Positions 1-64,000 of a stretch of DNA of 64,000 bases are shown here, piece after piece. The DNA lies in contig NZ_FSRT01000001.1 of the NCBI RefSeq assembly GCF_900143015.1, positions 1,178,001 through 1,242,000 on the forward strand, read 5' to 3'. Every line of letters starts with the position of its first letter. Positions within the stretch are counted from its first letter, which is position 1. The notes beneath the pieces were generated by a model. The model was given only the letters and a program-made list of their open reading frames with translations. It made no database searches and had not been told where the DNA came from. This DNA comes from Fibrobacter sp. UWB11. Its GTDB lineage: Bacteria > Fibrobacterota > Fibrobacteria > Fibrobacterales > Fibrobacteraceae. The translations under genes were made by a program, and so were the position numbers.

Positions 1-226
1 TTAAAATGAGCGAGTCCCCTCGGACGACTTTATCGTTTATTACGTATGTTTCGGTGGATTGTATTTGAGTTGTGTCTCCATGGTAAATGAGAGTCCAACC
101 ATGGTTTAGCTTGATTACGGAATCGTAGACGCCCAGTTGACGTATCGTAAAAACAGCAAGGCTAATAAGAACTATCAGCAGTACTGTTACTAAACTTGCA
201 AAAAACTTTGGGCGTCTATCTAGCAT
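1..226 (-). CDS. Partial membrane-anchored protein, 5' part only
   Basis: The minus-strand frame opens at an ATG at 226 and stays open to the window edge, so only the first 75 residues are visible. The start MLDRRPKFFASLVTVLLIVL is a short basic stretch followed by one hydrophobic segment (about residues 8-27), as in a signal anchor. The remainder is polar, with a Gly-Trp-Thr-Leu stretch near residue 44 that recalls the first strand of bacterial extracytoplasmic sensor domains; that resemblance is weak. The reading frame lies downstream of fabF in the same direction, beyond a terminator, so it is probably a separate transcript. Function cannot be assigned from this fragment. Confidence 0.55.
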   Translation of the reverse strand, partial: MLDRRPKFFASLVTVLLIVLISLAVFTIRQLGVYDSVIKLNHGWTLIYHGDTTQIQSTETYVINDKVVRGDSLIL

Positions 227-263
227 AATCTATATAAATATAGTTCACTTTTCGCTCAAAATC

Positions 264-290
264 AAAAAAATGGCGGCTCAAGTCCGCCAT
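264..290 (-). terminator. Rho-independent terminator of fabF
   Basis: Stem ATGGCGG/CCGCCAT (7 bp, 270-276 with 284-290) with a 7-base loop. On the minus strand it is followed by a run of seven T. It lies about 30 bases after the fabF stop codon. Confidence 0.85.
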
Positions 291-320
291 TCTCGGTTGC
301 AAATCCTTTTGTAAAAGAAT

Positions 321-1574
321 TTATACGTTGTACTTCTTTATCACCACAATGCCGTTGTGGCCGCCAAAGCCAAGCGAGGCCGATACGGCAACATCGATGT
401 TCCCTTCAACGCCCTTGTGCGGCACGTAGTCGAGGTCGCATTCTGCGTCCGGGTTGTCGAGGTTGATGGTGGCGGGGTAGAACGAATCGCGAATAGCAAG
501 CGTACTGATCATTGCTTCGATAACGCCTGCCGCACCGACGCAGTGGCCGGTCATGCTCTTGGTGCTAGAGACCTTGATCTTGTAGGCATGTTCGCCGAGC
601 GCAATTTTCAGCATCTGCGTTTCGGTGAGGTCGTTCAAGTGCGTCGAAGTGCCGTGGGCATTGTAGTAGTCCACGTCGGTCGGGGCGATGCCGGCGTCTT
701 TCAAAGCCTTGATCATTGCCTTGGCGCAGGTTTCTCCACCCGGGCGCGGACTTGTGATGTGGTAGGCGTCGGCAGAAGAACCGTAACCGGCGACTTCGGC
801 GTAAATCTTTGCACCGCGGGCCTTGGCGTGTTCGAGTTCTTCGAGCACGAGGATGGCACCTGCTTCACCCATCACGAATCCACTGCGGTCTTTGTCGAAG
901 GGGCGGGATGCTTTTTCGGGTGCGTCGTTGAACTTGTCGGTAAGGGCGTGCATGCCCGCAAAGCTCTTGATGGAGTAGTCCGTGATGGCACTTTCGGAAC
1001 CGCCGGCGAGGCAGACGTCCAGTCGACCCGAGCGGACGGCGTCAAGGGCAACGCCGATGGCGTCCGTGCCGGAGGCACAGGCGGTACAAACGGTGTGTGC
1101 TGAACCCGTGATGCCAAGGGCGATGGAAACGTTTGCGCAAGCTTCGTTTGCAATGAGTTCGGGCATGGCGAGCGGCGAAACACGACGGCGGCCACCTTCG
1201 AGATACTTGCAATAAGTTTCTTCGACAACGTCCATGCCGGCAAGGCCGTTACCGGCGACAATGCCTGTGGTGTCCTCGGCGAGCATTTCTCGGCTGAGGC
1301 TTGCGTCCTTGACTGCTTCGTTTGCGGCGGCGACGAGGAATTGCGTGAAGCGGGCCATGCGGCGGGCTTCCTTCGGGTCGATGCCGTGTTCTTCGGGCTT
1401 AAAATCCTTGACTTCTGCAGCGATTTTCACCGGGCAGTTCGTTGCATCGAACAATGTGATGGGGCCGATGCCGCACTTGCCTTGCTTGATGGATGCCCAA
1501 AGTTCGGGGGCGGACTTGCCTACGGGGGTCACCGCGCCCATACCAGTAATAACAACTCTTCTTCTATTCGTCAT
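321..1574 (-). CDS. fabF: 3-oxoacyl-ACP synthase II (FabF/KASII)
   Basis: Cytosolic condensing enzyme of type II fatty-acid synthesis, which elongates acyl-ACP with malonyl-ACP. The 417-residue length is normal for FabF. The protein begins with the family-typical RRRVVITGMGAVTPVG and carries the nucleophile Cys166 in TACASGT, and the two catalytic histidines in NAHGTST and in GHCVGAAG. It stands alone: no fabD, fabG or acpP is adjacent. It is about 14 kb from the pigment cluster, whose ketosynthases differ clearly from it, so a housekeeping role is the simplest reading. No strong Shine-Dalgarno is visible before the ATG. An AT-rich stretch upstream (about 1608-1620, minus strand TATAAT) could hold the promoter. 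Confidence 0.93.
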   Translation of the reverse strand: MTNRRRVVITGMGAVTPVGKSAPELWASIKQGKCGIGPITLFDATNCPVKIAAEVKDFKPEEHGIDPKEARRMARFTQFLVAAANEAVKDASLSREMLAEDTTGIVAGNGLAGMDVVEETYCKYLEGGRRRVSPLAMPELIANEACANVSIALGITGSAHTVCTACASGTDAIGVALDAVRSGRLDVCLAGGSESAITDYSIKSFAGMHALTDKFNDAPEKASRPFDKDRSGFVMGEAGAILVLEELEHAKARGAKIYAEVAGYGSSADAYHITSPRPGGETCAKAMIKALKDAGIAPTDVDYYNAHGTSTHLNDLTETQMLKIALGEHAYKIKVSSTKSMTGHCVGAAGVIEAMISTLAIRDSFYPATINLDNPDAECDLDYVPHKGVEGNIDVAVSASLGFGGHNGIVVIKKYNV

Positions 1575-1659
1575 ATAGGACTAAGATAGCTTTTTTGGAA
1601 TGGTAATTGTAATTATATAGGGGTATAATAGGATATATTTGCTTTTTCTATATTTACAA

Positions 1660-1685
1660 TGTCATCCCCGACTTGTTCGGGGATC
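1660..1685. repeat. GTCAT-type palindromic intergenic repeat
   Basis: Stem ATCCCCGA/TCGGGGAT (1664-1671 with 1677-1684) preceded by TGTC. It belongs to the family of GTCAT(C/T)CC...GGATC hairpins scattered through this window. It lies between divergent genes, so it is not an obvious terminator. Confidence 0.6.
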
Positions 1686-1752
1686 GCCATACACAGTATT
1701 TATTATTGATACTTTTTTGGTGGCATAAAACATTTTGAATGAGGTCTATGGC

Positions 1753-2745
1753 ATGATCGTCTCTTGGATGACAACGAATAAGTGTAACTTGACGTGCAAA
1801 CACTGCTATCAGGATGCTGGCGAAAATAAATCAGCCGAACTCACGACTTCAGAAGCGATCAAGCTCATTGACGAAATAGCCAAGGCCGGATTCAAGATTA
1901 TGATTTTCAGCGGTGGCGAACCTATGACACGCCCGGATATCGTGGAACTTGTGGCCCATGCCCGCGAACGCGGACTCCGCCCGGTTTTTGGCACGAACGG
2001 AACGCTTATCACGCACGACCTCGCGTTCAAGCTCAAGAATGCTGGGGCTATGGCAATGGGTATCAGCGTCGATAGCATTGACCCGGCTCGTCATAACGAT
2101 TTTCGCGGTCTCCCGAACGCGTTTGAACTCACGTTGATGGGTATTGAAAACTGCAAGGCGGCGGGCCTCCCGTTCCAAATTCACACGACTATCATGGACT
2201 GGAACCAGAACGAAATCTTCGACATCATGGACTGGGTCAAGGAAATTGGAGCAGTGAACCACCAGATTTTCTTCCTCATTCCGGTGGGTCGTGGCAAGGA
2301 AATCGAAGGTCATGCGCTCCGCGTTGCTGAATACGAAGGCCTCCTCCGCAAGATTATGGAAAAGAGCCGCACGCTCGGAATTCCAGTGAAGCCCACATGC
2401 GCTCCGCAGTTCCTCCGCATTGCAGACCAACTCGACATCAAGACGCGTTACAGCCGTGGTTGCCTTGCGGGCCTTGACTACTGTATCGTAAGCCCGATCG
2501 GCAAGGTTCGCCCTTGCGCTTACATGATGGAAGAAGCGGGCGATGTTCACGACACGCCGTTCGATGAAATCTGGGCGAATGCCGACGTGTTCAAGAAGCT
2601 TCGCACCAAGGCGTATGCTGGAGCATGTGGCAAGTGCAAATTCAATGACCGCTGTGGCGGTTGCCGTGCCCGTGCCGCTTACTACCACGACGGCGACTAC
2701 ATGCAAGAAGATAGCTACTGCGCTTACGGAAGAGGGTTGAAGTAA
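1753..2745 (+). CDS. Radical SAM/SPASM protein, NirJ/AhbD-like
   Basis: Radical S-adenosylmethionine enzyme. The N-terminus has the CX3CX2C cluster motif (CNLTCKHC, Cys11/15/18) and the SGGEP motif for SAM binding. The C-terminal SPASM region has about seven cysteines (CLAGLDYC, CAYM, CGKC, RCGGC and a late Cys), expected to bind one or two extra Fe-S clusters. The SWMTTNKCNLTCKHCYQDAG opening resembles proteins annotated as NirJ/NirJ2 and AhbC/AhbD in heme or heme d1 synthesis, but peptide-modifying maturases share the architecture and no heme gene is adjacent. I chose ATG 1753 because TGAGG sits eight bases upstream; a TTG at 1735 is the alternative. tadA follows after two bases. Confidence 0.7.
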   Translation: MIVSWMTTNKCNLTCKHCYQDAGENKSAELTTSEAIKLIDEIAKAGFKIMIFSGGEPMTRPDIVELVAHARERGLRPVFGTNGTLITHDLAFKLKNAGAMAMGISVDSIDPARHNDFRGLPNAFELTLMGIENCKAAGLPFQIHTTIMDWNQNEIFDIMDWVKEIGAVNHQIFFLIPVGRGKEIEGHALRVAEYEGLLRKIMEKSRTLGIPVKPTCAPQFLRIADQLDIKTRYSRGCLAGLDYCIVSPIGKVRPCAYMMEEAGDVHDTPFDEIWANADVFKKLRTKAYAGACGKCKFNDRCGGCRARAAYYHDGDYMQEDSYCAYGRGLK

Positions 2746-2747
2746 GT

Positions 2748-3269
2748 ATGAACAACGTAACAGACGGCGGTGCGAATTTCTCGTCTGATGATGTTCGTTT
2801 CATGCGTATGGCACTTCGCCAGGCGCAGATTGCTTTTGACATGAAAGAAATCCCCATCGGTTGCGTCATCGTAAAAGACGGAGTCGTGATAGGGAAGGGC
2901 TACAATCAAGTCGAACAGCTCAAGGACGCCACTGCTCATGCAGAAATCATTGCGATAGGCACGGCTGCAAGCACGCTCGATAACTGGCGTTTGGACGGCT
3001 GCACGCTTTACGTGACGCTTGAACCGTGCCCCATGTGCGCAGGAGCTATCCTCAACAGTCGCGTTTCCCGCATTGTCTACGGTTCCCCAGACTCTCGTTT
3101 TGGCGGTTGCGGCACGACAATTGATGTCATTACCGGCAATGCCCTCAAGCGCGCCGTAGAAGTTACGGGTGGCGTTCTCGCTGATGAATGCCTCGGCCTC
3201 CTGAAAGGCTTTTTCCAGCAGATGCGCCTTGAAAAAGGTGATACTGGCGCGAAACCACCTACTCCGTAA
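2748..3269 (+). CDS. tadA: tRNA-specific adenosine deaminase TadA
   Basis: Deaminates A34 to inosine in tRNA-Arg(ACG). The zinc and catalytic motifs are complete: HAE (His64, proton-shuttle Glu66) and PCPMC (Cys94, Cys97). Length 173 is slightly longer than typical TadA, with a short extra N-terminus and a polar C-terminal tail. The start is two bases after the stop of the radical SAM gene, so the two are probably translated from one mRNA. A GAGGG in the end of the upstream gene can serve as ribosome-binding site. A guanine or cytosine deaminase of the same fold is the alternative, but the spacing of motifs and the KEIPIGCVIVKDG start favour TadA. Confidence 0.9.
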   Translation: MNNVTDGGANFSSDDVRFMRMALRQAQIAFDMKEIPIGCVIVKDGVVIGKGYNQVEQLKDATAHAEIIAIGTAASTLDNWRLDGCTLYVTLEPCPMCAGAILNSRVSRIVYGSPDSRFGGCGTTIDVITGNALKRAVEVTGGVLADECLGLLKGFFQQMRLEKGDTGAKPPTP

Positions 3270-3292
3270 CATTTTTTACTTAAATTTAAGGC

Positions 3293-4132
3293 ATGAATTT
3301 TATCAAGTTTGGCGCTTTTTCGGCGCTCTCTGTTGCTTTATTGACTCTTTGCTCCTGCGAACGGAACGAGATACATCTTGCTTTTAACACGCAGACTGTT
3401 GCCCCGCAGTCGTTCGTTCTCGAATCTACGTTGAATGCGAGCCTGCCGGGGGATTCTGTGAATGTTCCCGAATCCATGCGTACGCATGTGAGTGTCCGTA
3501 GTACAATGAGTCTACTCATGTCTTACGATAACGGTTCTGGACGCTTCGAGATGAAAATTGATTCTGTCGATTACACAAGCGACAAACGCTCCGTCGATGA
3601 ATTCCGTAATATCGAAAAGTACCTTTCCATTCAGAATTTCCAGTTCAAGCTCAATCACGATGGAATCATTACCGATCCGACCATCGAAAATGCAATGGAC
3701 ATGCCTTCCGAAGACGAACTTAATTTGATTCCGCTTTTCCTCAAGGCTCAACCGTTGCTCCCTGAAAAGCCGGTTAAACTTGGAGAATCCTGGGAACGCC
3801 AGATGCCGATTTTTGGCAAGGGTAATAGTTCCACGACTGTCTACAAGACATTCACATTGCAAGATGTGTATTTGCAAGACGGTGTGCGCATGGCGAAAAT
3901 TCACATGGGCATGAAGTATTTGGAACTTCCAGATACAACCTCGAATTTGCAGTTGAAAAGTAGCGACTACGTTGTGGGCGATGGAATGGTTCTCTTTGAT
4001 GTAACTCATGGAACGATTGCTTCTGCAGAAATGAATATTGTCGCCGTTCTTGATGTGTGTGACCTCGTTGCAGGCGACACGCTCCCGAGCTTGAATGTCA
4101 ATCAGAAAATCACTTTGAGGAACCAGCAATGA
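3293..4132 (+). CDS. Putative lipoprotein of unknown function
   Basis: The N-terminus is a lipoprotein signal ending in LCSC, with Cys22 the likely lipidated residue. The 257-residue mature part looks beta-rich and resembles DUF6263-type lipoproteins in pattern only (a conserved KLGESWER near residue 165, which fits the strand-turn seen in that group). No catalytic motif is seen. Its stop overlaps the start of the next gene (ATGA), implying translational coupling with the beta-helix protein. Both are exported, and they precede the stator-like genes on the same strand without a visible terminator, so they may act in the same envelope process. Confidence 0.75.
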   Translation: MNFIKFGAFSALSVALLTLCSCERNEIHLAFNTQTVAPQSFVLESTLNASLPGDSVNVPESMRTHVSVRSTMSLLMSYDNGSGRFEMKIDSVDYTSDKRSVDEFRNIEKYLSIQNFQFKLNHDGIITDPTIENAMDMPSEDELNLIPLFLKAQPLLPEKPVKLGESWERQMPIFGKGNSSTTVYKTFTLQDVYLQDGVRMAKIHMGMKYLELPDTTSNLQLKSSDYVVGDGMVLFDVTHGTIASAEMNIVAVLDVCDLVAGDTLPSLNVNQKITLRNQQ

Positions 4133-4845
4133 TTCGTAGCTTTGTGCGCTCCTCGATTTTAACAGTCCTTGCCGCTAGTGCAGTCTTTGCTTCGGGCATG
4201 CCGTTCCCGGTTGCAGAAAATGGCAAAGTCCTTTTGAAAGAAAAAGACAGTCCTTATGTGCTCGAACAGGGCGTGGTTGTCGGCGAAAAAGATTCTTTAG
4301 TCATTGAACCGGGTGTGACCGTTCTTATGGGTGAGTTTGCAAAACTCATGATCCAAGGGACGATTAAAATTGCGGGCACGAATGACAAGCCTGTTGTTTT
4401 TAGCGGTGCGGATTCCGTTGCGAACTGGAATGGTTTTCACATCATGTCTAGCGCGCGTCCTTTTGAAATCAAGAATCTGACTGTCGAAAACGCGTTCCGC
4501 AATACGATTTTCCGTTCTAGCGGTACGCTTGAAAACGTAAGTTTTTTCAATAACTATTATGGTTTGTGGGTCGATGAAAGCCCCGATGTCACTTTAGTAC
4601 ATTGCACTTTCGCACACAACCGCTATGCGATTTCCGTGAGGGCTGGTCGTGTCGTTTCGAATGGCTCGAATGTCTCTGAAAACGTTTATGGACTTTATCT
4701 CGAATCTGGTGGAAAACTCGATGGCGATACGGACTTGATCCGTAACAATCAGGAATCTGATATTCGCAGTGAAGCCGCAGACTTGAAGTTGAGTAAAAAG
4801 CGTGTTCGCCGTAATGTGTGGCATAATATCGAGTCGCGTTTTTAA
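4129..4845 (+). CDS. Exported right-handed beta-helix protein
   Basis: A cleavable signal peptide (MIRSFVRSSILTVLAASAVF, ending about residue 22) is followed by short, regularly spaced strands typical of a parallel beta-helix: LVIEPGVTVLMG, LMIQGTIKIAG, FEIKNLTVENA, LENVSFFNNYYGLWV, VTLVHCTFAHNRYAISV, VVSNGSNVSENVYGLYL. At 238 residues it would give about eight or nine coils. Such helices occur in polysaccharide-processing enzymes and in passive surface proteins. No catalytic aspartates are clear enough to call an enzyme. Coupled by overlap to the preceding lipoprotein, with nine bases to the next gene. Confidence 0.75.
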   Translation: MIRSFVRSSILTVLAASAVFASGMPFPVAENGKVLLKEKDSPYVLEQGVVVGEKDSLVIEPGVTVLMGEFAKLMIQGTIKIAGTNDKPVVFSGADSVANWNGFHIMSSARPFEIKNLTVENAFRNTIFRSSGTLENVSFFNNYYGLWVDESPDVTLVHCTFAHNRYAISVRAGRVVSNGSNVSENVYGLYLESGGKLDGDTDLIRNNQESDIRSEAADLKLSKKRVRRNVWHNIESRF

Positions 4846-4854
4846 GGGGTAGTC

Positions 4855-5772
4855 GTGGAAGAAGCTTTTCGTAGAGCCATACGTAAGATGACAGGTGCAA
4901 GCGTACGCTTGGCCGTTCGTCCGAATCGCTCGGCTATCGTCGCAACGCTTTCTCAGTCCATGATGGTCACGTGGTCTATTGCGCTCTTTGAACATCTCGA
5001 TGCGATGCTCAACAATCCGAACGCCAATGTGGGTAGCTCCGAACTGATTTCGTTCAGCGAATCCGCCTGGAAACTTTGTGAGTCCGGATTCCCGCAAATT
5101 TTCAAGGATTGCGAAAAACTTTATAGCGAGTTCCGCGCCAAGTGGATCCAGCGATTCTCGACTGACGAAGTTTTACGCCTCCTGCTCGAAGGCGGCGATT
5201 TCCTGGTGCATGACGAAGAAAAGGGTTGGGCTTTAACAGTCAAGAATAACAAGCAGGACATCAACAACTTTTACTCGGCAACGATTCACTTGCTTGTAAG
5301 CGATGCAGAACCGCTGTTCGTGCGTATGCATGGCCGCGTGATGCAGTTGCAAGAAAAACTTTGCAAGTATTGGCTTTCCGAAAGCGCTGTAGATCCGGTG
5401 TCCAAGCTTTTGCCGTGCCTAGAGGCTTCGCTTCGCGAAAAAGAAAACGCGATGGTCGTTTCGCTACGTACATCGTTGAACTCTCTTGCAAAAAAGCGTT
5501 TTGCGGCGGCATTTTCCTCAAAAGGTCCGGTGCGCTATTATTCGTCCGCGATGTCTTGTGCAAGGAATGTGGGGCGTTTTTGGAACCCGCATTACGCATA
5601 CGAAAATTGCTTTTTGGCATTCACGGATGACTTTTGCGATTACGCGCAAGGCCTTACAACGCAAATTATTGAATGGTACCAAAGTAAGTGGTCCCTTTTC
5701 CTTCGCGGGTTCTCTCGCGGTCAGTTAAACTTGTTTGAAACAGTCGCTCCTTATCAAGCGCAGAATGTGTAG
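4855..5772 (+). CDS. Unknown protein of the stator-like operon, 305 aa
   Basis: I do not recognise the family. The protein starts at GTG 4855, nine bases after the beta-helix gene, and ends seven bases before the MotA-like gene. It has no signal peptide or membrane segment and is predicted to be mostly helical and cytosolic. It is rich in aromatic residues near the C-terminus (RYYSSAMSCARNVGRFWNPH, then ENCFLAFTDDFCDYAQ). Position suggests a soluble partner of the channel complex. It is not visibly like ZorC (EH-signature) or ZorE (HNH nuclease), the partners in known Zorya systems. Confidence 0.7.
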   Translation: MEEAFRRAIRKMTGASVRLAVRPNRSAIVATLSQSMMVTWSIALFEHLDAMLNNPNANVGSSELISFSESAWKLCESGFPQIFKDCEKLYSEFRAKWIQRFSTDEVLRLLLEGGDFLVHDEEKGWALTVKNNKQDINNFYSATIHLLVSDAEPLFVRMHGRVMQLQEKLCKYWLSESAVDPVSKLLPCLEASLREKENAMVVSLRTSLNSLAKKRFAAAFSSKGPVRYYSSAMSCARNVGRFWNPHYAYENCFLAFTDDFCDYAQGLTTQIIEWYQSKWSLFLRGFSRGQLNLFETVAPYQAQNV

Positions 5773-5779
5773 GTAAAAA

Positions 5780-7645
5780 ATGAAAAATGCATTCAATACG
5801 ATTCTTGTTTTAACGGTGGTGGGTTTTGCAACCCTTATCGTAGGTGCTCTTTACTTTGGCGCACCTGCATTCGGTTGGATAATCATGATCGCCATTATGG
5901 CTGTTTACCTGGTCGAACAGCTTTCTGCCATCCGTAAGATGAAGCAGATTATTGCTGAAAACGATATTATTGATGCTTGTGAAAGCGAAAACGTTTATCC
6001 TGAATTGGATAGTGGTGTAGTCGGCAAGCGCATTGAAATGGCAAAGCGCCTCTTGCAAAAGAATATCCGCTTGGATTCTCCGATTGCTTTTGAAGTGCTT
6101 ACTTCCGGTTCTTCGATTCCGCTCAACCGCAGCGTAGGTTCGACGGTTATTCTCCTCGGCCTTATGGGTACGTTCTTCGGCCTTATGCAGTCTGTGGCAA
6201 CAGCCGGTGGTGCCATTGACAATTCAACGACGCAAGGGACGCTTGATACAATCCAGGTGCTTTTCCAGAACATGAAGGGCATTTTTGGCACTAGCCTTTG
6301 TGGCTTGTTTGCCGCCTTGATTCTGAGTGCAAGCCGCACAGTGCTCAGCTCCAAGCGCGATGAATTTATGGCTCATCTCGATGCCTTTACGCTTGATATG
6401 CAGGATTCTGTGAGCGAAAAGGGCGCTATCGAAGAAGACAAGAGCGAACTTGAACGCCTCTTTGATTCTGTGGAAAAGAACTTGTCTGTGATAGCTTCTT
6501 CTGTGCAAGAAGGCTTGGCTGGCGTTGTTTCCATGGTTGGCGAAGAACTCTCTGCCATGACATCGAAACTCAACCAAGATGTCGTGGATTCCGTCCAGAA
6601 GGTTTCTTCTGAAATGACTTCTTCTATCAAGACTGTCAATGATTCCTTGGCTCAGTCTGTTGCTAACATGAATGAATCTGCCCAGAAGTTTGGTGAACTT
6701 GTCGGTGCTTCTGTAACGGATGCCTTCAAGCCGATTAATGAAAATATCGGTGCTCTTTCTGCTTCTGTCGAATCGATTCCTTCTAAGCTGGATGAAAAAC
6801 TCAATGGCATTTCTAACGCTTTGAATGTTGGCCTCGATGGTATTTCTTCTGGCGTGAAAACTTCGCTCGAAAGCGTGGCTTCTGACGTCAAGGCGGGTCT
6901 TGATGGCGTTGCTTCCGATGTTAAGGCCGGTCTTCAGGATGTGGCGAAGGGCACGATGGATGTGGCATACCTTACTAAGGATGCTATGGACGAAGCTTCT
7001 AAGAGCATTGGTGATTCTGTTGCCGAACAGGTCAAGCAGTCCAGCGAACAGTGGACGAACTTTATGCAGCGTCTCGAATCTGAAACGACTGCCAACGTGG
7101 ATTCCCAGCGCGAAGGCCTCGAAACGCTCAAGAGCGTTGCTCTTCAAGTTGCCGAAAAAGCTCAAGCCGGTTCTGCAGAACTCTCCCAGAACGTCTCCGA
7201 AAAGCTCGGAGCCCTTTCTTCCGACATTCTCGGTGCATTCCAGAAACTTTCCGAAACCTCCAGCGTTCTTTTGGAAGCGCAAAAGGCTCTCACCGAAAGT
7301 ATCGACAACCGCGTGGTCAAGGAAAAAGAAGCCACGGACGCTCTTGGCGGAAACATCGTGGAAACCGCAGAACTTATGCGCGTGAACCAGTCCGAACTCA
7401 GCGCCAACCTCGAAATGTTGCGTAGCGGTCTCGAAACGATTCTCGAAAAGCTCTCCGGCGATACCGCAGAACACGAAGAAGAAGACAACTTTGTCGAACA
7501 CCTCAACCAGTCTCTCGAAGCCTTCCACGAACGCGCCAGCGAAGTGCTCATGGAAAATGCAGTCAAGACTCAAGAAATCTTGCTCGAAGTTCTCGAACAG
7601 ACACAGCGTTCTGCAATCCCTGCTCAACCTAAAGCTGAAGGTTAA
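5780..7645 (+). CDS. MotA/TolQ/ExbB-type channel with long coiled-coil tail (ZorA-like)
   Basis: Inner-membrane proton-channel subunit. Two hydrophobic segments lie at about residues 7-25 and 28-47. The conserved channel pair follows: VGSTVILLGLMGTFFGLMQS (about 118-137) and GIFGTSLCGLFAALIL (about 171-187). From about residue 200 to 600 the protein is a continuous Ala/Ser/Val/Glu-rich helical tail with an internal near-repeat ASDVKAGL (residues about 363-382). MotA, TolQ and ExbB lack such a tail; ZorA of Zorya has one. No flagellar gene is present in the window. The next gene, two bases downstream, is the matching MotB/ZorB-like subunit. Confidence 0.85.
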   Translation: MKNAFNTILVLTVVGFATLIVGALYFGAPAFGWIIMIAIMAVYLVEQLSAIRKMKQIIAENDIIDACESENVYPELDSGVVGKRIEMAKRLLQKNIRLDSPIAFEVLTSGSSIPLNRSVGSTVILLGLMGTFFGLMQSVATAGGAIDNSTTQGTLDTIQVLFQNMKGIFGTSLCGLFAALILSASRTVLSSKRDEFMAHLDAFTLDMQDSVSEKGAIEEDKSELERLFDSVEKNLSVIASSVQEGLAGVVSMVGEELSAMTSKLNQDVVDSVQKVSSEMTSSIKTVNDSLAQSVANMNESAQKFGELVGASVTDAFKPINENIGALSASVESIPSKLDEKLNGISNALNVGLDGISSGVKTSLESVASDVKAGLDGVASDVKAGLQDVAKGTMDVAYLTKDAMDEASKSIGDSVAEQVKQSSEQWTNFMQRLESETTANVDSQREGLETLKSVALQVAEKAQAGSAELSQNVSEKLGALSSDILGAFQKLSETSSVLLEAQKALTESIDNRVVKEKEATDALGGNIVETAELMRVNQSELSANLEMLRSGLETILEKLSGDTAEHEEEDNFVEHLNQSLEAFHERASEVLMENAVKTQEILLEVLEQTQRSAIPAQPKAEG

Positions 7646-7647
7646 TC

Positions 7648-8298
7648 ATGCGTCGCAATAGAGACGAAAATAGCAATCCATGGATGGCGTACACGGACTT
7701 GGGCGTGGCCCTCGTTTCGCTCTTTATCCTTGCGTTTGTGGCCATGGCGACCCTCAAGGAACAAAAAGCGGAAGACCTGACGCGTACCGAAGAAGAAGTG
7801 CTCAGCTGCCAGGAACAGATGCGCAAAATCGCAGCAGAACGCAATGCGCTTTTGTCCAAGAGCTTGCAGACTTCCATCGAAGCGGGCCTCATTGGTCTTG
7901 AAGATGGTAAGATCCAAATTCAGGCGAGTTTCCTTTTCCCGATTAACGGTGCAAATCTCACCAAGGAAGGTGAGGGCGTGATTCGCGGCATCAGCAAGGG
8001 TCTTTTGGAAGCTTTGGATACCACAGATGTTATCATGGTGAGCGGCTTTACGGACGATATTCCGTTTAGCGGTTCGACATCCTATACGAACTGGAACCTT
8101 TCTACAGAACGCGCCGTGAACGTGGTCAAGATGCTCGTGAAAATGGGCTTCCCGCCCGACAGGCTCTTTGCCGCAGGCTTTGGCGAACACCGCCCGAAGT
8201 ACCCGAACGATAGCGAAGAACATCGCCGTTTGAATCGTCGCGTGGAAATCGGCGTGACCCCGCTCCAGTCGAACAAAACAGCTGAGGTGACTCGCTAA
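7648..8298 (+). CDS. MotB/ZorB-like OmpA-family stator subunit
   Basis: A short cytosolic start is followed by one transmembrane helix, MAYTDLGVALVSLFILAF, with Asp17 at the position of the proton-carrying aspartate of MotB/ZorB. A linker with helical character (residues 40-90) leads to an OmpA-like peptidoglycan-binding domain (about 95-208). Visible motifs are SGFTDDIP, NWNLSTERA and RRLNRRVEIGV. This is a normal stator architecture: an ion-coupled helix tethered to the cell wall. Its stop codon overlaps the next start (TAATG). It could equally be called a TolR/PAL hybrid, but the pairing with the upstream channel subunit makes the stator assignment firm. Confidence 0.85.
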   Translation: MRRNRDENSNPWMAYTDLGVALVSLFILAFVAMATLKEQKAEDLTRTEEEVLSCQEQMRKIAAERNALLSKSLQTSIEAGLIGLEDGKIQIQASFLFPINGANLTKEGEGVIRGISKGLLEALDTTDVIMVSGFTDDIPFSGSTSYTNWNLSTERAVNVVKMLVKMGFPPDRLFAAGFGEHRPKYPNDSEEHRRLNRRVEIGVTPLQSNKTAEVTR

Positions 8299-8963
8299 TG
8301 GAAGAGCTCGCCGAAAAGCTATCCGTAATCAAGGAAAGTATCGATGCCATTCGCAAGACTGGCAAGCTTTCGCATTGGCGGATGGTTTATGCGGATACGC
8401 TTTACACGCGTGCCCAGGAATATGTGGCGGTGGATCGTTACCCCGAAGCAAAACTTGTCGCTCAAAAGCTGGACCGCTGGATTCAAGCCCACAAGCCTGC
8501 TCTCGAGACGAACAAGGGTGATGCACGCCCGCCGATGATTTTCTGGAATGCGGATCTGCTGAACAATATTGTTAAACGCATCCGTTCGACGCTTGATGCA
8601 AAGAAAATGCTCGTGCCGTCTACGGAACGCGATTCCATCAATCGCCGTTTGAACATTGTTGATGATTGGATTAAAAAAGGCGACTTCCTTGTAGCTCACG
8701 ATGAACTTTTGGCTCTCCGCAGTGCCTTGATTGCGCGTCTCCGCCGCAGTTACCGCGCCCGCATTGTCGCATCGTCTGCGTACAGCGGTGGCTACGTTCA
8801 GCCGGCGGGTTCGACTGTGGGCCTTTACAACTCGCTCCACACGCTCGAAGAAACATTCCATATTGTAGGCGAACACGACCCAATCTGGATCGAAGACTTC
8901 CTCGAAATTTACAACGATTTGTTTAGAATCGTGGATCGCTTAGTACCGCAAGAAAAAAAATAA
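8298..8963 (+). CDS. Unknown helical protein of the stator-like operon, 221 aa
   Basis: Family not recognised. Start ATG 8298 overlaps the previous stop. No signal peptide or hydrophobic helix is seen. The sequence reads as a bundle of amphipathic helices (KLSVIKESIDAIRKTGKLSH, then EYVAVDRYPEAKLVAQKLDR) reminiscent of TPR-like packing but without a clear repeat. A glycine-rich loop (SAYSGGYVQPAG, around residue 160) interrupts it. Translational coupling to the MotB-like subunit suggests a cytosolic or membrane-associated partner of the channel. It ends the run; the next gene begins 41 bases later with its own ribosome-binding site. Confidence 0.7.
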   Translation: MEELAEKLSVIKESIDAIRKTGKLSHWRMVYADTLYTRAQEYVAVDRYPEAKLVAQKLDRWIQAHKPALETNKGDARPPMIFWNADLLNNIVKRIRSTLDAKKMLVPSTERDSINRRLNIVDDWIKKGDFLVAHDELLALRSALIARLRRSYRARIVASSAYSGGYVQPAGSTVGLYNSLHTLEETFHIVGEHDPIWIEDFLEIYNDLFRIVDRLVPQEKK

Positions 8964-9004
8964 TGTAGATTAATTCATAGTTAGTTGTTTACAAAGGATT
9001 AACT

Positions 9005-10240
9005 ATGGTTTCCAATTCTAATAAGTTTTTTCTTTTAGGGGCGCTGATGTCCGTAAGCGCTTTTGTGGGTTGTTCGAGTGAAGATAAAGTGTTGTACACG
9101 GGGTATGAATCAAGCGAAATAAAAGATGGTAAGCTAGTCGATTCCCGTGATGGCAACGAGTATGGTGTTGCATATTTGGGTGGCATGTATTGGATGACTG
9201 AAAATCTTCGTTATGCCGATAGCAGCATCACTGAAGCACTTAAGGGAAATTCCTGGTGTTTAGAAAACGACAAAAAAGAATGTGAAAAGCTTGGCCGTCT
9301 GTATTCCTGGAAAGCCGCTCGAGAAGCGTGCCCCGTTGGCTGGGAACTCCCGACTTCTCAAAATTGGAATCAATTACTTTCGTATATCGACGTTCACAAT
9401 GGTAGCGAAGGCGTTGGAACAAGTTTGAAGTCTCTTGAAGGCTGGGATGAAGATGTTGCTTCTCCAACAAATCGTTTTGGCTTTAATGCGCTTGCCGCTG
9501 GTCGCCGAAACAATGATGGTGAGACTTTTATGAGCAAAGGGAAAAATGCTTTCTTCTGGAGCTCAAACAACAAGGATGATGGAACGGCCTATGGATGGAA
9601 TCTGCGCAATGATAACGATTTGCTCCAAGAAGGTTATTTTTACAAGGATCACGGTCTCTCCGTTCGTTGCGTTGCAAAAGATGGAAGTGTTAAGGTCTCT
9701 GGTTCTTTAGATTCATCCTATATCGAAAAAATTCCTCATAATTACGGTACTTTAAAATACAAAGACGTAACTTATAGAACCGTAAAAATTGAGGGCTTAG
9801 AATGGATGGCTGACAACCTCAATTTTGAAGCAGAGGGGAGCCATTGCTATAATGATGACAAGGATAATTGCAAAGAATTTGGTCGTCTCTATTCATTTGA
9901 AACGGCGCAAAAGGTTTGTCCGGAAGGCTGGCATTTACCCACGTCTAGTGATATCACTGTTTTGCTGAATTACGATTCGTCTAGCAGAAATTTACGTTCT
10001 AAGACAGGCTGGACTAGCAATACATCGACAGGACTTAATTTCTGGGGCTTTGATGCCAAGGCTGCTGGCGGTAAAGAAAATGGCGATTACTTTGATTTGA
10101 AAATGAGCGCATATTTTTGGATTGACGCAAAGGTGGGGGACGATGCTTCAGCATTGTGGATCAATTACTATCAAGATCAACCGTCCCAAGTCAAGCGCAA
10201 TGCAAAGAATGAATTCTCTGTCCGCTGCGTAAAAGACTAA
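9005..10240 (+). CDS. Lipoprotein with two FISUMP domains
   Basis: The lipoprotein signal ends FVGC (Cys23). Two copies of the Fibrobacter major paralogous (FISUMP) domain follow, at about residues 38-230 and 245-411. Each shows the same order: YxWMTENLRYA or EWMADNLNF, a WCLEN/HCYND-(K)-C-LGRLYS segment, ACPVGWELPT or VCPEGWHLPT, GFNALAAG or GFDAKAAGG, an AYFW/AFFW-S strand, and a final SVRCV. The function of this domain is unknown; it is abundant in Fibrobacter surface lipoproteins. AAAGGA upstream sets the start. It is followed at once by a strong terminator. Confidence 0.9.
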   Translation: MVSNSNKFFLLGALMSVSAFVGCSSEDKVLYTGYESSEIKDGKLVDSRDGNEYGVAYLGGMYWMTENLRYADSSITEALKGNSWCLENDKKECEKLGRLYSWKAAREACPVGWELPTSQNWNQLLSYIDVHNGSEGVGTSLKSLEGWDEDVASPTNRFGFNALAAGRRNNDGETFMSKGKNAFFWSSNNKDDGTAYGWNLRNDNDLLQEGYFYKDHGLSVRCVAKDGSVKVSGSLDSSYIEKIPHNYGTLKYKDVTYRTVKIEGLEWMADNLNFEAEGSHCYNDDKDNCKEFGRLYSFETAQKVCPEGWHLPTSSDITVLLNYDSSSRNLRSKTGWTSNTSTGLNFWGFDAKAAGGKENGDYFDLKMSAYFWIDAKVGDDASALWINYYQDQPSQVKRNAKNEFSVRCVKD

Positions 10241-10260
10241 TAATTATTTACTTGAATAAC

Positions 10261-10290
10261 AAAAAAAGAGGCCTCTACGGTCTCTTTTTT
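10261..10290 (+). terminator. Rho-independent terminator after the FISUMP gene
   Basis: Stem AAAAAAGAGGCC paired with GGTCTCTTTTTT (one G-T pair) and loop TCTAC. The A- and T-rich ends make it potentially bidirectional. Confidence 0.85.
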
Positions 10291-10293
10291 GCA

Positions 10294-10375
10294 TTGTCAC
10301 CCTGAGCAACGCGAAGGGCCTAGTCAATTCTTGTATAGCAGTCATCCCGGACTCCGTTCCGGGATCACCTTTCGC
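10294..10375. repeat. GTCAT-type palindromic repeats, two adjacent
   Basis: GTCACCCTGAG at the left, and GTCATCCCGGACTCCGTTCCGGGATC on the right with a CCCGGA/TCCGGG stem. They fill the gap between the FISUMP terminator and the convergent argH end. Confidence 0.6.
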
Positions 10376-10383
10376 AGTACCTT

Positions 10384-11787
10384 TTACTTCTTGAGCTTCT
10401 TGAGGAGTGCTGCAGCCTTCGTGAACTGCTGCTTCACGGACTTCGGACCCGTACCGCCTTCAATGTTACGCTTGCTTACGCTGTATTCGAACGTAAGCGT
10501 CTTCTTCATCTTGGCGACGTCCGGGACGCCTGCGGCGGCCCAAGCCTCGTCAGAAAGTTCCGTGAACTGCTTGCCTGCACGTGCTGCATCGCCGACGAGG
10601 CTTCCCACGACGTGGTGGGCGTCGCGGAACGGAACGCCTGCTTCCACGAGCAAGTCTGCAAGGTCTGTTGCAAGGAGAGCTGGGAGCATCTTGGCGTGCA
10701 TCGTTTCGAAGTTGAAACGAGCCGTTTCCAAAGCTTCCTTCATCACGCGGAGAATCACCTTCACGTTGTGGACGCTGTCAAAGACCGGTTCCTTGTCTTC
10801 TTGCAAGTCGCGGCTGTAGCTGAGCGGAGCGCCCTTCACGAGCGTGTAGAGTGCGGTGAAGTTTCCGAGCATGCGGCCAGACTTTCCGCGGATAAGTTCC
10901 ATGGAGTCCGGATTCTTCTTCTGCGGCATCATCGAAGAACCGCTGGAGAATGCATCGTGCAAGGTGAGGTAGCCAAATTCGCTAGAGCTCCAGTTCACAA
11001 AGTCTTCGGCATAACGGCTCATCGTGTTCGCGATGATGGCGAGGTCTGCGTTGAATTCGAGCATCATGTCGCGATGGCTTACAGCATCAATGCTGTTCGG
11101 GCTCACGTCCTTGAAACCGAGTGCTTCAGCAACGAGTGCGCGGTGGTACGGGAATGCAGAACCAGCCATAGCGCCACTGCCAAGCGGGAGCTGGCTATGC
11201 AATTCGAGGAAGTTGTCGAGGCGCTTCACGTCACGGCTCACGGCAAAGAACATGCTCATGAGGTAATGGCTAAAGTAAATCGGCTGTGCCTGTTGCAAGT
11301 GCGTGTAACCCGGCATCATCTTGCCAAAGTATTTCTTGGCAAGATCCAAAACCGTTTCCATAAGTTCCACTTCGAGGGCGCGGATTTCTGCAGCGCGGTG
11401 ACGCATGTAAAGCTTAAAGTCCGTGCAGACCTGGTCATTGCGGCTACGGCCCGTGTGAATTTTCTTGCCGAGAGCGCCGATGCGTTCGGTAAGCACTCGT
11501 TCTACGGCCATGTGGATGTCTTCGTCGCTATCGCACCAGAGGTTCTTACCGGCGTGGTAGTCGTCGAGAATGCTCTTGAGGCCATCGCAAATCTTCTTAT
11601 AATCAGCCTTCGAAAGAACTCCAGATTCAACAAGACCCTTGCCGTGTCCGATGCTCCCTTCGATATCTTCTTCGATGAGTTCTGCATCAAACTGCAAGCT
11701 GAAACTTAAATCGACCATGCTCTGGGCCATGCCGCTAGCAAAACGACCGGTCCACATGTTAGTCTGGGTATCTTTCTTCTTAGCCAT
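10384..11787 (-). CDS. argH: Argininosuccinate lyase
   Basis: Cytosolic last step of arginine synthesis: argininosuccinate to arginine plus fumarate. The fumarase/aspartase superfamily signature GSSMMPQKKNPD is intact, with the catalytic serine loop. Other conserved segments are TGRSRNDQVCTD, GYTHLQQAQPI and the N-terminal MWTGRFASG. With the start moved to ATG 11787 the protein has 467 residues, usual for ArgH. That start has AATTGAGG seven bases upstream; an in-frame TTG inside this motif would give four extra residues and is probably not used. A hairpin with a T-run ends just before this ribosome-binding site. Confidence 0.95.
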   Translation of the reverse strand: MAKKKDTQTNMWTGRFASGMAQSMVDLSFSLQFDAELIEEDIEGSIGHGKGLVESGVLSKADYKKICDGLKSILDDYHAGKNLWCDSDEDIHMAVERVLTERIGALGKKIHTGRSRNDQVCTDFKLYMRHRAAEIRALEVELMETVLDLAKKYFGKMMPGYTHLQQAQPIYFSHYLMSMFFAVSRDVKRLDNFLELHSQLPLGSGAMAGSAFPYHRALVAEALGFKDVSPNSIDAVSHRDMMLEFNADLAIIANTMSRYAEDFVNWSSSEFGYLTLHDAFSSGSSMMPQKKNPDSMELIRGKSGRMLGNFTALYTLVKGAPLSYSRDLQEDKEPVFDSVHNVKVILRVMKEALETARFNFETMHAKMLPALLATDLADLLVEAGVPFRDAHHVVGSLVGDAARAGKQFTELSDEAWAAAGVPDVAKMKKTLTFEYSVSKRNIEGGTGPKSVKQQFTKAAALLKKLKK

Positions 11788-11801
11788 TATAAACCTCAAT
11801 T

Positions 11802-11835
11802 AAAAAGCCGTGAAAATCGGCAGGAATTCCACGGC
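11802..11835 (-). terminator. Hairpin with T-run directly before the argH ribosome-binding site
   Basis: On the minus strand GCCGTGGAA pairs imperfectly with TTTTCACGGC, followed by TTTTT and then AATTGAGG of argH. It should terminate the upstream lipoprotein transcript or attenuate read-through into argH. Confidence 0.7.
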
Positions 11836-11852
11836 AAAAGATAAAAAATTTT

Positions 11853-12275
11853 TTAGTCCCAGGGGCTCTTATCCCAAGAACTCTTGTGTACGGGTTTCTG
11901 TTTTTCGCGAGAGACGTCCGCCTTTTTTGTCTTTCGAGCATTTTCTTTCATGCATGTTTTCAAGTCTTCTGTGCGTTTTTCTCCAATCGCAAAACAAAGT
12001 GTTTCAACTTCTAGGTCTCGCGTGTATTTAGTACGGGCGACTTCGTACCCATCAACAAAAAATTCAAAGAACCCGTGTTTCATACCGCGGCTGCAGCGGC
12101 CTGTGGCGGTAACAGCCTGCTTGAATTCATCGACAAAATACCAATTTGCTTGTTCCATGTGCAAACCCGTGCAATTATAGGGTTGGTGTTGGTCGGCTTC
12201 TGTTTGAAATTTTTGATAAGATGAGCATGAGCAGAACAGAAATGCAGCTGCGTAAATTGCATAAATTTTAGTCAA
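11853..12275 (-). CDS. Small lipoprotein with Trp-Asp tail
   Basis: The N-terminus is a lipoprotein signal ending FCSC. I place the start at TTG 12275, six bases after a GAGG; an earlier in-frame TTG at 12287 falls inside the T-run of the preceding terminator. The 140-residue protein has a middle part with FFEFFVDGYEVARTKYTRD, which reads like a PEGA-type or toast-rack strand pair, and a basic C-terminal tail that ends KSSWDKSPWD. The lipoprotein two genes upstream also ends in KSVWD. Function unknown. It is the last gene of a four-gene envelope group. Confidence 0.6.
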   Translation of the reverse strand: MTKIYAIYAAAFLFCSCSSYQKFQTEADQHQPYNCTGLHMEQANWYFVDEFKQAVTATGRCSRGMKHGFFEFFVDGYEVARTKYTRDLEVETLCFAIGEKRTEDLKTCMKENARKTKKADVSREKQKPVHKSSWDKSPWD

Positions 12276-12285
12276 CTCGTACCTC

Positions 12286-12321
12286 AAAAAAAGCCGTGAA
12301 ACTCAAACTGAATTTTCACGG
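12286..12321 (-). terminator. Hairpin with T-run between barrel gene and lipoprotein gene
   Basis: Minus-strand stem CCGTGAAA/TTTCACGG followed by seven T, then GAGG of the next gene. The sequence is closely similar to the element before argH. Confidence 0.75.
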
Positions 12322-12334
12322 ACAATGATAAAAA

Positions 12335-13333
12335 TTAGAATCCAATTCCAATGCTGAATTTTAAGCCTTGGATGTGTTTATTCGTTTTCTTGTACTTCTT
12401 TGAAGATGTTTCTTCGACATAAGGTGTGTTGAAAAAGTCGATGAAGTATTTGGCTTGCAAGAGGAATGCGACACTGCTAGCTCGATTAAGCAATATACCA
12501 CCGCCCACAAATCCGGTAAGCCCGTTCGTACTTAGCTCTTCTGCAGTGTAGGGGAGTTCGTCGTTATCATCGAATGTAATATGCCAGCTGTAAGAAAGTC
12601 CACCGCCGACAAACGGAGTGTTGTTTGATGAACCGAACGGATAATAGACAGAAAGCGAAAAATCGTAGAATGTAGGCTTGTTGAGTTCGTCACCCATGTT
12701 GGTCAAGGTGAAGTCTAAACCGAAAAAGATTTTTTTTGCATCAAAGAGCGCAAACAAGCCAATCCCTGCAAGCATATTCGTATTGGGGGTAAGCTCAAGA
12801 TCTCCAATGATATTCAAACCGAAATAGCCCGAAATGCCTTTTTTGCGAGGCTTTATTGTTTCCTGTTCTGTGACTGTGTAAATATCGTCATCGTCTGTGG
12901 TGAGTCGCTTGGAACCGATATTTCTGGCAACGCGTTCGATGATCGGGTCGAAATCGTCTGGATTAGCCGCTTTGAGGCGGTCACTCCAGACCGGTTTCTC
13001 GTTATTCACGTTATACAATTTGAACGATGTGACAACGCTTTGGCCAAGACGTGTGAATTCGGCCATGATGAACTTGGAGCAGTTCTTTTGAATCGCAACT
13101 TTGTTGATCGATTCGTAGTCTCCAACTTTCACGGAGTCGTCTTCAGCGTAATTGACCAAAACATAGCGCCCATTCTCATCAATGTAAGCGTGCATGAGCT
13201 TTTCGGTTGTAATACCAAGGTCTTTATCAATACCGACAGTGCTGAACGGAGCCAAATAAACTCGCTCAGTGGCGTAAGTCAATGCAGTAAATGCAAGAGC
13301 CACTATAAAAAGTGTTTTAAGCCTGTTCATCAT
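12335..13333 (-). CDS. Outer-membrane beta-barrel protein with N-terminal periplasmic domain (copy 2)
   Basis: A signal peptide ends near residue 22 (LTYA-TERV). Residues 23-145 form a soluble alpha/beta domain (VYLAPFSTVGIDKDLGITTE, YVLVNYAEDDSVK) reminiscent of the TolB-N/CsgG-like fold. A short acidic linker rich in Asp (around 148-155) leads to alternating strands typical of an eight-stranded barrel, with a C-terminal Phe. The protein is a clear paralogue of the product of 13937-14953, with the same order and many identical segments. An OmpW-type porin or a secretion accessory protein are possible roles. GAGG lies seven bases before the ATG. Confidence 0.75.
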   Translation of the reverse strand: MMNRLKTLFIVALAFTALTYATERVYLAPFSTVGIDKDLGITTEKLMHAYIDENGRYVLVNYAEDDSVKVGDYESINKVAIQKNCSKFIMAEFTRLGQSVVTSFKLYNVNNEKPVWSDRLKAANPDDFDPIIERVARNIGSKRLTTDDDDIYTVTEQETIKPRKKGISGYFGLNIIGDLELTPNTNMLAGIGLFALFDAKKIFFGLDFTLTNMGDELNKPTFYDFSLSVYYPFGSSNNTPFVGGGLSYSWHITFDDNDELPYTAEELSTNGLTGFVGGGILLNRASSVAFLLQAKYFIDFFNTPYVEETSSKKYKKTNKHIQGLKFSIGIGF

Positions 13334-13345
13334 GTCGGTACCTCA

Positions 13346-13921
13346 TTAGTCCCAAACGCTTTTAGCAGGGGCGGTTTCTTCGTACGAAGGTTCTTCGGTC
13401 GGTTCGGCACTTTCGCCGCGCACCGCTTTAGGTTCCTCGACATCAGCCGGTGTCGTTTCTTCCTGCTTTACTTTCTTTTGGGCCTTTTTCGTTGTATTGT
13501 ACGGACGATCCCAGACGCTTACGGATTCGGTAGAATTGCCTTTGTAATCCTGTCTCAGCACATAGGTGTCGATAGGAATTTCAATTTCATCCGGATAGGC
13601 TTGGTAAAGCCAAAGTGATAAGGTATAAGTCGGAAGGGCCCACAAAAGAGTAGCAAAAGACATGCTACGATGGACTTCAATTGAACCGACTCTCTGTCCG
13701 TCCAAGTAAGCTTCCAGTATGCCGCCAGCTCTAGTTCCTCGAGTTTGGAACGAACAATCGTCGTCGTTTCCCATCTTGCAGACCAAATTACCATTGAGGT
13801 AAATGTCATAGGGCCTTGATGCGTATTGGGTTGCAACGACGTTAGTGCGCCCAGAGAAACATCCAGTCAGGTTTAGTGACATGGATGTTAGCAGCAAAAT
13901 GGGTAATACTCTGGTCTTCAT
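13346..13921 (-). CDS. Lipoprotein with PEGA-like part and Trp-Asp tail
   Basis: The lipoprotein signal ends LTGC (Cys21). The next segment, YDIYLNGNLVCKMGNDDDC, followed by GILEAYLDGQRVGSIEVHRS, is the strand pattern of a PEGA-type surface domain. A hydrophobic stretch, SFATLLWALPTYTLSLWLYQ, may be a re-entrant or membrane-touching helix. The last 45 residues are rich in Glu, Pro, Thr and Lys and end KSVWD, with VSVWDRPYN earlier. It sits 12 bases before one barrel gene and 15 after the other, so the three are very likely co-transcribed. Function unknown. Confidence 0.65.
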   Translation of the reverse strand: MKTRVLPILLLTSMSLNLTGCFSGRTNVVATQYASRPYDIYLNGNLVCKMGNDDDCSFQTRGTRAGGILEAYLDGQRVGSIEVHRSMSFATLLWALPTYTLSLWLYQAYPDEIEIPIDTYVLRQDYKGNSTESVSVWDRPYNTTKKAQKKVKQEETTPADVEEPKAVRGESAEPTEEPSYEETAPAKSVWD

Positions 13922-13936
13922 TTTAAGAATCCAACG

Positions 13937-14953
13937 TTAGAAACCGATGGCAAGGCCCAGGCTGAACTTGAAGCCGTTCATATAGTGCTTCTTTTCGATG
14001 ACATTGGTATTGCCTTTGTCTTCTTTAATTTCGATGAACGGAGTTTCAAAGAAGTCGATAAAGTAGTTGACTTGAGTGATGAACATGACTCGGCTTGCGC
14101 GGTTGAACAAGACACCACCGCCGAGCTGCATGGAAATACCGTTTGCTTCAGAGTCATCAACGTAATGACCATTAACGTAGCGGCCATCATTGTTGTTCAT
14201 ACGCATACTGTAAGAGAGACCGCCGCCTGCAAACGGAGAAATATTCGATGTATTGAATGCATAGAAGGCAGAAAGGGTCAAGTCGATAAGTGTTGTTCTG
14301 TCACCATTATCGCCCAAGTTGCTCATAGACCAGTCAAAACCGAAGAGGAGATCCTTTGCATCGTACAAGACAAATGCACCAAGTCCAGCATCCATTTTTG
14401 CTTCGGACGGATTAAGCGGGAGTGAGCCCACAATCTTACCGCCCCAATAAGAAGTTACGCCCTTCTTTTTCGGATTCTTGGTTTCTTGTTCGGTGACCGT
14501 GTAGATATCGTCATCGTTAGTTGCTTTGCGCCTTGTACCGATATTTTTGGCCACACGCTGGATAATCGGGTCGAAATCATCGGGGTTCTTGGCCTTGAGT
14601 CGGTCGCTCCAAACCGGAGATTCGTTATTCACATCGTAGAGTTTGAACGCCGTAATGACGTTTTCGCCAAGTCGGGTGAATTCAGCCAAGATAAACTTGG
14701 TGCAATTCTTATCTTTTGCAATCTTGTTGGCGGATTCGCGGTCACCGGCTTTCACAGAATCTTCTTCGGTGTAGTTGACCAAAACATAGCGACCATTGTC
14801 ATCAATATATGCATTCATGAGTTTTTCGGCGGCGATGCCAAAATCTTCATTCAAGCCCACCATGCTGAACGGAGCCAAATAAACGCGCTCTGCTGCATAA
14901 ATGGAGGCTGCAAGAGCAAGTGTTGCTGCTAAAAGCTTCTTGACGCAATTCAT
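13937..14953 (-). CDS. Outer-membrane beta-barrel protein with N-terminal periplasmic domain (copy 1)
   Basis: Paralogue of the 12335-13333 product, with the same layout: signal peptide ending SIYA-AE, a soluble alpha/beta domain (VYLAPFSMVGLNEDFGIAAE), an Asp-rich linker (NDDDIYTVTEQET) and a C-terminal barrel ending GLAIGF. I use ATG 14953, seven bases after AAGGA; an ATG six bases earlier is too close to that motif. It is the first gene of the leftward envelope group (two barrels, two lipoproteins). No substrate can be named. Confidence 0.75.
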   Translation of the reverse strand: MNCVKKLLAATLALAASIYAAERVYLAPFSMVGLNEDFGIAAEKLMNAYIDDNGRYVLVNYTEEDSVKAGDRESANKIAKDKNCTKFILAEFTRLGENVITAFKLYDVNNESPVWSDRLKAKNPDDFDPIIQRVAKNIGTRRKATNDDDIYTVTEQETKNPKKKGVTSYWGGKIVGSLPLNPSEAKMDAGLGAFVLYDAKDLLFGFDWSMSNLGDNGDRTTLIDLTLSAFYAFNTSNISPFAGGGLSYSMRMNNNDGRYVNGHYVDDSEANGISMQLGGGVLFNRASRVMFITQVNYFIDFFETPFIEIKEDKGNTNVIEKKHYMNGFKFSLGLAIGF

Positions 14954-15124
14954 ATTCATATCCTTTTGTTTGCTCGTTTTCCACTTATTTTTGCATTTTC
15001 ATAAAAGTCATGAATATGCAATTTTTAAGTAAAAAAGAGTCCTTATTTAGACATAATCTAGTAATTATAAGGTAAAAAGAAAAGTTTTTTTTGCAGTAAA
15101 CGGACTAATTGTTGATAAGCGGGC

Positions 15125-15146
15125 AAAAAAACACGCTAAAATGCGT
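15125..15146 (-). terminator. Weak terminator after the leftward pigment genes
   Basis: Minus-strand ACGC-ATTTTA-GCGT hairpin followed by a run of seven T, about 20 bases after the acyltransferase stop. The stem is short. Confidence 0.5.
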
Positions 15147-15164
15147 ATTTTGAAGATAAAAAAG

Positions 15165-15935
15165 TCAATTTTCGAGTTCTTTTTCCAAAATTTCTTTCAT
15201 TTTATGCGTCAATTTGGTCGCACTTTTGGTCATTGGCATGTCTGCATATTCATTTATAGAAATTGGCGCAAGAACTTTCAATTTGTACAAATACTTTTCT
15301 GTTGGATGAAATTGCAATAATTTATCGTGTTTACGGAGTCCAATTTTCTCGTTACCGCCAAAGAAAATTGGAATAACATCATTTTTGGAATAAAGTGCAA
15401 ATCGTGCAGCGCCTTTCTTGAATTCCCAGGATTCATTCGGCTTAGAACGAGTCCCTTCGGGGAATATAATAAGGTTATTGCCTTCGTCCATCGATTTCTT
15501 TGCTTGTTCCAATTGCTCATCAAAAGGAATGTTATTTGGAATGTAGAGATTCTTTATAACAAGAGAAATAAATTTATTTTGAATGAGTTCACCTTTTACA
15601 ATGCAGTCTGCGTTCGGAACTAGCGAAAAGAGTATGACCACGTCAAAAATGGAAGGATGGTTTGCAATCACGACTTTCGATTGGATGTTTTTGAGCGCTT
15701 CTTTGTTTTCTACGGTGAGGTGAACGATGCCTAGAATTATTGAAATTTTGACGAAAATTTTAAAATAGCGATGGTTGAATTTCCTCGCCATTTTTTTGAA
15801 TTTTTGTTCCGAAAACCCCGAAAGCAAGTGCATAACCGGGAACAAAAAAATCGCAAGAATCAGGCTACTGAATCCGAAAAACGCAAAACAAAACAGCTTT
15901 GCGATAACTCGTATGATGTAGCGTATTTTTGCCAT
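15165..15935 (-). CDS. PlsC-type 1-acylglycerol-3-phosphate acyltransferase of the pigment cluster
   Basis: Membrane-bound acyltransferase. The N-terminal hydrophobic helix covers about residues 12-38. The catalytic NHX4D box is NHPSIFD (His93, Asp98) and the substrate box is FPEGTRSK (158-165). Aryl-polyene and flexirubin clusters carry acyltransferases of this type, thought to attach the polyene to a lipid or dialkylphenol moiety. It is the third gene of a leftward operon with the ketosynthase-like and methyltransferase genes, five bases after the former. A general phospholipid role is possible but less likely given the setting. Confidence 0.85.
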   Translation of the reverse strand: MAKIRYIIRVIAKLFCFAFFGFSSLILAIFLFPVMHLLSGFSEQKFKKMARKFNHRYFKIFVKISIILGIVHLTVENKEALKNIQSKVVIANHPSIFDVVILFSLVPNADCIVKGELIQNKFISLVIKNLYIPNNIPFDEQLEQAKKSMDEGNNLIIFPEGTRSKPNESWEFKKGAARFALYSKNDVIPIFFGGNEKIGLRKHDKLLQFHPTEKYLYKLKVLAPISINEYADMPMTKSATKLTHKMKEILEKELEN

Positions 15936-15940
15936 TTGCG

Positions 15941-16615
15941 TTACGACCGTTGCATATTAATGGCACAGAGAAATGCGATTGCTTGCTCTGCGGCCGTATC
16001 GAAGTTATTGTGTAGCATTTTAAGGTATGCCAGTTGGCTTGTAACGTCTACATTTTTCAATGCTGGATCCGCCTTAGATTCTTCCGTAGTAAGCCTTAAA
16101 GCAATTGCGCAAACCGCGTTTGGATACGGGACTCCAGCTACGGGGGCGTAAACTTCGGGAATAAGTTCATCTGCAAATATAAATGTGCGCGTATCGCAGG
16201 ACTCGTTTTCGAGTGCCGCAATGCAATCTGCAAGACCTGTAGTAAACGCATCTTTTCCGGAGAATACAGCAGAATAGCCTGCAGTATTGGATTCTAGAAT
16301 TGTTGCATTTGCAATTGAAGCGTTAAATACAGAAAGGCTGAAATGTGCAGGCGAAACCATGCCTGTATCGATGAGCGCTTGCGAAATTTTGAGTTGCTGG
16401 TTGATTTCGCCAAATTGCGATGCGAACGTCACCTTGCATGGTTCAAACTTGTTGCTGCGAGAATCGCGCGAAACCTGATCACTGACAAGAACGACCATTC
16501 GTGAAATAGAACTTAAACGCCGGCGCGTAAGCATCGGGACGAATGAAACGTCTGGCTTGGGTTGCGCTTCGGTCGGAATAAAACTTGCAACTCTTTCGAT
16601 AAAGACTTTGGCCAT
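15941..16615 (-). CDS. Ketosynthase-like chain-length-factor protein (ApeC-like)
   Basis: At 224 residues this is about half of a ketosynthase. It matches the N-terminal thiolase-fold half in pattern (SISRMVVLVSDQVSRDS, FASQFGEINQQLKISQ, SPAHFSLSVFNASIANATIL, GKDAFTTGL) and lacks the Cys-His-His catalytic set. Such short beta-ketoacyl-synthase-like proteins act in aryl-polyene clusters as the non-catalytic partner of a ketosynthase and set product length. It probably partners the 27577-28881 enzyme, although encoded on the opposite strand. One base separates it from the methyltransferase gene upstream. Alternative: an inactive remnant, but the tidy operon position argues for use. Confidence 0.8.
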   Translation of the reverse strand: MAKVFIERVASFIPTEAQPKPDVSFVPMLTRRRLSSISRMVVLVSDQVSRDSRSNKFEPCKVTFASQFGEINQQLKISQALIDTGMVSPAHFSLSVFNASIANATILESNTAGYSAVFSGKDAFTTGLADCIAALENESCDTRTFIFADELIPEVYAPVAGVPYPNAVCAIALRLTTEESKADPALKNVDVTSQLAYLKMLHNNFDTAAEQAIAFLCAINMQRS

Positions 16616-16616
16616 G

Positions 16617-17708
16617 TTACTTTTTGCGGAAACGGAGGAGGGAATAGGCGTTGGGGCCTACATTGTGGTGCGCTTCTTTCAGTTCGAATCCCGCAATTTC
16701 AATGGCGTGCTTGAGTTCTGCATAGCGATACATCTTGCTGTTACCGTTGGCGATGCAGGTGAAGTAAAGCGATGTGGCTTGCAGAGAGTAGGCTGCTGCT
16801 TCAAAACGTTGCTTGTCCCAAAGTGGTTCCAGAACATAAATGTCTGTATCCGGTGTTGCGGCTTTGTGAATTTTCGTCAAGATTTTCGTGACTTGTTCAA
16901 GCGAAAAACAGTCCAAGAACTGGCTCATCCAGACGGCGTCAGCTCCTTGAGGAAACGCGGTCGAATCATCTAAAACGTTACACGAAATAGTGTCTATGCG
17001 GTCGGCAAAACCGGTTGCTGCGGCGTTCTTTTCGGCAACTGCGGTTTGTCCCGGCAAATCGATGATAGACACTTTAACATCATCATTGTATCTGCAACAG
17101 GCGATTGCCCATTTTGCAGTGTTTCCACCAATGTCGAAAAGACGTTTTACGGGATTTTCGAAAACGATTGGGAGAGCTTCGGGAAAAGCTAAATCGGAGT
17201 AAAAGTGATCAAAGCCAAACCAACTCTTTTTTTGCTGTTCGGTGAGCTGTGAAAGACCTTCGTACACTGTTTTCCATGGTCCCAAGTGCGGGAGCCCAGC
17301 AGGTTTCCCTGTGCGGATGGATTCTTCGAGATTCTCTGCACCGCGGTAGCAGATGTCTTCTGAAAAGTCCATATTCACTTGAGTCATTTCGTCTTTCATG
17401 AGGAAAAAACCGATTTTACCAAGCGTGAGACGTAAATCGTCTTCGCTAGAATCCTTGTGGATTTTAATGGCACCCATGCCAAGCCCCATCTCGACCAGCA
17501 CACCAATGCCATAAAGCGATATTCCAAGCTTTTGGGACAATTCCGAGATGGTGATTCCTTTTTTGCGGGCATTGCTAATTTCGTCTAAAATGCCCATGTT
17601 CCTAAGAGCGCGGGCAGCCTGGAAACTAAGGGGGGCAAAAGCAATTTTTTGCGCTTCGAACTTGGCGTTTACGGCGTCGATAGTATCGTTTTTATAAAAA
17701 TCGAACAT
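16617..17708 (-). CDS. SAM-dependent methyltransferase of the pigment cluster
   Basis: Class I methyltransferase with an N-terminal winged-helix dimerisation domain (residues about 15-105, including the GITISELSQKLGISLYGIGV helix-turn-helix-like part) and a C-terminal Rossmann domain. The SAM-binding glycine motif LFDIGGNTAKWA is at 190-201, and the acidic residue ending the second strand is in SIIDLPG. Layout resembles O-methyltransferase family 2, found in many aryl-polyene/flexirubin clusters. A likely substrate is the aryl head group or ring, but the sequence does not decide this. First gene of the leftward three-gene operon and divergent from the acyl carrier protein genes. Confidence 0.82.
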   Translation of the reverse strand: MFDFYKNDTIDAVNAKFEAQKIAFAPLSFQAARALRNMGILDEISNARKKGITISELSQKLGISLYGIGVLVEMGLGMGAIKIHKDSSEDDLRLTLGKIGFFLMKDEMTQVNMDFSEDICYRGAENLEESIRTGKPAGLPHLGPWKTVYEGLSQLTEQQKKSWFGFDHFYSDLAFPEALPIVFENPVKRLFDIGGNTAKWAIACCRYNDDVKVSIIDLPGQTAVAEKNAAATGFADRIDTISCNVLDDSTAFPQGADAVWMSQFLDCFSLEQVTKILTKIHKAATPDTDIYVLEPLWDKQRFEAAAYSLQATSLYFTCIANGNSKMYRYAELKHAIEIAGFELKEAHHNVGPNAYSLLRFRKK

Positions 17709-17815
17709 GTTATCTCTGTAGCGAAATCATGAAAGGATAAAGCAACATTAATATAAAATTATTTTTCTATATTGCCTATTCAAGAAAATAAACCTTGATT
17801 GAGGTCGCTAGTAAA

Positions 17816-18091
17816 ATGTCCGATTTGAATACCCGTATTAAGGAAGTCATTATTGAATCCCTTGAACTTGAAGATATCACGCCTGCCGATATTGTAGATT
17901 CTGCTCCGATTTTTGGAAAGAACGAAGCTGGCGAAGGGCTTGGGCTTGATTCAATTGATGCTTTGGAATTGGGCATTGCCATTAAGGAAAATTTTGGCGT
18001 TACGTTCTCTACTGTTAAGGAAGAAACCAAGAAGCATTTTGCATCGGTAAATGCACTTGCAGATTACATTTCTGCAAACTCTAAGGGCTAA
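17816..18091 (+). CDS. Acyl carrier protein 1 of the pigment cluster
   Basis: Ninety-one-residue carrier protein. The phosphopantetheine attachment motif is GLDSIDALEL with Ser46. It carries the growing aryl-polyene chain or the starter unit. I use ATG 17816; GAGG lies 11 bases upstream, a slightly long but workable spacing. A TTG seven codons earlier is the other option but would start before that motif. The second carrier gene begins three bases after its stop. Two carrier proteins are usual for aryl-polyene clusters. It is the first gene of the rightward operon. Confidence 0.9.
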   Translation: MSDLNTRIKEVIIESLELEDITPADIVDSAPIFGKNEAGEGLGLDSIDALELGIAIKENFGVTFSTVKEETKKHFASVNALADYISANSKG

Positions 18092-18094
18092 TTC

Positions 18095-18352
18095 ATGGAC
18101 AAACAAGTCATTTTCGAAAAGATTAAGGCAGCCCTTATTGAAGATTTCGACTTGGAAGAGGAGCGCATTGTCCCAGAAGCTCGACTTTACGAGGATTTGG
18201 AACTCGATAGTATCGATGCCGTAGATTTGATTGTCAAGTTGAAGTCGTTTTTGCCGAGAAACATTGACCCGGAATCATTCAAAAAAATGCGCACTCTTCA
18301 AAACGTGGTCGATGGTGTTTATAATCTTGTCCAAAATTCGGAAAATAGGTAA
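18095..18352 (+). CDS. Acyl carrier protein 2 of the pigment cluster
   Basis: Eighty-five residues with the attachment motif ELDSIDAVDL (Ser39) and the usual acidic first helix. It differs enough from carrier 1 to suggest a separate role, for example starter loading versus elongation; which is which cannot be told from sequence alone. The stop codon overlaps the start of the ligase-dehydratase gene (TAATG), so carrier and loading enzyme are translationally coupled. Confidence 0.9.
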   Translation: MDKQVIFEKIKAALIEDFDLEEERIVPEARLYEDLELDSIDAVDLIVKLKSFLPRNIDPESFKKMRTLQNVVDGVYNLVQNSENR

Positions 18353-20742
18353 TGAAACCTATGGCGGGAAAGATTCTCTTTACCGCGATTTCTGTTTTGT
18401 ATCCGGTAATTGTCTATTGCGGGCTTAATTACTGGGGACTTTCTCCACGGCGCTTAAGCATTATGCTTTTAGCGCTTGCTTTTTATCATTTCTTGAATTT
18501 TACGCAAAGCAAGTCCCAAGCGGAGCGTGGGCGGACGGGGGCTTTTGTTGCGCTGATTTTTGTATGCGCAACGGTCGCTTTTTTTGCAAATAACATTTTA
18601 TTTGTCAAGTTTTACCCTGTGCTTGTGAACTTGAGCTTGCTCTCGTTCTTTGGTTTTACGTTGTGGAGACCACCCAGTTTTGCGTTCCGCACGGCAACTC
18701 TTCATGACAAGACCTTGGAAAAATCTCCTTCGTTTAAAGCGGTGGAAGAATATTGCCGAAAAGTGACAATTGCTTGGTGCATCTTTTTCATTGTGAACGG
18801 TTCTATCGCTGCATTTACAGTTTTCGTAGGTTCCGATAAAATTTGGTCGTTGTACAACGGGCTTATTTCTTACATTTTAATCGGGATTTTCTTTACTATG
18901 GAATATTTGGTTCGAAAAATGATGCAGAAAAAAATGCAGTCTTACATTCCTGTATGCGATTTGGAATTGGATTCCCGTCCAAGCGGCGCGCTTGTCAGTT
19001 TTAGTTCTGGTGAAGGTGATGCCGGAAATAAGACTTGGGCCGATTTTGTAAGCGATGTATCCAAGGTGAGATATTATTTGGAAGCTCGTGAGAATGTGCC
19101 GTGGATTTTGCATTGCGAAGATTCGTATTACTTTACGGTGGCTTTGCTGGCGATGCTTCAAAGCGGGCGCAAAGCGCTTGTAACTGCGAATCGCCAAGAA
19201 GCATTTATCAAGGAAATCAAGAAGCCGGAATATGGGTTCTTGACGGATGAACCGTTTGCTGGGAATGTATCGAATGCGGGCGAGATGCCCATGACCTTGA
19301 TTCAGGACGTACTTGCTGGTGAATACTCGCGCGGTTCAGATGGTGACAAAGCCAGCGAAATCAAGTTCAGCAAGTTCGACAAATCCAAGGCTGAGATGGT
19401 GATGTACACGTCGGGCACGACAGGTGAACCTAAGGCCGTGTATAAACTCTTTTTGCAGTTCGAAAATGAACTTTTTGAATTGGTAAAAGTCTTTGGAAAT
19501 GACTGGGTAAATCGCAAGGTTTATAGTACGGTCAACCACCATCATATTTACGGTTTGTTGTTTACGGCGCTTTTGCCGATAGCGACTGGGCTACCGTTCC
19601 GTAGGCACCGCATTGATTTCCCGACAGAACTTGCAAACATAGCAGGAGAGGCTGCGGTCATTGCTTCGAGCCCTGCGTTTTTAAAACGTCTATCAGCTGA
19701 ATCGGACAAACCGATTGACTTTAAATGTACTCCGATTATTTATTCGTCTGGAGGCCCGTTGCCCGAAGAAGTGGCGCGTAAAGCTTGTGAACTGACGGGA
19801 TTTTGGACGATGGAAATTTACGGCAGTACCGAGACGGGTGGCATTGCTTATAGGCAATCCAAGAATGGAGCCGTGTGGACTCCGTTTGAAGTTTGTAAGA
19901 TGAGCGTTGCTGAAAACGGCTGTTTGAACATCAAGTCGAGCTATATCCTAGAACCCGAAGGCTTTACCACAGGTGATTTGGTGGACCTTTACGATGATGG
20001 ACGATTCTTGCTTAAGGGCCGTTCGGATTCAATTGTGAAGATTGAAGAAAAACGCATTTCGCTCCCAGAAGTGGAAATGCGCTTGAAGCAAACAGGCTTG
20101 GTGCAAGACGTGCGCGTTGTGCCGATGGTGGGGAAACGCCAATACCTGGCCGCTGCAATTGTACTGAACGAAGCTGGGCGTAAAAAGTTTGCAGATTCAC
20201 CGAAACTTGCTATCAATAATTATTTCCACGGTTACTTGCTCAAGTTTATCGAAAATACGGTTTCGCCGAAGAAGTGGCGCTATCTCGAAGAACTTCCGCA
20301 GAACACGGAAGGCAAGATTCGCATGCGCGATATCCAGGCGCTGTTTGGCCTTGCCGAAAGTCCGAACTTCAAGATTCTCAAGTTCCGCCGTGAACCGGGT
20401 GCATTGACCGCTAAGCTTTTGTTCCCTGCGACGAGCGATTACTTTGACGGACATTTCCCGGATTTCAAATTATTGCCTGCAGTGGTACAAGTGGATATGG
20501 TTTTGCGTCTTGCGCGGAACTTCTTGGACGTGCCCAAGAATCTTTCGAAAATGAATCGTACGCGTTTTGCAAATCCCATTTTGCCGGACGTTCCTGTAAT
20601 GGTGAAAATCACGTACGATGCGGAAGCTGGCAAGGTGACGTTCGCATACACGAGCGTTGATGGCGAAACTTCGTATTCTAATGGATCATTGATGATGGAC
20701 GTTTCAACAGGTAACGTAGGCGAGGGCCAAAATCGTGGATAA
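18352..20742 (+). CDS. Three-part protein: membrane domain, acyl-ACP ligase, FabA/ApeI-like dehydratase
   Basis: Residues 1-190 hold several hydrophobic helices (about 8-25, 34-50, 63-80, 85-105, 137-160, 168-186), resembling the small membrane protein (COG4648 type, ApeG) of other aryl-polyene clusters. Residues about 205-665 are an ANL adenylating enzyme: phosphate loop YTSGTTGEPK (352-361), YGSTETGG, and the hinge region GRSDSIVKIEEKRISLPEVE with late lysine NTEGKIRMRD. Residues about 680-796 are a hotdog dehydratase with GHFPDFKLLPAVVQ, as in ApeI. The likely role is to activate the aryl acid, load it on ACP and dehydrate intermediates. Elsewhere these are separate proteins. Confidence 0.85.
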   Translation: MKPMAGKILFTAISVLYPVIVYCGLNYWGLSPRRLSIMLLALAFYHFLNFTQSKSQAERGRTGAFVALIFVCATVAFFANNILFVKFYPVLVNLSLLSFFGFTLWRPPSFAFRTATLHDKTLEKSPSFKAVEEYCRKVTIAWCIFFIVNGSIAAFTVFVGSDKIWSLYNGLISYILIGIFFTMEYLVRKMMQKKMQSYIPVCDLELDSRPSGALVSFSSGEGDAGNKTWADFVSDVSKVRYYLEARENVPWILHCEDSYYFTVALLAMLQSGRKALVTANRQEAFIKEIKKPEYGFLTDEPFAGNVSNAGEMPMTLIQDVLAGEYSRGSDGDKASEIKFSKFDKSKAEMVMYTSGTTGEPKAVYKLFLQFENELFELVKVFGNDWVNRKVYSTVNHHHIYGLLFTALLPIATGLPFRRHRIDFPTELANIAGEAAVIASSPAFLKRLSAESDKPIDFKCTPIIYSSGGPLPEEVARKACELTGFWTMEIYGSTETGGIAYRQSKNGAVWTPFEVCKMSVAENGCLNIKSSYILEPEGFTTGDLVDLYDDGRFLLKGRSDSIVKIEEKRISLPEVEMRLKQTGLVQDVRVVPMVGKRQYLAAAIVLNEAGRKKFADSPKLAINNYFHGYLLKFIENTVSPKKWRYLEELPQNTEGKIRMRDIQALFGLAESPNFKILKFRREPGALTAKLLFPATSDYFDGHFPDFKLLPAVVQVDMVLRLARNFLDVPKNLSKMNRTRFANPILPDVPVMVKITYDAEAGKVTFAYTSVDGETSYSNGSLMMDVSTGNVGEGQNRG

Positions 20743-21484
20743 CACGGTAAAAGTTTGTGCCATCGTGCCTGTTTATCGCCACGAAAAAGCGTCGCGTCAT
20801 GTCGTGAAATCGCTTGTCGATTTGAACATTCCCGTGATTCTCATTGACGATGGCAATACGCCCGAAGGTCACCAAGTTCTTTTTGAAATTGCAAAAGAAT
20901 TTGCGAATGTCGAACTTGTGACGCATAAATGCAATCTCGGCAAAGGTGCGGCTATGCGAACTGGCATGGAAGCGGCGGTTGTGGCGGGCTTTACGCACGC
21001 TTTGCAAGTCGATGCCGACGGCCAGCACGATATGAATGCAATCCCGTTTTTTATAAACGAGACGAAGGAACATCCAGAATACTTGATTTGCGGTTATCCA
21101 GAATACGACGAATCTGTGCCCAAGGCTCGAGAACAGGGGCGCAAGATAACGAATTTCTGGGTGGCAATCGAAACGCTTTCGCTCAAAATTCTCGATGCCA
21201 TGTGCGGTTTTCGCGTGTATCCGCTTAAAACGTCTTGGCCGGTGATGAAACGTTTGCATAACAAGCGCATGGGTGTTGATATCGAAATTATTGTTCGACT
21301 TGCGTGGGCTGGCGTGCAGATGCGTTTTTTCCCGGTGAAGGTGAATTACCCGAAAGACGGTGTTTCGAACTTTAGAATGTTCCATGACAACGTTGTAATT
21401 TCAATGACACATACGATGCTTTGCGTTGGTATGCTCTTTAGGCTCCCTTTACTTTTGTCCCGTCGCTTGTTTAAAAAGAAATAG
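20735..21484 (+). CDS. Family 2 glycosyltransferase of the pigment cluster
   Basis: GT-A fold sugar transferase. N-terminal VKVCAIVPVYRHEKASRHVV, first Asp pair in LIDDGN, and the metal-binding DADGQHD are present. A likely amphipathic or membrane-touching C-terminal segment (MLCVGMLFRLPLLLSRRLF) follows. Start GTG 20735 lies inside the end of the preceding gene (8-base overlap). In related clusters this enzyme is encoded beside the acyltransferase (sometimes fused to it), as here. The acceptor, either the lipid anchor or the polyene head, cannot be read from sequence. Confidence 0.85.
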   Translation: MDNTVKVCAIVPVYRHEKASRHVVKSLVDLNIPVILIDDGNTPEGHQVLFEIAKEFANVELVTHKCNLGKGAAMRTGMEAAVVAGFTHALQVDADGQHDMNAIPFFINETKEHPEYLICGYPEYDESVPKAREQGRKITNFWVAIETLSLKILDAMCGFRVYPLKTSWPVMKRLHNKRMGVDIEIIVRLAWAGVQMRFFPVKVNYPKDGVSNFRMFHDNVVISMTHTMLCVGMLFRLPLLLSRRLFKKK

Positions 21485-21486
21485 TT

Positions 21487-22440
21487 ATGAGCAAGCATTG
21501 GTCCGAAATCGAAGAAGTTGGCGGAAGTGTTTGGCATTTCCGTTTTATGCTTTGGGTCGTGTGCCATTTGCCGTTGTTTCTTGTTGAATTGTGTACGGCT
21601 GTAATATGCTTCTTTTTCTGGCTTGGGGCTGCACCTGTTCGTGCGCGTTCGAAAATTTATTTGGAACACTTGCGAAAATTGGGCGTACGCGTGGGTGCGT
21701 TTGGAACGTATAAGCACATCCTTTCGTTTGCGCTTTCGATGGTCGAAAAGTTACGAGGCTGGAAGGGCGCTATCAAGCTCAATCAGATTGAATCGCAAAA
21801 TGACGACTTGCAGATGCTCGTTTCGCAAATGAATCAAGGGCAGGGCGCGTTTCTGCTTTGTTCGCATCTAGGCAATATGGAAATGCTCCGTTCGCTCACT
21901 GAATATGGCGAGTTCCATACATCGAGAAAGTTTCAGGTTTTCCCGGTAGTCGATTTGTCGGGATCGAAAAAGTTCAATGCGCTTTTGCGTGAACTGAATC
22001 CTGAACTGATGGAAAATGTGATTGATGCCAATTCCATTGATGTCGATTCTGCCATTTGGATGAAAGAGAAAATTGCAGATGGAAATCTCGTGGTGATTGC
22101 GGGGGATCGCACGTCTGCCCATACACGCAGTCGCGTGCTCGAAACGACGTTCCTGGGTGAAACAGCGAATTTTCCGGAAGGCGCTTTTTCATTGGCGGGT
22201 ATTCTGAATGTTCCCGTTTATTTTGTATTTGCGATTCGCAAACATGACTTTAATATCCGTTCGCCTTATGAAATGCATGTGGTACGTGCCAAGACGAATT
22301 TGGACTGTTTGCGCAAGGAACGCCCTATGCGCTTGAAAATGCTATTGCAGGAATACACTGAGCTGTTGGAAAGGCTGTGTAAAGAACATCCTTATCAGTG
22401 GTACAATTTCTACGATTTTTGGGACAGGTTAGATAAATAG
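21487..22440 (+). CDS. LpxL/HtrB-type acyltransferase of the pigment cluster
   Basis: Membrane-associated lauroyl/myristoyl-type acyltransferase. A hydrophobic segment lies at about residues 20-48, and the HX4E catalytic motif is HLGNME (His127, Glu132). Downstream motifs include VIAGDRTS and NFPEGAFSLAGILNVPVYFV, as in LpxL and related bacterial enzymes. Aryl-polyene loci regularly contain such an acyltransferase, while lipid A genes are not near. Two bases follow the glycosyltransferase stop. Predicted to place the aryl-polyene acyl chain on a lipid or sugar acceptor at the inner membrane before export. Confidence 0.85.
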   Translation: MSKHWSEIEEVGGSVWHFRFMLWVVCHLPLFLVELCTAVICFFFWLGAAPVRARSKIYLEHLRKLGVRVGAFGTYKHILSFALSMVEKLRGWKGAIKLNQIESQNDDLQMLVSQMNQGQGAFLLCSHLGNMEMLRSLTEYGEFHTSRKFQVFPVVDLSGSKKFNALLRELNPELMENVIDANSIDVDSAIWMKEKIADGNLVVIAGDRTSAHTRSRVLETTFLGETANFPEGAFSLAGILNVPVYFVFAIRKHDFNIRSPYEMHVVRAKTNLDCLRKERPMRLKMLLQEYTELLERLCKEHPYQWYNFYDFWDRLDK

Positions 22441-22454
22441 TGGAGAACAATTAA

Positions 22455-23981
22455 ATGAAAACCGTCGTTATTGGAAGCGGTAAGCTCTCGATTGAAGATG
22501 TTGTTGCGATTGCGAAAAAGCAAGTCGCAGTGGAACTTGATAGTTCTGCGGAATTCCAGAGAAAGATTGATTCTGGTGCAGAATTCTTGGACGAAGCGCT
22601 TGCAGAACATGGTGGCATTTATGGCGTGACAACAGGATATGGTGATTCCTGCACGCAGGTGTTGCCGCCGGAACATTACAGCCAGCTCCCGATCAACTTG
22701 ACGCGTTTTCATGGATGCGGTCTCGGCGATTATTTTGATGCAGAGACAACCCGTGCAATTATGGCGGTGCGTTTGAATACGCTTGCGCAAGGTTTCTCGG
22801 GCGTGAGCTATGCGCTTTTGAAAATCATTACGCAGTTTTTGCAGAACGATATTTTGCCGCTTATTCCGCAGGAAGGTTCCGTGGGGGCAAGTGGCGACTT
22901 GACTCCGCTTTCGTATTTGGCGGGGGCTGTGATTGGTGAACGCAATGTGATGTACAAGGGGGAACGTAGGCCTTCTTTGGATGTGATGAAGGAATTGAAT
23001 ATTGCGCCCCACAAGTTCCGCCCTAAAGAAGCGATTGCCATTATGAATGGAACGGCTGCGATGAATGCCGTTGCATGCATGGCGTTTTCGCGCGCTGAAT
23101 ACTTGTGCGACCTTGCTTGCCGAATTACGGCAATGATAACGGTTGCCATGAAGGGGAATGCGTATCACTATTACGAACGCTTATTCGAGGCTAAACCGCA
23201 TCCGGGATTGGGCTTGGCTGCAAAGAAAATTCGCAGTGCGCTGAATCTTGATGTTGCCAAGAATGTTGTTCCTGAAAAGATTCAAGACCCGTATTCTCTG
23301 CGTTGCGCTCCGCATGTGATTGGACTTTTCTATGATTCTAGCGCGTTCTTGCGCCAACTGATTGAAATTGAACTCAACAGTGCCAATGACAATCCGATTG
23401 TAGATCCGTTCACAAAGAATATTTTCCATGGTGGGCATTTCTATGGCGGGCATATTTGCCTTGCGATGGATACGCTCAAGAATATGGTTGCAAACATTGC
23501 GGACCTTTTGGATCGTCAGATGGCTATGATTGTCGATATCAAGTTTAATCGTAACTTACCGCCGAATCTTGCGGGGAGCAAGGGCGATTACGATATCAAT
23601 CACGGCTTTAAGGCAGTGCAGATTGGTGTATCTGCTTGGACGGCAGAAGCTTTGCATTTGACGATGCCGATGAGCGTGTTCAGCCGTTCGACGGAATGCC
23701 ACAACCAGGACAAGGTCAGCATGGGTACGATTGCAGCCCGCGACTGCATCCGCGTCTTGGAGCTTTCGGAACAGGTGGCAGCGGCAACGCTTCTGGCTTC
23801 GGCTCAGGCACTTCGCATACGCTTGGAACGAGGTGAAATTTCGGAAGACCGCCTCAAAAATCTTCAAGAGACTTACGATCAGGTATTTTCCAAGTTTGCC
23901 CCGCTTGAATGTGACCGTCAATTGGAACAGGATTTGCGCAATACGCTGGAGCTGATTCGCCAGAAATTTTACGCTGTATAA
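22455..23981 (+). CDS. MIO-type aromatic amino acid ammonia-lyase
   Basis: Histidine/tyrosine ammonia-lyase family enzyme of 508 residues. The self-formed MIO cofactor triad is Ala145-Ser146-Gly147 in GSVGASGDLTPLSYL. The catalytic tyrosine is in IYGVTTGYG (Tyr56), and the family segment NSANDNPIVD is present. At the specificity position the residues are Phe85-His86, whereas classical HutH has Ser-His, Rhodobacter tyrosine lyase His-Leu and plant phenylalanine lyase Phe-Leu. No other hut gene is near and it lies inside the pigment operon, so it most likely supplies a cinnamic or 4-coumaric acid starter. The GGAG ahead of the ATG is strong. Confidence 0.9.
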   Translation: MKTVVIGSGKLSIEDVVAIAKKQVAVELDSSAEFQRKIDSGAEFLDEALAEHGGIYGVTTGYGDSCTQVLPPEHYSQLPINLTRFHGCGLGDYFDAETTRAIMAVRLNTLAQGFSGVSYALLKIITQFLQNDILPLIPQEGSVGASGDLTPLSYLAGAVIGERNVMYKGERRPSLDVMKELNIAPHKFRPKEAIAIMNGTAAMNAVACMAFSRAEYLCDLACRITAMITVAMKGNAYHYYERLFEAKPHPGLGLAAKKIRSALNLDVAKNVVPEKIQDPYSLRCAPHVIGLFYDSSAFLRQLIEIELNSANDNPIVDPFTKNIFHGGHFYGGHICLAMDTLKNMVANIADLLDRQMAMIVDIKFNRNLPPNLAGSKGDYDINHGFKAVQIGVSAWTAEALHLTMPMSVFSRSTECHNQDKVSMGTIAARDCIRVLELSEQVAAATLLASAQALRIRLERGEISEDRLKNLQETYDQVFSKFAPLECDRQLEQDLRNTLELIRQKFYAV

Positions 23982-23997
23982 AAGGACTTAAATTCGC

Positions 23998-24435
23998 ATG
24001 GCTGTGAAAAAAATTAAGGAAACGATCGAATTCCAAGTTGAATTTTACGATGTCGATTCTATGCAGGTGGCGTGGCACGGCAATTATGTAAAGTACATGG
24101 AAGTTGCCCGTTGTGCTCTTTTACGTAAAATTGGGTATGATTACAACGAAATGACGCGTAGCGGTTACATCTGGCCGGTTGTAGATTTGCATATTAAATA
24201 TGTACGTCCGATGATTTTTATGCAGAAGATTCGTGCCGAAGTGACGCTGATGGAATACGAAGTCTGCATGAAACTCTCGTACAAGTTTATGGATGCAGAA
24301 ACGGGAGTCGTGCTTACGAAAGCAGAAAGTACACAAATGGCTGTTGATATGAAAACAAAGGATTCGCTTTGGGCTTGCCCGCCATGTTTCGTGGATAAGG
24401 TGAAGGCTCTTTTAGCGAAGGAAACGGTAAGGTGA
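23998..24435 (+). CDS. Hotdog thioesterase, 4-hydroxybenzoyl-CoA thioesterase type
   Basis: Single hotdog domain of 145 residues. The signature is FYDVDSMQVAWHGNYVKYME, with Asp20 at the catalytic position of the YbgC/4-hydroxybenzoyl-CoA thioesterase group. Thioesterases of this kind are standard in aryl-polyene clusters, where they may release or edit ACP-bound chains. AAAGGA precedes the start, and the next gene begins five bases after the stop. It is cytosolic with no added domain. Confidence 0.85.
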   Translation: MAVKKIKETIEFQVEFYDVDSMQVAWHGNYVKYMEVARCALLRKIGYDYNEMTRSGYIWPVVDLHIKYVRPMIFMQKIRAEVTLMEYEVCMKLSYKFMDAETGVVLTKAESTQMAVDMKTKDSLWACPPCFVDKVKALLAKETVR

Positions 24436-24439
24436 TGTT

Positions 24440-25090
24440 ATGACAATGTTTAAAGGGAATATTTGCATTATAATTTTATGTGTAATTTGGGGATGTGGAG
24501 TGACATTCGCTGATGTCTTGCGTCATCCGGTGAATAAAAAGTCAAAGCCGGAATTAGAAAGAGCTTTGGCAAAAGTCATGGATTACGAAGTTGCTTCTGG
24601 TGATTTTAAACAAACCAAAATCATCCCTCAAAAAAAACGCAAGTTTGTATCGACCGGAACATTCATGATTTCTAAAAAGAATGGCATTATTTGGAAAACG
24701 CAAAAGCCTATTTTTTCGGAATTGGCGCTTAATAATGGCGGAATTTTCGAACGCGATTCTAGTGGCCAGTCACACATGCTATTGCCCAAAGACAATCCTA
24801 TTTTTACAGATTTATCTAGAAATATCCAATCGTTTTTTTCAGGGAAAATATCAGAACTGGAATCTAAATTCCAGGTATTCTACGAAAAAAAATCCTGCGG
24901 CTTTGTAATGGGACTTATTCCGCGTGATGGAATGGTCCGCATGGTTATTGATAATGTTATAATTGAAGCATGCAATAATATTGACAAAGTCACTATAACA
25001 GATGGTGATAAAACGCCAGTAATGCTTGAATTTTTGAATTACAAGACTGTAGGAAAGAAACTGCAAAAGCGTGAAACTTCTACGCCGTAA
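24440..25090 (+). CDS. LolA-like outer-membrane carrier protein of the pigment cluster
   Basis: An exported protein: hydrophobic start NICIIILCVIWGCGVTF with a likely signal cut near residue 28. The mature domain shows the LolA pattern (SGDFKQTKII, FVSTGTFMISKKNGIIWKTQ, SFFSGKISELESKFQVFYEK), namely an unclosed barrel that binds acyl chains. Aryl-polyene clusters carry a LolA-like protein next to an MMPL pump, and here that pump follows after 11 bases. It probably carries the finished lipid across the periplasm. A Cys-containing signal (IWGCG) could also make it a lipoprotein; this is undecided. Confidence 0.8.
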   Translation: MTMFKGNICIIILCVIWGCGVTFADVLRHPVNKKSKPELERALAKVMDYEVASGDFKQTKIIPQKKRKFVSTGTFMISKKNGIIWKTQKPIFSELALNNGGIFERDSSGQSHMLLPKDNPIFTDLSRNIQSFFSGKISELESKFQVFYEKKSCGFVMGLIPRDGMVRMVIDNVIIEACNNIDKVTITDGDKTPVMLEFLNYKTVGKKLQKRETSTP

Positions 25091-25101
25091 CACGAATTTT
25101 T

Positions 25102-27555
25102 ATGAAGTTCTTTAACGGAATACGATTGAGTGCAAAAACGGGAATTATTCTGTGGGTGGCCATTCACGCCATCTTGATTATTCTCGGTCTTTCTGTTCCG
25201 TGGAAGATGGATTCCGACTTGTATTCGATTCTGCCGGATTCCAATGAAATTAAGAATGTGAGCGAAGCTGAAAAAGAGCTCAGTTCCCGAACGGTGCGAA
25301 ATATTACGGTTCTTGTCGGGCATGAAGATTTCGAGGTTGCGCGCAGTGCTGCGGTTGCGTTGGATCGCATGTTTAAAGAAGATTCTTCATTTGAAGAAAC
25401 TCGACTTTTTGTAAACGAAAACGCAATGAATGAAATGCGTGAGTTTTTCTTTAAGCATCGTTATACATTGCAGGGGAAAACTATTCGTGAAATGTTTGCA
25501 AAAGGCGATTTTGAATCATTAAAGAATAGGGCTCTCCAAAAAATCTATGGTTCATTTTCCATGACGGACTTGAATCATCTTGATGAAGATCCATTTTTGC
25601 TGGGGGATGCGGCGTTCGAAAATTTTGTGCAGAATTCCCCGATGTCATTGAGCCGCTTTGTTCTTCGCGATAGCGTACTTTATGCGACAGATTCCAATGC
25701 TACTTATGTAATGTGGAATGCTGTCCTCTCCAAAAATGTCTCTGCGTTTTCGTCTGAAGAGCATATTATTGCTCGAATGAATCATGTGCTTGATTCCTTG
25801 AAAATGGCGCAGCCGGGGCTTCTTGTGGCGAAGTCGGGTGTCCCGTTCCATAGCTTTGAAAGTTCTGATCGTGCGAAGTCCGAAATTGCTTGGATTTCGG
25901 GCGTTTCAATTGTGCTGATTTTGTTGTTGCTTTTATACGTATTCCGTTCTCCGGTTCCAATTCTAGCGACGCTATCGACGATTGCTGTTGGTATTTTTAC
26001 GGCGCTTGCATCTACATGGTTTGTTTTTGGAAATGTTCATGTTTTTACGTTTGTATTTGGTACAAGCATTATTGGCGTGAGTATTGATTACGCGGTTCAC
26101 TTTTTTGTCCATAGAAAAGCAGGCGTACGAAATGTACGTTCATGTATTATCAAGGGGCTTTTGCTTGGTTTCTTGACAACAGAACTCAGCTATATCGCGC
26201 TTACGTTTGCTGATTTTTCATTGTTGCGCCAAATGGCCGTGTTCTCGATTGTGGGTCTGTTGAGTGCGTTCTTGACGATAACGCTATTGTTCCATGCGGT
26301 ATTTGAAAATTCGATAGTTTCTAGTGAAGGAACTGAAGCACAATCAGTGCCTGCAAATCTGCCGACTCAATTCCCTAAAGCTATTCTCAATGCTTATGCA
26401 AAAATCCCCAAGTGGGGTGTCCGATTGATACTTGCGCTTTTTTTCCTAGCGCTTCTTCCGGGGCTTAAACAACTCCATATTCATACGGATATTGGCAACT
26501 TTTACACGATGAATGATGAGATTAAAGCGTCTGAAGCTTTGACCTCGAAACTAAACAATTTGGGTATTGCACCGTCTTATTTTATTGTTGAAGGAAAACA
26601 AGATCACATCCTTTTAGAAAATGAAGAACTGCTTACAGAACGCCTTAATCAGGCCGAAAAAGAAGGATTGGTAAAATCGTATTTGGCGGTATCGAATATC
26701 ATCCCGTCAGGAAGGTTTCAAGCTGGTTCTATTTTGGATTTAGAAAAGCTGGTTTTTGGAATAAAAAAACGATGGATAGAGATTTTAATTAATAATGAAT
26801 TGCCGCAAATGCTTGCACCTAATGTCAGGAATTATTTAACGGAAATAGGCGTGGAGAACCATTCTATTTTTGTTAAAAGTTTACTTTTATCACAAGATTT
26901 TATTGATTTCGAAAAGATTGACAAAAACGATAGATTTGTTGATGTTGATTTAAAGAATGATTTTCCACAATCATTGAGTTTTCTTCTCCAAATGCTTTGG
27001 ATTGGCCATATCGGGGACAAATATTATAGCGCGGTACTTCCGCTTCATGTGTCCGATGAGTTTGATGCACAAAAGATTGCAGAGGGCTTGCCGAATGTCT
27101 ATGCGGTGAACAAAATGCAAAACATCAATCATGCGCTTACAAAAATTTCGCATGTGTCGCTTAAACTTGTTTGTATAGCCTATGCGGTTGTATTCTTGAT
27201 TCTTGTAATTGTGTATAAATTTAAAGATGCGGTTCGGATTATCCGAGCTCCGGTCTTGGCAAGTCTCTTTGCTGCTTCAATCTTTGGTTACATTGAAATC
27301 GATTTCAATTTCTTTGCGATTGTCGGTGTGATTCTCACGCTTGGTATCGGGATTGATTACGCGTTGTTTTTTAAAGAAGGTGGTCGCTCGAATTTGACAA
27401 CAGCTCTTGCAGTTATGCTTTCGGCAATGACAACGATTATTTCGTTTGGTAGTCTTGCTTGCAGTGCCTTTGTGCCTGTTCATACGTTTGGTCTTGCCGT
27501 ACTGCTTGGCATTTCGTGCTGTTTCTTTATTTCGCCATTTAGCGCCAAACGTTAA
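25102..27555 (+). CDS. MMPL/RND-type exporter of the pigment cluster
   Basis: Inner-membrane pump of 817 residues with the two-fold RND layout: a first helix (about 14-33), a periplasmic domain (35-255), five helices (about 258-410, including VSIDYAVHFFVHRKAG), a helix near 435-455, a second periplasmic domain, and five final helices with GIGIDYALFFKEGG. The paired GxxIDYA motifs are the proton-relay segments of the MMPL family. Together with the LolA-like protein it should move the aryl-polyene lipid out of the inner membrane. No fusion protein or TolC is present in the operon. Confidence 0.88.
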   Translation: MKFFNGIRLSAKTGIILWVAIHAILIILGLSVPWKMDSDLYSILPDSNEIKNVSEAEKELSSRTVRNITVLVGHEDFEVARSAAVALDRMFKEDSSFEETRLFVNENAMNEMREFFFKHRYTLQGKTIREMFAKGDFESLKNRALQKIYGSFSMTDLNHLDEDPFLLGDAAFENFVQNSPMSLSRFVLRDSVLYATDSNATYVMWNAVLSKNVSAFSSEEHIIARMNHVLDSLKMAQPGLLVAKSGVPFHSFESSDRAKSEIAWISGVSIVLILLLLLYVFRSPVPILATLSTIAVGIFTALASTWFVFGNVHVFTFVFGTSIIGVSIDYAVHFFVHRKAGVRNVRSCIIKGLLLGFLTTELSYIALTFADFSLLRQMAVFSIVGLLSAFLTITLLFHAVFENSIVSSEGTEAQSVPANLPTQFPKAILNAYAKIPKWGVRLILALFFLALLPGLKQLHIHTDIGNFYTMNDEIKASEALTSKLNNLGIAPSYFIVEGKQDHILLENEELLTERLNQAEKEGLVKSYLAVSNIIPSGRFQAGSILDLEKLVFGIKKRWIEILINNELPQMLAPNVRNYLTEIGVENHSIFVKSLLLSQDFIDFEKIDKNDRFVDVDLKNDFPQSLSFLLQMLWIGHIGDKYYSAVLPLHVSDEFDAQKIAEGLPNVYAVNKMQNINHALTKISHVSLKLVCIAYAVVFLILVIVYKFKDAVRIIRAPVLASLFAASIFGYIEIDFNFFAIVGVILTLGIGIDYALFFKEGGRSNLTTALAVMLSAMTTIISFGSLACSAFVPVHTFGLAVLLGISCCFFISPFSAKR

Positions 27556-27576
27556 TATTCTAAATTGTTGTAGCCT

Positions 27577-28881
27577 ATGGAAATCGAAAAAAACAAATTG
27601 GCTAGTCACGTAAGCCGTTCAAAACCGGTGTACATTAATGATTTTAGCCTTTATTGTATTCTAGGTGGTGATAAAGTTCAAGTTCTTGATGCACTCAAGA
27701 ATGGACGACGTGGTTGCTTTACCACTTACGACGTGGCTGGTGTTCAGCGCCCTGCAGCAACAATTGACCCTGCTACGCTTGCACCTGTTCAAGAGAAAAA
27801 ATTTGATAATCGCGTTAATCGACTTTCTCAGGCGGCTTTGGTGGAAATTGAGAAGACCATTCAAAAAGCAGTTGAAAAATACGGTGCAAATCGCGTTGGA
27901 ATTTTTATCGGTTCCTGCGACAATGGCTCCGAAGCTTCAATGGCTGCACTCAAGTGCTTTAAAGAAACAGGCTCGTTCCCGGAAGGCTATGTTCTCGATT
28001 ACCAGCGAGCCGATTTTCCGGCGCAATTTATTGCGCAGCGCTTTGGAATCACGGGAATACTTTCTGTGCATTCGACAGCGTGTGCGTCTAGCGCGAGTGC
28101 TTTTGTCTCGGCGCGCAATAATCTTTATGCAGGCCACTGCGATGTGGCGATTGTAGGCGGTGTCGATATCGCCTCTCTCTCGGTGATTCTCGGTTTTGCA
28201 TCGCTTGAGGCGATGAGCGATAAGCCGACGAATCCGTTTAGTGCAAACCGTTCCGGGCTTACACTTGGTGATGCGGCAGTATTCTTTGTGGTGACGCGAA
28301 CCCCAGATGCAGATCTTTGCATGGCTGATTGCAAGAATCTTAAAGTTGTTGGCTTTGGCGAAAGTGCAGATGCCGACCATATTACGGCTCCACGTGCCGA
28401 TGGGGAAGGCGCTTATCAGGCAATGAAAGCTGCGCTTGATGATGCTGGCCTTAACGCCTCTCAGATTGGTTATGTGAATTTGCATGGAACAGGAACTGAG
28501 TTGAACGATGCCATGGAAAGTCGAGCCGTCCAACGAATTTTTGCAGATTCCATCGGAGCAGAAACAGCAAGTGTCCCGGTAAGTTCAACCAAGGCCCTGA
28601 CAGGACACACGCTTGGAGCCGCCGGCGCTTTGGAACTTGCATTCTGCTGCATGGCGCTTAAGAGCGGTAATATGAGCGGCGCGGCGCGTAATAGCGATAA
28701 TAGCGAGTGTGCGTCTGTTCTCCCGGCGCATCTTTTCGATGGTGTTATCGATCCAAATCTTCCACCGTTGCATTTAGTAAAAGCGGGCGAGACGGCTAAG
28801 AATCTCAAATATTGCATGAGCAATTCTTTTGCCTTTGGTGGTTGTAACGTGTCCTTGATTGTCGAAAATGGTGGTGTATGA
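27577..28881 (+). CDS. Beta-ketoacyl synthase, probable polyene-chain ketosynthase (ApeO-like)
   Basis: Complete ketosynthase of 434 residues. The nucleophile is Cys169 in VHSTACASSASAF; the histidines are in NLHGTGTELND and in GHTLGAAGA; the closing glycine-rich loop is SNSFAFGGCN. It is more divergent from FabF than the 30083-31312 enzyme. It overlaps the following dehydratase gene by four bases (ATGA). The likely partner is the chain-length-factor-like protein at 15941-16615. A start at ATG 27577 is used because no closer start has a better ribosome-binding site. Confidence 0.87.
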   Translation: MEIEKNKLASHVSRSKPVYINDFSLYCILGGDKVQVLDALKNGRRGCFTTYDVAGVQRPAATIDPATLAPVQEKKFDNRVNRLSQAALVEIEKTIQKAVEKYGANRVGIFIGSCDNGSEASMAALKCFKETGSFPEGYVLDYQRADFPAQFIAQRFGITGILSVHSTACASSASAFVSARNNLYAGHCDVAIVGGVDIASLSVILGFASLEAMSDKPTNPFSANRSGLTLGDAAVFFVVTRTPDADLCMADCKNLKVVGFGESADADHITAPRADGEGAYQAMKAALDDAGLNASQIGYVNLHGTGTELNDAMESRAVQRIFADSIGAETASVPVSSTKALTGHTLGAAGALELAFCCMALKSGNMSGAARNSDNSECASVLPAHLFDGVIDPNLPPLHLVKAGETAKNLKYCMSNSFAFGGCNVSLIVENGGV

Positions 28882-29342
28882 CAGAAGTTTTTAATACAAA
28901 AGAATCGGTTAGCGGACTGGTTCCTCACAATGGCAAAATGTTTTTGCTGGACCGCGTTCGCGATTACAATTTGAAAGAAAATTCCATCACGACCGAAATT
29001 GATATTACCCGCGACAATCTGTTTTACGAAGAAGAACTTGGTGGAGTGCCTATTTGGATTGCTTTTGAATACATGGCGCAAAGTGTTTCTGCGTTGTCAG
29101 GAATCCATGGGCGCGCAAAAGGCGAAAAGCCCAAAAACGGATTTATCATGAGCGTGAGTGCTTTTAAAGCAGACGTTCCTGTTTTTAAAGTTGGTGAAAA
29201 AGTCGTTGTCAACGTGATTGAAAATATTCGTATGGATAATGCGGTTACATTTGAAGGTTCTGCAATGGTCAATGGCGCGCTTGCAGTAACCGCAAAACTC
29301 AATACTGTTGAAGTCGATGATTCTAAAAATTCTTTGAATTGA
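28878..29342 (+). CDS. ApeP-like hotdog dehydratase
   Basis: Single-domain protein of 154 residues. It begins with the ApeP-type signature LVPHNGKMFLLDRV and continues with a hydrophobic helix, PIWIAFEYMAQSVSALSG. It is expected to dehydrate 3-hydroxyacyl-ACP to the conjugated 2-enoyl form and work together with the fused dehydratase of the 18352-20742 protein; two dehydratases are normal in aryl-polyene clusters. Starts within the stop of the ketosynthase gene. Related by fold to FabZ/FabA but lacking a clear FabZ HFPG motif. Confidence 0.83.
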   Translation: MTEVFNTKESVSGLVPHNGKMFLLDRVRDYNLKENSITTEIDITRDNLFYEEELGGVPIWIAFEYMAQSVSALSGIHGRAKGEKPKNGFIMSVSAFKADVPVFKVGEKVVVNVIENIRMDNAVTFEGSAMVNGALAVTAKLNTVEVDDSKNSLN

Positions 29343-29357
29343 TTTTTGAGGTATGGT

Positions 29358-30086
29358 ATGGAAAATGAAAAGTCAGTCTTGATTACGGGAGCAAGTGGCG
29401 GAATAGGTCTTGCCATTGCTGAAGCTGTCGCGAAAGAAGGTTACACCGTTGTAGCTCATTATAATAGAAACTCCGCTTCGATAGATGAACTTGCCGAACG
29501 TATTCGCGCCAATGGTGGAAAAATCCGTACACTTCAATTCAATATTTGCGACCGTGAACAGTGCAAAGAAGTTCTTGAAAAAGACATTGCCGAAAATGGC
29601 GTGTACTATGGCGTTGTGACGAATGCAGGCGTCTGTGCCGATGCCGCATTCCCGGCTATGACCGATGAATTTTGGGACAAAGTCCTGAATACAAATTTGA
29701 ACGGATTTTACAACGTCGTTCATCCGATTGTAATGCCGATGTGCCGTAAGCGCAAAGGCCGTATTATCACGATTTCTTCTGTTTCTGGTGTGATTGGAAA
29801 TCGCGGCCAGGTCAACTACAGCGCTTCAAAGGCGGGCCTCATTGGCGCAACAAAAGCGCTTGCCACAGAACTTGCAAGCCGCAACATCACCGTGAATAGC
29901 GTGGCTCCTGGCGTCATCGAAACGGAAATGATCAAGGATGCTCCGCTCGACATGATTCTCCCGACCATTCCTATGAAACGTGTTGGCAAGCCCGAAGAAG
30001 TCGCGGCTACGGTTGTATTTTTGCTTTCTGAAGGGGCCGCGTACATTACACGCCAGGTCATCTCGGTTAATGGGGGCTTGGCGTGA
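29358..30086 (+). CDS. 3-oxoacyl-ACP reductase, FabG-like
   Basis: Short-chain dehydrogenase of 242 residues. It has the cofactor motif TGASGGIG, the NAG motif (TNAGVCADA), and the catalytic triad Ser141, Tyr154, Lys158 in SSVSGVIGNRGQVNYSASKAG (split in two parts). It reduces the 3-ketoacyl intermediate of the polyene chain. I choose ATG 29358 since TTGAGG lies just upstream; the in-frame TTG inside that motif would add four residues. Its end overlaps the GTG start of the last ketosynthase (GTGA). Confidence 0.9.
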   Translation: MENEKSVLITGASGGIGLAIAEAVAKEGYTVVAHYNRNSASIDELAERIRANGGKIRTLQFNICDREQCKEVLEKDIAENGVYYGVVTNAGVCADAAFPAMTDEFWDKVLNTNLNGFYNVVHPIVMPMCRKRKGRIITISSVSGVIGNRGQVNYSASKAGLIGATKALATELASRNITVNSVAPGVIETEMIKDAPLDMILPTIPMKRVGKPEEVAATVVFLLSEGAAYITRQVISVNGGLA

Positions 30087-31312
30087 GTCGTCGAGTTGTC
30101 GTTACTGGAGGCAGTTGCATAACATCTATGGGGATGAACCTCGATGATGTTTTTTCGCAACTCAAGACTTTGAAAAATCACATTGTCCGTATGGATGATT
30201 GGGACAAGTATGCACAAATAAACACGCGTCTGGCGGGCCCGATTCTCTATGATTTGCCGGAGTATCCTCGCAAAAAGATTCGTGGTGCGGGGCGCGTTGG
30301 CGTGCTTGCCATAACATCAGCCGACAAGGCGATGCAAATGGCAGGGCTTGTGGGCGAAAAAGAACTCCTTAAATCGGGACGTGTCGGAGTTGCTTACGGC
30401 TCTTCTATGGGTAGCGTGCGTCCGCTTCTCGATTTTGTATCCATGCAGAATCCGCCCTATGATTGCTCAAAAGTTTCGGCGACAACGTATATCCAGTCGA
30501 TGCCGCAAACAACGGCAGTCAATGTGAGCTTGTTCTTTGGTTTGACCGGCCGACTCATTACGACAAATACCGCATGTACGAGCGGCAGCCTTTCGATTGG
30601 TTATGCTTACGAAGCGATTAAATATGGCATGCAAGATGTAATGATTGCAGGCGGTGCCGAAGAGTTGGCAGCAACAGAAACGGCAGTGTTTGACTCGCTT
30701 TTTGCAACGAGCGTCAAGAACGATTCTCCAGAAATTACGCCTGCTCCGTACGATCGCGACCGAGACGGCCTTGTTATCGGCGAGGGCGCGGGAACGCTTG
30801 TGCTCGAAGAATACGAGCATGCGAAGGCTCGCGGTGCGCATATTTATGCGGAACTTGTTGGCTTTGGGCACAATACGGATGGCGAACACATCACGCAGCC
30901 CAAGAAAGAGACCATGCAAAAATCTCTTGAAATTGCTCTTGATGATGCGCAAATTTCACCGAATGCCATTGGCTATGTGAATGCTCATGGAACGGCAACG
31001 CATTATGGCGATATCGCCGAAAGCTGGGCTACGTTCAATGCGTTCAAGCAACGTTCAGTCGCTATTTCAAGCCTTAAGAGCTATATCGGACATACGCTTG
31101 GTGCGTGTGGCGGAATTGAAGCATGGCTCGGCATCAACATGATGAATCGCGGTTGGTTCAGCCCCAACTTGAACTTGAAAAATATCGATCCGGAATGTGC
31201 ACCGCTTGATTACATCACCGGTGACGGGCGTGAAATGGATACGGAGTATGTTATGTCGAACAACTTTGCGTTCGGCGGCATCAATACTTCGCTCATTTTC
31301 AAACGCGTTTAA
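30083..31312 (+). CDS. Beta-ketoacyl synthase (ApeR-like)
   Basis: Ketosynthase of 409 residues with an intact active site: Cys165 in NTACTSGSLSIG, His in NAHGTATHYGD, and His in SYIGHTLGACGG. The N-terminal RRVVVTGGSCITSMG is typical. GTG start, four-base overlap with the reductase gene. In aryl-polyene systems a second ketosynthase of this kind is thought to perform initial condensations, while the ketosynthase/chain-length-factor pair extends the chain. It ends the thirteen-gene rightward operon. Confidence 0.88.
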   Translation: MSRRVVVTGGSCITSMGMNLDDVFSQLKTLKNHIVRMDDWDKYAQINTRLAGPILYDLPEYPRKKIRGAGRVGVLAITSADKAMQMAGLVGEKELLKSGRVGVAYGSSMGSVRPLLDFVSMQNPPYDCSKVSATTYIQSMPQTTAVNVSLFFGLTGRLITTNTACTSGSLSIGYAYEAIKYGMQDVMIAGGAEELAATETAVFDSLFATSVKNDSPEITPAPYDRDRDGLVIGEGAGTLVLEEYEHAKARGAHIYAELVGFGHNTDGEHITQPKKETMQKSLEIALDDAQISPNAIGYVNAHGTATHYGDIAESWATFNAFKQRSVAISSLKSYIGHTLGACGGIEAWLGINMMNRGWFSPNLNLKNIDPECAPLDYITGDGREMDTEYVMSNNFAFGGINTSLIFKRV

Positions 31313-31318
31313 TCGCTC

Positions 31319-31348
31319 TGTCACCCCGGACTTGTTCCGGGGGCGCCA
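31319..31348. repeat. GTCAC-type hairpin between convergent genes
   Basis: Stem CCCCGGA/TCCGGGG (31324-31330 with 31336-31342) after TGTCA. Located between two convergent genes, it may serve as a terminator despite the lack of a T-run. Confidence 0.55.
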
Positions 31349-31361
31349 TCTCGTTTGTTGA

Positions 31362-32243
31362 TTATGCGCTAAGCAATTTTTCGACGGTTGCGATAATCTT
31401 GTCGCGTTCACCGCACCAATTGGGCGCAATTAAGAGTTCGCTTGGGCTCTCTCCGCTGAATCGTTCAATCGCAATATCCTTGCCGATGATCTTAATCATC
31501 TCGGCAACGGCTTCGCAGTATTCTTCGAACGAAAGCAATTTGACTTCGCCGTTGGCGTAATCCTGCGCCATGACCGTGCCCACAACAATGTGGAGCGGAT
31601 GAATCTTGACAGCTGCAAGATGTAAGTCGTGAACGACTTGTGCCGTATGCTTGAAATCTTCCATCTTTTCGCCGGGAAGTCCAACAATCACATGCGTCGT
31701 TACTGTAAGGCCTGCCGCTTGGCAACGCTTCACAGCGTCCTCAAATTCGGCAAGCGTGTGACGGCGATTGATGCCTGCAAGCGTCAAGTCATTTGCTGTT
31801 TGGAGCCCAATTTCAACAATAATCGGCTTTTTGCGGTTCAATTCCGCAAGGTATTCAATCTTTTCGTTTTCAAGGCAGTCTGGGCGCGTGCCAATGGCAA
31901 GGCCTGCAATTTCCTTGTGCTTGATAATAGGGTCGATAATGCCCTTCAAGTGCTCCAGCGGCGCATGCGTATTCGTGTACGGTTGCAAATAGGCGAGGAT
32001 GCCTGCATTCGGGTACTTGTCACGGAGCTTTGGAACAAACTTTTCGAGTTGTTCTTGAATCGAAACTTTTGCCTCGTCAAAAACAGGGCTAAAGCTGCGA
32101 TTATTGCAGTAGCTACAGCCCGAAAATCCCTTGGTTCCATCGAGGTTTGGGCAAGTCATGCCGCCGTTGAGCGGGAGTTTCCTCACCTTGAGGTAATTGG
32201 GGAAAAGTTCCAAAAGTAAATCGCGATAAGGTTTGTAATGCAT
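31362..32243 (-). CDS. YhcC-family (TIGR01212-type) radical SAM protein
   Basis: Radical SAM protein of 293 residues. It has the Elp3-like cysteine spacing: Cys31, Cys43 and Cys46 in CPNLDGTKGFSGCSYC. GLQTANDLTLAGINRRHT and HVIVGLPGEKMEDF are family segments. The substrate of this family is not established. Eighteen bases separate its start from the lipoprotein gene upstream, so read-through is possible. No functional link with the pigment genes is visible. Confidence 0.88.
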   Translation of the reverse strand: MHYKPYRDLLLELFPNYLKVRKLPLNGGMTCPNLDGTKGFSGCSYCNNRSFSPVFDEAKVSIQEQLEKFVPKLRDKYPNAGILAYLQPYTNTHAPLEHLKGIIDPIIKHKEIAGLAIGTRPDCLENEKIEYLAELNRKKPIIVEIGLQTANDLTLAGINRRHTLAEFEDAVKRCQAAGLTVTTHVIVGLPGEKMEDFKHTAQVVHDLHLAAVKIHPLHIVVGTVMAQDYANGEVKLLSFEEYCEAVAEMIKIIGKDIAIERFSGESPSELLIAPNWCGERDKIIATVEKLLSA

Positions 32244-32261
32244 AAGCGCTAATATAGTATT

Positions 32262-32879
32262 TTAAGGTTCACCACCGTAGATGATATAACGGCCATCGGC
32301 TCTCGTGAACTTGATGTTATAATCTACATGCTGAAATTTGTAAGTCGGTTTTTGGCTTAGGAATTTGCCTTTTTCGATCTTATAAAAGCAATTGTCAATT
32401 TTCAAATAACTACCAACGAATTTAGGCGATTCCGCGGAATTTTCTCTTGGACAATGGTCAATTTCAAGCGTATCTAGATTTTTCTTTTTGTTGTCTTGCA
32501 ATATAATAGCGCAAACCGATGAATAATCGTCTTCTTTTTCAATGCGCAGACGGTATTGATCTGTAGAATCAAGTTCTTCAAGAGCTCCTTTGCTTTCGTT
32601 ATTTCGTACGCTTATCTTATACGAATTCATCGATGTCGTGTAATATTTCAAATCCGTTGTTTTGTGAAAATCATCATCCCAACCCATGATGTGATGATCA
32701 TGAGTTGTACCCCATTGCTCTAGAGTGACCTTGACGATTGCCGTTGTATCATTTTCAAGCCCATAAAAACGCCAAACATGGGCTTCTTTTTCGATTTCAT
32801 AATCGGTTGCACAGCCGCACCAAAAAAGCACTGATAAAGCCATTAAAAACGGAAACGTATTTTTCAAAATCTTAATCAT
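32262..32879 (-). CDS. Small lipoprotein, last gene of the lipoprotein operon
   Basis: The 205-residue protein has a signal ending in a cysteine in WCGCATDYEIE (lipobox GCGC-like). The mature part is beta-rich, with many Lys, Asp and Tyr, and shows no motif I know. GAGAGG lies six bases before the ATG, which overlaps the stop of the 862-residue-class gene by four bases. It is not a clear paralogue of the three large proteins upstream, so it may be a distinct component of the same surface complex. Confidence 0.65.
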   Translation of the reverse strand: MIKILKNTFPFLMALSVLFWCGCATDYEIEKEAHVWRFYGLENDTTAIVKVTLEQWGTTHDHHIMGWDDDFHKTTDLKYYTTSMNSYKISVRNNESKGALEELDSTDQYRLRIEKEDDYSSVCAIILQDNKKKNLDTLEIDHCPRENSAESPKFVGSYLKIDNCFYKIEKGKFLSQKPTYKFQHVDYNIKFTRADGRYIIYGGEP

Positions 32880-35458
32880 GGATTCCTCTCGTCATTGATG
32901 CAGAATGCTTGAACCATCGGATAGAGATCTTTAGGACATTCGACAATGCCACTTGCAACGATGTTATTATCCCTTGTATTTTTTACATATTCGAGGCAAT
33001 ATTGCGTATCTGCATCTTTTTCGGTACTTGTCCACACAAGCATATATTTCGCCGCAAATTTTCCATTCGTTCCATTTTCTAATTTCTGTTGCACGAATGT
33101 TGAACGTTCATGCGAAAACGTGTTCGGATAGATATTGAGGGATAATTCCTCGGCACTTGGAAGCCGTGAACCTTCAGGACAAAATGCTTTTGCCTGTTCC
33201 AAAGTCATGTATGATTTTTCGTTGTAATAATCGAATTTTATTTCAATGTCAGATTCTTCCCAATTAGAGACGCATTGGAATCCTGGCAGGGGAGGGTCAG
33301 GGCACTTTGTCGATTCCTTGATTTTATTTTTCCAATTTGCAAAATATTTGTCAAAAGAATCGCTTTTATTTTTGATGCTGTCGAGTGGAATGGTGCTATC
33401 GCCAGGAACTTCTGCGGCGCGCAAAGACGTGCGTCCATTGCGTTCACGAACTTCGTATGGTTCGCCCTTTGGAGAAATCACTTTGATTAACTCCAAGTAA
33501 TGAACACTTACACTACCGTTCATTCTTGAATTTTGTGAATCAAAATACAGTTTCCATCCATCAACTTCAACAACATAGAAGTTGTTTTCATGGGTACCAC
33601 CAGTAATTTTTTCTGGATTATCGATTTTTATAAAGAAATTGTTAATATCTTCCCATACAACTCGTCCCCATCCAAAATTTGCTGCAGTATATTCATCGAC
33701 ACAACCAAAATATAGGGATTCGACTTTATCCCAAAATAAAGAGGTGCCATTTATACCATTTTTGCAATAGTCTTTGGGATATTTATTGCGTTCTATCGCA
33801 CGATGGGTTATAAGCTCACAATCCTCAGTCCCTTTCCATAAGGGGAATATGCATCGATATCCAACACTATCGATTTCAACGACTTCGCCATTATTTTCTT
33901 TTTCGCAAAAATGTCCATTTTTTACAGGAATAGGAATTTCTTTTTCTGTAGCAACATCCCAATAATAGCTTGAACCTTCGCGGCAGATATAATAAATATC
34001 ATCGTATTTCTTGATGTATTTTGTATATCCCTTAGTGCAAATATCGCCATTATATTGAGGAATCGGAATTTCAACCCATTTCTCATTGCATATGTAATAT
34101 CCTAAAGAATCATGCATGGCTTTGATATCTTTTCTTGATCTATTGCAGTCACCCAAGTAATACGTGAATTTGTCCACTTCTTTCCAAACGCTATCGCGGC
34201 ACATGTAATATTTGTTATTGAGGATAGTTGATTTGCCAAGATTGTTATCACCATCGCATAAGCCCACTTTATTCTTGACATAAACATCTGTAGAATTGCG
34301 CCATTTATAATCCTCAGTGACTTTGTCAGACCATAAGTACTTTCCATTTTCAAAGACACATGCATAATTCGTGGAATTGTAATCAACAAAGAAACCTTCA
34401 TATACTTTATTGCAAACTGCATCCATATAGGGGAGTGCTTCATTCCCCGGCATTACGTTCCAAGTTTTCTTTTCTGAATTACAAATGTAGACCACGTTAT
34501 TGTGGATGATAGTATCTTTTCGATCTGCGGTACATACGCCATTGGTGACTTCAAAATCATCTTCTAGTCGCCACTTGTACTTTTTATTTTCATAGTCGCA
34601 AAAGAACGTTTTATTATTGTATATGCTATTTTTGTTAGAAACTTTCACTGTTTTCTTGTAATTGGCGCTGTCGCATTTTGATAAGCCAAAAGATTTTTCC
34701 CATAAATCAGAATAAAGTTCATTCATGTTTTTAGAGAATGTAACATCAGCTATTTCAGATTCCGAAAGTACATCACGCCATGTTTTCCCACTACCCACGG
34801 CAGAGCGCAATGAATTGAAGTTCCTATAAAATGCGCTATCGTTTAAATCAACAACAGTAAGAGCATTGAGATGTCGATTTAATTCTGTAAGCGCTTGAGC
34901 ATTTTCATTTTTTTCATAGTCTATATTTTGCTTTTTCGAATAATCCAACAGTTCAAAAATTTCACGGAGCGCTTTTTCCTTAGCGCGAGCCAAATAGAAT
35001 CCATCTTCTTGAACGAGATACTTTACACGATTACTTCCTAAAGCAATTGGTAGGTTGAGTACAGGTTTTGCATTATTGTCAATGTCAACATATTCCACAA
35101 GATCAATTTTGAGTTTGCTTGCCGAATCGTTATAGAGACATGTGTACTTGATGCGCACAATAGGCGAGGTGTATTCCTGATAATCCGTTTTGAAAACGAT
35201 ATTTCCATTACGTTCGCGTTCGAGTTTCGCTTTTACCGTGGCTATAGAATCAAGATTCTGGTCGACAACATCAATGTCGATATCTACAGGAATGATTTTG
35301 GCACTCAAGCTAAATGAACCATCAAGCGTAAGCGACCTGCTTTCTATATTCTCGTTGCCTTCGATATAATGAATAGCAGAAGTAGTCGACTTGTCATCAC
35401 TGCAAGACGTAAGGATTATCCCTAAACAAATTATCAAAATGAATCTAATCATTTTCAT
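32876..35458 (-). CDS. Large lipoprotein with tandem Cys/Trp modules and degenerate FISUMP domain
   Basis: The signal ends LTSC. Residues about 25-130 are beta-rich, and residues 140-255 are helical, including FYRNFNSLRSAVGSGKTWRD. From about 260 to 560 there are seven or more copies of a module of roughly 40-50 residues with the pattern C...(Y/F)xC...(Y)xW, for example IHNNVVYICNSEKKTWNV and LNNKYYMCRDSVWKEV. The C-terminal 140 residues contain AKAFCPEGSRLPSAEEL and WTSTEKDADTQYCLEY, a shortened FISUMP domain. Start chosen at 35458 (AAGGA five bases upstream); ATGs at 35464 and 35452 are possible. Surface role likely, function unknown. Confidence 0.75.
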   Translation of the reverse strand: MKMIRFILIICLGIILTSCSDDKSTTSAIHYIEGNENIESRSLTLDGSFSLSAKIIPVDIDIDVVDQNLDSIATVKAKLERERNGNIVFKTDYQEYTSPIVRIKYTCLYNDSASKLKIDLVEYVDIDNNAKPVLNLPIALGSNRVKYLVQEDGFYLARAKEKALREIFELLDYSKKQNIDYEKNENAQALTELNRHLNALTVVDLNDSAFYRNFNSLRSAVGSGKTWRDVLSESEIADVTFSKNMNELYSDLWEKSFGLSKCDSANYKKTVKVSNKNSIYNNKTFFCDYENKKYKWRLEDDFEVTNGVCTADRKDTIIHNNVVYICNSEKKTWNVMPGNEALPYMDAVCNKVYEGFFVDYNSTNYACVFENGKYLWSDKVTEDYKWRNSTDVYVKNKVGLCDGDNNLGKSTILNNKYYMCRDSVWKEVDKFTYYLGDCNRSRKDIKAMHDSLGYYICNEKWVEIPIPQYNGDICTKGYTKYIKKYDDIYYICREGSSYYWDVATEKEIPIPVKNGHFCEKENNGEVVEIDSVGYRCIFPLWKGTEDCELITHRAIERNKYPKDYCKNGINGTSLFWDKVESLYFGCVDEYTAANFGWGRVVWEDINNFFIKIDNPEKITGGTHENNFYVVEVDGWKLYFDSQNSRMNGSVSVHYLELIKVISPKGEPYEVRERNGRTSLRAAEVPGDSTIPLDSIKNKSDSFDKYFANWKNKIKESTKCPDPPLPGFQCVSNWEESDIEIKFDYYNEKSYMTLEQAKAFCPEGSRLPSAEELSLNIYPNTFSHERSTFVQQKLENGTNGKFAAKYMLVWTSTEKDADTQYCLEYVKNTRDNNIVASGIVECPKDLYPMVQAFCINDERNP

Positions 35459-37691
35459 CCCCATCCTTAAAGCATAAAGTTTGCACGCCCGGATACAAAT
35501 CCTTAGGACATTCGATTATTTGACTCTTGGGGCTATCTTTATCTTCTTTGCGAATTTCAAGGCAATATTGCGTATCTGCATCTTTGGAAACAGAGGTCCA
35601 ATAAATGTCATAGAGATACGTTTTCGTATTGTAGCGTACATACAAAGGACTATCATGATTTACGGTCGAGTCTACACCAAATACGTTTAAAAAGTTTTCT
35701 GGCAATCCACTAGTATCGGGGAGGTGATAACCCTTCGGGCAGAATTTTTCGGCTTTTTCAAAATTCATATAAGAATCCTTGCCGACATGCGTAAGCTGCA
35801 TGAGATAGACGGGATATGCACTTTCGGAATGTGCGTATTGGTTTATGAAGTCGTCAAAGCTATCGCTTTTATCAGTCAAAGACTTGAGCGAAATAGTTTG
35901 ATCGCCGCGTAGGCTCGAAAGGTAAGGGACCTTGTCAATAAATTTTGCGCCGTATGTATGCGAATCCATTGTGGCAGTGCTGTTGACGATTTCAAAGCGA
36001 CCAGCCCAATTTATAACTTGATTGACCGTATATGTAAATTCATTTTTAGTCGCTTGTATTGTACAACTGTCTAGGTATATACCTTTGTCAAAAGCATCTA
36101 ATTCATAATCATCTCTTCCATTAAATCGAGTGTAATCCCATTTGCGGGATTTATGGTCGCAATAAAAATAGACTTGCGTTACATCGTTCCAATAAATTTT
36201 TGTTCCCTTGCTGCCATTGTTACATTCGTCCTTATGTGCTGTATCGTGTTTGTAGAATTCTATTTCGTAATTGTCTAACTTATTCCACGAATAATATTTG
36301 CAAGTAAAATACTCGTCGTTTACTTTTTCAGTAATCCCTGCTGTAGAATCTGTGCAGAATTTTCCATTCTTTTTATATTGCTCGGCATTATCTTTTGAAA
36401 TTTCATTCCATTCACGATCATAAATAAAAGTGCAACGGTAAAATTTTTTATCGATTTCGACAATTCGACTGCTTCTACATCTTTCAAGAGCCTTAATTGG
36501 CGGAGTAATTTTTTCTTCTGGTATAAGATGCCAGTAACCACTATTAAAGCACATGAAATATTGACCATCATAAGAAACGATTTCTCCGCCTTCACAAACA
36601 TCTCCATAGTAATCGGGAGCGTTTATTCCTTGCCATTCTGTTCCGTTACAAGAATAGTATCTGCCTTTTTTAAACATGGCTTTTTCGTATTTACGGGTAA
36701 TCGTACATTTCCCCAAAGCTTCCACAACAGAATCTATAATAGAGCTGTCTTTAGGAACAACGCTACTAGAGCTTTGTGTATCCGGCGGGGTTATAATCGG
36801 TTTGGTTTCGCAATTGTAAGGTTTCTTTCCTTGTACAATCCACACCGCAGCATTATAACGAAGTTCCGTGAAATCGCGTTCGTTCTTGAGCTTTTCAAGA
36901 ACATCTTTGTTGCAACGGGATTCTTCAAGCTTGTAATAGTCAGAAAGCTTTTCCGATACTTCGGCTACGGACAAAATTTCATCCCATTTTTTTGAATCGC
37001 CTACAGCTTGCGAGAGCTTTTTGAAATTCTTATAGAATGTGGAATCCCATGTGAAAAATAGGCAGTAGTTATATGCAAGCGCTTCGAGAGTGTCTAATTG
37101 ATACGGGGCATTTTCGATACCGTATTCATATTCTAATTCTGGATCCAAAAGATTGTGTATCGCTTGACGTGTATGCAATTTCGCTAAACTATAGGATTCA
37201 TTCTTTTTCAAAAGTTTTTTGATATAAGCGCTTTCAATGGTGCGGTAAAAGCCGATATTCTGAAATTCTTTTTCTTTCAAATTTGCAATAATCGTAAATT
37301 GCATTTCTGTTGTGTCTTTTGAATCCCTGAATCGGCATGTAAAATCAATCTGGGCAAAAGGCTCTTGGAAATGTATTTCAGGAGCTTTGTAGGTAAATTC
37401 AAGTCGGTTTCTTTCAATACGCGCTGATACGGTTCCCATTTTTTCGAAATTTTCATCCAACGCAGAAATATTCATTTTTACGGGTTCTAGCACAGAGACC
37501 AAATTGAACCGGCCTTCAAACGCAATCCTCTCATCAAAAATTTCATTTGCGCTAGTATCAATCGCTATGGGTTGTTGGCCAAAGCGATCATCTACATCTT
37601 CAAAATGTCCCGAGTAATAGGTATCAGAGCCACATGCTGCAAGCATTATGGCATAAGCAAAAACAACAAATTTCAATAATTTAAAATTCAT
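35445..37691 (-). CDS. Large lipoprotein with tandem Cys/Trp modules and degenerate FISUMP domain (paralogue)
   Basis: Paralogue of the next gene downstream. The signal ends LAAC. The helical region has the matching FYKNFKKLSQAVGDSKKWDE, and the Cys/Trp modules (about six) include YSCNGTEWQG, YFMCFNSGYWHL and YFTCKYYSWNKL. The C-terminus has AEKFCPKGYHLPD and WTSVSKDADTQYCLEI, nearly identical to its neighbour, ending with IIECPKDLYPGVQ. A Ser/Pro linker (TPPDTQSSSSVVPKDSS) separates the helical part from the modules. Start at 37691: GAGGGG lies eight bases upstream and the ATGA overlaps the previous stop. Confidence 0.75.
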   Translation of the reverse strand: MNFKLLKFVVFAYAIMLAACGSDTYYSGHFEDVDDRFGQQPIAIDTSANEIFDERIAFEGRFNLVSVLEPVKMNISALDENFEKMGTVSARIERNRLEFTYKAPEIHFQEPFAQIDFTCRFRDSKDTTEMQFTIIANLKEKEFQNIGFYRTIESAYIKKLLKKNESYSLAKLHTRQAIHNLLDPELEYEYGIENAPYQLDTLEALAYNYCLFFTWDSTFYKNFKKLSQAVGDSKKWDEILSVAEVSEKLSDYYKLEESRCNKDVLEKLKNERDFTELRYNAAVWIVQGKKPYNCETKPIITPPDTQSSSSVVPKDSSIIDSVVEALGKCTITRKYEKAMFKKGRYYSCNGTEWQGINAPDYYGDVCEGGEIVSYDGQYFMCFNSGYWHLIPEEKITPPIKALERCRSSRIVEIDKKFYRCTFIYDREWNEISKDNAEQYKKNGKFCTDSTAGITEKVNDEYFTCKYYSWNKLDNYEIEFYKHDTAHKDECNNGSKGTKIYWNDVTQVYFYCDHKSRKWDYTRFNGRDDYELDAFDKGIYLDSCTIQATKNEFTYTVNQVINWAGRFEIVNSTATMDSHTYGAKFIDKVPYLSSLRGDQTISLKSLTDKSDSFDDFINQYAHSESAYPVYLMQLTHVGKDSYMNFEKAEKFCPKGYHLPDTSGLPENFLNVFGVDSTVNHDSPLYVRYNTKTYLYDIYWTSVSKDADTQYCLEIRKEDKDSPKSQIIECPKDLYPGVQTLCFKDGDEND

Positions 37692-39034
37692 TTCCATAAC
37701 CCCTCGACATTTATCAGCAATGCAGAATCGGGGACTCCTTCAGGGTAAACAGAATCGATGATATCTTTATCTCCAGTCCATGCGTAATAGGTCTGCTGTT
37801 GTTGACCGAATAAATATGCGGTAGGCCATTCTTTGTCTGAATAAGTAAAGGTGTGGCACAGATAAAGAGAATCATTATAAATGTAGGTTCTACTGATTGT
37901 TTCTACATTACAAGGAATTTGCCTGTATTTAAGAATGATATTAACATCATTTGTCTTTTCCCAGCCTTCTAATCCACAAGTGTAGATAATTGAATCCATT
38001 TCTGCGACTTGAGGATTATAAGTATTGATTTCTCCTGGTCTTAATTCATTGGGGTTACAAATTCCCATTTTTTCTTCTTCGGGTTCACGGATTCTCCAAT
38101 GTTGCCATTTAATGTAACCCTGTTTCATGCGCCCCGCACATACAAATACGCTATCGTAAAATTCACTACGGCGATTTGCATTAACCAAAGTATCTCCGAT
38201 GTATTTGTCATTACAGACATCCATGCCGTAAGTCGATTCCCAAAAATCTGGAATGTAATCATCATATCCGTAAAATGTCATTCCGGGAACGTTATTCCAT
38301 TTCAAATTTTTAAAAGTACGAACAAAAGCATCTGCAGCGCGCACGCGGAATAATGTATCAGCCCATTCTCCATTGCGAATTGCATCTTGCAATTCAAGGA
38401 AATCGCTGTAAAATACTGAATCAGAGATAAAATAGCGTGTATAAACGTAGGGGATTTGGATAGGACTCATCGAAGAAACGTTTGGCCTACATCTGTCTCT
38501 TTCAAATTCTCGGTCTGAAATTCCAAAGTCTTTCATATTGTCATACGCTTTTTTCGTTGCATCTTCGTACGACATTTGTTTTTCGCGCAAAAAGTATTCG
38601 ACCGCTTTTGATGCTGTTGCAGTATAGATGTTCAATACAGGGTTTTGGGATCCGTCATCTATCAATGGTTTAGTCACATTTGCATTCATGGGCGCAAAAC
38701 TGGAAAATTCCATTTTCATCGTGTCGTTTTCGCTGATGGCATGAGTAAATGCTGTAATTTTGGCATATTCACCATATTGGAGAGGCGCGGTTTCGAATAA
38801 ACACGGAGAGCCGCTAAAACATTGTTTTCGTGTTTTAACCGTTTTTTCTATAACATTGTTTTTAGAAAAAATGGTGATGTTTACGGAATCGGGAATGATT
38901 CGATTTTCCAAATAAACTTCTACGGTGAATTGTTTTAAGTCTACAGGCTGCGTTATACCAGAACTATCGCCGCTAGAGCATGCGGCGAATAAAACAAAAA
39001 TCAAGAACAACATTACTAATCGCAACATACCCAT
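37688..39034 (-). CDS. Lipoprotein with Cys/Trp modules, short paralogue
   Basis: First gene of the four-gene lipoprotein operon. The signal ends FAAC (Cys19). The N-terminal beta region and the helical region (EYFLREKQMSYEDATKKAYD, FYSDFLELQDAIRNGEWADT) match those of the two larger paralogues. Only about four Cys/Trp modules follow (SVFVCAGRMKQGYIKW, IYTCGLEGWEKT, LYLCHTFTYSDKEW). The FISUMP-like end is missing and the protein stops at NVEGLWK. Either it was shortened or it represents the ancestral form. The upstream promoter region is shared with the divergent xylanase gene. Confidence 0.7.
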   Translation of the reverse strand: MGMLRLVMLFLIFVLFAACSSGDSSGITQPVDLKQFTVEVYLENRIIPDSVNITIFSKNNVIEKTVKTRKQCFSGSPCLFETAPLQYGEYAKITAFTHAISENDTMKMEFSSFAPMNANVTKPLIDDGSQNPVLNIYTATASKAVEYFLREKQMSYEDATKKAYDNMKDFGISDREFERDRCRPNVSSMSPIQIPYVYTRYFISDSVFYSDFLELQDAIRNGEWADTLFRVRAADAFVRTFKNLKWNNVPGMTFYGYDDYIPDFWESTYGMDVCNDKYIGDTLVNANRRSEFYDSVFVCAGRMKQGYIKWQHWRIREPEEEKMGICNPNELRPGEINTYNPQVAEMDSIIYTCGLEGWEKTNDVNIILKYRQIPCNVETISRTYIYNDSLYLCHTFTYSDKEWPTAYLFGQQQQTYYAWTGDKDIIDSVYPEGVPDSALLINVEGLWK

Positions 39035-39324
39035 AATATAGATATTGCATGAAAAATCCCAATTCTACTCATCTTTTGAAAATTACGTTTCATCAGAAAA
39101 AAATGTAATAACGTGATTACAAATACTTTTACATGCACAAAGCAATCAATACACTTGCTACACATTTTGCGTCATTTGCATTTTAATGGCGCTAAAAAAC
39201 GCCCCAAATCGCCAAAAAAACGCACTTCGAGTATATATTTAAACGTGAAAAATAAAAGCCCAGGATCCTTCACATTCGTTTAGGATGACGATTTGAATGT
39301 TCTGAGAAAAAACGAGGAAATCGT
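39035..39324. promoter_or_regulatory. Divergent control region between lipoprotein operon and xylanase
   Basis: A 290-base non-coding stretch, AT-rich, with no ORF of note. It contains a near-palindrome at 39104-39121, a short hairpin rich in GCG near 39190-39205 (GGCGCTAAAAAACGCC), one half of the GTCAT-type repeat at 39263-39290 (GGATCC...AGGATGACG), and GAGGAAATC just before the xylanase ATG. It must hold both promoters; the exact -35/-10 boxes are not clear. Confidence 0.5.
39104..39121. promoter_or_regulatory. Near-palindromic operator candidate, CRP-like spacing
   Basis: TGTAATAACGTGATTACA: arms TGTAAT/ATTACA around a six-base centre, 16 of 18 positions symmetric. The geometry is that of CRP/FNR or LacI-type operators. 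It lies about 200 bases before the xylanase start and 70 before the lipoprotein operon start. Confidence 0.4.
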
Positions 39325-40974
39325 ATGATTTTAAAGAATAAGAAAGCACTTGCAATTGCCGCAACGTTCGCCATGGCATTCTCGATGCCGTCGCTAGCTC
39401 AATTGAATAACGGTGACATGGAATACGGCGATGGCGGCTGGTATCTGTGGAATAATCCCGATGGTCCAGCTAAAGTTGAATCGCAAATTGCAGTGCAGGG
39501 GCTTGGCGTTGACGGTTCCCAGGGCGCAAAGGTCGTGGTGAAGGATCTGCCGAATCCGTGGTGGGGTTTGCAGCTCCAGCCGCCTAAATGGCTTGCCGAT
39601 TCCGGTTTTTACAAGCTCACGTTCAAGGCTAAGGGCAATATGCCCATTAATTCCGTAGTGCAGGGTGGCCCTCCAGACTACCGCCAAAAAGAAAGCGCCT
39701 CTTTTGACTTGACGGACAAATGGCAGACTTATGAAATGATTTTCCTTGCCGACCAGAAGGGCTATGGTCTCAATAACATTACATTCCAGATTGGCCTCAA
39801 AAAAGGCTGGATTCAGCTCGACGATGTTGAAGTCGAAAAAATGGATGAAATGTCGGACCCGGCTTGGTACGAAGCCGCAGACTCCCGCATCGATAGCTTG
39901 CGCAAAGCGGATTTCGTTGTTAAGGCAAATCCTGGCGAAAAGGTCCACGTGAAGCTCTTGCGCCATTCATTCCCGTTCGGTACGGCGCTCGCGCTTTACG
40001 ATACCAAGGACAGCACCGAAAATTGGTACAGAAATGCTGCCAAGAAGTACTTCTGGCATGGCGTTTCTGAAAACCAGTTCAAGTGGCCGGAATACGAACC
40101 GAAAAAGGGCAAAATCAAACGTGAAGAAATGAAGGAATACACGGATTTCACGGCCCAAAATCATTGGAAACTCCGCGGTCATGCACTCATGTGGAGCCAT
40201 CAAGGCTACGGCTTCGACAAGCATTACAGCAATAAGGGTAGCTGTGAAGAAATGGCCGAAAAGCTTAAGGCTCGTATCTATCGCGACCTCAAGGAATACA
40301 AGGGTAAGATTACGGAATACGACGTTTGGAACGAACCAATTCACGAATCCTGGACATTCAACAAATGCGGTTGGGAAGTTCTTGACAGCGCTTTCGTTTG
40401 GGCACACAAGGCTGACCCGAGTGCAATTCTTTACATCAACGACTATAATGTTGTTGCTGCGGGCGAAACAGACCGTTATTATGGCTTGATCAAAGGAATG
40501 CTCGATCGCAAGGTGCCTGTGATGGGCATTGGCGTGCAGTGCCATTTTGGTCTCCGTCCGGTGATTCCGGGACTTATCAAGGCTCGTCTCGACAAGCTTG
40601 CATCTCTCGGCCTCCCGATCAAGGTTACGGAATTCGACGTGGGCGACTGGCAAGCCGGTATGAACGATACCGAAGAAGTTCAGGCCGAAAAGTTCGAAAC
40701 ATTCCTCCGTACTGCATTTAGCCACCCGGCTGTGAACGGCATCGTGTTCTGGGGTTTCTGGGACAACCGTCATTGGGTCAAGAACGGTGGCATGATTGCT
40801 TCTGACGGTCGTGAAAAGCCCGCTGCAAAGCGCGTATACGACTTGTGGCACAAGGTTTGGACAACAGACCTCTACGCTACCGCTGACGAAAATGGCGAAG
40901 CCAAGTTCCGTGGCTTCAAGGGTTACTACCAAGTCAACGCTGGCGATAAGAAGTATCAGATTACAGTGAAGTAA
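39325..40974 (+). CDS. Secreted GH10 endo-1,4-beta-xylanase with N-terminal carbohydrate-binding-like domain
   Basis: Signal peptide to about Ala25 (MPSLAQ). Residues 27-172 form a jelly-roll domain like CBM4/9 (NNGDMEYGDGGWYLWNN, WWGLQLQ, GWIQLDDVEVEKM). Residues about 185-515 are a GH10 barrel: acid/base Glu337 in YDVWNEPIHE and nucleophile Glu436 in KVTEFDVGDW; HGVSENQFKWPE and GHALMWSH are further signatures. A short beta tail (residues 520-549) may be a secretion or sorting module, as in several Fibrobacter hydrolases; this is inference. It cleaves xylan chains of plant cell walls. Monocistronic, with its own terminator. Confidence 0.93.
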   Translation: MILKNKKALAIAATFAMAFSMPSLAQLNNGDMEYGDGGWYLWNNPDGPAKVESQIAVQGLGVDGSQGAKVVVKDLPNPWWGLQLQPPKWLADSGFYKLTFKAKGNMPINSVVQGGPPDYRQKESASFDLTDKWQTYEMIFLADQKGYGLNNITFQIGLKKGWIQLDDVEVEKMDEMSDPAWYEAADSRIDSLRKADFVVKANPGEKVHVKLLRHSFPFGTALALYDTKDSTENWYRNAAKKYFWHGVSENQFKWPEYEPKKGKIKREEMKEYTDFTAQNHWKLRGHALMWSHQGYGFDKHYSNKGSCEEMAEKLKARIYRDLKEYKGKITEYDVWNEPIHESWTFNKCGWEVLDSAFVWAHKADPSAILYINDYNVVAAGETDRYYGLIKGMLDRKVPVMGIGVQCHFGLRPVIPGLIKARLDKLASLGLPIKVTEFDVGDWQAGMNDTEEVQAEKFETFLRTAFSHPAVNGIVFWGFWDNRHWVKNGGMIASDGREKPAAKRVYDLWHKVWTTDLYATADENGEAKFRGFKGYYQVNAGDKKYQITVK

Positions 40975-40986
40975 TGTTGTGCAAGG

Positions 40987-41085
40987 CGACCCCGGAATAA
41001 ATGCAGCCGAGGTGAACGCTGCGAAAATGCTTGCATTTTCATAGCTGAGCCGAAGGGCATTGTACTTGTACAAATCCGGGGTGAC
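40987..41085. repeat. Nested palindrome: outer CCCCGGA arms around a variable-core module
   Basis: Outer inverted arms GACCCCGGAAT (40988-40998) and ATCCGGGGTGAC (41073-41084) enclose the module 41003-41054. Its inner hairpin is GAAAATGC/GCATTTTC, with GCCGAG and CGGCTC-like flanks. The module is shared, in inverse orientation, with 49358-49400 and 49444-49486. Confidence 0.65.
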
Positions 41086-41136
41086 AGGCTTCGCCTGCTT
41101 TGTCATGCCGGACACAGTTCTGGCATCGCCTTTTAT

Positions 41137-41159
41137 AAGCCGCGTCATGCGGCTTTTTT
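41137..41159 (+). terminator. Rho-independent terminator downstream of the xylanase
   Basis: Stem AAGCCGC/GCGGCTT (41137-41143 with 41149-41155), loop GTCAT, followed by T residues. It is about 160 bases after the xylanase stop and just before the small membrane-protein gene. Confidence 0.75.
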
Positions 41160-41174
41160 ACTATCTTGCGTTTC

Positions 41175-41348
41175 ATGAAACAGAAAATCCCCGGAATCCT
41201 TTTTTTACTTGCCATGCCTCTTTCCGTCTTGCTTTACATCAAGGTGGAGGCTCTCTCAGGCTCGGAAATCCTCGGGCTGTTTTCTGCGGTGGCGCTTTAC
41301 GTTGTTGTCGCGCTCATCATCGCTTTGCTTTTTAACAAAAAAGATTAA
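41175..41348 (+). CDS. Small two-helix membrane protein
   Basis: Fifty-seven residues from ATG 41175. A Lys-rich start is followed by two hydrophobic stretches (about 5-21 and 28-50) and the polar end FNKKD. A TTG three codons earlier is a less likely start. No ribosome-binding site is strong. It lies between two terminators, convergent with the OmpA gene, so its expression is uncertain. No family recognised. Confidence 0.5.
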   Translation: MKQKIPGILFLLAMPLSVLLYIKVEALSGSEILGLFSAVALYVVVALIIALLFNKKD

Positions 41349-41375
41349 AAAGGATTCTCCGATAGGGGAGAATCC
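41347..41375 (-). terminator. Terminator of the OmpA/TSP3 gene
   Basis: Perfect nine-base stem GGATTCTCC/GGAGAATCC (41352-41360 with 41367-41375) with loop GATAGG, followed on the minus strand by TTTTT. Six bases after the stop codon of the OmpA gene. Confidence 0.88.
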
Positions 41376-41381
41376 ATAAGC

Positions 41382-43511
41382 TTACTCTTTAACAAAATTG
41401 TGCGGTATAAGTCTAACTCCAACGGGATTTAGCTTTGAGTGTCCGCGTACATTCGTCGGTAAATTGAGCCCGTAACCCGTTGCCTTGAGGCGTTCTTCCT
41501 TGATTCCCTTGCCCACAAGGAAATCGTAGATAACTGTTGCTCGAGCATCGGAAAGCGATTGCGGAACCATTGCTTCGCCTTGCTTTACACTGCATTGAAT
41601 TTCAAGAGCAATGCGCTTGTTGTGGCGCATAATCGAAACAACATCACTAAAGGCCGTATACGATGAATTGAGCGGTTTGTCTGTTCCCTTGTGGAATTGA
41701 ATACGCCTTGCAATTTTATCGAGGTTTTGCTTTTCACGGATAGGGCATCCGTTCATGTCTACTTCGGTTCCATCAAGCGTGTTGGGGCAGTTATCGAGGT
41801 AATCGAAAATACCATCTCTGTCAGAATCGATTGGGCAACCTTCATTATCTACCGGCGCATTTTCGGGAGTGTCTGGGCACTTGTCATCTTCATTATAAAC
41901 GCCATCATGGTCGAAATCTAGCCGACAACCAAGGCTATCGACCTTTGTTCCCTTTTCTGTGTTTTCGCATCGATCTCTATAGTCCGGCACACCATCTTCA
42001 TCGGAGTCAATGGGGCAACCATACATATTCACTATTTCTTTTTCAAAACTGTTCGGGCACTTGTCCCATTCGTCGGGAACACCGTCTTTGTCACGATCCA
42101 AGAAACAACCATACTTGTTCACTTGGAGCCCGGCCGGAGTGTTGGGGCAAGAATCGAGTGCGTTCGGAATACCATCTTCGTCTGTATCAAGGATACATCC
42201 AAATTCATTGATTTCATCGTTTGGATTCGAGTGCGGGCATTTATCCAGTTCATTCGGAACACCGTCATTATCGTTGTCGCGAATACAACCAAATTCATCG
42301 ACCGGATATCCTTGCTTTGTTTCTGGGCAGTTATCCTTGTAGTCCGGTACGCCATCGCCATCGTTGTCGAACGGGCAACCTTTATCATCGATAAGTACTT
42401 CGGCTGGTGTGTCAGGGCACTGGTCCAAATCATCTGCAATGCCGTCATTGTCTTGGTCCGGCGCGCAGCGGTATTTTCTTTCTTTTAATGACAGGCCAGA
42501 CTTGGGGCAGGCTTCCATACGTTGCTTGTAATCCTCAATCCTGCCACTGAGGTCGAAAGTTCGGCTAAACTTGATGGACGCTGCAATTGGAGGGCTTCCA
42601 GGAACCGTGTAAGAATAATGATGTCCTTTATTTTTAACAGTGATGGCGTGTCCACGCCCAATTTTGCGCTTTCTAAAAAGGTCCATGCCAAGGTCTGCGT
42701 TAATGGAAAGCGTTGTGAACTTAGGCAACCTCACTTTTAAACCTGGAGAAAACCTCAATTGATCGTTCATGAATCCGCGCAAAATATCCTTGGAGCGAAT
42801 CCGTGTTTCTCCAGACATTTCCAAAACAAGCGAAACCCATTCGTAGGGGAAAAGGTTAAATCCAGTACCCCAGATAAAAATGTTTTCTCCGTGTTCGAGA
42901 TTCCTCAAAACCCCTGCGTAGTTGTTCCAGTTTAGGTTCCTGTGAATGTTCATGGTTAAATAAAGCGTTCCGGCAATGGAGTAATCTGCCGATGAATAAG
43001 AATGCGTGAGGTCGTCTTTATGGATGTACCAGATGTGCCTCGGGCGAAGTCCTTTCTCGTTTGTTCCGGTCGGAAGGAAAAATTCAATCGCAGCCGCGAT
43101 ATTAAAAAGGTCTCTTAAAGACTGATTCGGAAGTTGAGCCTTGACCATGAGTCCGAGGTCGCCAAAACCCAATCCCTTGAGTCTCGTTCCACCGGCATCT
43201 CCGTCGTAATGGACATTCACATTGAGTCCAGCTTCTAGATAATCAAGTATACCGTAACCGACGTAGCCCAAAACCGTATTTGAAGGGGACTTGGTAAGTT
43301 GCTTTCGATTGCCGTTTTCATCGACAATATAACCTTCGATACTGGCGGGCTTGTTACTGCTCGCCATTTCGAATCCACCCATGATAAACAAGTCTCCCGG
43401 ACTCAAAGTTCTTGCTCCGGGAACATGGATTCCGCTATTATTTATCGAAAATCCGGATTGCGCGAATAGAAAAACTGCGCTAAAGAGAAGTGTTAATAGA
43501 AAATGTTTCAT
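41382..43511 (-). CDS. OmpA-family outer-membrane protein with eight thrombospondin type-3 repeats
   Basis: Signal peptide (MKHFLLTLLFSAVFLFAQ), then a beta-barrel part (about residues 20-340). Next come eight calcium-binding TSP3 repeats of about 36 residues (consensus DxDxDGxPDxxDxCP, separated by a Gly-Cys pair), at about 345-610. The C-terminal OmpA-like domain (about 615-709) keeps SLSDARA and the GYGLNLP strand. The usual GHTD segment, whose Asp contacts diaminopimelate, is replaced by QCSVKQG. Such proteins are major outer-membrane components in Fibrobacter. The altered motif may weaken cell-wall anchoring. Confidence 0.88.
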   Translation of the reverse strand: MKHFLLTLLFSAVFLFAQSGFSINNSGIHVPGARTLSPGDLFIMGGFEMASSNKPASIEGYIVDENGNRKQLTKSPSNTVLGYVGYGILDYLEAGLNVNVHYDGDAGGTRLKGLGFGDLGLMVKAQLPNQSLRDLFNIAAAIEFFLPTGTNEKGLRPRHIWYIHKDDLTHSYSSADYSIAGTLYLTMNIHRNLNWNNYAGVLRNLEHGENIFIWGTGFNLFPYEWVSLVLEMSGETRIRSKDILRGFMNDQLRFSPGLKVRLPKFTTLSINADLGMDLFRKRKIGRGHAITVKNKGHHYSYTVPGSPPIAASIKFSRTFDLSGRIEDYKQRMEACPKSGLSLKERKYRCAPDQDNDGIADDLDQCPDTPAEVLIDDKGCPFDNDGDGVPDYKDNCPETKQGYPVDEFGCIRDNDNDGVPNELDKCPHSNPNDEINEFGCILDTDEDGIPNALDSCPNTPAGLQVNKYGCFLDRDKDGVPDEWDKCPNSFEKEIVNMYGCPIDSDEDGVPDYRDRCENTEKGTKVDSLGCRLDFDHDGVYNEDDKCPDTPENAPVDNEGCPIDSDRDGIFDYLDNCPNTLDGTEVDMNGCPIREKQNLDKIARRIQFHKGTDKPLNSSYTAFSDVVSIMRHNKRIALEIQCSVKQGEAMVPQSLSDARATVIYDFLVGKGIKEERLKATGYGLNLPTNVRGHSKLNPVGVRLIPHNFVKE

Positions 43512-43588
43512 TTTTCATAAAGAATTTAGACATTTTTTTTGATTAACTGTTTGCATTTACAAATTTATGTATATATTTCACTTCCGAA

Positions 43589-43744
43589 GTGAGAAACAAG
43601 AACTCCGCAAACAAATTGCCATCATGGCATCGTAAATCGCAAACGGCTTACAAGGTCAACAGGGTGATCATTATCCTGCAAATTGTAACGGCTCTTGCGA
43701 TGTGTGGAGTTATTCTTTACGGTATGAACAGATTGATGCAATAA
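43589..43744 (+). CDS. Single-pass mini membrane protein, 51 aa
   Basis: Frame from GTG 43589 to TAA 43744. A basic N-terminus (NKNSANKLPSWHRKSQTAYK) is followed by one hydrophobic helix, VIIILQIVTALAMCGVILYG, and a short end. The charge pattern predicts an inside N-terminus. No clear ribosome-binding site is visible, which lowers confidence. It ends 17 bases before the next small gene, whose ribosome-binding site lies in between, so the two and the transglycosylase gene form a plausible operon. Confidence 0.5.
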   Translation: MRNKNSANKLPSWHRKSQTAYKVNRVIIILQIVTALAMCGVILYGMNRLMQ

Positions 43745-43761
43745 ACTGGAGGAAAGCTTAT

Positions 43762-43977
43762 ATGAGCATAGCATACTATTGTGGTCGTCGTCCTAAGAAT
43801 GATGCATTCGATGATACACCTGATCCATCTTACTTGGGCGAAGAAGACGATCTGATCAAGGAAGAAGAAGAACCGCAAGAAGAAGAAGTTGACGAAGAAG
43901 TTGATTTTGACAAGCCATCCTTTGGCCGTAACCCCATTTGGTCTGACTACGGCGAGGACATGGATTTCGACCAGTGA
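43762..43977 (+). CDS. Small acidic protein, 71 aa
   Basis: ATG 43762 has a strong TGGAGGAAAG upstream, so translation starts here and not at an earlier in-frame ATG (43702) that overlaps the mini membrane protein. After MSIAYYCGRRPKNDAFDD comes a long acidic stretch (many Glu and Asp, about residues 25-50) and then KPSFGRNPIWSDYGEDMDFD. No signal peptide, probably disordered. The stop codon overlaps the GTG start of the transglycosylase gene, implying coupling. Function unknown. Confidence 0.65.
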   Translation: MSIAYYCGRRPKNDAFDDTPDPSYLGEEDDLIKEEEEPQEEEVDEEVDFDKPSFGRNPIWSDYGEDMDFDQ

Positions 43978-46340
43978 TATGGTCGAATACAATTCTTAGA
44001 CTCGGCTTCGCACTCTTTTTGATAATGTTAACCGCCTGCGCCTCCAAGCAGGCGAAAGTTGCCGCGTCTTCGCAGGGGAGGCCTATTCCTTCGGAAAAGG
44101 TCTCTATTGATGTACCCGGAACAAATCCCGGCAAAGAAATTGTCGGGGATTCTACAAGGCCTTCATGGGTCTATTATCAATATGGCCTTCAAGCTATTGA
44201 TAACCACGAATGGGCTGTTTCAAAGCATTACCTCGAAGAATCGCTCCGGTTGCTTGTGACCGAAAAATACGACCCTGCCAAGAGCCGTCTAACGCGTTCT
44301 GAAGATTCTATTTATAAAATGCAGATGCCCGTGCGAATCGTACAGGCATTAGAAGATGTTTACCCGAACCTTTCGGAACAAGAAGGGGATGATTCGACTT
44401 ATGTCGATAGCCTTTCGATTGACGGTGTAGATGCCTACGATGAAAATGCAGCAGACAGCGCGTCGATCCGCGTAATTGAAAACTTCCTGGATACAGTCGA
44501 TGCTGGGCGTTTTTCGCTCCCCATTCGCTTTAACGAGCGCGTTATGCAGGAAATCTATTACATGACAACGACCGCTCGAGGCTTTATTACGAGGTCACTC
44601 ACCCGTAAAACTGCTTATGATTCGTTGATTTATACAAAGCTTGCGCAAAAACGCATGCCTCGCGACCTTATTTATTTGGCATTGGTGGAATCCGGCTTTA
44701 ATGTCAAGGCTTATAGCCGTGCAAAAGCGGCTGGCATGTGGCAATTTATTCCTGAAACCGGAATCCGTTACGGTTTGGAAGTCGATTTTTGGGTCGACAT
44801 GCGCCGCAATCCCGAAGTCGCAACCGATGCGGCCTTGAGTTACCTCTCAACTTTGTATGCTGAATTTGGCGATTGGCTTTTGTCCATGGCCGCTTACAAC
44901 TGCGGTGAAGGCAGAATCCGCCGATTGATCAGGGAAAAGAAAGCCGATTCTACGTGGGGGGATCGTCCGGTAACATACTGGGACTTGCAACTTCCGCAAG
45001 AAACCATGCATTATGTACCGCGAATCCTTGCCGCAATGGTTATTGGTCACTTCCCGGACCACTACGATGTCGCAATAGAAAAGCGTCATTTACCGGCATA
45101 CGATACCGTGACGGTCTATGATTCGTTCTCGCTCGATGAAATTGCAAAATTCCTGAAAGTCCCCGAAGATACGCTCCGCACGTTGAACATGGAACTCACC
45201 ATGTGGTGTACGCCTCCTAACCGCGATGCCTATTTACTCCGCTTGCCGTATGGAACGCGTGCCTCGTTTGTCCAGAACTACGACCGCATGGAAAAGAATG
45301 GTTTTTCGAGTTGGAAACAGCACAAAGTCCGTAAAGGCGAATCTATCGGCAATATAGCCCAACAATACGGTGTCCGCGTCGCAGAAATTCAACGTGCAAA
45401 CGATATGAAGAAAAACGCGAAGCTTAAAGTGGGCCGTACCCTGTTAATTCCGGTGAAAGTCGCTCCGCGCCGTTCGACAGGCAAAAAGCCTTCAAAAGTC
45501 CGTACTTACGTCGTTCAACTTGGCGATAATTTGGGCTCGATTTCACGTCGTTTTGGTGTTTCTCAGGAATCCTTACGCGTTTGGAACAACATTGAGCCTG
45601 GGTATAACGTTAAAAAAGGTGATACCATTTACGTTTCTAAGCCGGATCTTAAGCCGAGTAGCTTTGTACAACAGCGTGTAGCTCTCAAGAAAGGTGAAAA
45701 ATATGTTGTCAAGGCGGGCGATACCTATGCGCTTATTGCGAAGCAGTACAAAGTTCCAGTATTCCTCTTGTTACAGGCAAATAGTGGCTTTACCAAGCGC
45801 CTTACCATCGGTGATTCTCTTTCTATTCCTGCTTATGTCCGTCCGCCTCGCAAAATGTCCAAGGCTGTCGATGACGATGTTCCTGTTATAGAAACTTCTA
45901 AGGTTACCGAACCCACCGATTCCAAGAAGTCCAACAAAAATTCTAAAAAGACCCCAGAGCCGACGGCCAAAAACTCCAAAAGTCAACCCGTCAGCACGAC
46001 GATAATTTATACGGTCGAATCTGGTGATAACCTGTATGCAATCGCGAGAAAGTATTCCACGACGGTTGCCGCCATCCGCGAAATGAACGATATGGGCAGT
46101 TCTTCGAACATCAAGGTTGGGCAAAAGCTCAAGATTCCGGGCTCCGCAGCTCCGGCTCCGAGCACTCCCAAAATCGAAGAAATTACTCATGTTGTCAAGA
46201 AAGGCGAGGGTCTTTGGGATATTTCGCGCCAGTACGGCGTGACTATCGAAGACATTGTCAAGTGGAATGGGCTTAAAGACACGAAAATTAAGATTAACGA
46301 GAAACTAAAAATCAAAACAACAAAGAAAAACAAGAAGTAA
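43974..46340 (+). CDS. Membrane-bound lytic transglycosylase, MltD-like, with five LysM domains
   Basis: Lipoprotein signal ending LTAC (Cys22). The catalytic SLT domain is around residues 215-350: Glu239 in ALVESGFNVKAYSRAKAAG, then MWQFIPETG and MAAYNCGEGRI. Five LysM peptidoglycan-binding domains follow (about 447-490, 506-550, 568-610, 669-713, 737-781), with a Lys/Ser/Pro-rich linker before the fourth. MltD of enterobacteria has two, so this is a long form. It cleaves glycan strands with 1,6-anhydro products and remodels the wall. Start is GTG 43974 inside the previous stop. Confidence 0.92.
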   Translation: MIWSNTILRLGFALFLIMLTACASKQAKVAASSQGRPIPSEKVSIDVPGTNPGKEIVGDSTRPSWVYYQYGLQAIDNHEWAVSKHYLEESLRLLVTEKYDPAKSRLTRSEDSIYKMQMPVRIVQALEDVYPNLSEQEGDDSTYVDSLSIDGVDAYDENAADSASIRVIENFLDTVDAGRFSLPIRFNERVMQEIYYMTTTARGFITRSLTRKTAYDSLIYTKLAQKRMPRDLIYLALVESGFNVKAYSRAKAAGMWQFIPETGIRYGLEVDFWVDMRRNPEVATDAALSYLSTLYAEFGDWLLSMAAYNCGEGRIRRLIREKKADSTWGDRPVTYWDLQLPQETMHYVPRILAAMVIGHFPDHYDVAIEKRHLPAYDTVTVYDSFSLDEIAKFLKVPEDTLRTLNMELTMWCTPPNRDAYLLRLPYGTRASFVQNYDRMEKNGFSSWKQHKVRKGESIGNIAQQYGVRVAEIQRANDMKKNAKLKVGRTLLIPVKVAPRRSTGKKPSKVRTYVVQLGDNLGSISRRFGVSQESLRVWNNIEPGYNVKKGDTIYVSKPDLKPSSFVQQRVALKKGEKYVVKAGDTYALIAKQYKVPVFLLLQANSGFTKRLTIGDSLSIPAYVRPPRKMSKAVDDDVPVIETSKVTEPTDSKKSNKNSKKTPEPTAKNSKSQPVSTTIIYTVESGDNLYAIARKYSTTVAAIREMNDMGSSSNIKVGQKLKIPGSAAPAPSTPKIEEITHVVKKGEGLWDISRQYGVTIEDIVKWNGLKDTKIKINEKLKIKTTKKNKK

Positions 46341-46447
46341 GCCCCAAATCTCGAAAAAAAAAGTGTAAAATCACGTTTTTTTTGTTATAAATCAAAAAAA
46401 ATAGTGTAGTTTTAAGTTGGAAAATCAAAAAATCATTGGAGTATAAT

Positions 46448-47188
46448 ATGAAGAAGAAACTCTTGGTTCTCTGTGCTGCTGGTCTCATTTTTTCTTTGAC
46501 CGGTTGTGAAGAAACCATGGACCCGAACGATCCTCAGTCTGTTCGCAGATATTTGACGAAAAAGCAGATTGGTTTTACGCCGAATCAGTTCGTCTCTTAC
46601 GCAGTCAATAGCGATACCGCCAAGATGACTCTTTTCCTTCAGGCTTCTTTCGAAATTGACCAGCCGGCGGACAACGGCAACAACGCTGTTGCAATTGCAG
46701 CTAACAAGGGCAACATGATGGTGCTCAACTACTTGTTCGATCACGGTGCAAAGGCCAACGTCAATAACGGCAATGGTGAACCGGTTATCGACAACGCCGT
46801 CATGATGGGCAACAAGGAAGTTGTGAATCGTCTTTTGCAGCAACTCAAAAAAGAAAATGTTGACCCGCAGAACCTTGCTACGGCAGTGCTGATTGCTGCC
46901 AAGACGGGTAAGGCCGACATGCTCGAAGTTCTTGCAAACGCTGGCGCTCCGCTTGAAAACCGCAGCCCGGATGGATACCTCCCGATTCATTGGGCAGTCA
47001 AGTCTGGTAACTACGATGCAATGATGTTCCTCATCAACAAGGGTGTTGATGTGAACGCTAAGTGCGGTCAGGGTTACTCCGTGCTCGACTGGGCTACGAA
47101 CGAAGGTTATACCCGCCTCATCAAGGCTTTGAAGAAGAAGGGCGCAAAGAATACTGCAAAGTATAAGATTGACTCTCGTGGCAGATAA
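46448..47188 (+). CDS. Ankyrin-repeat lipoprotein
   Basis: Lipoprotein signal ending LTGC. About five ankyrin-like repeats cover residues 70-240, seen as GNNAVAIAANKGNMMVLNYL, EPVIDNAVMMGNKEVVNRLL, LATAVLIAAKTGKADMLEVL, GYLPIHWAVKSGNYDAMMFL and GYSVLDWATNEGYTRLIKAL. Such exported repeats mediate protein contacts in the periplasm or at the membrane. TTGGAG lies eight bases before ATG 46448; a TTG in that motif is the alternative start. It is preceded by a 100-base AT-rich gap and followed by a strong terminator. Confidence 0.85.
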   Translation: MKKKLLVLCAAGLIFSLTGCEETMDPNDPQSVRRYLTKKQIGFTPNQFVSYAVNSDTAKMTLFLQASFEIDQPADNGNNAVAIAANKGNMMVLNYLFDHGAKANVNNGNGEPVIDNAVMMGNKEVVNRLLQQLKKENVDPQNLATAVLIAAKTGKADMLEVLANAGAPLENRSPDGYLPIHWAVKSGNYDAMMFLINKGVDVNAKCGQGYSVLDWATNEGYTRLIKALKKKGAKNTAKYKIDSRGR

Positions 47189-47211
47189 TTAACTGACGAA
47201 TTACATTTGTC

Positions 47212-47239
47212 ATGCCTGCTTCCGAGCAGGCATTTTTTT
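47212..47239 (+). terminator. Terminator of the ankyrin lipoprotein gene
   Basis: Stem ATGCCTGCT/AGCAGGCAT (9 bp) with a TCCG loop and seven T. First of three similar hairpins in a row. Confidence 0.88.
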
Positions 47240-47241
47240 CC

Positions 47242-47318
47242 ATGTCATTCCGGCCTTCGCGCCGGAATCTTTTTTAACCTTGTCATGCCCGCCTCCGAGC
47301 GGGCATCTCCTTTTTTTT
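47242..47318 (+). repeat. Two further GTCAT hairpins with T-runs
   Basis: ATTCCGGC/GCCGGAAT (47247-47268) followed by CTTTTTT, and ATGCCCGC/GCGGGCAT (47285-47306) followed by CTCC and eight T. Each is preceded by TGTC. Together with the first they make a triple terminator-like array before dapB. Confidence 0.7.
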
Positions 47319-47365
47319 GTGTGTAAATTACTATCTTATTCATCGGAAAAACAATAGGAGATTTT

Positions 47366-48196
47366 ATGTCCGTTCAAGTGATGGTTAATGGTATTCCGGG
47401 TAACATGGGCCGCATCGTGGCCGAAACTTGTGTTGCTCGCGGTTTGGAACTTGTCTCGTATTCTTTGACGGGTGAAATTATCGTCGAAAACGAAGCCGAA
47501 GTTGCAGGCAAGACTATCCAGCTCTTGAAACCGTCCAACCGCGAAGCCCGCATTGGCGAAGTGCTTGCCAAGTATCCGAACATGATTTGCATTGACTACA
47601 CGCATCCGACGGCAGTGAACGACAACGCCGCTTTCTACGTGAAGCACAAGATCCCGTTCGTGATGGGCACGACTGGTGGCGACCGCGAAGCTCTCACAAA
47701 GCTCGTTGCCGATGCCAACCATCCGAGCGTCATCGCTCCGAACATGGCTAAGCAGATTGTCGCTTTCCAGACGATGATTGAATTTTTGGCTAACGAATTC
47801 CCGACGGCATTCGAAGGCTACAAGCTCTCTGTTGTCGAAAGCCACCAGAAGACCAAGGCTGACACTAGCGGTACCGCCAAGGCTGTTGTTGGAGACTTCC
47901 AGAAGATGGGCTTTGACTTTTCTGTTGACGATATCGAAAAGGTCCGCAACGAGAAGGAACAGATGGAACGCATGCATGTGCCTGAAGAATACCTCGGCGG
48001 TCACGCATTCCATACCTATAGCCTCGATAGCGCTGACGGTACGGTTCACTTTGAATTCCAGCACAATGTTTGCGGCCGCAAGATTTATGCCGAAGGCACA
48101 GTCGATGCCGTGAACTTCCTCGCTGACCAGATTGCCGCCGGTACTGCAAAGCCGTTCAACATGATGGACGTCTTGCGTTCTGGAAAAATGAGATAA
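47366..48196 (+). CDS. dapB: 4-hydroxy-tetrahydrodipicolinate reductase
   Basis: NAD(P)H-dependent reductase in lysine and meso-diaminopimelate synthesis. The N-terminal dinucleotide motif is VNGIPGNMGR. The substrate segment is ESHQKTKADTSGTAKAV, matching the E-(S)H-(H)-x-K-D-SGTA signature, and TTGGDREAL is also present. The length of 276 and details such as ESHQKTKADTSGT match the plant-like DapB group better than the enterobacterial one. AGGAG before the ATG. The permease gene begins directly after its stop. No other dap gene is close. Confidence 0.92.
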   Translation: MSVQVMVNGIPGNMGRIVAETCVARGLELVSYSLTGEIIVENEAEVAGKTIQLLKPSNREARIGEVLAKYPNMICIDYTHPTAVNDNAAFYVKHKIPFVMGTTGGDREALTKLVADANHPSVIAPNMAKQIVAFQTMIEFLANEFPTAFEGYKLSVVESHQKTKADTSGTAKAVVGDFQKMGFDFSVDDIEKVRNEKEQMERMHVPEEYLGGHAFHTYSLDSADGTVHFEFQHNVCGRKIYAEGTVDAVNFLADQIAAGTAKPFNMMDVLRSGKMR

Positions 48197-49213
48197 ATGC
48201 GTTCGTACATCCTTCGTCGTTTGTTGCTAATGATCCCGACATTAATCGGGATTTCGTTGGTGTGCTTTATCTTGATTCAGCTCTTGCCGGGTGGACCTGT
48301 CGAAGAGCTGATTTCTCGTGCGCAGCAGGCGGCTTCGATGAAGGGTGGCGTAGATGCTTCCAAGGCGCTCTCGCCGGACCAGATTGCGCAAATCCAGGCG
48401 TACTTTGGCTTTGACCAGCCTGCGTGGAAACGTTACCTTACGTGGCTTTGGAACGTTTTGCATTTGAATCTTGGGGAAAGTTACACGTACGGGCTCCCGG
48501 TCTGGGACGTGATTGTAAGCCGATTCCCGATATCATTGTTCTTTGGTGTGACGTCGTTCTTCTTGAGCTACCTTATCTGCATTCCGCTTGGGCTCTGGAA
48601 GGCGGTGCATCATGGAAGCAAGCTTGATTCTTTTACGAGCGGTCTTATTTTCTCGGGCTACGTGATGCCGGGTTATGCACTTGGCATTTTGCTCATTATC
48701 TTCTTGGCGGGCGGTTCGTACTTGGACATTTTCCCGCTCGGTGGGCTTACAAGCGATGACTTTGAGGATTTCACGTTCTTCGGGAAAGTGTTTGATTTGG
48801 CGCAACATTTGGCGCTCCCGATTTTCTGTTACATGATTAGCGAATTTGCGTTCCTCACGTTCCTCATGAAGAATTCTGCGCTTGAGGAACTAGGTCGCGA
48901 TTATATGCGAACGGCATTGGCTAAGGGCTTGAGCTTTAAACAGGCTCTTGTGCGTCATGCACTCCGCAATGCGCTGATCCCGATTGCAACCCGCCTTTCT
49001 GAAATTTGCACACTCATGTTTGCAGGCGCGCTCCTCATCGAGAAGGTCTTTGATATCGATGGCATGGGGCTCTTGTATTACAATTCGATGGTCAATCGCG
49101 ATTATAACGTGGTGATGGGGATTATCTTCCTCAGTAGCCTTATGGCTATGATAGGTCGACTCTTTAGCGATATACTTTATACGCTAGTCGATCCGAGAAT
49201 CAAGTTCTCGTAG
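48197..49213 (+). CDS. YejB/OppB-type ABC transporter permease
   Basis: Inner-membrane permease of 338 residues with six hydrophobic segments (first at about 8-28). The signature for contact with the ATPase is in ELGRDYMRTALAKGLSFKQA. The sequence of the N-terminal half (LLPGGPVEELISRAQ, GFDQPAWKRYLTWL) is of the YejB subtype, which usually works with YejA, YejE and YejF for peptide uptake. None of these partners is adjacent: dapB lies directly before and a terminator directly after. The partners are either elsewhere or lost. Confidence 0.88.
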   Translation: MRSYILRRLLLMIPTLIGISLVCFILIQLLPGGPVEELISRAQQAASMKGGVDASKALSPDQIAQIQAYFGFDQPAWKRYLTWLWNVLHLNLGESYTYGLPVWDVIVSRFPISLFFGVTSFFLSYLICIPLGLWKAVHHGSKLDSFTSGLIFSGYVMPGYALGILLIIFLAGGSYLDIFPLGGLTSDDFEDFTFFGKVFDLAQHLALPIFCYMISEFAFLTFLMKNSALEELGRDYMRTALAKGLSFKQALVRHALRNALIPIATRLSEICTLMFAGALLIEKVFDIDGMGLLYYNSMVNRDYNVVMGIIFLSSLMAMIGRLFSDILYTLVDPRIKFS

Positions 49214-49237
49214 ATGGAATTTATTTTAATTTGATAA

Positions 49238-49272
49238 AAAAATCCGAATGAGTTTGTCTCATTCGGATTTTT
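49238..49272. terminator. Strong bidirectional terminator after the permease
   Basis: Fifteen-base stem AAAAATCCGAATGAG/CTCATTCGGATTTTT with a TTTGT loop. Confidence 0.92.
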
Positions 49273-49278
49273 GTTTAA

Positions 49279-49312
49279 TGTCATTCTGGAGCGTGAAACG
49301 CGATAGAATCCA
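49279..49312. repeat. GTCATTCTGG-type repeat
   Basis: GTCATTCTGGAGCGTGAAACGCGATAGAATCC-type segment, including a small GCGTGAAACGC palindrome. Similar to the left end of the repeat at 55086. Confidence 0.55.
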
Positions 49313-49357
49313 TTACTCCCATTGCGACTGCGCTACGCTTGTCGCGTGTTCGCGCGC

Positions 49358-49486
49358 CTCGGCTATGAAAACATGCTCGCATGTTTTCGCAGCACTCGGC
49401 TTACTGACGCTTACGCCTACGGCTTCAGCGTCTGCTTGTTCGCCTCGGTCATAAAAATGAGCAAGCTCATTTTTGCGACACTCGGC
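49358..49486 (-). repeat. Two copies of a palindromic module with changing cores
   Basis: Copy A 49358-49400 and copy B 49444-49486. On the minus strand each reads GCCGAG-TG...TGCGA/TCGCA, A-run, palindromic core, T-run, ATAG or ATGA, CCGAGGCG. Cores are CATGCGAGCATG (A) and ATGAGCTTGCTCAT (B). Between them lie GACGC...GCGTC arms. The array runs directly into the guaA stop codon. Confidence 0.65.
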
Positions 49487-49492
49487 TCCGCG

Positions 49493-51328
49493 CTACTCCC
49501 ACTCAATGGTTCCGGGCGGCTTGTGGGTCACATCGTACCACAGGCTGCCAGCGCCTTCGGCTTCGAACTTGCGCCAGAGACCTGCGAGCATGCCCTGGTC
49601 GATTTCGGCGAAGTTTGCGGTCATGGCTTCGGTGGAGTTCACCGGGCGCATCACGATGCAAGGCTTGTTAGCCGTGCGGAGCGGAACGAGTACGACCGGC
49701 ATCTGCCAAATCTTTTCGTACAAGTCGTTTGCCTGCAGGAATTCGGTGCAGATGTTGTCGAACTTGCGGAGCGTATCGAAGTTTTCGCGGGTGGCGTACT
49801 GTTCGACAAGCTTCGGATCTTCATCAGCGACGCTACCGATCTGGTAGATGACGCGGTTGATGGCCTTGAAGCGGTTGGCAAGTTCGGTAGAGAACTTTTC
49901 GCAATCCTTCCAGCTTAAGCCCGGAGTCGTGATGAGGAACGGCTGTGCGTAAGTACGGCCGTCACCCTGGACGCCAACGCTCTTGATCGGGAGCATGCGG
50001 CCTGCAATGTTGTTTGCTTTGAGGTAGTCGGCGAGGGACTGGCCTGCGGTGTCCTTCACGTCTTCGAACTTCACCATATCGTTCGTGAGCTTGCCTTCGC
50101 TGCAGAGCAAGCGAACGCCGAGACCCGGACCCGGGAACGGGTGGCGCCACACGAGGTTGTGCGGAATGCCGAGTTCTTCGCCGAGGGCACGGACTTCGTC
50201 CTTGTAAAGGTCGGCGAGCGGTTCGAGCACAAGGCCCTTTTCCATGAGGTCCAAAACTTCTTGCACGCGGTTGTGGTGCGTCTTGATCTTGTCGGCGTTC
50301 TTGGTGCCGCCGCTTTCGATGGTGTCGGGGTAGATGGTGCCCTGAGCCATCATCCATTCGTTCGGATCGAGGTTGAGCTTAGCCATTTCCTCGTCCTTGA
50401 CCGTCAAAAATTCCTTACCGATGATGCCGCGCTTGGTTTCCGGAGCGGTCACGCCCTTGAGCTTTGCAAGGAAGTGTTCGCTAGCGTCGCGAATCTTGAG
50501 ATTGTTCATACCTTCCTTCGTGAGGAAGTCCATAATCTTCTGGGATTCGCCGAGGCGCATCATGCCGTTATCCACGTGCAAACCGAGAACCTTTTCCGGT
50601 CCGAGCACGCGGTTCAAGAGCACGAATGCAACGGTAGAGTCCACACCGCCAGACACGAGCAAGAACACCTTACGGTCCTTGACCTGGTCCTTGATGCGCT
50701 GCGTGATGAGCGGCAAGTAGCTCTTCATGTTCCAAGTTTTCTTGGCACCCGTATAGTCGACGAAGTTTTCAAGCAACTTCATGCCGAACTTGCTGTGCGT
50801 GACTTCGGGGTGGAACTGGATGCCGAAAATCTGGCGTTCGGGCTTGTCGCTATCGAATGCAACGGCGGCGATTTCGCAGTCCTTGGTGCTGGCCACGATC
50901 TTGTAGCCTTCGGGGAGCTTTGTCACCTGGTCGCCGTGGCTCATCCACATCGGGGAAGCCTTCGGGAGACCTTTCAAAAGCGGGCACTTTTCGTCGCCGA
51001 CAATGAGGTCTGCAATGCCGTATTCCTTGACCTTGCCCGGTTCCACGTGACCGCCCAACTGCTGGGCGATGAGCTGGTGACCGTAGCAGATGCCGAGCTT
51101 CGGCACCGGGAGGTTCAAAATTTCAGGATTGTATTCCGGAGCGTCAGCCGCATAAACGCTAGACGGACCGCCACTGTAAATGATGCCCTTCACGCCTTCG
51201 AGTTCAGAAACCGGGGCGGCAGGGGAATGGATTTCGGTAAACACGCCAAGACGGCGTACACGGTTGGCAATCAAGTGAGCATACTGCCCACCAAAGTCCA
51301 AAACGGCAATAGTATCAACGTTTTTCAT
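49493..51328 (-). CDS. guaA: GMP synthase (glutamine-hydrolysing), long form
   Basis: Converts XMP to GMP with glutamine and ATP. The N-terminal class I glutaminase has LGICYGHQL (nucleophile Cys) and FHPEVTHS. The ATP pyrophosphatase P-loop is VSGGVDSTVAF. The C-terminal dimerisation domain ends KPPGTIEWE. The 611 residues exceed the usual 510-525; the extra sequence lies in the dimerisation domain after HPFPGPGLGVR. There LPIKSVGVQGDGRTY and KIWQMPVVLVPL resemble the eukaryotic long-form enzyme. Start set at ATG 51328; a TTG three codons earlier is less likely. Confidence 0.93.
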   Translation of the reverse strand: MKNVDTIAVLDFGGQYAHLIANRVRRLGVFTEIHSPAAPVSELEGVKGIIYSGGPSSVYAADAPEYNPEILNLPVPKLGICYGHQLIAQQLGGHVEPGKVKEYGIADLIVGDEKCPLLKGLPKASPMWMSHGDQVTKLPEGYKIVASTKDCEIAAVAFDSDKPERQIFGIQFHPEVTHSKFGMKLLENFVDYTGAKKTWNMKSYLPLITQRIKDQVKDRKVFLLVSGGVDSTVAFVLLNRVLGPEKVLGLHVDNGMMRLGESQKIMDFLTKEGMNNLKIRDASEHFLAKLKGVTAPETKRGIIGKEFLTVKDEEMAKLNLDPNEWMMAQGTIYPDTIESGGTKNADKIKTHHNRVQEVLDLMEKGLVLEPLADLYKDEVRALGEELGIPHNLVWRHPFPGPGLGVRLLCSEGKLTNDMVKFEDVKDTAGQSLADYLKANNIAGRMLPIKSVGVQGDGRTYAQPFLITTPGLSWKDCEKFSTELANRFKAINRVIYQIGSVADEDPKLVEQYATRENFDTLRKFDNICTEFLQANDLYEKIWQMPVVLVPLRTANKPCIVMRPVNSTEAMTANFAEIDQGMLAGLWRKFEAEGAGSLWYDVTHKPPGTIEWE

Positions 51329-51343
51329 ACATTGCAAAGATAG

Positions 51344-51372
51344 AAAAACCTTCAGAAATCTGAAGGTTTTTT
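51344..51372 (-). terminator. Terminator between pepA and guaA
   Basis: Stem AAAAACCTTCAG/CTGAAGGTTTTT, loop AAAT, with T-runs on either strand. It ends the pepA transcript just before the guaA start. Confidence 0.85.
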
Positions 51373-51417
51373 AATACTCACTTTGAGGATTTGATAAGCA
51401 AATTATTTAAAATCCGC

Positions 51418-52968
51418 TTATGCTTCTACAGCGACATATTCGCCATCTGTATCTTCGTTTGCAGCATCTTCGTGAGCTACGCCGGACATTCTTCTAGCAA
51501 GTTCAATGAGCGATTGCACACCAAAGCCTGTTGCACCGTATTCGGTGTACTTCCATGTCTTGTTCACAAATGCGGTGCCAGCGATATCCCAGTGAGCCCA
51601 GGCGGTATCTTCGGGCACAAATTCCTGCAAGAAGAGGGCGGCGGCGATTGCGCCAGCGTCAGAACCGGTGTTCTTGAGGTCTGCAAAATGATCTTTCAAT
51701 GCGTCTGCATATTCTTCTTCGAGCGGCATGCTCCAGAACTTTTCGCAGCAAGCTTCACCGCAGTTGATGACCTTCAAGGCAAGATCATCGTCATTGCTGA
51801 AGAATCCGGCAACAGCGTAACCGAGAGCGCGAACCATGGCTCCCGTAAGCGTAGCGAGATCCACAATGTGCGTTGCACCGATGATACCTGCTTCTGCCAA
51901 ACCGTCCGAGAGAACAAGGCGTCCTTCGGCATCGGTATTGTCGACCATGACTGTCTTACCGTTCTTAGCGGTAAAGATGTCACCCGGCAGCACGGATTTG
52001 TTGCCAATCGCATTTTCGGCGAGGCAGCACACGGCGCTTACCTTAATCGGGAGTTCAAGTGTTGCAATAGCCTGGATGGCGGCAAGTACCGTTGCGGCAC
52101 CGCTCATGTCGCTAATCATCTCGGGCATGGATTTAGGCGGCTTGAGGCAGAGGCCACCCGTGTCAAACGTGAGACCCTTGCCGACAAATACCAAGTGGTC
52201 TGCAGAAGTGCGCGCATTTTTCTTTGCATTTTTCGCAACATTCTTGGAGCCCTTGCTTCCGTCATAACTGAGCGTAATCATGTACGGTTCGTGAGAGCTG
52301 CCTTTACCAACGGTCACAAGTCCCATGAAGCCTTCCTTTTCGAGTTGCTTCATATTGCGCACCTTGATCGAAAGACCCGGAGTGTATTTTGCAATGGTAT
52401 TTGCGTTTTCGACAAATTCAGCAGGAGTAAGGTCACTGGAACTTGTGTTAATCAAATTCTTTGCAAGCACAATCGCTTTATTTTCAATAGCGGCTTCTTC
52501 AGCAATCTTCTTGAATTCTGCGGTGTGTTCGCCTGCTACAATTTCAAACGTGACCTGGAAAGCGTCTTTCTGCTTGCTCTTGTAGGCATCGAACTTGTAG
52601 TCGGCGTAATGGAGACCGTGCAAAATGCTCTTGAACTGTTCCGGTGCTGCATCGGCAAGCATCATCGAAACCATCGGAATCTGGCGCTTGCTAGCTCGCT
52701 TGGCGAGACGGTAGGCGGCCATGCGCAGATGGTCGAGGCTCGAAATTCCGCGTTCCTTGGCGGCGTTCACGAAAAGGGTGGACTGTCCATCAATTTCCAG
52801 AAGTTCCAAGTCTTCGAACGGTCCGTCTTCCATGCCGTTCAAAACAGATTCAACCTGTTTCTCGGCGTTTTCCGACAAGACATTAGAAAACTGGACGGAC
52901 TTTTTAACAAAAAAGAGGGCGCTAACGTTAGCTTTGCCCGTAGCGGTTGATACAATATTCGTTTTCAT
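51418..52968 (-). CDS. pepA: Leucyl aminopeptidase (M17, PepA type)
   Basis: Cytosolic dizinc aminopeptidase. Metal and active-site segments are VGKGLTFDTGGLCLKPP (Lys and Asp ligands), MSGAATVLAA, and the M17 signature NTDAEGRLVLSDGL. The C-terminal domain is complete, including YAVAGFFSN and DIAGTAF. With 516 residues it has a typical length. The end extends by an acidic tail rich in Asp and Glu, not essential in the family. No ribosome-binding site is obvious upstream. Transcribed toward guaA but separated from it by a terminator. Confidence 0.93.
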   Translation of the reverse strand: MKTNIVSTATGKANVSALFFVKKSVQFSNVLSENAEKQVESVLNGMEDGPFEDLELLEIDGQSTLFVNAAKERGISSLDHLRMAAYRLAKRASKRQIPMVSMMLADAAPEQFKSILHGLHYADYKFDAYKSKQKDAFQVTFEIVAGEHTAEFKKIAEEAAIENKAIVLAKNLINTSSSDLTPAEFVENANTIAKYTPGLSIKVRNMKQLEKEGFMGLVTVGKGSSHEPYMITLSYDGSKGSKNVAKNAKKNARTSADHLVFVGKGLTFDTGGLCLKPPKSMPEMISDMSGAATVLAAIQAIATLELPIKVSAVCCLAENAIGNKSVLPGDIFTAKNGKTVMVDNTDAEGRLVLSDGLAEAGIIGATHIVDLATLTGAMVRALGYAVAGFFSNDDDLALKVINCGEACCEKFWSMPLEEEYADALKDHFADLKNTGSDAGAIAAALFLQEFVPEDTAWAHWDIAGTAFVNKTWKYTEYGATGFGVQSLIELARRMSGVAHEDAANEDTDGEYVAVEA

Positions 52969-53072
52969 ATAGCGTAATCTAGTATTTTATGAATGGAACG
53001 CTTGTATTTTACATTGGTTTTTCAATTACAAAAATACTATAATATTACAATGATTACCATTGGAGGATCAAT

Positions 53073-54068
53073 ATGAATCTGAAGTACACTGGAATTTTGA
53101 CTGCTTTGGCAGTATCTGCCGTGATGGCACAAAATGAAGCACCGGCCCCAGTTGCCGAAGTTGCTCCTGTACAGGCCGAACAAGTTGTTGAACAAACTGC
53201 CGCACAAGCTCCCGCTCCGGTCGAAGACAAGTTTACGCAAGCCGAAAAAGAACTCGCTCCCGAAAACCTATTTTCCGAGCCCACAGCTGTTCGTGGTGCC
53301 GATGCTGCAAAGCCCGTTCAAAAAAAGCCCACCAAGAAATTCGTTTACCGCCCGGTCTATTCTCCAGCTGAAATTGAACCGAACAACAATGCAGTAAAAA
53401 CGATTTACGTTTCTGAAGTGGCTAGTCCAGACACCATTGATATGGATCAGCTCCGTGGTCGAATTCCATTAAAGTTCACCTTTGGTATCCAAGGTTTCGT
53501 CGGTAGCGCATTCCTTTCTGGGGACAATGGTCGCTATGAATATGACCGTTATTCCGGCTTGGCATGGAGCGTTGGTGCCTTTGCACTTTTCCCGTTGGAT
53601 GAATACAACATGGCATTCAAGACGGGCGTCTTGTTCGATCACGATAAGGTAAGCAACAGCTACAACGACACATACAACGAAACGTTTGGCGAATACCGCA
53701 CATCGTTTAATCAGTACCGCATTTCAGTTCCTTTGCTCCTTTCTTTGAAGAGTGCAAACTCAAACTTCTTCTTTGACGTCGGTGTCCAACCGTCCTTCGC
53801 CGTTTCAGACAACTTCAAACTCAAATCGTCGGATCAATCCTCCAGCAAGGCAGTAAACATCAAGGAAGATATGTTGGATAACGATTACCGTTCTGTAATC
53901 GACTGGTCCATTGTATTTGGTTTTGGTATCCGCGCCAATCGTTATATCGGTTTCGAAGCCCGCTTTATTTGGGGAATCAACAACCAGTATGATGACTATA
54001 ACGCATGGCCTATCAACAACCTGTCTTCTAAAGCAGTCTCTGTTGGTGCAACCTTCTACGCATTTTAG
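53073..54068 (+). CDS. Outer-membrane beta-barrel protein with Ala/Pro/Gln linker
   Basis: Signal peptide cut after VMA (residue 19). A low-complexity linker of Ala, Pro, Glu, Val and Gln (about residues 20-55) resembles periplasm-spanning segments. After a basic stretch (KKPTKKFVYRPVYS), residues 125-331 form alternating strands of a porin-like barrel (PF13568 pattern): LKFTFGIQGFVGSAFLSG, FRTSF-like turns, and a final VSVGATFYAF with C-terminal Phe. TGGAGG lies eight bases ahead of the ATG. The antiporter gene begins seven bases after the stop. Function unknown. Confidence 0.8.
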   Translation: MNLKYTGILTALAVSAVMAQNEAPAPVAEVAPVQAEQVVEQTAAQAPAPVEDKFTQAEKELAPENLFSEPTAVRGADAAKPVQKKPTKKFVYRPVYSPAEIEPNNNAVKTIYVSEVASPDTIDMDQLRGRIPLKFTFGIQGFVGSAFLSGDNGRYEYDRYSGLAWSVGAFALFPLDEYNMAFKTGVLFDHDKVSNSYNDTYNETFGEYRTSFNQYRISVPLLLSLKSANSNFFFDVGVQPSFAVSDNFKLKSSDQSSSKAVNIKEDMLDNDYRSVIDWSIVFGFGIRANRYIGFEARFIWGINNQYDDYNAWPINNLSSKAVSVGATFYAF

Positions 54069-54075
54069 TTAAAAC

Positions 54076-55077
54076 ATGATTCTTTCTATTGTGGCCATTG
54101 TCGTAGGCCTTATTCTCCTGGTCTGGAGTGCAGACCGGTTTGTTGATGGGGCTGTCGGCGTGGCCCAATTTTTTGGCATGAGCACATTCCTTATCGGAAT
54201 GTTGATTGTGGGGTTTGGAACATCCGCACCGGAGATGGTCGTTTCCGTTTTGTCGGCATTGAACAACACTCCGCAACTTGCTCTTGGAAACGCTTACGGT
54301 TCCAACATTGCAAATATCGCACTAATCCTTGGCGTCACAGCGTTGATTATTCCTGTCGTCGTCAAGAAAGAGGCGATGACTCGAGATATCCCAATACTCA
54401 TCGCGGTGACGGCGCTAACCATTTTGTTACTGAAGGATGGAAACGTTTCGCTTATCGATGGTGCCATCCTTTTAATTGTATTTGCAGGCATCACCGCCTT
54501 TAACATTTTTACGGAACTACACGCCAAGCATAAGCGTAAAAAAGATGAACCTATTGAGGCCCCGGCAGAGAAAGTTTCAATAGTCAAATCTTTAGCGTTG
54601 TTGCTCGTTGGACTTGTACTTTTGATAGTAAGTTCAAGAATGTTAGTGTGGGGAGCCATAAACGTTGCTCAAGCTCTTGGCGTAAGCGATTTGCTGATTG
54701 GGCTTACGATTGTTGCAGTGGGAACATCCCTCCCTGAACTTGCAAGTTCAATTGCTGCAGCACGCAAAGGCGAGAATGACCTTGCCGTTGGAAATGTCAT
54801 TGGTTCGAATTTGTTCAACACGCTTGTCGTAGTCGGTATCGCCGCAGTCATTACTCCGATTAAGGCTATGGATGCAGACGTTTTGAGCCGTGATTTACCG
54901 ATTATGTCGGCACTCACGCTTTTGCTTGCCCTGATTTGCTTCCCGTTTTTTAAGAGCAAACGCGCAAAAGCAGCGCGCAAGACGAATGAACAGTTCGGCT
55001 TTGGACGAATTGGTGGAGCGCTATTCTTGAGCTTGTATGTCGCGTATCTTGTGTTGCTCGGAATCCAGACTGTTTAA
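54076..55077 (+). CDS. Calcium/sodium antiporter, YrbG family
   Basis: Inner-membrane CaCA exchanger with about ten hydrophobic segments. The two alpha-repeats are clear and related by inversion: GFGTSAPEMVVSVLSA with ALGNAYGSNIANIALILG, and AVGTSLPELASSIAAA with AVGNVIGSNLFNTLVVVG. The acidic residues in SAPE and SLPE coordinate the cation. A basic loop (KHKRKKDEPIEAP) in the middle is cytoplasmic. 333 residues, normal for the family. Possibly co-transcribed with the barrel gene. Confidence 0.92.
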   Translation: MILSIVAIVVGLILLVWSADRFVDGAVGVAQFFGMSTFLIGMLIVGFGTSAPEMVVSVLSALNNTPQLALGNAYGSNIANIALILGVTALIIPVVVKKEAMTRDIPILIAVTALTILLLKDGNVSLIDGAILLIVFAGITAFNIFTELHAKHKRKKDEPIEAPAEKVSIVKSLALLLVGLVLLIVSSRMLVWGAINVAQALGVSDLLIGLTIVAVGTSLPELASSIAAARKGENDLAVGNVIGSNLFNTLVVVGIAAVITPIKAMDADVLSRDLPIMSALTLLLALICFPFFKSKRAKAARKTNEQFGFGRIGGALFLSLYVAYLVLLGIQTV

Positions 55078-55085
55078 TCGTTAAA

Positions 55086-55222
55086 CGTCATTCTGGAGGC
55101 ACGGAGTGCCGATAGAAACCATTATTTCTTGTATATACGTTTGGAACGAAGAATCCTGTCGTTTCTTGATTTGCATAAGCTAGATTTGACTGGATCCTTC
55201 CGCCGTTGGCGTCAGGATGACG
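55086..55222. repeat. Long inverted GTCATTCTG/CAGGATGACG element
   Basis: Arms CGTCATTCTG (55086-55095) and CAGGATGACG (55213-55222) enclose smaller palindromes GGCACGGAGTGCC and CCGCCGTTGGCG. The same arm type is seen at 62724-62816. Confidence 0.65.
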
Positions 55223-55229
55223 AAAGCGT

Positions 55230-55260
55230 TTAATTCCTAACTCCGAATTCCGTATTCCTA
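55230..55260 (-). repeat. Heptad array starting at the stop codon of the barrel gene
   Basis: Minus strand from the stop TAG: TAGGAAT, ACGGAAT, TCGGAGT, TAGGAAT, then TAA. Period of exactly seven bases with a GGAAT core. Confidence 0.7.
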
Positions 55261-57342
55261 ATTGCCAAAAGTCCAGACGATGCCGTAAGCGAAGCGGAGA
55301 CCTTCAGGCGTGTAGCCGGATTCAGGCGCGTAAATGCTGTGGTTGAAGTTCTCGATGCGGTTATACAGTTCAAACGAGAGAATCTGCATACGCGCTTCGA
55401 AATCCATCGCTAGATATTTCTTGAGAGAGACGAGCTCCGGCTCGCCTTTTTCGTTAATGGTGCAGTCATAGCGATTGTTAAACCACTGGAAATCGACACG
55501 GACACTCACGCCAAGCCTATCCCTGACAAATCGATTCTGCCAATGGATGCTGCCCTTATAATAAAGGGACGGTGTATCAATAAGTCTTGTTCGCGTGATT
55601 TTTTGACCGCGTTCAAAGTAGAACTTCCAGTTACCAAGGCGGAAGCCCACTTGCATTAACCAGTCAAGCGTATGTGCATGGTCCAAATTTTCGTAGCGGA
55701 ATGCAGACTCAACGGAATCCGCAACTTTGGCATACGTTGTATCTCTCGTTTCCATTGTTTCGTAGTTCACGATATACGTTGAAGTTTCATACGTAGAGTC
55801 CAAACCTCCGTTCACAGCCCACCTGGGTTTAATCAAGTTATTGGCATGTTCGTAGCGGAGCCCAAGTCCATAAAAGACATCACGTTTTTTCCAAGAAATA
55901 GTCGCTGTTGCGCGGTCGCGAACTTCATATTTCAGATTTTCATTCGGGAAAGCGACACGGCCTGTTTCGGTAAGCCTGAGTTGTGTTACATCGGGGAACT
56001 TGTTATCGTGGCGGTACGATGCGTTCAGCAAAAGATCGTGGGGGAGGAGATATGTTCCGTCAAGTGAAAAAGCAGGTGCAAATTCTACCGTATCTAAAAC
56101 AGAACTGTTGCGCTGCATGCCTGCCTGTGCGCGGAAAAGAACCTTTCCGAAAAGCGTATCCGAAACTTCGGCATAGCCTATTTCGCGGTCCTGATAGTAC
56201 GTCTGTTTAATCTCATCATTGCCCGTTTCATCGGTATTTACAAATTCATATTCAAAACGGAGCCTCGGGTTCAAGAACATGTTGTAGCGAATATCGAAGT
56301 TTCCGAGAATCGTTTCAAAATTGCGAACTTTACTCGTGTCAAAATAAGTCGTATTGACGGTGCGCAGTCCAGTTTCGCTATAAGTCGTATCTAATCGCTT
56401 CGTAATCTTCGGAAGATTGCGCATTTCGATTTCGTGATTGCCGTAATGAAATTCGGTACCAAGAGTCAAGTTCTTGATGGGGTAGAATTCAACACCGCCA
56501 CCATAAGTGCGAGTTTCGATAATGATTCTGTAAGGGTCTGTTTGGAAATTTCGTACAGTCGGATCGAGCGTATCGAGCAAAACCTTATGTGTCGAATTGT
56601 CTGCATTGTCGAGACTTAAATAATTTATCTTAACAAACGCCTTGCCGTAACCGAAACGCCATGTAACAATCGGCTGAAGGTGCATGCTGTTCATTGCAAT
56701 GTTTCGACCGCCAAACGGAATTTGCGTAGAGTCACGCCCCAAAGCAAAGTACGGAGAATGAGTCACCGGCTGGTACTCGTAGGATTTAGAAAGCAAATTC
56801 GAATGGCTTGATACGCCAAGGTCAAGCGTAACCGAATCCGTAATAAGGCGGCGGAATTCAAGGCGAAGGGCGTTGCCTTCAAATGCACTACGTTCCCAAT
56901 TAACATCGGTAATAGGCGTATCGACAGGAATGCCATGGCGTTCTTCAAAGAGAATTCCATTTTCGCCATTGAGCGCAAGCGTCGATGCATCGTAGCTTAA
57001 ACGGGTTGTGTAAATACCAGCAAGCTTGCTCGGATAGCGCTTGCTGAGCGTTCCTATACCAAGAGACCTTGCCGGGAGTTCCGGACTGCCAAGGATGGAC
57101 GTCCCCAGCACCCATTCGGATTTTTGCCCCGAAACGTCGTATGTTCGTTGCATGACTTCACGCAGTGGGATTACCCAACGAGCGGCATCAGTTTCCCTGG
57201 GAGCCGGATCGGGAGCGTTTACCGTTTCAAAAACGGAATCTTGCGGGGTCGGAAGAACACTCTTCTTTGCATGGATAACATCAGCAAAAACGCTTGAAAC
57301 AAGCGCTGACAAAACAGCAATTAAAAAAATTCCGCGATTCAT
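55258..57342 (-). CDS. Outer-membrane beta-barrel protein, TonB-receptor-like barrel
   Basis: With start ATG 57342 (overlapping the stop of the PHP gene, TAATG) the protein has 694 residues and a clean signal peptide, NRGIFLIAVLSALVSSVFA. Nearly the whole mature chain is alternating amphipathic strands with long turns, as in TonB-dependent receptor barrels (about 22 strands). I see no plug domain or TonB box, so it may be a large porin-like barrel instead. Ends IVWTFGN. Ligand unknown. The longer reading from 57417 would add 25 residues inside the upstream gene and is rejected. Confidence 0.8.
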   Translation of the reverse strand: MNRGIFLIAVLSALVSSVFADVIHAKKSVLPTPQDSVFETVNAPDPAPRETDAARWVIPLREVMQRTYDVSGQKSEWVLGTSILGSPELPARSLGIGTLSKRYPSKLAGIYTTRLSYDASTLALNGENGILFEERHGIPVDTPITDVNWERSAFEGNALRLEFRRLITDSVTLDLGVSSHSNLLSKSYEYQPVTHSPYFALGRDSTQIPFGGRNIAMNSMHLQPIVTWRFGYGKAFVKINYLSLDNADNSTHKVLLDTLDPTVRNFQTDPYRIIIETRTYGGGVEFYPIKNLTLGTEFHYGNHEIEMRNLPKITKRLDTTYSETGLRTVNTTYFDTSKVRNFETILGNFDIRYNMFLNPRLRFEYEFVNTDETGNDEIKQTYYQDREIGYAEVSDTLFGKVLFRAQAGMQRNSSVLDTVEFAPAFSLDGTYLLPHDLLLNASYRHDNKFPDVTQLRLTETGRVAFPNENLKYEVRDRATATISWKKRDVFYGLGLRYEHANNLIKPRWAVNGGLDSTYETSTYIVNYETMETRDTTYAKVADSVESAFRYENLDHAHTLDWLMQVGFRLGNWKFYFERGQKITRTRLIDTPSLYYKGSIHWQNRFVRDRLGVSVRVDFQWFNNRYDCTINEKGEPELVSLKKYLAMDFEARMQILSFELYNRIENFNHSIYAPESGYTPEGLRFAYGIVWTFGN

Positions 57343-58214
57343 TAGAACCATTCTGCACGCGATTTTTCGCGCCTTTCTCGAAGTGCCTGTACAACGGTGT
57401 ATGGCATTTTCATGCAACCAGGGGGATAGGTTCCGCTTTCTGTATGGAAATCAGAACCGCCTGTACCCACAAGTCCAAACTTTTGGGCCATCTCTTTGTA
57501 TTTACGGCCAACAGCACCTTTCTGTGCGGGGCTGTAGACTTCCATGCCCTGAATTCCCCATTCCACCATATTTTCGATGAACTGGTCACTGAGCCCCGAC
57601 TTGTACGGGTGGGCGAGTACGGCAATGCCGCCAGCATTTTCGATCAAGCGAATCGTTTCTTGTGGGTTAAGTCCCTTCTTTTCGACGAATGCAATGCAGC
57701 CATCCCCAAGGTATTTCGTGAATGCTTCGGAGAAGTTCGAAATGTATTCCTCATCGACTAGAGACATGGCAATATGCGGACGACCGATGATTTTACCTTT
57801 GCAATAAGAATGGACTTTTTCGAACGTGATGCCGATGCCTAGCGCGTTCAGCTTCTTGATAATCGCTTTTACACGGGCAATACGCTGCTTCGCGAAATCC
57901 TCAAGTTCCATGTTCAGGGCGAGGTTCGTCGGGTCGCAGAAGTATCCCAAAATATGGATGTCCTTGCCCTGCCATACCGCAGAAATTTCAATTCCCGGAA
58001 TGATTTCGAGCCCAATTTCCTTGGCGGGTTCTTCGGCAAGTTTATAGCTATCGAGGTTATCGTGATCCGTGATGGAAATACAGCGAAGTCCTTTGCGCTT
58101 GCAAAGCATCAACAGTTCGTCGACCGAGAGAGTCCCGTCCGAAAGCTTGGTATGCATGTGCAAGTCGGCATAGCCGCCATTTTCAGTGATGATTGTCGAA
58201 AACATCTTTTGCAT
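57342..58214 (-). CDS. PHP-domain phosphoesterase, RNase AM/YciV-like
   Basis: Polymerase-and-histidinol-phosphatase fold. Metal-binding motifs are DLHMHTKLSDG (His19, His21, Asp26), SITDHDN (Asp50, His51), IPGIEISA, LAHPYKSG, and SDFHTESG. Length 290 matches bacterial nucleoside 3',5'-bisphosphate phosphatase/RNase AM. The likely substrates are short RNA ends or pAp. It sits between a GT9-like fragment (two-base gap) and the barrel gene (overlap), so it is in an operon of three genes whose members have no obvious shared role. Confidence 0.85.
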   Translation of the reverse strand: MQKMFSTIITENGGYADLHMHTKLSDGTLSVDELLMLCKRKGLRCISITDHDNLDSYKLAEEPAKEIGLEIIPGIEISAVWQGKDIHILGYFCDPTNLALNMELEDFAKQRIARVKAIIKKLNALGIGITFEKVHSYCKGKIIGRPHIAMSLVDEEYISNFSEAFTKYLGDGCIAFVEKKGLNPQETIRLIENAGGIAVLAHPYKSGLSDQFIENMVEWGIQGMEVYSPAQKGAVGRKYKEMAQKFGLVGTGGSDFHTESGTYPPGCMKMPYTVVQALRERREKSRAEWF

Positions 58215-58216
58215 GG

Positions 58217-58783
58217 CTAGTCCTCGTTATCCTTTGAAAAATAGCGAGCCATCATCCTTGCAGGCGAAATTGTCTTGAGCGTACGCAAACTGATGTTTAA
58301 GAATGGATATTCACGAATGCAATCGAATCCAACGCGAAGATTAGCACCACTTACTAAAGCGAGGTATAAAAATTGCGGTTTGTAAGGACCTAAATAGACA
58401 CAAGCATGGGGAGCAAAAGTCTTTATTTGATATTCGAGTTTTTCAAAAATAGACTCCCCATAACGGCAACCTTTATCGGTATAGTAAGAGGCAATAGCTT
58501 TTTTCTTTGCTAAAAGGATTTCTAAATCGCCGTGGGCAATAAACAAAATGGATTGGAAACTTACTTCAGGAAGTTCGTCCAAAATGACCTTTGCGATTTT
58601 TTTATCCTCTGGCATAAAGAACACTGTTTTTTCGTGTTCTTGCAACGACTTTGGAAACGAAAATGCCTTTGTATTCTTGACTGGCCCCGCCTTACGCAAA
58701 AACCAACGATACAGTAATGGCTTACAAAGAAAGCGCATTGCGAAATATCGTTTGCCGTCGGCAAAGTACTGCGAAGAAAACAA
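58217..58783 (-). CDS. Short glycosyltransferase-9-like protein
   Basis: 188 residues starting from TTG 58783, five bases after AGGAG. The C-terminal half has SILFIAHGDLEILLAKKKAI and HACVYLGPYKPQFLYLALVS followed by GANLRVGFD, which resembles the N-terminal Rossmann half of heptosyltransferase-type (GT9) enzymes (the segment where substrates are listed as not found in the cell, then an AGAKYRIGY-like strand). The second half of such an enzyme is missing. It may be a truncated transferase or a stand-alone Fibrobacter family. No catalytic claim is made. Confidence 0.5.
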   Translation of the reverse strand: MFSSQYFADGKRYFAMRFLCKPLLYRWFLRKAGPVKNTKAFSFPKSLQEHEKTVFFMPEDKKIAKVILDELPEVSFQSILFIAHGDLEILLAKKKAIASYYTDKGCRYGESIFEKLEYQIKTFAPHACVYLGPYKPQFLYLALVSGANLRVGFDCIREYPFLNISLRTLKTISPARMMARYFSKDNED

Positions 58784-58829
58784 AGAGGCTCCTATTTTTT
58801 ATTTCGAAAAAAATATATAAATTTGCGCC

Positions 58830-59417
58830 ATGCCTAAACAGAAGTTCTATGCAATAAAAAGCGAAAATGAAAAGAAAATCGTAACCACGTGGACCGAATG
58901 TGAAAAACTGACCCACGGGGTTAAAGGTGTTTTGTTCAAATCCTTCGGTTCCCGCGAGGAAGCTCTGGCTTGGCTCGACGGAATGGATGCCCCAGCGCCC
59001 GATGGGATTCGTGTATTTGTCGATGGTTCTTTTTCGCCTGGTTTTGGACCTGCCGGTTGGGCATTTGTTGTAACTGAAGACGACAAGGAACTTGCTCGTG
59101 GCTCGGGAATTACTGCATTTGATGCAGAAAGCCGCAATATCGATGGGGAAGTGATGGCTTCGTTCCAGGCCATGAAATGGCTAGACGCTCACGACATGAA
59201 CGGCGTCATTTGTCATGACTACGAAGGTATTGCACGCTGGGCAAAAGGTGAATGGCAAGCCAAGAGCAACATCGCCCAATTGTACGTAAAAGCGGCCAAG
59301 CCGTACTTGCACCGCATTCAGTTTGAAAAGGTCGCCGCCCATACCGGCGTCAAATGGAATGAACTTGTAGATAAACTTGCAAAAGAAGCAATCGCAAAAG
59401 CAAGGAAGGGTAAATAG
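58830..59417 (+). CDS. Ribonuclease H with N-terminal viroplasmin domain
   Basis: Degrades the RNA strand of RNA-DNA hybrids. Residues 4-50 are a viroplasmin/Cauli_VI domain (KFYAIKSENEKKIVTTW, KGVLFKSFGSREEALAWL), an RNA-duplex-binding module shared with eukaryotic RNase H1. The catalytic domain (residues 58-190) has Asp65 (VDGS), Glu107 (GEVMA), Asp130 (CHDYEG) and Asp181 (NELVDKLA), so the DEDD set is complete. No clear ribosome-binding site; a TATATAA lies close upstream, which may give a very short leader. The stop TAG begins a heptad array. Confidence 0.92.
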   Translation: MPKQKFYAIKSENEKKIVTTWTECEKLTHGVKGVLFKSFGSREEALAWLDGMDAPAPDGIRVFVDGSFSPGFGPAGWAFVVTEDDKELARGSGITAFDAESRNIDGEVMASFQAMKWLDAHDMNGVICHDYEGIARWAKGEWQAKSNIAQLYVKAAKPYLHRIQFEKVAAHTGVKWNELVDKLAKEAIAKARKGK

Positions 59418-59535
59418 GTTATAGGTTTTAGGGGATAGGTCTTAGCATAAGTATCATGCACTTCGTGCATCAAAATAAGGGAGGCGAAGCCTCGTTTTTC
59501 TTCCTAAAAACCTAATACCTAAAGCCTAATCCCTA
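59415..59535. repeat. Inverted pair of TAG heptad arrays at convergent gene ends
   Basis: Plus strand: TAG at 59415, 59422, 59429, 59436 and 59443 (the first is the RNase H stop). Minus strand: TAG starting at 59535, 59528, 59521 and 59514 (the first is the aguA stop), then one at 59506. The arms are complementary enough to form an imperfect long hairpin. Between them are ATGCACTTCGTGCAT and GAGGCGAAGCCTC. Confidence 0.8.
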
Positions 59536-60555
59536 ATCTGCTTCGTGCTTGCTCATGCAGTGGAGGCTGCCGCCTTCTTCAATCACAGTGCGGCAATCAA
59601 TGCCTATCACCTTGCGATCCGAGTACACGCTCTCGAAATACTTCTTAGCCTTAGCATCGTTCGGGCACTTGTATTTCGGGAAGATAAGTCCACCGTTCAC
59701 GTAGATGTAGTTCATGTACGATGCCGGAAGAATCTGGCCGTCATCAAGCACGCGCTGCGGCGGGAGCGGGAGCGTATCGACCTTGGCGCTCTCGTAGTGG
59801 CTCTTGAGCCAACTTTCGATGAACTGCTTGGCTTCAGTCAAAATCGCATAGTTGGGGGAGCGCTTGTTGTCCGTCATGCACATGACGACTCGGTCTTTTT
59901 CGACAAAGCGAGCAACGTTATCGATGTGGCCGTCCGTATGGTCTCCATGCAATCCGTGCGGGAGCACGAGCAATTCCTTGAGGCCGAAGGCCTTGCAAAG
60001 AGATTTCACGACCTTTTTCAAGTCCTTTTCGTCATTGCGGTTCTTGCCGACCAAGCAATCTTCGGTCGTGATACCAAGACCGTCACCGTTGACTTCTATA
60101 GCGCCGCCTTCAAAGATGAACGGGACGCTTTCGTTGAGTGGGAGTTTTTGCTTTTCGGCAATCTTCTGCGGAATGGCGTTGTCGAGTCCCCATGGCGGGA
60201 ACTTGGCGCCCCATGCGTTAAATTGCGTTTCGGTGACAACCTTTTTGTCACCCTTCTTCATAAAGAACGGACCGTAGTCGCGAATCCAGATGTCGTTCGT
60301 CTTGATGACGATAAAATTCACTGGGAACGGGCGATTAGCAAGAGCCGCCTTTTCTTCGTCGGTCAAGAAGTTCTTGGCGGGGAGCAACAAGTTCACCGGC
60401 TGGAATTCCGTGATGTTACGGATAAGTTCTACGTAGAACTTGCGGATATTGATGCCGCGTTCACCATACCAGTTCGTCTTGTTATGCGGGAAAGCAAGCC
60501 ATGTGGCGCTCTGCTTTTCCCATTCCGCCGGGTAACGAATTGAATTTTTCGTCAT
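59533..60555 (-). CDS. aguA: Agmatine deiminase
   Basis: Hydrolyses agmatine to N-carbamoylputrescine and ammonia; member of the peptidyl-arginine-deiminase-like (PPAD) family. The active-site segments are FEGGAIEVNGDG, HGLHGDHTDGHIDN and the C-terminal nucleophile Cys333 in GGSLHCMSKHEA. WIRDYGPFF is the substrate-binding segment. 340 residues, normal. It lies downstream of aguB in the same direction, 116 bases away, separated by repeat DNA. Together they form a two-step route from agmatine to putrescine. Confidence 0.93.
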   Translation of the reverse strand: MTKNSIRYPAEWEKQSATWLAFPHNKTNWYGERGINIRKFYVELIRNITEFQPVNLLLPAKNFLTDEEKAALANRPFPVNFIVIKTNDIWIRDYGPFFMKKGDKKVVTETQFNAWGAKFPPWGLDNAIPQKIAEKQKLPLNESVPFIFEGGAIEVNGDGLGITTEDCLVGKNRNDEKDLKKVVKSLCKAFGLKELLVLPHGLHGDHTDGHIDNVARFVEKDRVVMCMTDNKRSPNYAILTEAKQFIESWLKSHYESAKVDTLPLPPQRVLDDGQILPASYMNYIYVNGGLIFPKYKCPNDAKAKKYFESVYSDRKVIGIDCRTVIEEGGSLHCMSKHEAD

Positions 60556-60588
60556 GGAAAAAATCCTTTATATTAAATCTTTGGTCAA

Positions 60589-60674
60589 TAGTCATTAGTC
60601 AATGGTCCTTAGTCTTATAATTGCAGCTTTGCTGCCTTTTTTACTAATAGCTAATGACTAACGGCTAACAACTA
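60589..60674. repeat. Second inverted heptad structure, between aguB and aguA
   Basis: Minus strand: TAG starting at 60674, 60667, 60660, 60653 and 60646, the first being the aguB stop. Plus strand arm: TAG at 60589, 60596 and 60610, with TGG at 60603. The centre holds GCAGCTTTGCTGC followed by T6, which reads as a terminator on the plus strand and a hairpin on the minus. Confidence 0.78.
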
Positions 60675-61535
60675 ATCAGCCCAAATCTTCAAAATGTCCT
60701 TGTACAAGTCCACGCGTCTGTCGCGGAAATGCGGCCACCAGCGGCGATTTTCTTCGGTTTCGGCAAGGTCGAGTTCGACATAGCTTGCACCCAAGAATTC
60801 CGGATTGCACTTTTGCAAGATGTATCCGTCCGGAGCAGCGACAAAGCTTGTGCCCCAGAACGTGAGATGTCCTTCAACGCCCGAGCGGTTTGCAGCAATC
60901 ACGAACGTGCGGTTTGCAATGGCGTGGCCGCGCATGACCGTCATCCAGCTATCTTGCTGACGCGGGTAGATTTCCTTCGGCTCAGAATCCATCCAACCAA
61001 TAGCGGTCGGATAAATAAGCACATCAGCACCCTTCAAACTCATGATACGAGCTGCTTCGGGGAACCACTGGTCCCAGCAAATGAGCACGCCCAAAGTACC
61101 TGCGCTTGTCTTAATCGGTTCAAATCCGGTGTCGCCCGGAATAAAGTAATACTTTTCGTAAAAGGCCGGATCATCGGGAATGTGGCTCTTGCGGTAAAGC
61201 CCTGCAATGCTTCCGTCGCGTTCGAACACGAATGCCGAATTGTGATAGATGCCGCGAGCACGTTTTTCGAAGAACGGGAACACGACAACAGCGTTCAGTT
61301 CCTTGGCAATTTCTTGCCATTCTGCGACAATCGGGTGATCCTTTTCGATAGCAAGGTCAAAAAAGTCCGCGTTTTCCTCGAACGGGAAATACGGAGTGTG
61401 GAACAGCTCCGGAAGAACTAAAAGATCGATATCTTTACCCTTGAGCTTGAGAGCTTCGTCCTTATACCACTTATTGTTGGAATCAAAGTCCCCAGTCCAT
61501 TTACCTTGCAATGTATATACTTTTATCTTTTTCAT
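60672..61535 (-). CDS. aguB: N-carbamoylputrescine amidase
   Basis: Nitrilase-superfamily amidase that converts N-carbamoylputrescine to putrescine, CO2 and ammonia. The catalytic triad is Glu43 (LPELF), Lys116 (YRKSHIPDDP) and Cys153 (LICWDQWFPEAAR). GAHP-like end segment WWPHFRDRRVDLY is typical of AguB. With ATG 61535 the length is 287, matching the family; an upstream start would add 12 hydrophobic residues and is unlikely. Precedes aguA, which supplies its substrate. No strong ribosome-binding site is visible. Confidence 0.93.
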   Translation of the reverse strand: MKKIKVYTLQGKWTGDFDSNNKWYKDEALKLKGKDIDLLVLPELFHTPYFPFEENADFFDLAIEKDHPIVAEWQEIAKELNAVVVFPFFEKRARGIYHNSAFVFERDGSIAGLYRKSHIPDDPAFYEKYYFIPGDTGFEPIKTSAGTLGVLICWDQWFPEAARIMSLKGADVLIYPTAIGWMDSEPKEIYPRQQDSWMTVMRGHAIANRTFVIAANRSGVEGHLTFWGTSFVAAPDGYILQKCNPEFLGASYVELDLAETEENRRWWPHFRDRRVDLYKDILKIWAD

Positions 61536-61641
61536 GTAAAACAATTTAGAAAAAACAAGCCCTATCTGCAATTTTTTGTAAGAACATTGTTTTGTTTGCG
61601 TAAAATCACATTGATGATACGCTCGCGCGTTGTAAGTTTTC

Positions 61642-61677
61642 TATATTAACCCTTGAATTTTAAAACCCTTGAATTTT
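61642..61677 (+). promoter_or_regulatory. Possible -10 box and duplicated leader segment of the isomerase gene
   Basis: TATATT at 61642-61647 is followed directly by two copies of AACCCTTGAATTTT (61648-61661 and 61664-61677). AAAGGATAA then precedes the ATG. A matching -35 box is not clear. Confidence 0.4.
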
Positions 61678-61694
61678 TTATAAAAGGATAAATA

Positions 61695-62702
61695 ATGTCT
61701 CTTAAACTTATTTCTCGTGGTGCTGCAGCCGTGCTCCTTACTGCCGGCATTGCCTCTGCTCAGTTGGTGAATTCTAAGAGTCTCGACGTTATTCGCGTCG
61801 AAAAGACTGGTATTTCTGGTGGTAAGATCGATAGCCTTGCAACCATGCTCGGTCAGCAGCAGGCTCCGGGTCAGAAGTTGACCGACGAAATGATGACTCA
61901 ACTTCGCTATGCAGTTGTCGACAATCTCGTGGGTCAGGAACTCATCAAGCTCGAAGCCAAGAAGATGGGTATTAAGGTCGCTCCGGCTAGAGTCGACAGC
62001 TTGACCAACCTCTTCAAGAAGCAGTTCCCGAGCGAAGACGCTTTCCAGAAAGAACTCAAGAAGTCTAACACGACGATGAAGCAGTTCAAGGAAAAGATTG
62101 AAGACCAGCTCAAGAGCGAAGAAATCCTCGTTAAGAAGGTTCCGTACCCGAAGGATCCGACCGAAAAGGATCTCGAAGCATTCTGGCAACTCAACAAGTC
62201 CAAGGTTGCTATCAACGATACGATTAGCGGAGCTCGCATCTTTATCTCTACCAAGGGTAAGAGCGCTCAGGAAATCAACGACGCTAAGGACATGTTGAAG
62301 GGTCTTGCAGCACAGGTTCGCTCCAAGAAGGCAACATTTGCTCAGCTCGCTGCTATCTATAGCGATGACAAGGAAGCCAAGAAGACCGGTGGTATCATGA
62401 ACAAGTTTATCGCCAAGTCCAAGGGCGCAAACTTCGCCAAGGCAGTCGGCAAGATCAAGGTTGGTGAAATTTCTGAAGTCATCACCGACAATGACGGCGT
62501 TTCTATCTTCATGCTTACCGAAAAGAACGACGGTAAGTTCGAAAGCTACAGACACCAGATTGACTACATCCTCCGCGTGCAGGCTGAACAGGAACGCCAG
62601 GCTAAGCTCAAGGCTTACCTCGACGAACTTGGCAAGACCTACAAGGTGCAGTACCTCGACAAGAAGTACGAACCGCCTCAGGCAATCGGCGCTGCTAAGT
62701 AA
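61695..62702 (+). CDS. Periplasmic peptidyl-prolyl isomerase, SurA/PrsA-like
   Basis: Signal peptide cut near residue 22 (GIASA-QLV). An N-terminal chaperone part (about 25-165) is rich in helices with SurA_N pattern (LRYAVVDNLVGQELIKLEAK, EDAFQKELKKSNTTMKQFKE). A parvulin domain follows (about 178-275): ISGARIFISTKGKSAQE, FAQLAAIYSDDKEAKKTGG, VGEISEVITDNDGVSIFML. A charged helix and a short end complete it. It is expected to help fold outer-membrane proteins, fitting the many barrels of this genome. AAAGGA precedes the ATG. Confidence 0.9.
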   Translation: MSLKLISRGAAAVLLTAGIASAQLVNSKSLDVIRVEKTGISGGKIDSLATMLGQQQAPGQKLTDEMMTQLRYAVVDNLVGQELIKLEAKKMGIKVAPARVDSLTNLFKKQFPSEDAFQKELKKSNTTMKQFKEKIEDQLKSEEILVKKVPYPKDPTEKDLEAFWQLNKSKVAINDTISGARIFISTKGKSAQEINDAKDMLKGLAAQVRSKKATFAQLAAIYSDDKEAKKTGGIMNKFIAKSKGANFAKAVGKIKVGEISEVITDNDGVSIFMLTEKNDGKFESYRHQIDYILRVQAEQERQAKLKAYLDELGKTYKVQYLDKKYEPPQAIGAAK

Positions 62703-62723
62703 TAGCACGAATTGTTTGTACGT

Positions 62724-62826
62724 GTCATTCTGAGCGAAGCGTAGCGAAGTCGAAGAATCCAGAGGCTTTTTGGATCCTTCGATTTCGAACCTACGGTTCA
62801 GCACTCAGGATGACATTTCTTTTTTA
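62724..62826 (+). terminator. Long nested hairpin with T-run, GTCATTCTGAG type
   Basis: Outer arms TGTCATTCTGAG (62724-62735) and CTCAGGATGACA (62805-62816), inner arms TCGAAGAATCCA and TGGATCCTTCGA, then TTTCTTTTTT. It ends the isomerase transcript and belongs to the dispersed repeat family. Confidence 0.7.
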
Positions 62827-62849
62827 ATTAGCTGATATTAGAGGTTTAT

Positions 62850-63960
62850 ATGGCATTCAATACAACTCACACCGGGCTTATCGAATTGCGTGCACGCATT
62901 GATAAACTCTGGGGGTATCTTTGACTTAGAAGCAAAGACCGAAGAACTCTACGTCCTTGAAAAGGATTCCAGCGACCCGAACCTGTGGAACGACCAGGAT
63001 AAGGCGCAAGCAATGATGAAAAAGATTGGGAACCTCAAGGGGCTTATTGACTCCTGGAAAGAAGTTTCCCAGACATGCGACGACCTCGCTGAACTTTACG
63101 AAATGAGCAAGGACGAGGAATCAGCCGACCTCACCGCGACACTTGAATCCGACATTGCAGACCTCAAGTCTAGAGTCGAAGCGATGGAATTCAAGAAGAT
63201 GTTGAATGGTCCGGACGATGCCTGCGCATGCCTCATGTCTATCCATCCGGGTGCTGGCGGCACGGAATCCCAGGACTGGGCCTTGATGCTTTTCCGCATG
63301 TACACGCATTTCTTTGAACGCGAAAACATGGACTTCAAGGTGGTGGATTTCCAGGAAGCAGAAGATGCAGGCCTCAAGAGTGCAACGATTGAAGTCACTT
63401 GCGAAAACGCATACGGATTACTTCGTTCTGAAATTGGTGTCCATCGCTTGGTGCGCATCAGCCCGTTCGATGCCAATGCTCGCCGCCATACAAGCTTTAC
63501 GGCCGTTTATCTGTACCCCGAACACGAAGACGTGGAATTCGACCTCGACATGTCCGAAGTGCGCGTGGACACGTACCGCAGTAGTGGTGCCGGTGGTCAG
63601 TACATCAACAAGACGGATTCCGCAGTGCGTATGACCCACTTGCCGACAGGCATCATGGCGAGCTGCCAGACGGAACGTAGCCAGATTCAGAACCGTGAAA
63701 CCTGCTATAAAATGCTCAAGACCATGGTCGCTGAACACTATCGCTTGGAAGAAGAAGCAAAGCGCGATGCACGCATGGCCGAGAAGAAGAAGGTTGAATG
63801 GGGTAGCCAGATCCGTAGCTACGTGTTGCAGCCGTACCAGATGGTAAAGGACTTGCGCACTGGCGTAGAAACATCGGATACCGCAGGCGTGCTCGATGGA
63901 AAAATCAAACCGTTCATCGACGCTTATCTGCTAAGCACAAGCGAGGCGAATAAGGGGTAA
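62850..63960 (+). CDS. prfB: Peptide chain release factor 2 with programmed +1 frameshift
   Basis: Releases peptides at UAA and UGA. Translation starts at ATG 62850 (AGAGG upstream), reads 24 codons to TAT CTT, and meets an in-frame TGA at 62922-62924. A +1 shift on CTT TGA C continues at 62923 to the stop at 63960, giving 369 residues. The internal Shine-Dalgarno-like GGGGG lies just upstream of the slip site, as in the classical RF2 autoregulatory site. The stop-recognition motif SPF is in RISPFDANA, and GGQ is encoded at 63592-63600. Annotating only the second frame would miss the N-terminus. Confidence 0.96.
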
Positions 63961-63969
63961 CTCCTCGCA

Positions 63970-64000
63970 TTCGTCATCCTGACCCTATAAGGGGAAATAT
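63970..64000. repeat. Start of a GTCATCCTG-type repeat at the window edge
   Basis: CGTCATCCTGACCCTATAAGGGG; CCCTATAAGGG is a small palindrome. The element is cut by the window end. Confidence 0.45.

Follow-up and report, generated by a model that had tools for sequence, protein, structure and literature searches.

The sequence from 59415 to 59535 of the window (the whole 64,000-nucleotide stretch of Fibrobacter sp. UWB11 DNA analysed here) is probably one copy of a short, dispersed, foldback-like intergenic element of Fibrobacter, in which two inverted arms of degenerate heptads, each a TAGG followed by three free bases, flank a core of two small GC hairpins. This reading is based on the dispersion of the copies, their architecture, the covariation of their hairpins and the replacement of stop codons in relatives. 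At this site, an RNase H gene with Cauli_VI and RNase_H domains (58830..59417, plus strand) has as its stop codon the first TAG of the left arm (59415..59445, plus strand; TAGGTTA TAGGTTT TAGGGGA TAGGTCT TAG), where TAG recurs at 59415, 59422, 59429, 59436 and 59443. From the other side, a PAD_porph or agmatine-deiminase-like gene, the aguA homologue (59533..60555, minus strand), stops at the first TAG of the right arm (59512..59535, minus strand; TAGGGAT TAGGCTT TAGGTAT TAG), where the minus-strand triplets start at 59535, 59528, 59521 and 59514. These are the TAG triplets that the first-pass annotation had placed at seven-base spacing from two convergent stop codons, and every one of them is present. 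Between the arms lie core hairpin 1 (59456..59470; ATGCAC-TTC-GTGCAT) and core hairpin 2 (59481..59493; GAGGC-GAA-GCCTC, followed by GTTTTTC on the plus strand), neither of which is assigned to a strand. As had been proposed, the arms pair into a long imperfect stem, and it encloses the two hairpins (-43.8 kcal/mol, z = -3.8, 0/200 shuffles as good); the 141-nt stretch at the site folds far better than shuffles on both the plus and the minus strand. A second element, of the TAGT class and with a single GC hairpin as its core (60582..60674, no strand assigned), is found between the agmatine-deiminase-like and CN_hydrolase genes, where its minus arm begins at the TAG stop of the CN_hydrolase gene; it is identical in G130 and G104 (G000 denotes this Fibrobacter genome, other G numbers denote relatives, and L numbers denote loci in relatives). 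A third heptad array (55231..55263, minus strand; TAGGAAT ACGGAAT TCGGAGT TAGGAAT) begins at the TAG stop of the gene at 55258-57417 (minus strand), genes having been called with a simple codon-usage script.

The seven-base period is a property of the genome and of much of the phylum. In a sample of 864 kb, made up of 800 kb plus the 64-kb window and covering 23% of the 3.76-Mb genome, there are 58 runs of four TAGs spaced at period 7, as opposed to 0-1 at each of the other periods from 4 to 15 and 0 in a Markov simulation, and chance is excluded genome-wide as the source of the TAG heptads. An anchor-free self-similarity scan of the same sample gave 38 arrays with a lag of 7, compared with 0-1 for lags of 4, 5, 8, 10, 11 and 13. 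Over the whole genome, a five-TAG pattern has 47 matches and the reversed pattern 0; across the phylum, it is matched in 103 of 168 genomes, the count per genome ranging between 0 and about 390. Several congeners lack TAG arrays entirely. Of the 88 arrays of at least three units in the 864-kb sample, 85 are intergenic, and most are not next to a stop codon on their own strand. The same genomes carry heptad families that contain no stop, AGACGAR and AATTCCG, which have the same period and are intergenic too. The tandem period of seven bases thus stands well above other periods, as in a heptad simple sequence repeat, and the unit within an array is not uniform, with TAGG and TAGT units varying in the 3-4 bases after TAG. 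In some congeners (G068, G089), GATTGAT-type heptads replace the TAG heptads, for example at L108 (G089), upstream of the aguA homologue; given these congeners, the heptad period is, judging by the sequences compared, more conserved than the motif.

The arrays are organised in pairs. Within 150 bp of each other in the sample, they are arranged as a plus-strand arm followed by a minus-strand arm in 21 convergent pairs and no divergent ones, and the two arms are usually of one class (9 TAGG/TAGG, 11 TAGT/TAGT and 1 TAGT/TAGC; concordance of TAGG versus not-TAGG, p = 3e-6). In the TAGG class, the core between the inverted heptad arms consists of two small GC hairpins, and paralogous copies can be aligned together with this core over about 118 bp at 71-80% identity. 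When 26 copies taken from several species are compared, the TAGG and CCTA rungs show almost no change, whereas the three bases separating successive rungs differ from copy to copy and are for the most part unpaired. Both core hairpins covary in these 26 copies, with 97.3% of cells paired and two-sided changes at 10 pairs; 38 cells carry two-sided changes against 10.9 in shuffles, 0/500 shuffles reach as high, and slid controls collapse. One-sided G-U cells number only 2 in the two hairpins against 35 cells changed on both sides, a scarcity that hints at a palindrome kept as DNA. Spacers on opposite arms show no excess complementarity within elements over that between elements (9 TAGG-class elements of G000), and in 18 distinct copies their complementarity is 0.500 within and 0.558 between elements (P = 0.0007 in free register, 0.06 in fixed register). 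Simple copying from arm to arm was rejected on these grounds, as the spacers on one arm do not reproduce those on the other and are, if anything, less complementary; perfect palindromes may be avoided for real. GC mini-hairpins of the form GCGGC-NNN-GCCGC also occur apart from the core, outside or within heptad arms (L085, L091, L093, L094 and the G105 C1:482577 region, L131), often right after TAG and ahead of CAG. A second dispersed palindromic repeat, of the GTCATCCTGAGCGAAG...GGATCC type, shares gaps with the heptad elements and is sometimes found inside them or in their place, as seen upstream of the aguA homologue in L081, L084, L089 and L092 and inside the element at G000 C1:517261-517382 (L044).

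Copies of the element are numerous and unevenly spread. With a covariance model built on the TAGG element, 28 copies are detected in this genome and at least 45 in G130, G134, G125, G132, G118, G071 and G110, a lower bound that lies near the number of candidates scored; there are 0 in G060, G105, G062, G069, G136 and others, the relatives being represented by one genome per species, many of them metagenome bins. Repeats that spread typically have such an uneven distribution among the species of a genus. The presence or absence of elements also differs between species, and at the junction between the RNase H and agmatine-deiminase-like genes there is no element in G104, G105 and G060, where the two stop codons adjoin. 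In G130, the same element is found at this junction with a right arm of 5 units compared with 4 in G000, a difference of exactly one heptad, so that a change in copy number, for which the first-pass annotation had suggested comparing strains, is seen between species. Other relatives carry other families there (TAGTGGT in G111, TAGGAAG in G131, AGACGAR in G134, TTAGAAC in G067 and a hybrid in G077). As the two genes are also paired in more distant relatives (L169, L172, L180, L186-L188), separated there by a short spacer that contains no array, the empty state of this junction is probably ancestral.

Across the genome, the places occupied by arrays tend to be shared between species. Among gaps of at least 60 bp, an array is present at the same gap in G104 or G105 for 15 of 25 array-bearing gaps here as opposed to 1 of 104 array-free gaps (p = 3e-12), with G104 and G105 counted separately, such that the comparisons are not fully independent. 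Of 17 shared sites, counted whatever their length, 5 nevertheless differ in arm class, with TAGG in one genome and TAGT in the other. At G000 C1:1864861-1864943, the core GCGCCATAGGCGC, which is absent elsewhere in the 1.66 Mb examined, is kept though both arms differ between species. Some shared copies are 100% identical between species, with 77-92% identity in the flanks 60-400 bp away; for three elements that match G104 completely (G000 C1:412518-412613, 1755706-1755808 and 1959889-1959978), the flanks reach only 77-91%, which would fit either recent exchange or strong constraint. Chromosomal addresses are thus more stable than the arms found at them, with unit families switching on both arms, and this combination is the least explained part of the system.

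Where an array meets a coding end, it supplies the stop codon. In the 864-kb sample, at least two further in-phase TAGs follow the stop in 14 of 174 TAG-stop genes compared with 1 of 408 TAA-stop genes (p = 3e-7), a genome-wide excess at TAG stops for which the first-pass annotation had proposed a scan; it is repeated in G104 (8/93 TAG-stop versus 2/189 TAA-stop genes, p = 0.003) and is weak in G105 (2/81 versus 1/200). Stop-borne arrays begin at unit 1 in 13 cases, at unit 2 in one and at unit 3 in one, and a possible reason for this exact start is that elements insert at the TA of a stop codon. In nine comparisons, the array-less orthologues of array-bearing TAG stops end in TAA in 5 cases and in TAG in 4, a split close to the background for TAG genes, which indicates that a pre-existing TAG was not required, and no more than that. 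As previously noted for this site, 7 is 1 modulo 3, and any frame entering a TAG arm is therefore stopped within three units, which makes such insertions cheap. The RNase H genes of relatives illustrate this: in L151, L162 and L170, the frame passes two heptads and is stopped by the third TAG, leaving tails that are encoded by the array out of frame (VDSRK in L151 and L170, VGSRQ in L162), while the proteins of L154-L157 gain SG from the array. In some relatives, 5-6 C-terminal residues are gained in this way. Copies show no preference for gene 3' ends, as 56 regions are divided among 36 tandem, 9 convergent and 11 divergent gaps, in line with the 34.9, 6.5 and 14.6 that gap lengths would predict (chi2 p = 0.38). 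Taken together, the TAA stops in orthologues, the tails read from arrays, the stop-less families and the lack of a 3'-end preference make the supply of a stop codon look like a by-product of the array and not its purpose.

In the preferred reading, the element sits between genes as many copies that belong to several unit families, and in a copy abutting a coding end the element's own TAG becomes or replaces the stop codon. As frames close within three units, its presence there costs the protein a few residues and is tolerated, and its spread, by recombination or by an enzyme, may be selfish or near-neutral. Routes of spread may include transposition, homologous recombination that exchanges cassettes, and template switching inside palindromes. 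The complete 3.76-Mb genome has no match to any of the four common transposase families searched (Y1_Tnp, DDE_3, DDE_Tnp_1 and Transposase_mut). Among the few clean empty sites compared, no clean target-site duplication was seen. Mobilisation by a RAYT/REP system was rejected, given that PF01797 (Y1) has 0 matches in G000 and control genomes were positive, as was an autonomous transposon flanked by heptad arms, given that distant convergent arrays enclose ordinary cellular genes and not transposases. Family change at constant addresses counts against simple transposition as well, because simple transposition does not predict it. It is conceivable, though doubtful, that a foldback system without a visible transposase operates here, in which addresses would be stable, the family of both arms would be switched together, and the palindrome would be maintained at the DNA level via template switching or cassette exchange, as opposed to ordinary transposition or selection on RNA.

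A rather improbable alternative is that the structure is a functional mRNA 3' structure or bidirectional transcription terminator, selected to end or protect the adjoining transcripts. Such a role would suit the compensatory changes in both hairpins, the run of T that follows hairpin 2 on the plus strand and the consensus of this hairpin, which is terminator-like on both strands, and the full conservation of some elements between species; identical copies amid diverged flanks would also fit a selected function. Against this, terminator-like sites in the region (6) are not above those in shuffles (4.4), 11 of the 56 regions lie in divergent gaps, such that the class as a whole does not have the 3'-end location of intrinsic terminators, G-U intermediates are almost lacking, unlike in an RNA-selected helix, and the element is missing from the same junction in sister species. 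No Rfam 15 covariance model matches at the elements, and a known structured RNA was rejected.

It is improbable too that the array is a heptad microsatellite produced by replication slippage and nucleating on TAG stop codons, as the first-pass annotation had offered in one of its two explanations. The one-heptad difference between G000 and G130 and the in-phase excess at TAG stops are in keeping with it, and heptads are known to be over-represented in bacteria, with slippage proposed as the source, as cited in later work (PMC4692102; PMC4679880). Seeding on existing TAG stops did not hold up in the form given, as the arrays are organised into two-armed elements with a conserved core, TAA is found in 5 of 9 array-less orthologues, and the frame passes two heptads in some relatives. 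Slippage leaves unexplained the paired inverted arms of one class and their conserved core, as well as the arrays far from stop codons, and the units of one array mostly differ in their spacer bases.

A binding array for a protein that reads TAGG or TAGT rungs, such as a nucleoid, partition or RNA-binding protein, would explain the invariant rungs and free spacers seen in the 26 copies, but this is quite improbable when one address can carry different unit families, both from genome to genome and inside a single genome, and several congeners lack any TAG arrays. Hardly credible is the other explanation first offered, a fail-safe stop in which TAG heptads were selected to close three frames after read-through or frameshift: every frame is closed within 21 nt and 14 TAG-stop genes in the sample have the in-phase series, but the first in-frame back-up stop comes only 21 nt downstream of the first TAG, stop-less families share the period and intergenic setting, most arrays are not beside a stop on their own strand, the spread follows gap length, and the TAA-stop genes, which are the majority, do without arrays.

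The preferred reading, a dispersed foldback-like element, can be set beside several described systems. No named element like this was known to the first-pass annotation, a statement that is half right, as heptad repeats and stops in three frames have been described in other phyla (PMC4679880; PMC4692102). One example is the TAACTGA heptad, whose intergenic direct repeats have been described in Beggiatoaceae, Cyanobacteria and Bacteroidetes together with, for Beggiatoaceae, the three-frame stops that they create (MacGregor, 2015; PMC4679880). There, one exact unit is repeated directly, mainly before start codons, with essentially no inverted pairs and no core (PMC4679880), whereas the Fibrobacter units are degenerate, belong to several families and form inverted pairs around a covarying core. 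The GGGNATC heptads of Xanthomonas and GGGGA(C/T)T heptads of Nostoc (Rehm, 2015; PMC4692102) are likewise seven-base and intergenic, with some convergent inverted pairs in Xanthomonas, and their length varies between related strains at the same genes (PMC4692102); they are G-quadruplex-forming runs with no described core, while the Fibrobacter units do not form G4 structures, and one family can take the place of another at a given address. A survey from 2007, as it is cited in PMC4679880 and PMC4692102, found heptads to be over-represented and proposed polymerase slippage.

REP elements and eukaryotic foldback transposons have some of the layout in common with the Fibrobacter element. Like REP/BIME sequences with RAYT transposases (PMC3733652), the Fibrobacter elements are short extragenic palindromes with compensatory stem changes, present in many copies and patchy between species, but the genome has no Y1 transposase, the arms are tandem heptads, and there is no GTAG or CGTC tag at the end. 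Like MITEs, they are short, non-coding, dispersed inverted-repeat elements in intergenic gaps, with terminal inverted repeats that are imperfect in that rungs pair and spacers do not; they differ in that the arms are tandem heptads, no transposase partner was found among the four families and no target-site duplication was seen. In the eukaryotic foldback transposons Tetris and Galileo, as presented in PMC4079207 and the works cited there, terminal inverted repeats likewise consist of short direct repeats in tandem, one set on either side of a middle domain, with a variable number of repeats, and the autonomous partner is often missing. According to the same sources, those transposons measure hundreds to thousands of bases and, for Tetris, make 8-10 bp target duplications, while the element described here is bacterial, measures about 120 bp and shows no duplication, the likeness being one of layout only. 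None of the systems compared is known to bring together arms of degenerate heptads, a core that covaries and families that can be exchanged for one another. No description of heptad or palindromic repeats in Fibrobacter was found in the literature searched, subscription papers being outside its scope.

The finding accounts for an odd arrangement of stop codons and adds a repeat family to a phylum of gut bacteria that degrade fibre, where the literature searched describes no such family. Heptads are reported to be the most common of the long tandem repeats in many bacterial genomes, and the Fibrobacter element provides a test case for how they originate and disperse when no transposase is evident, and for the way in which repeats between genes rewrite stop codons and the C-termini of proteins.
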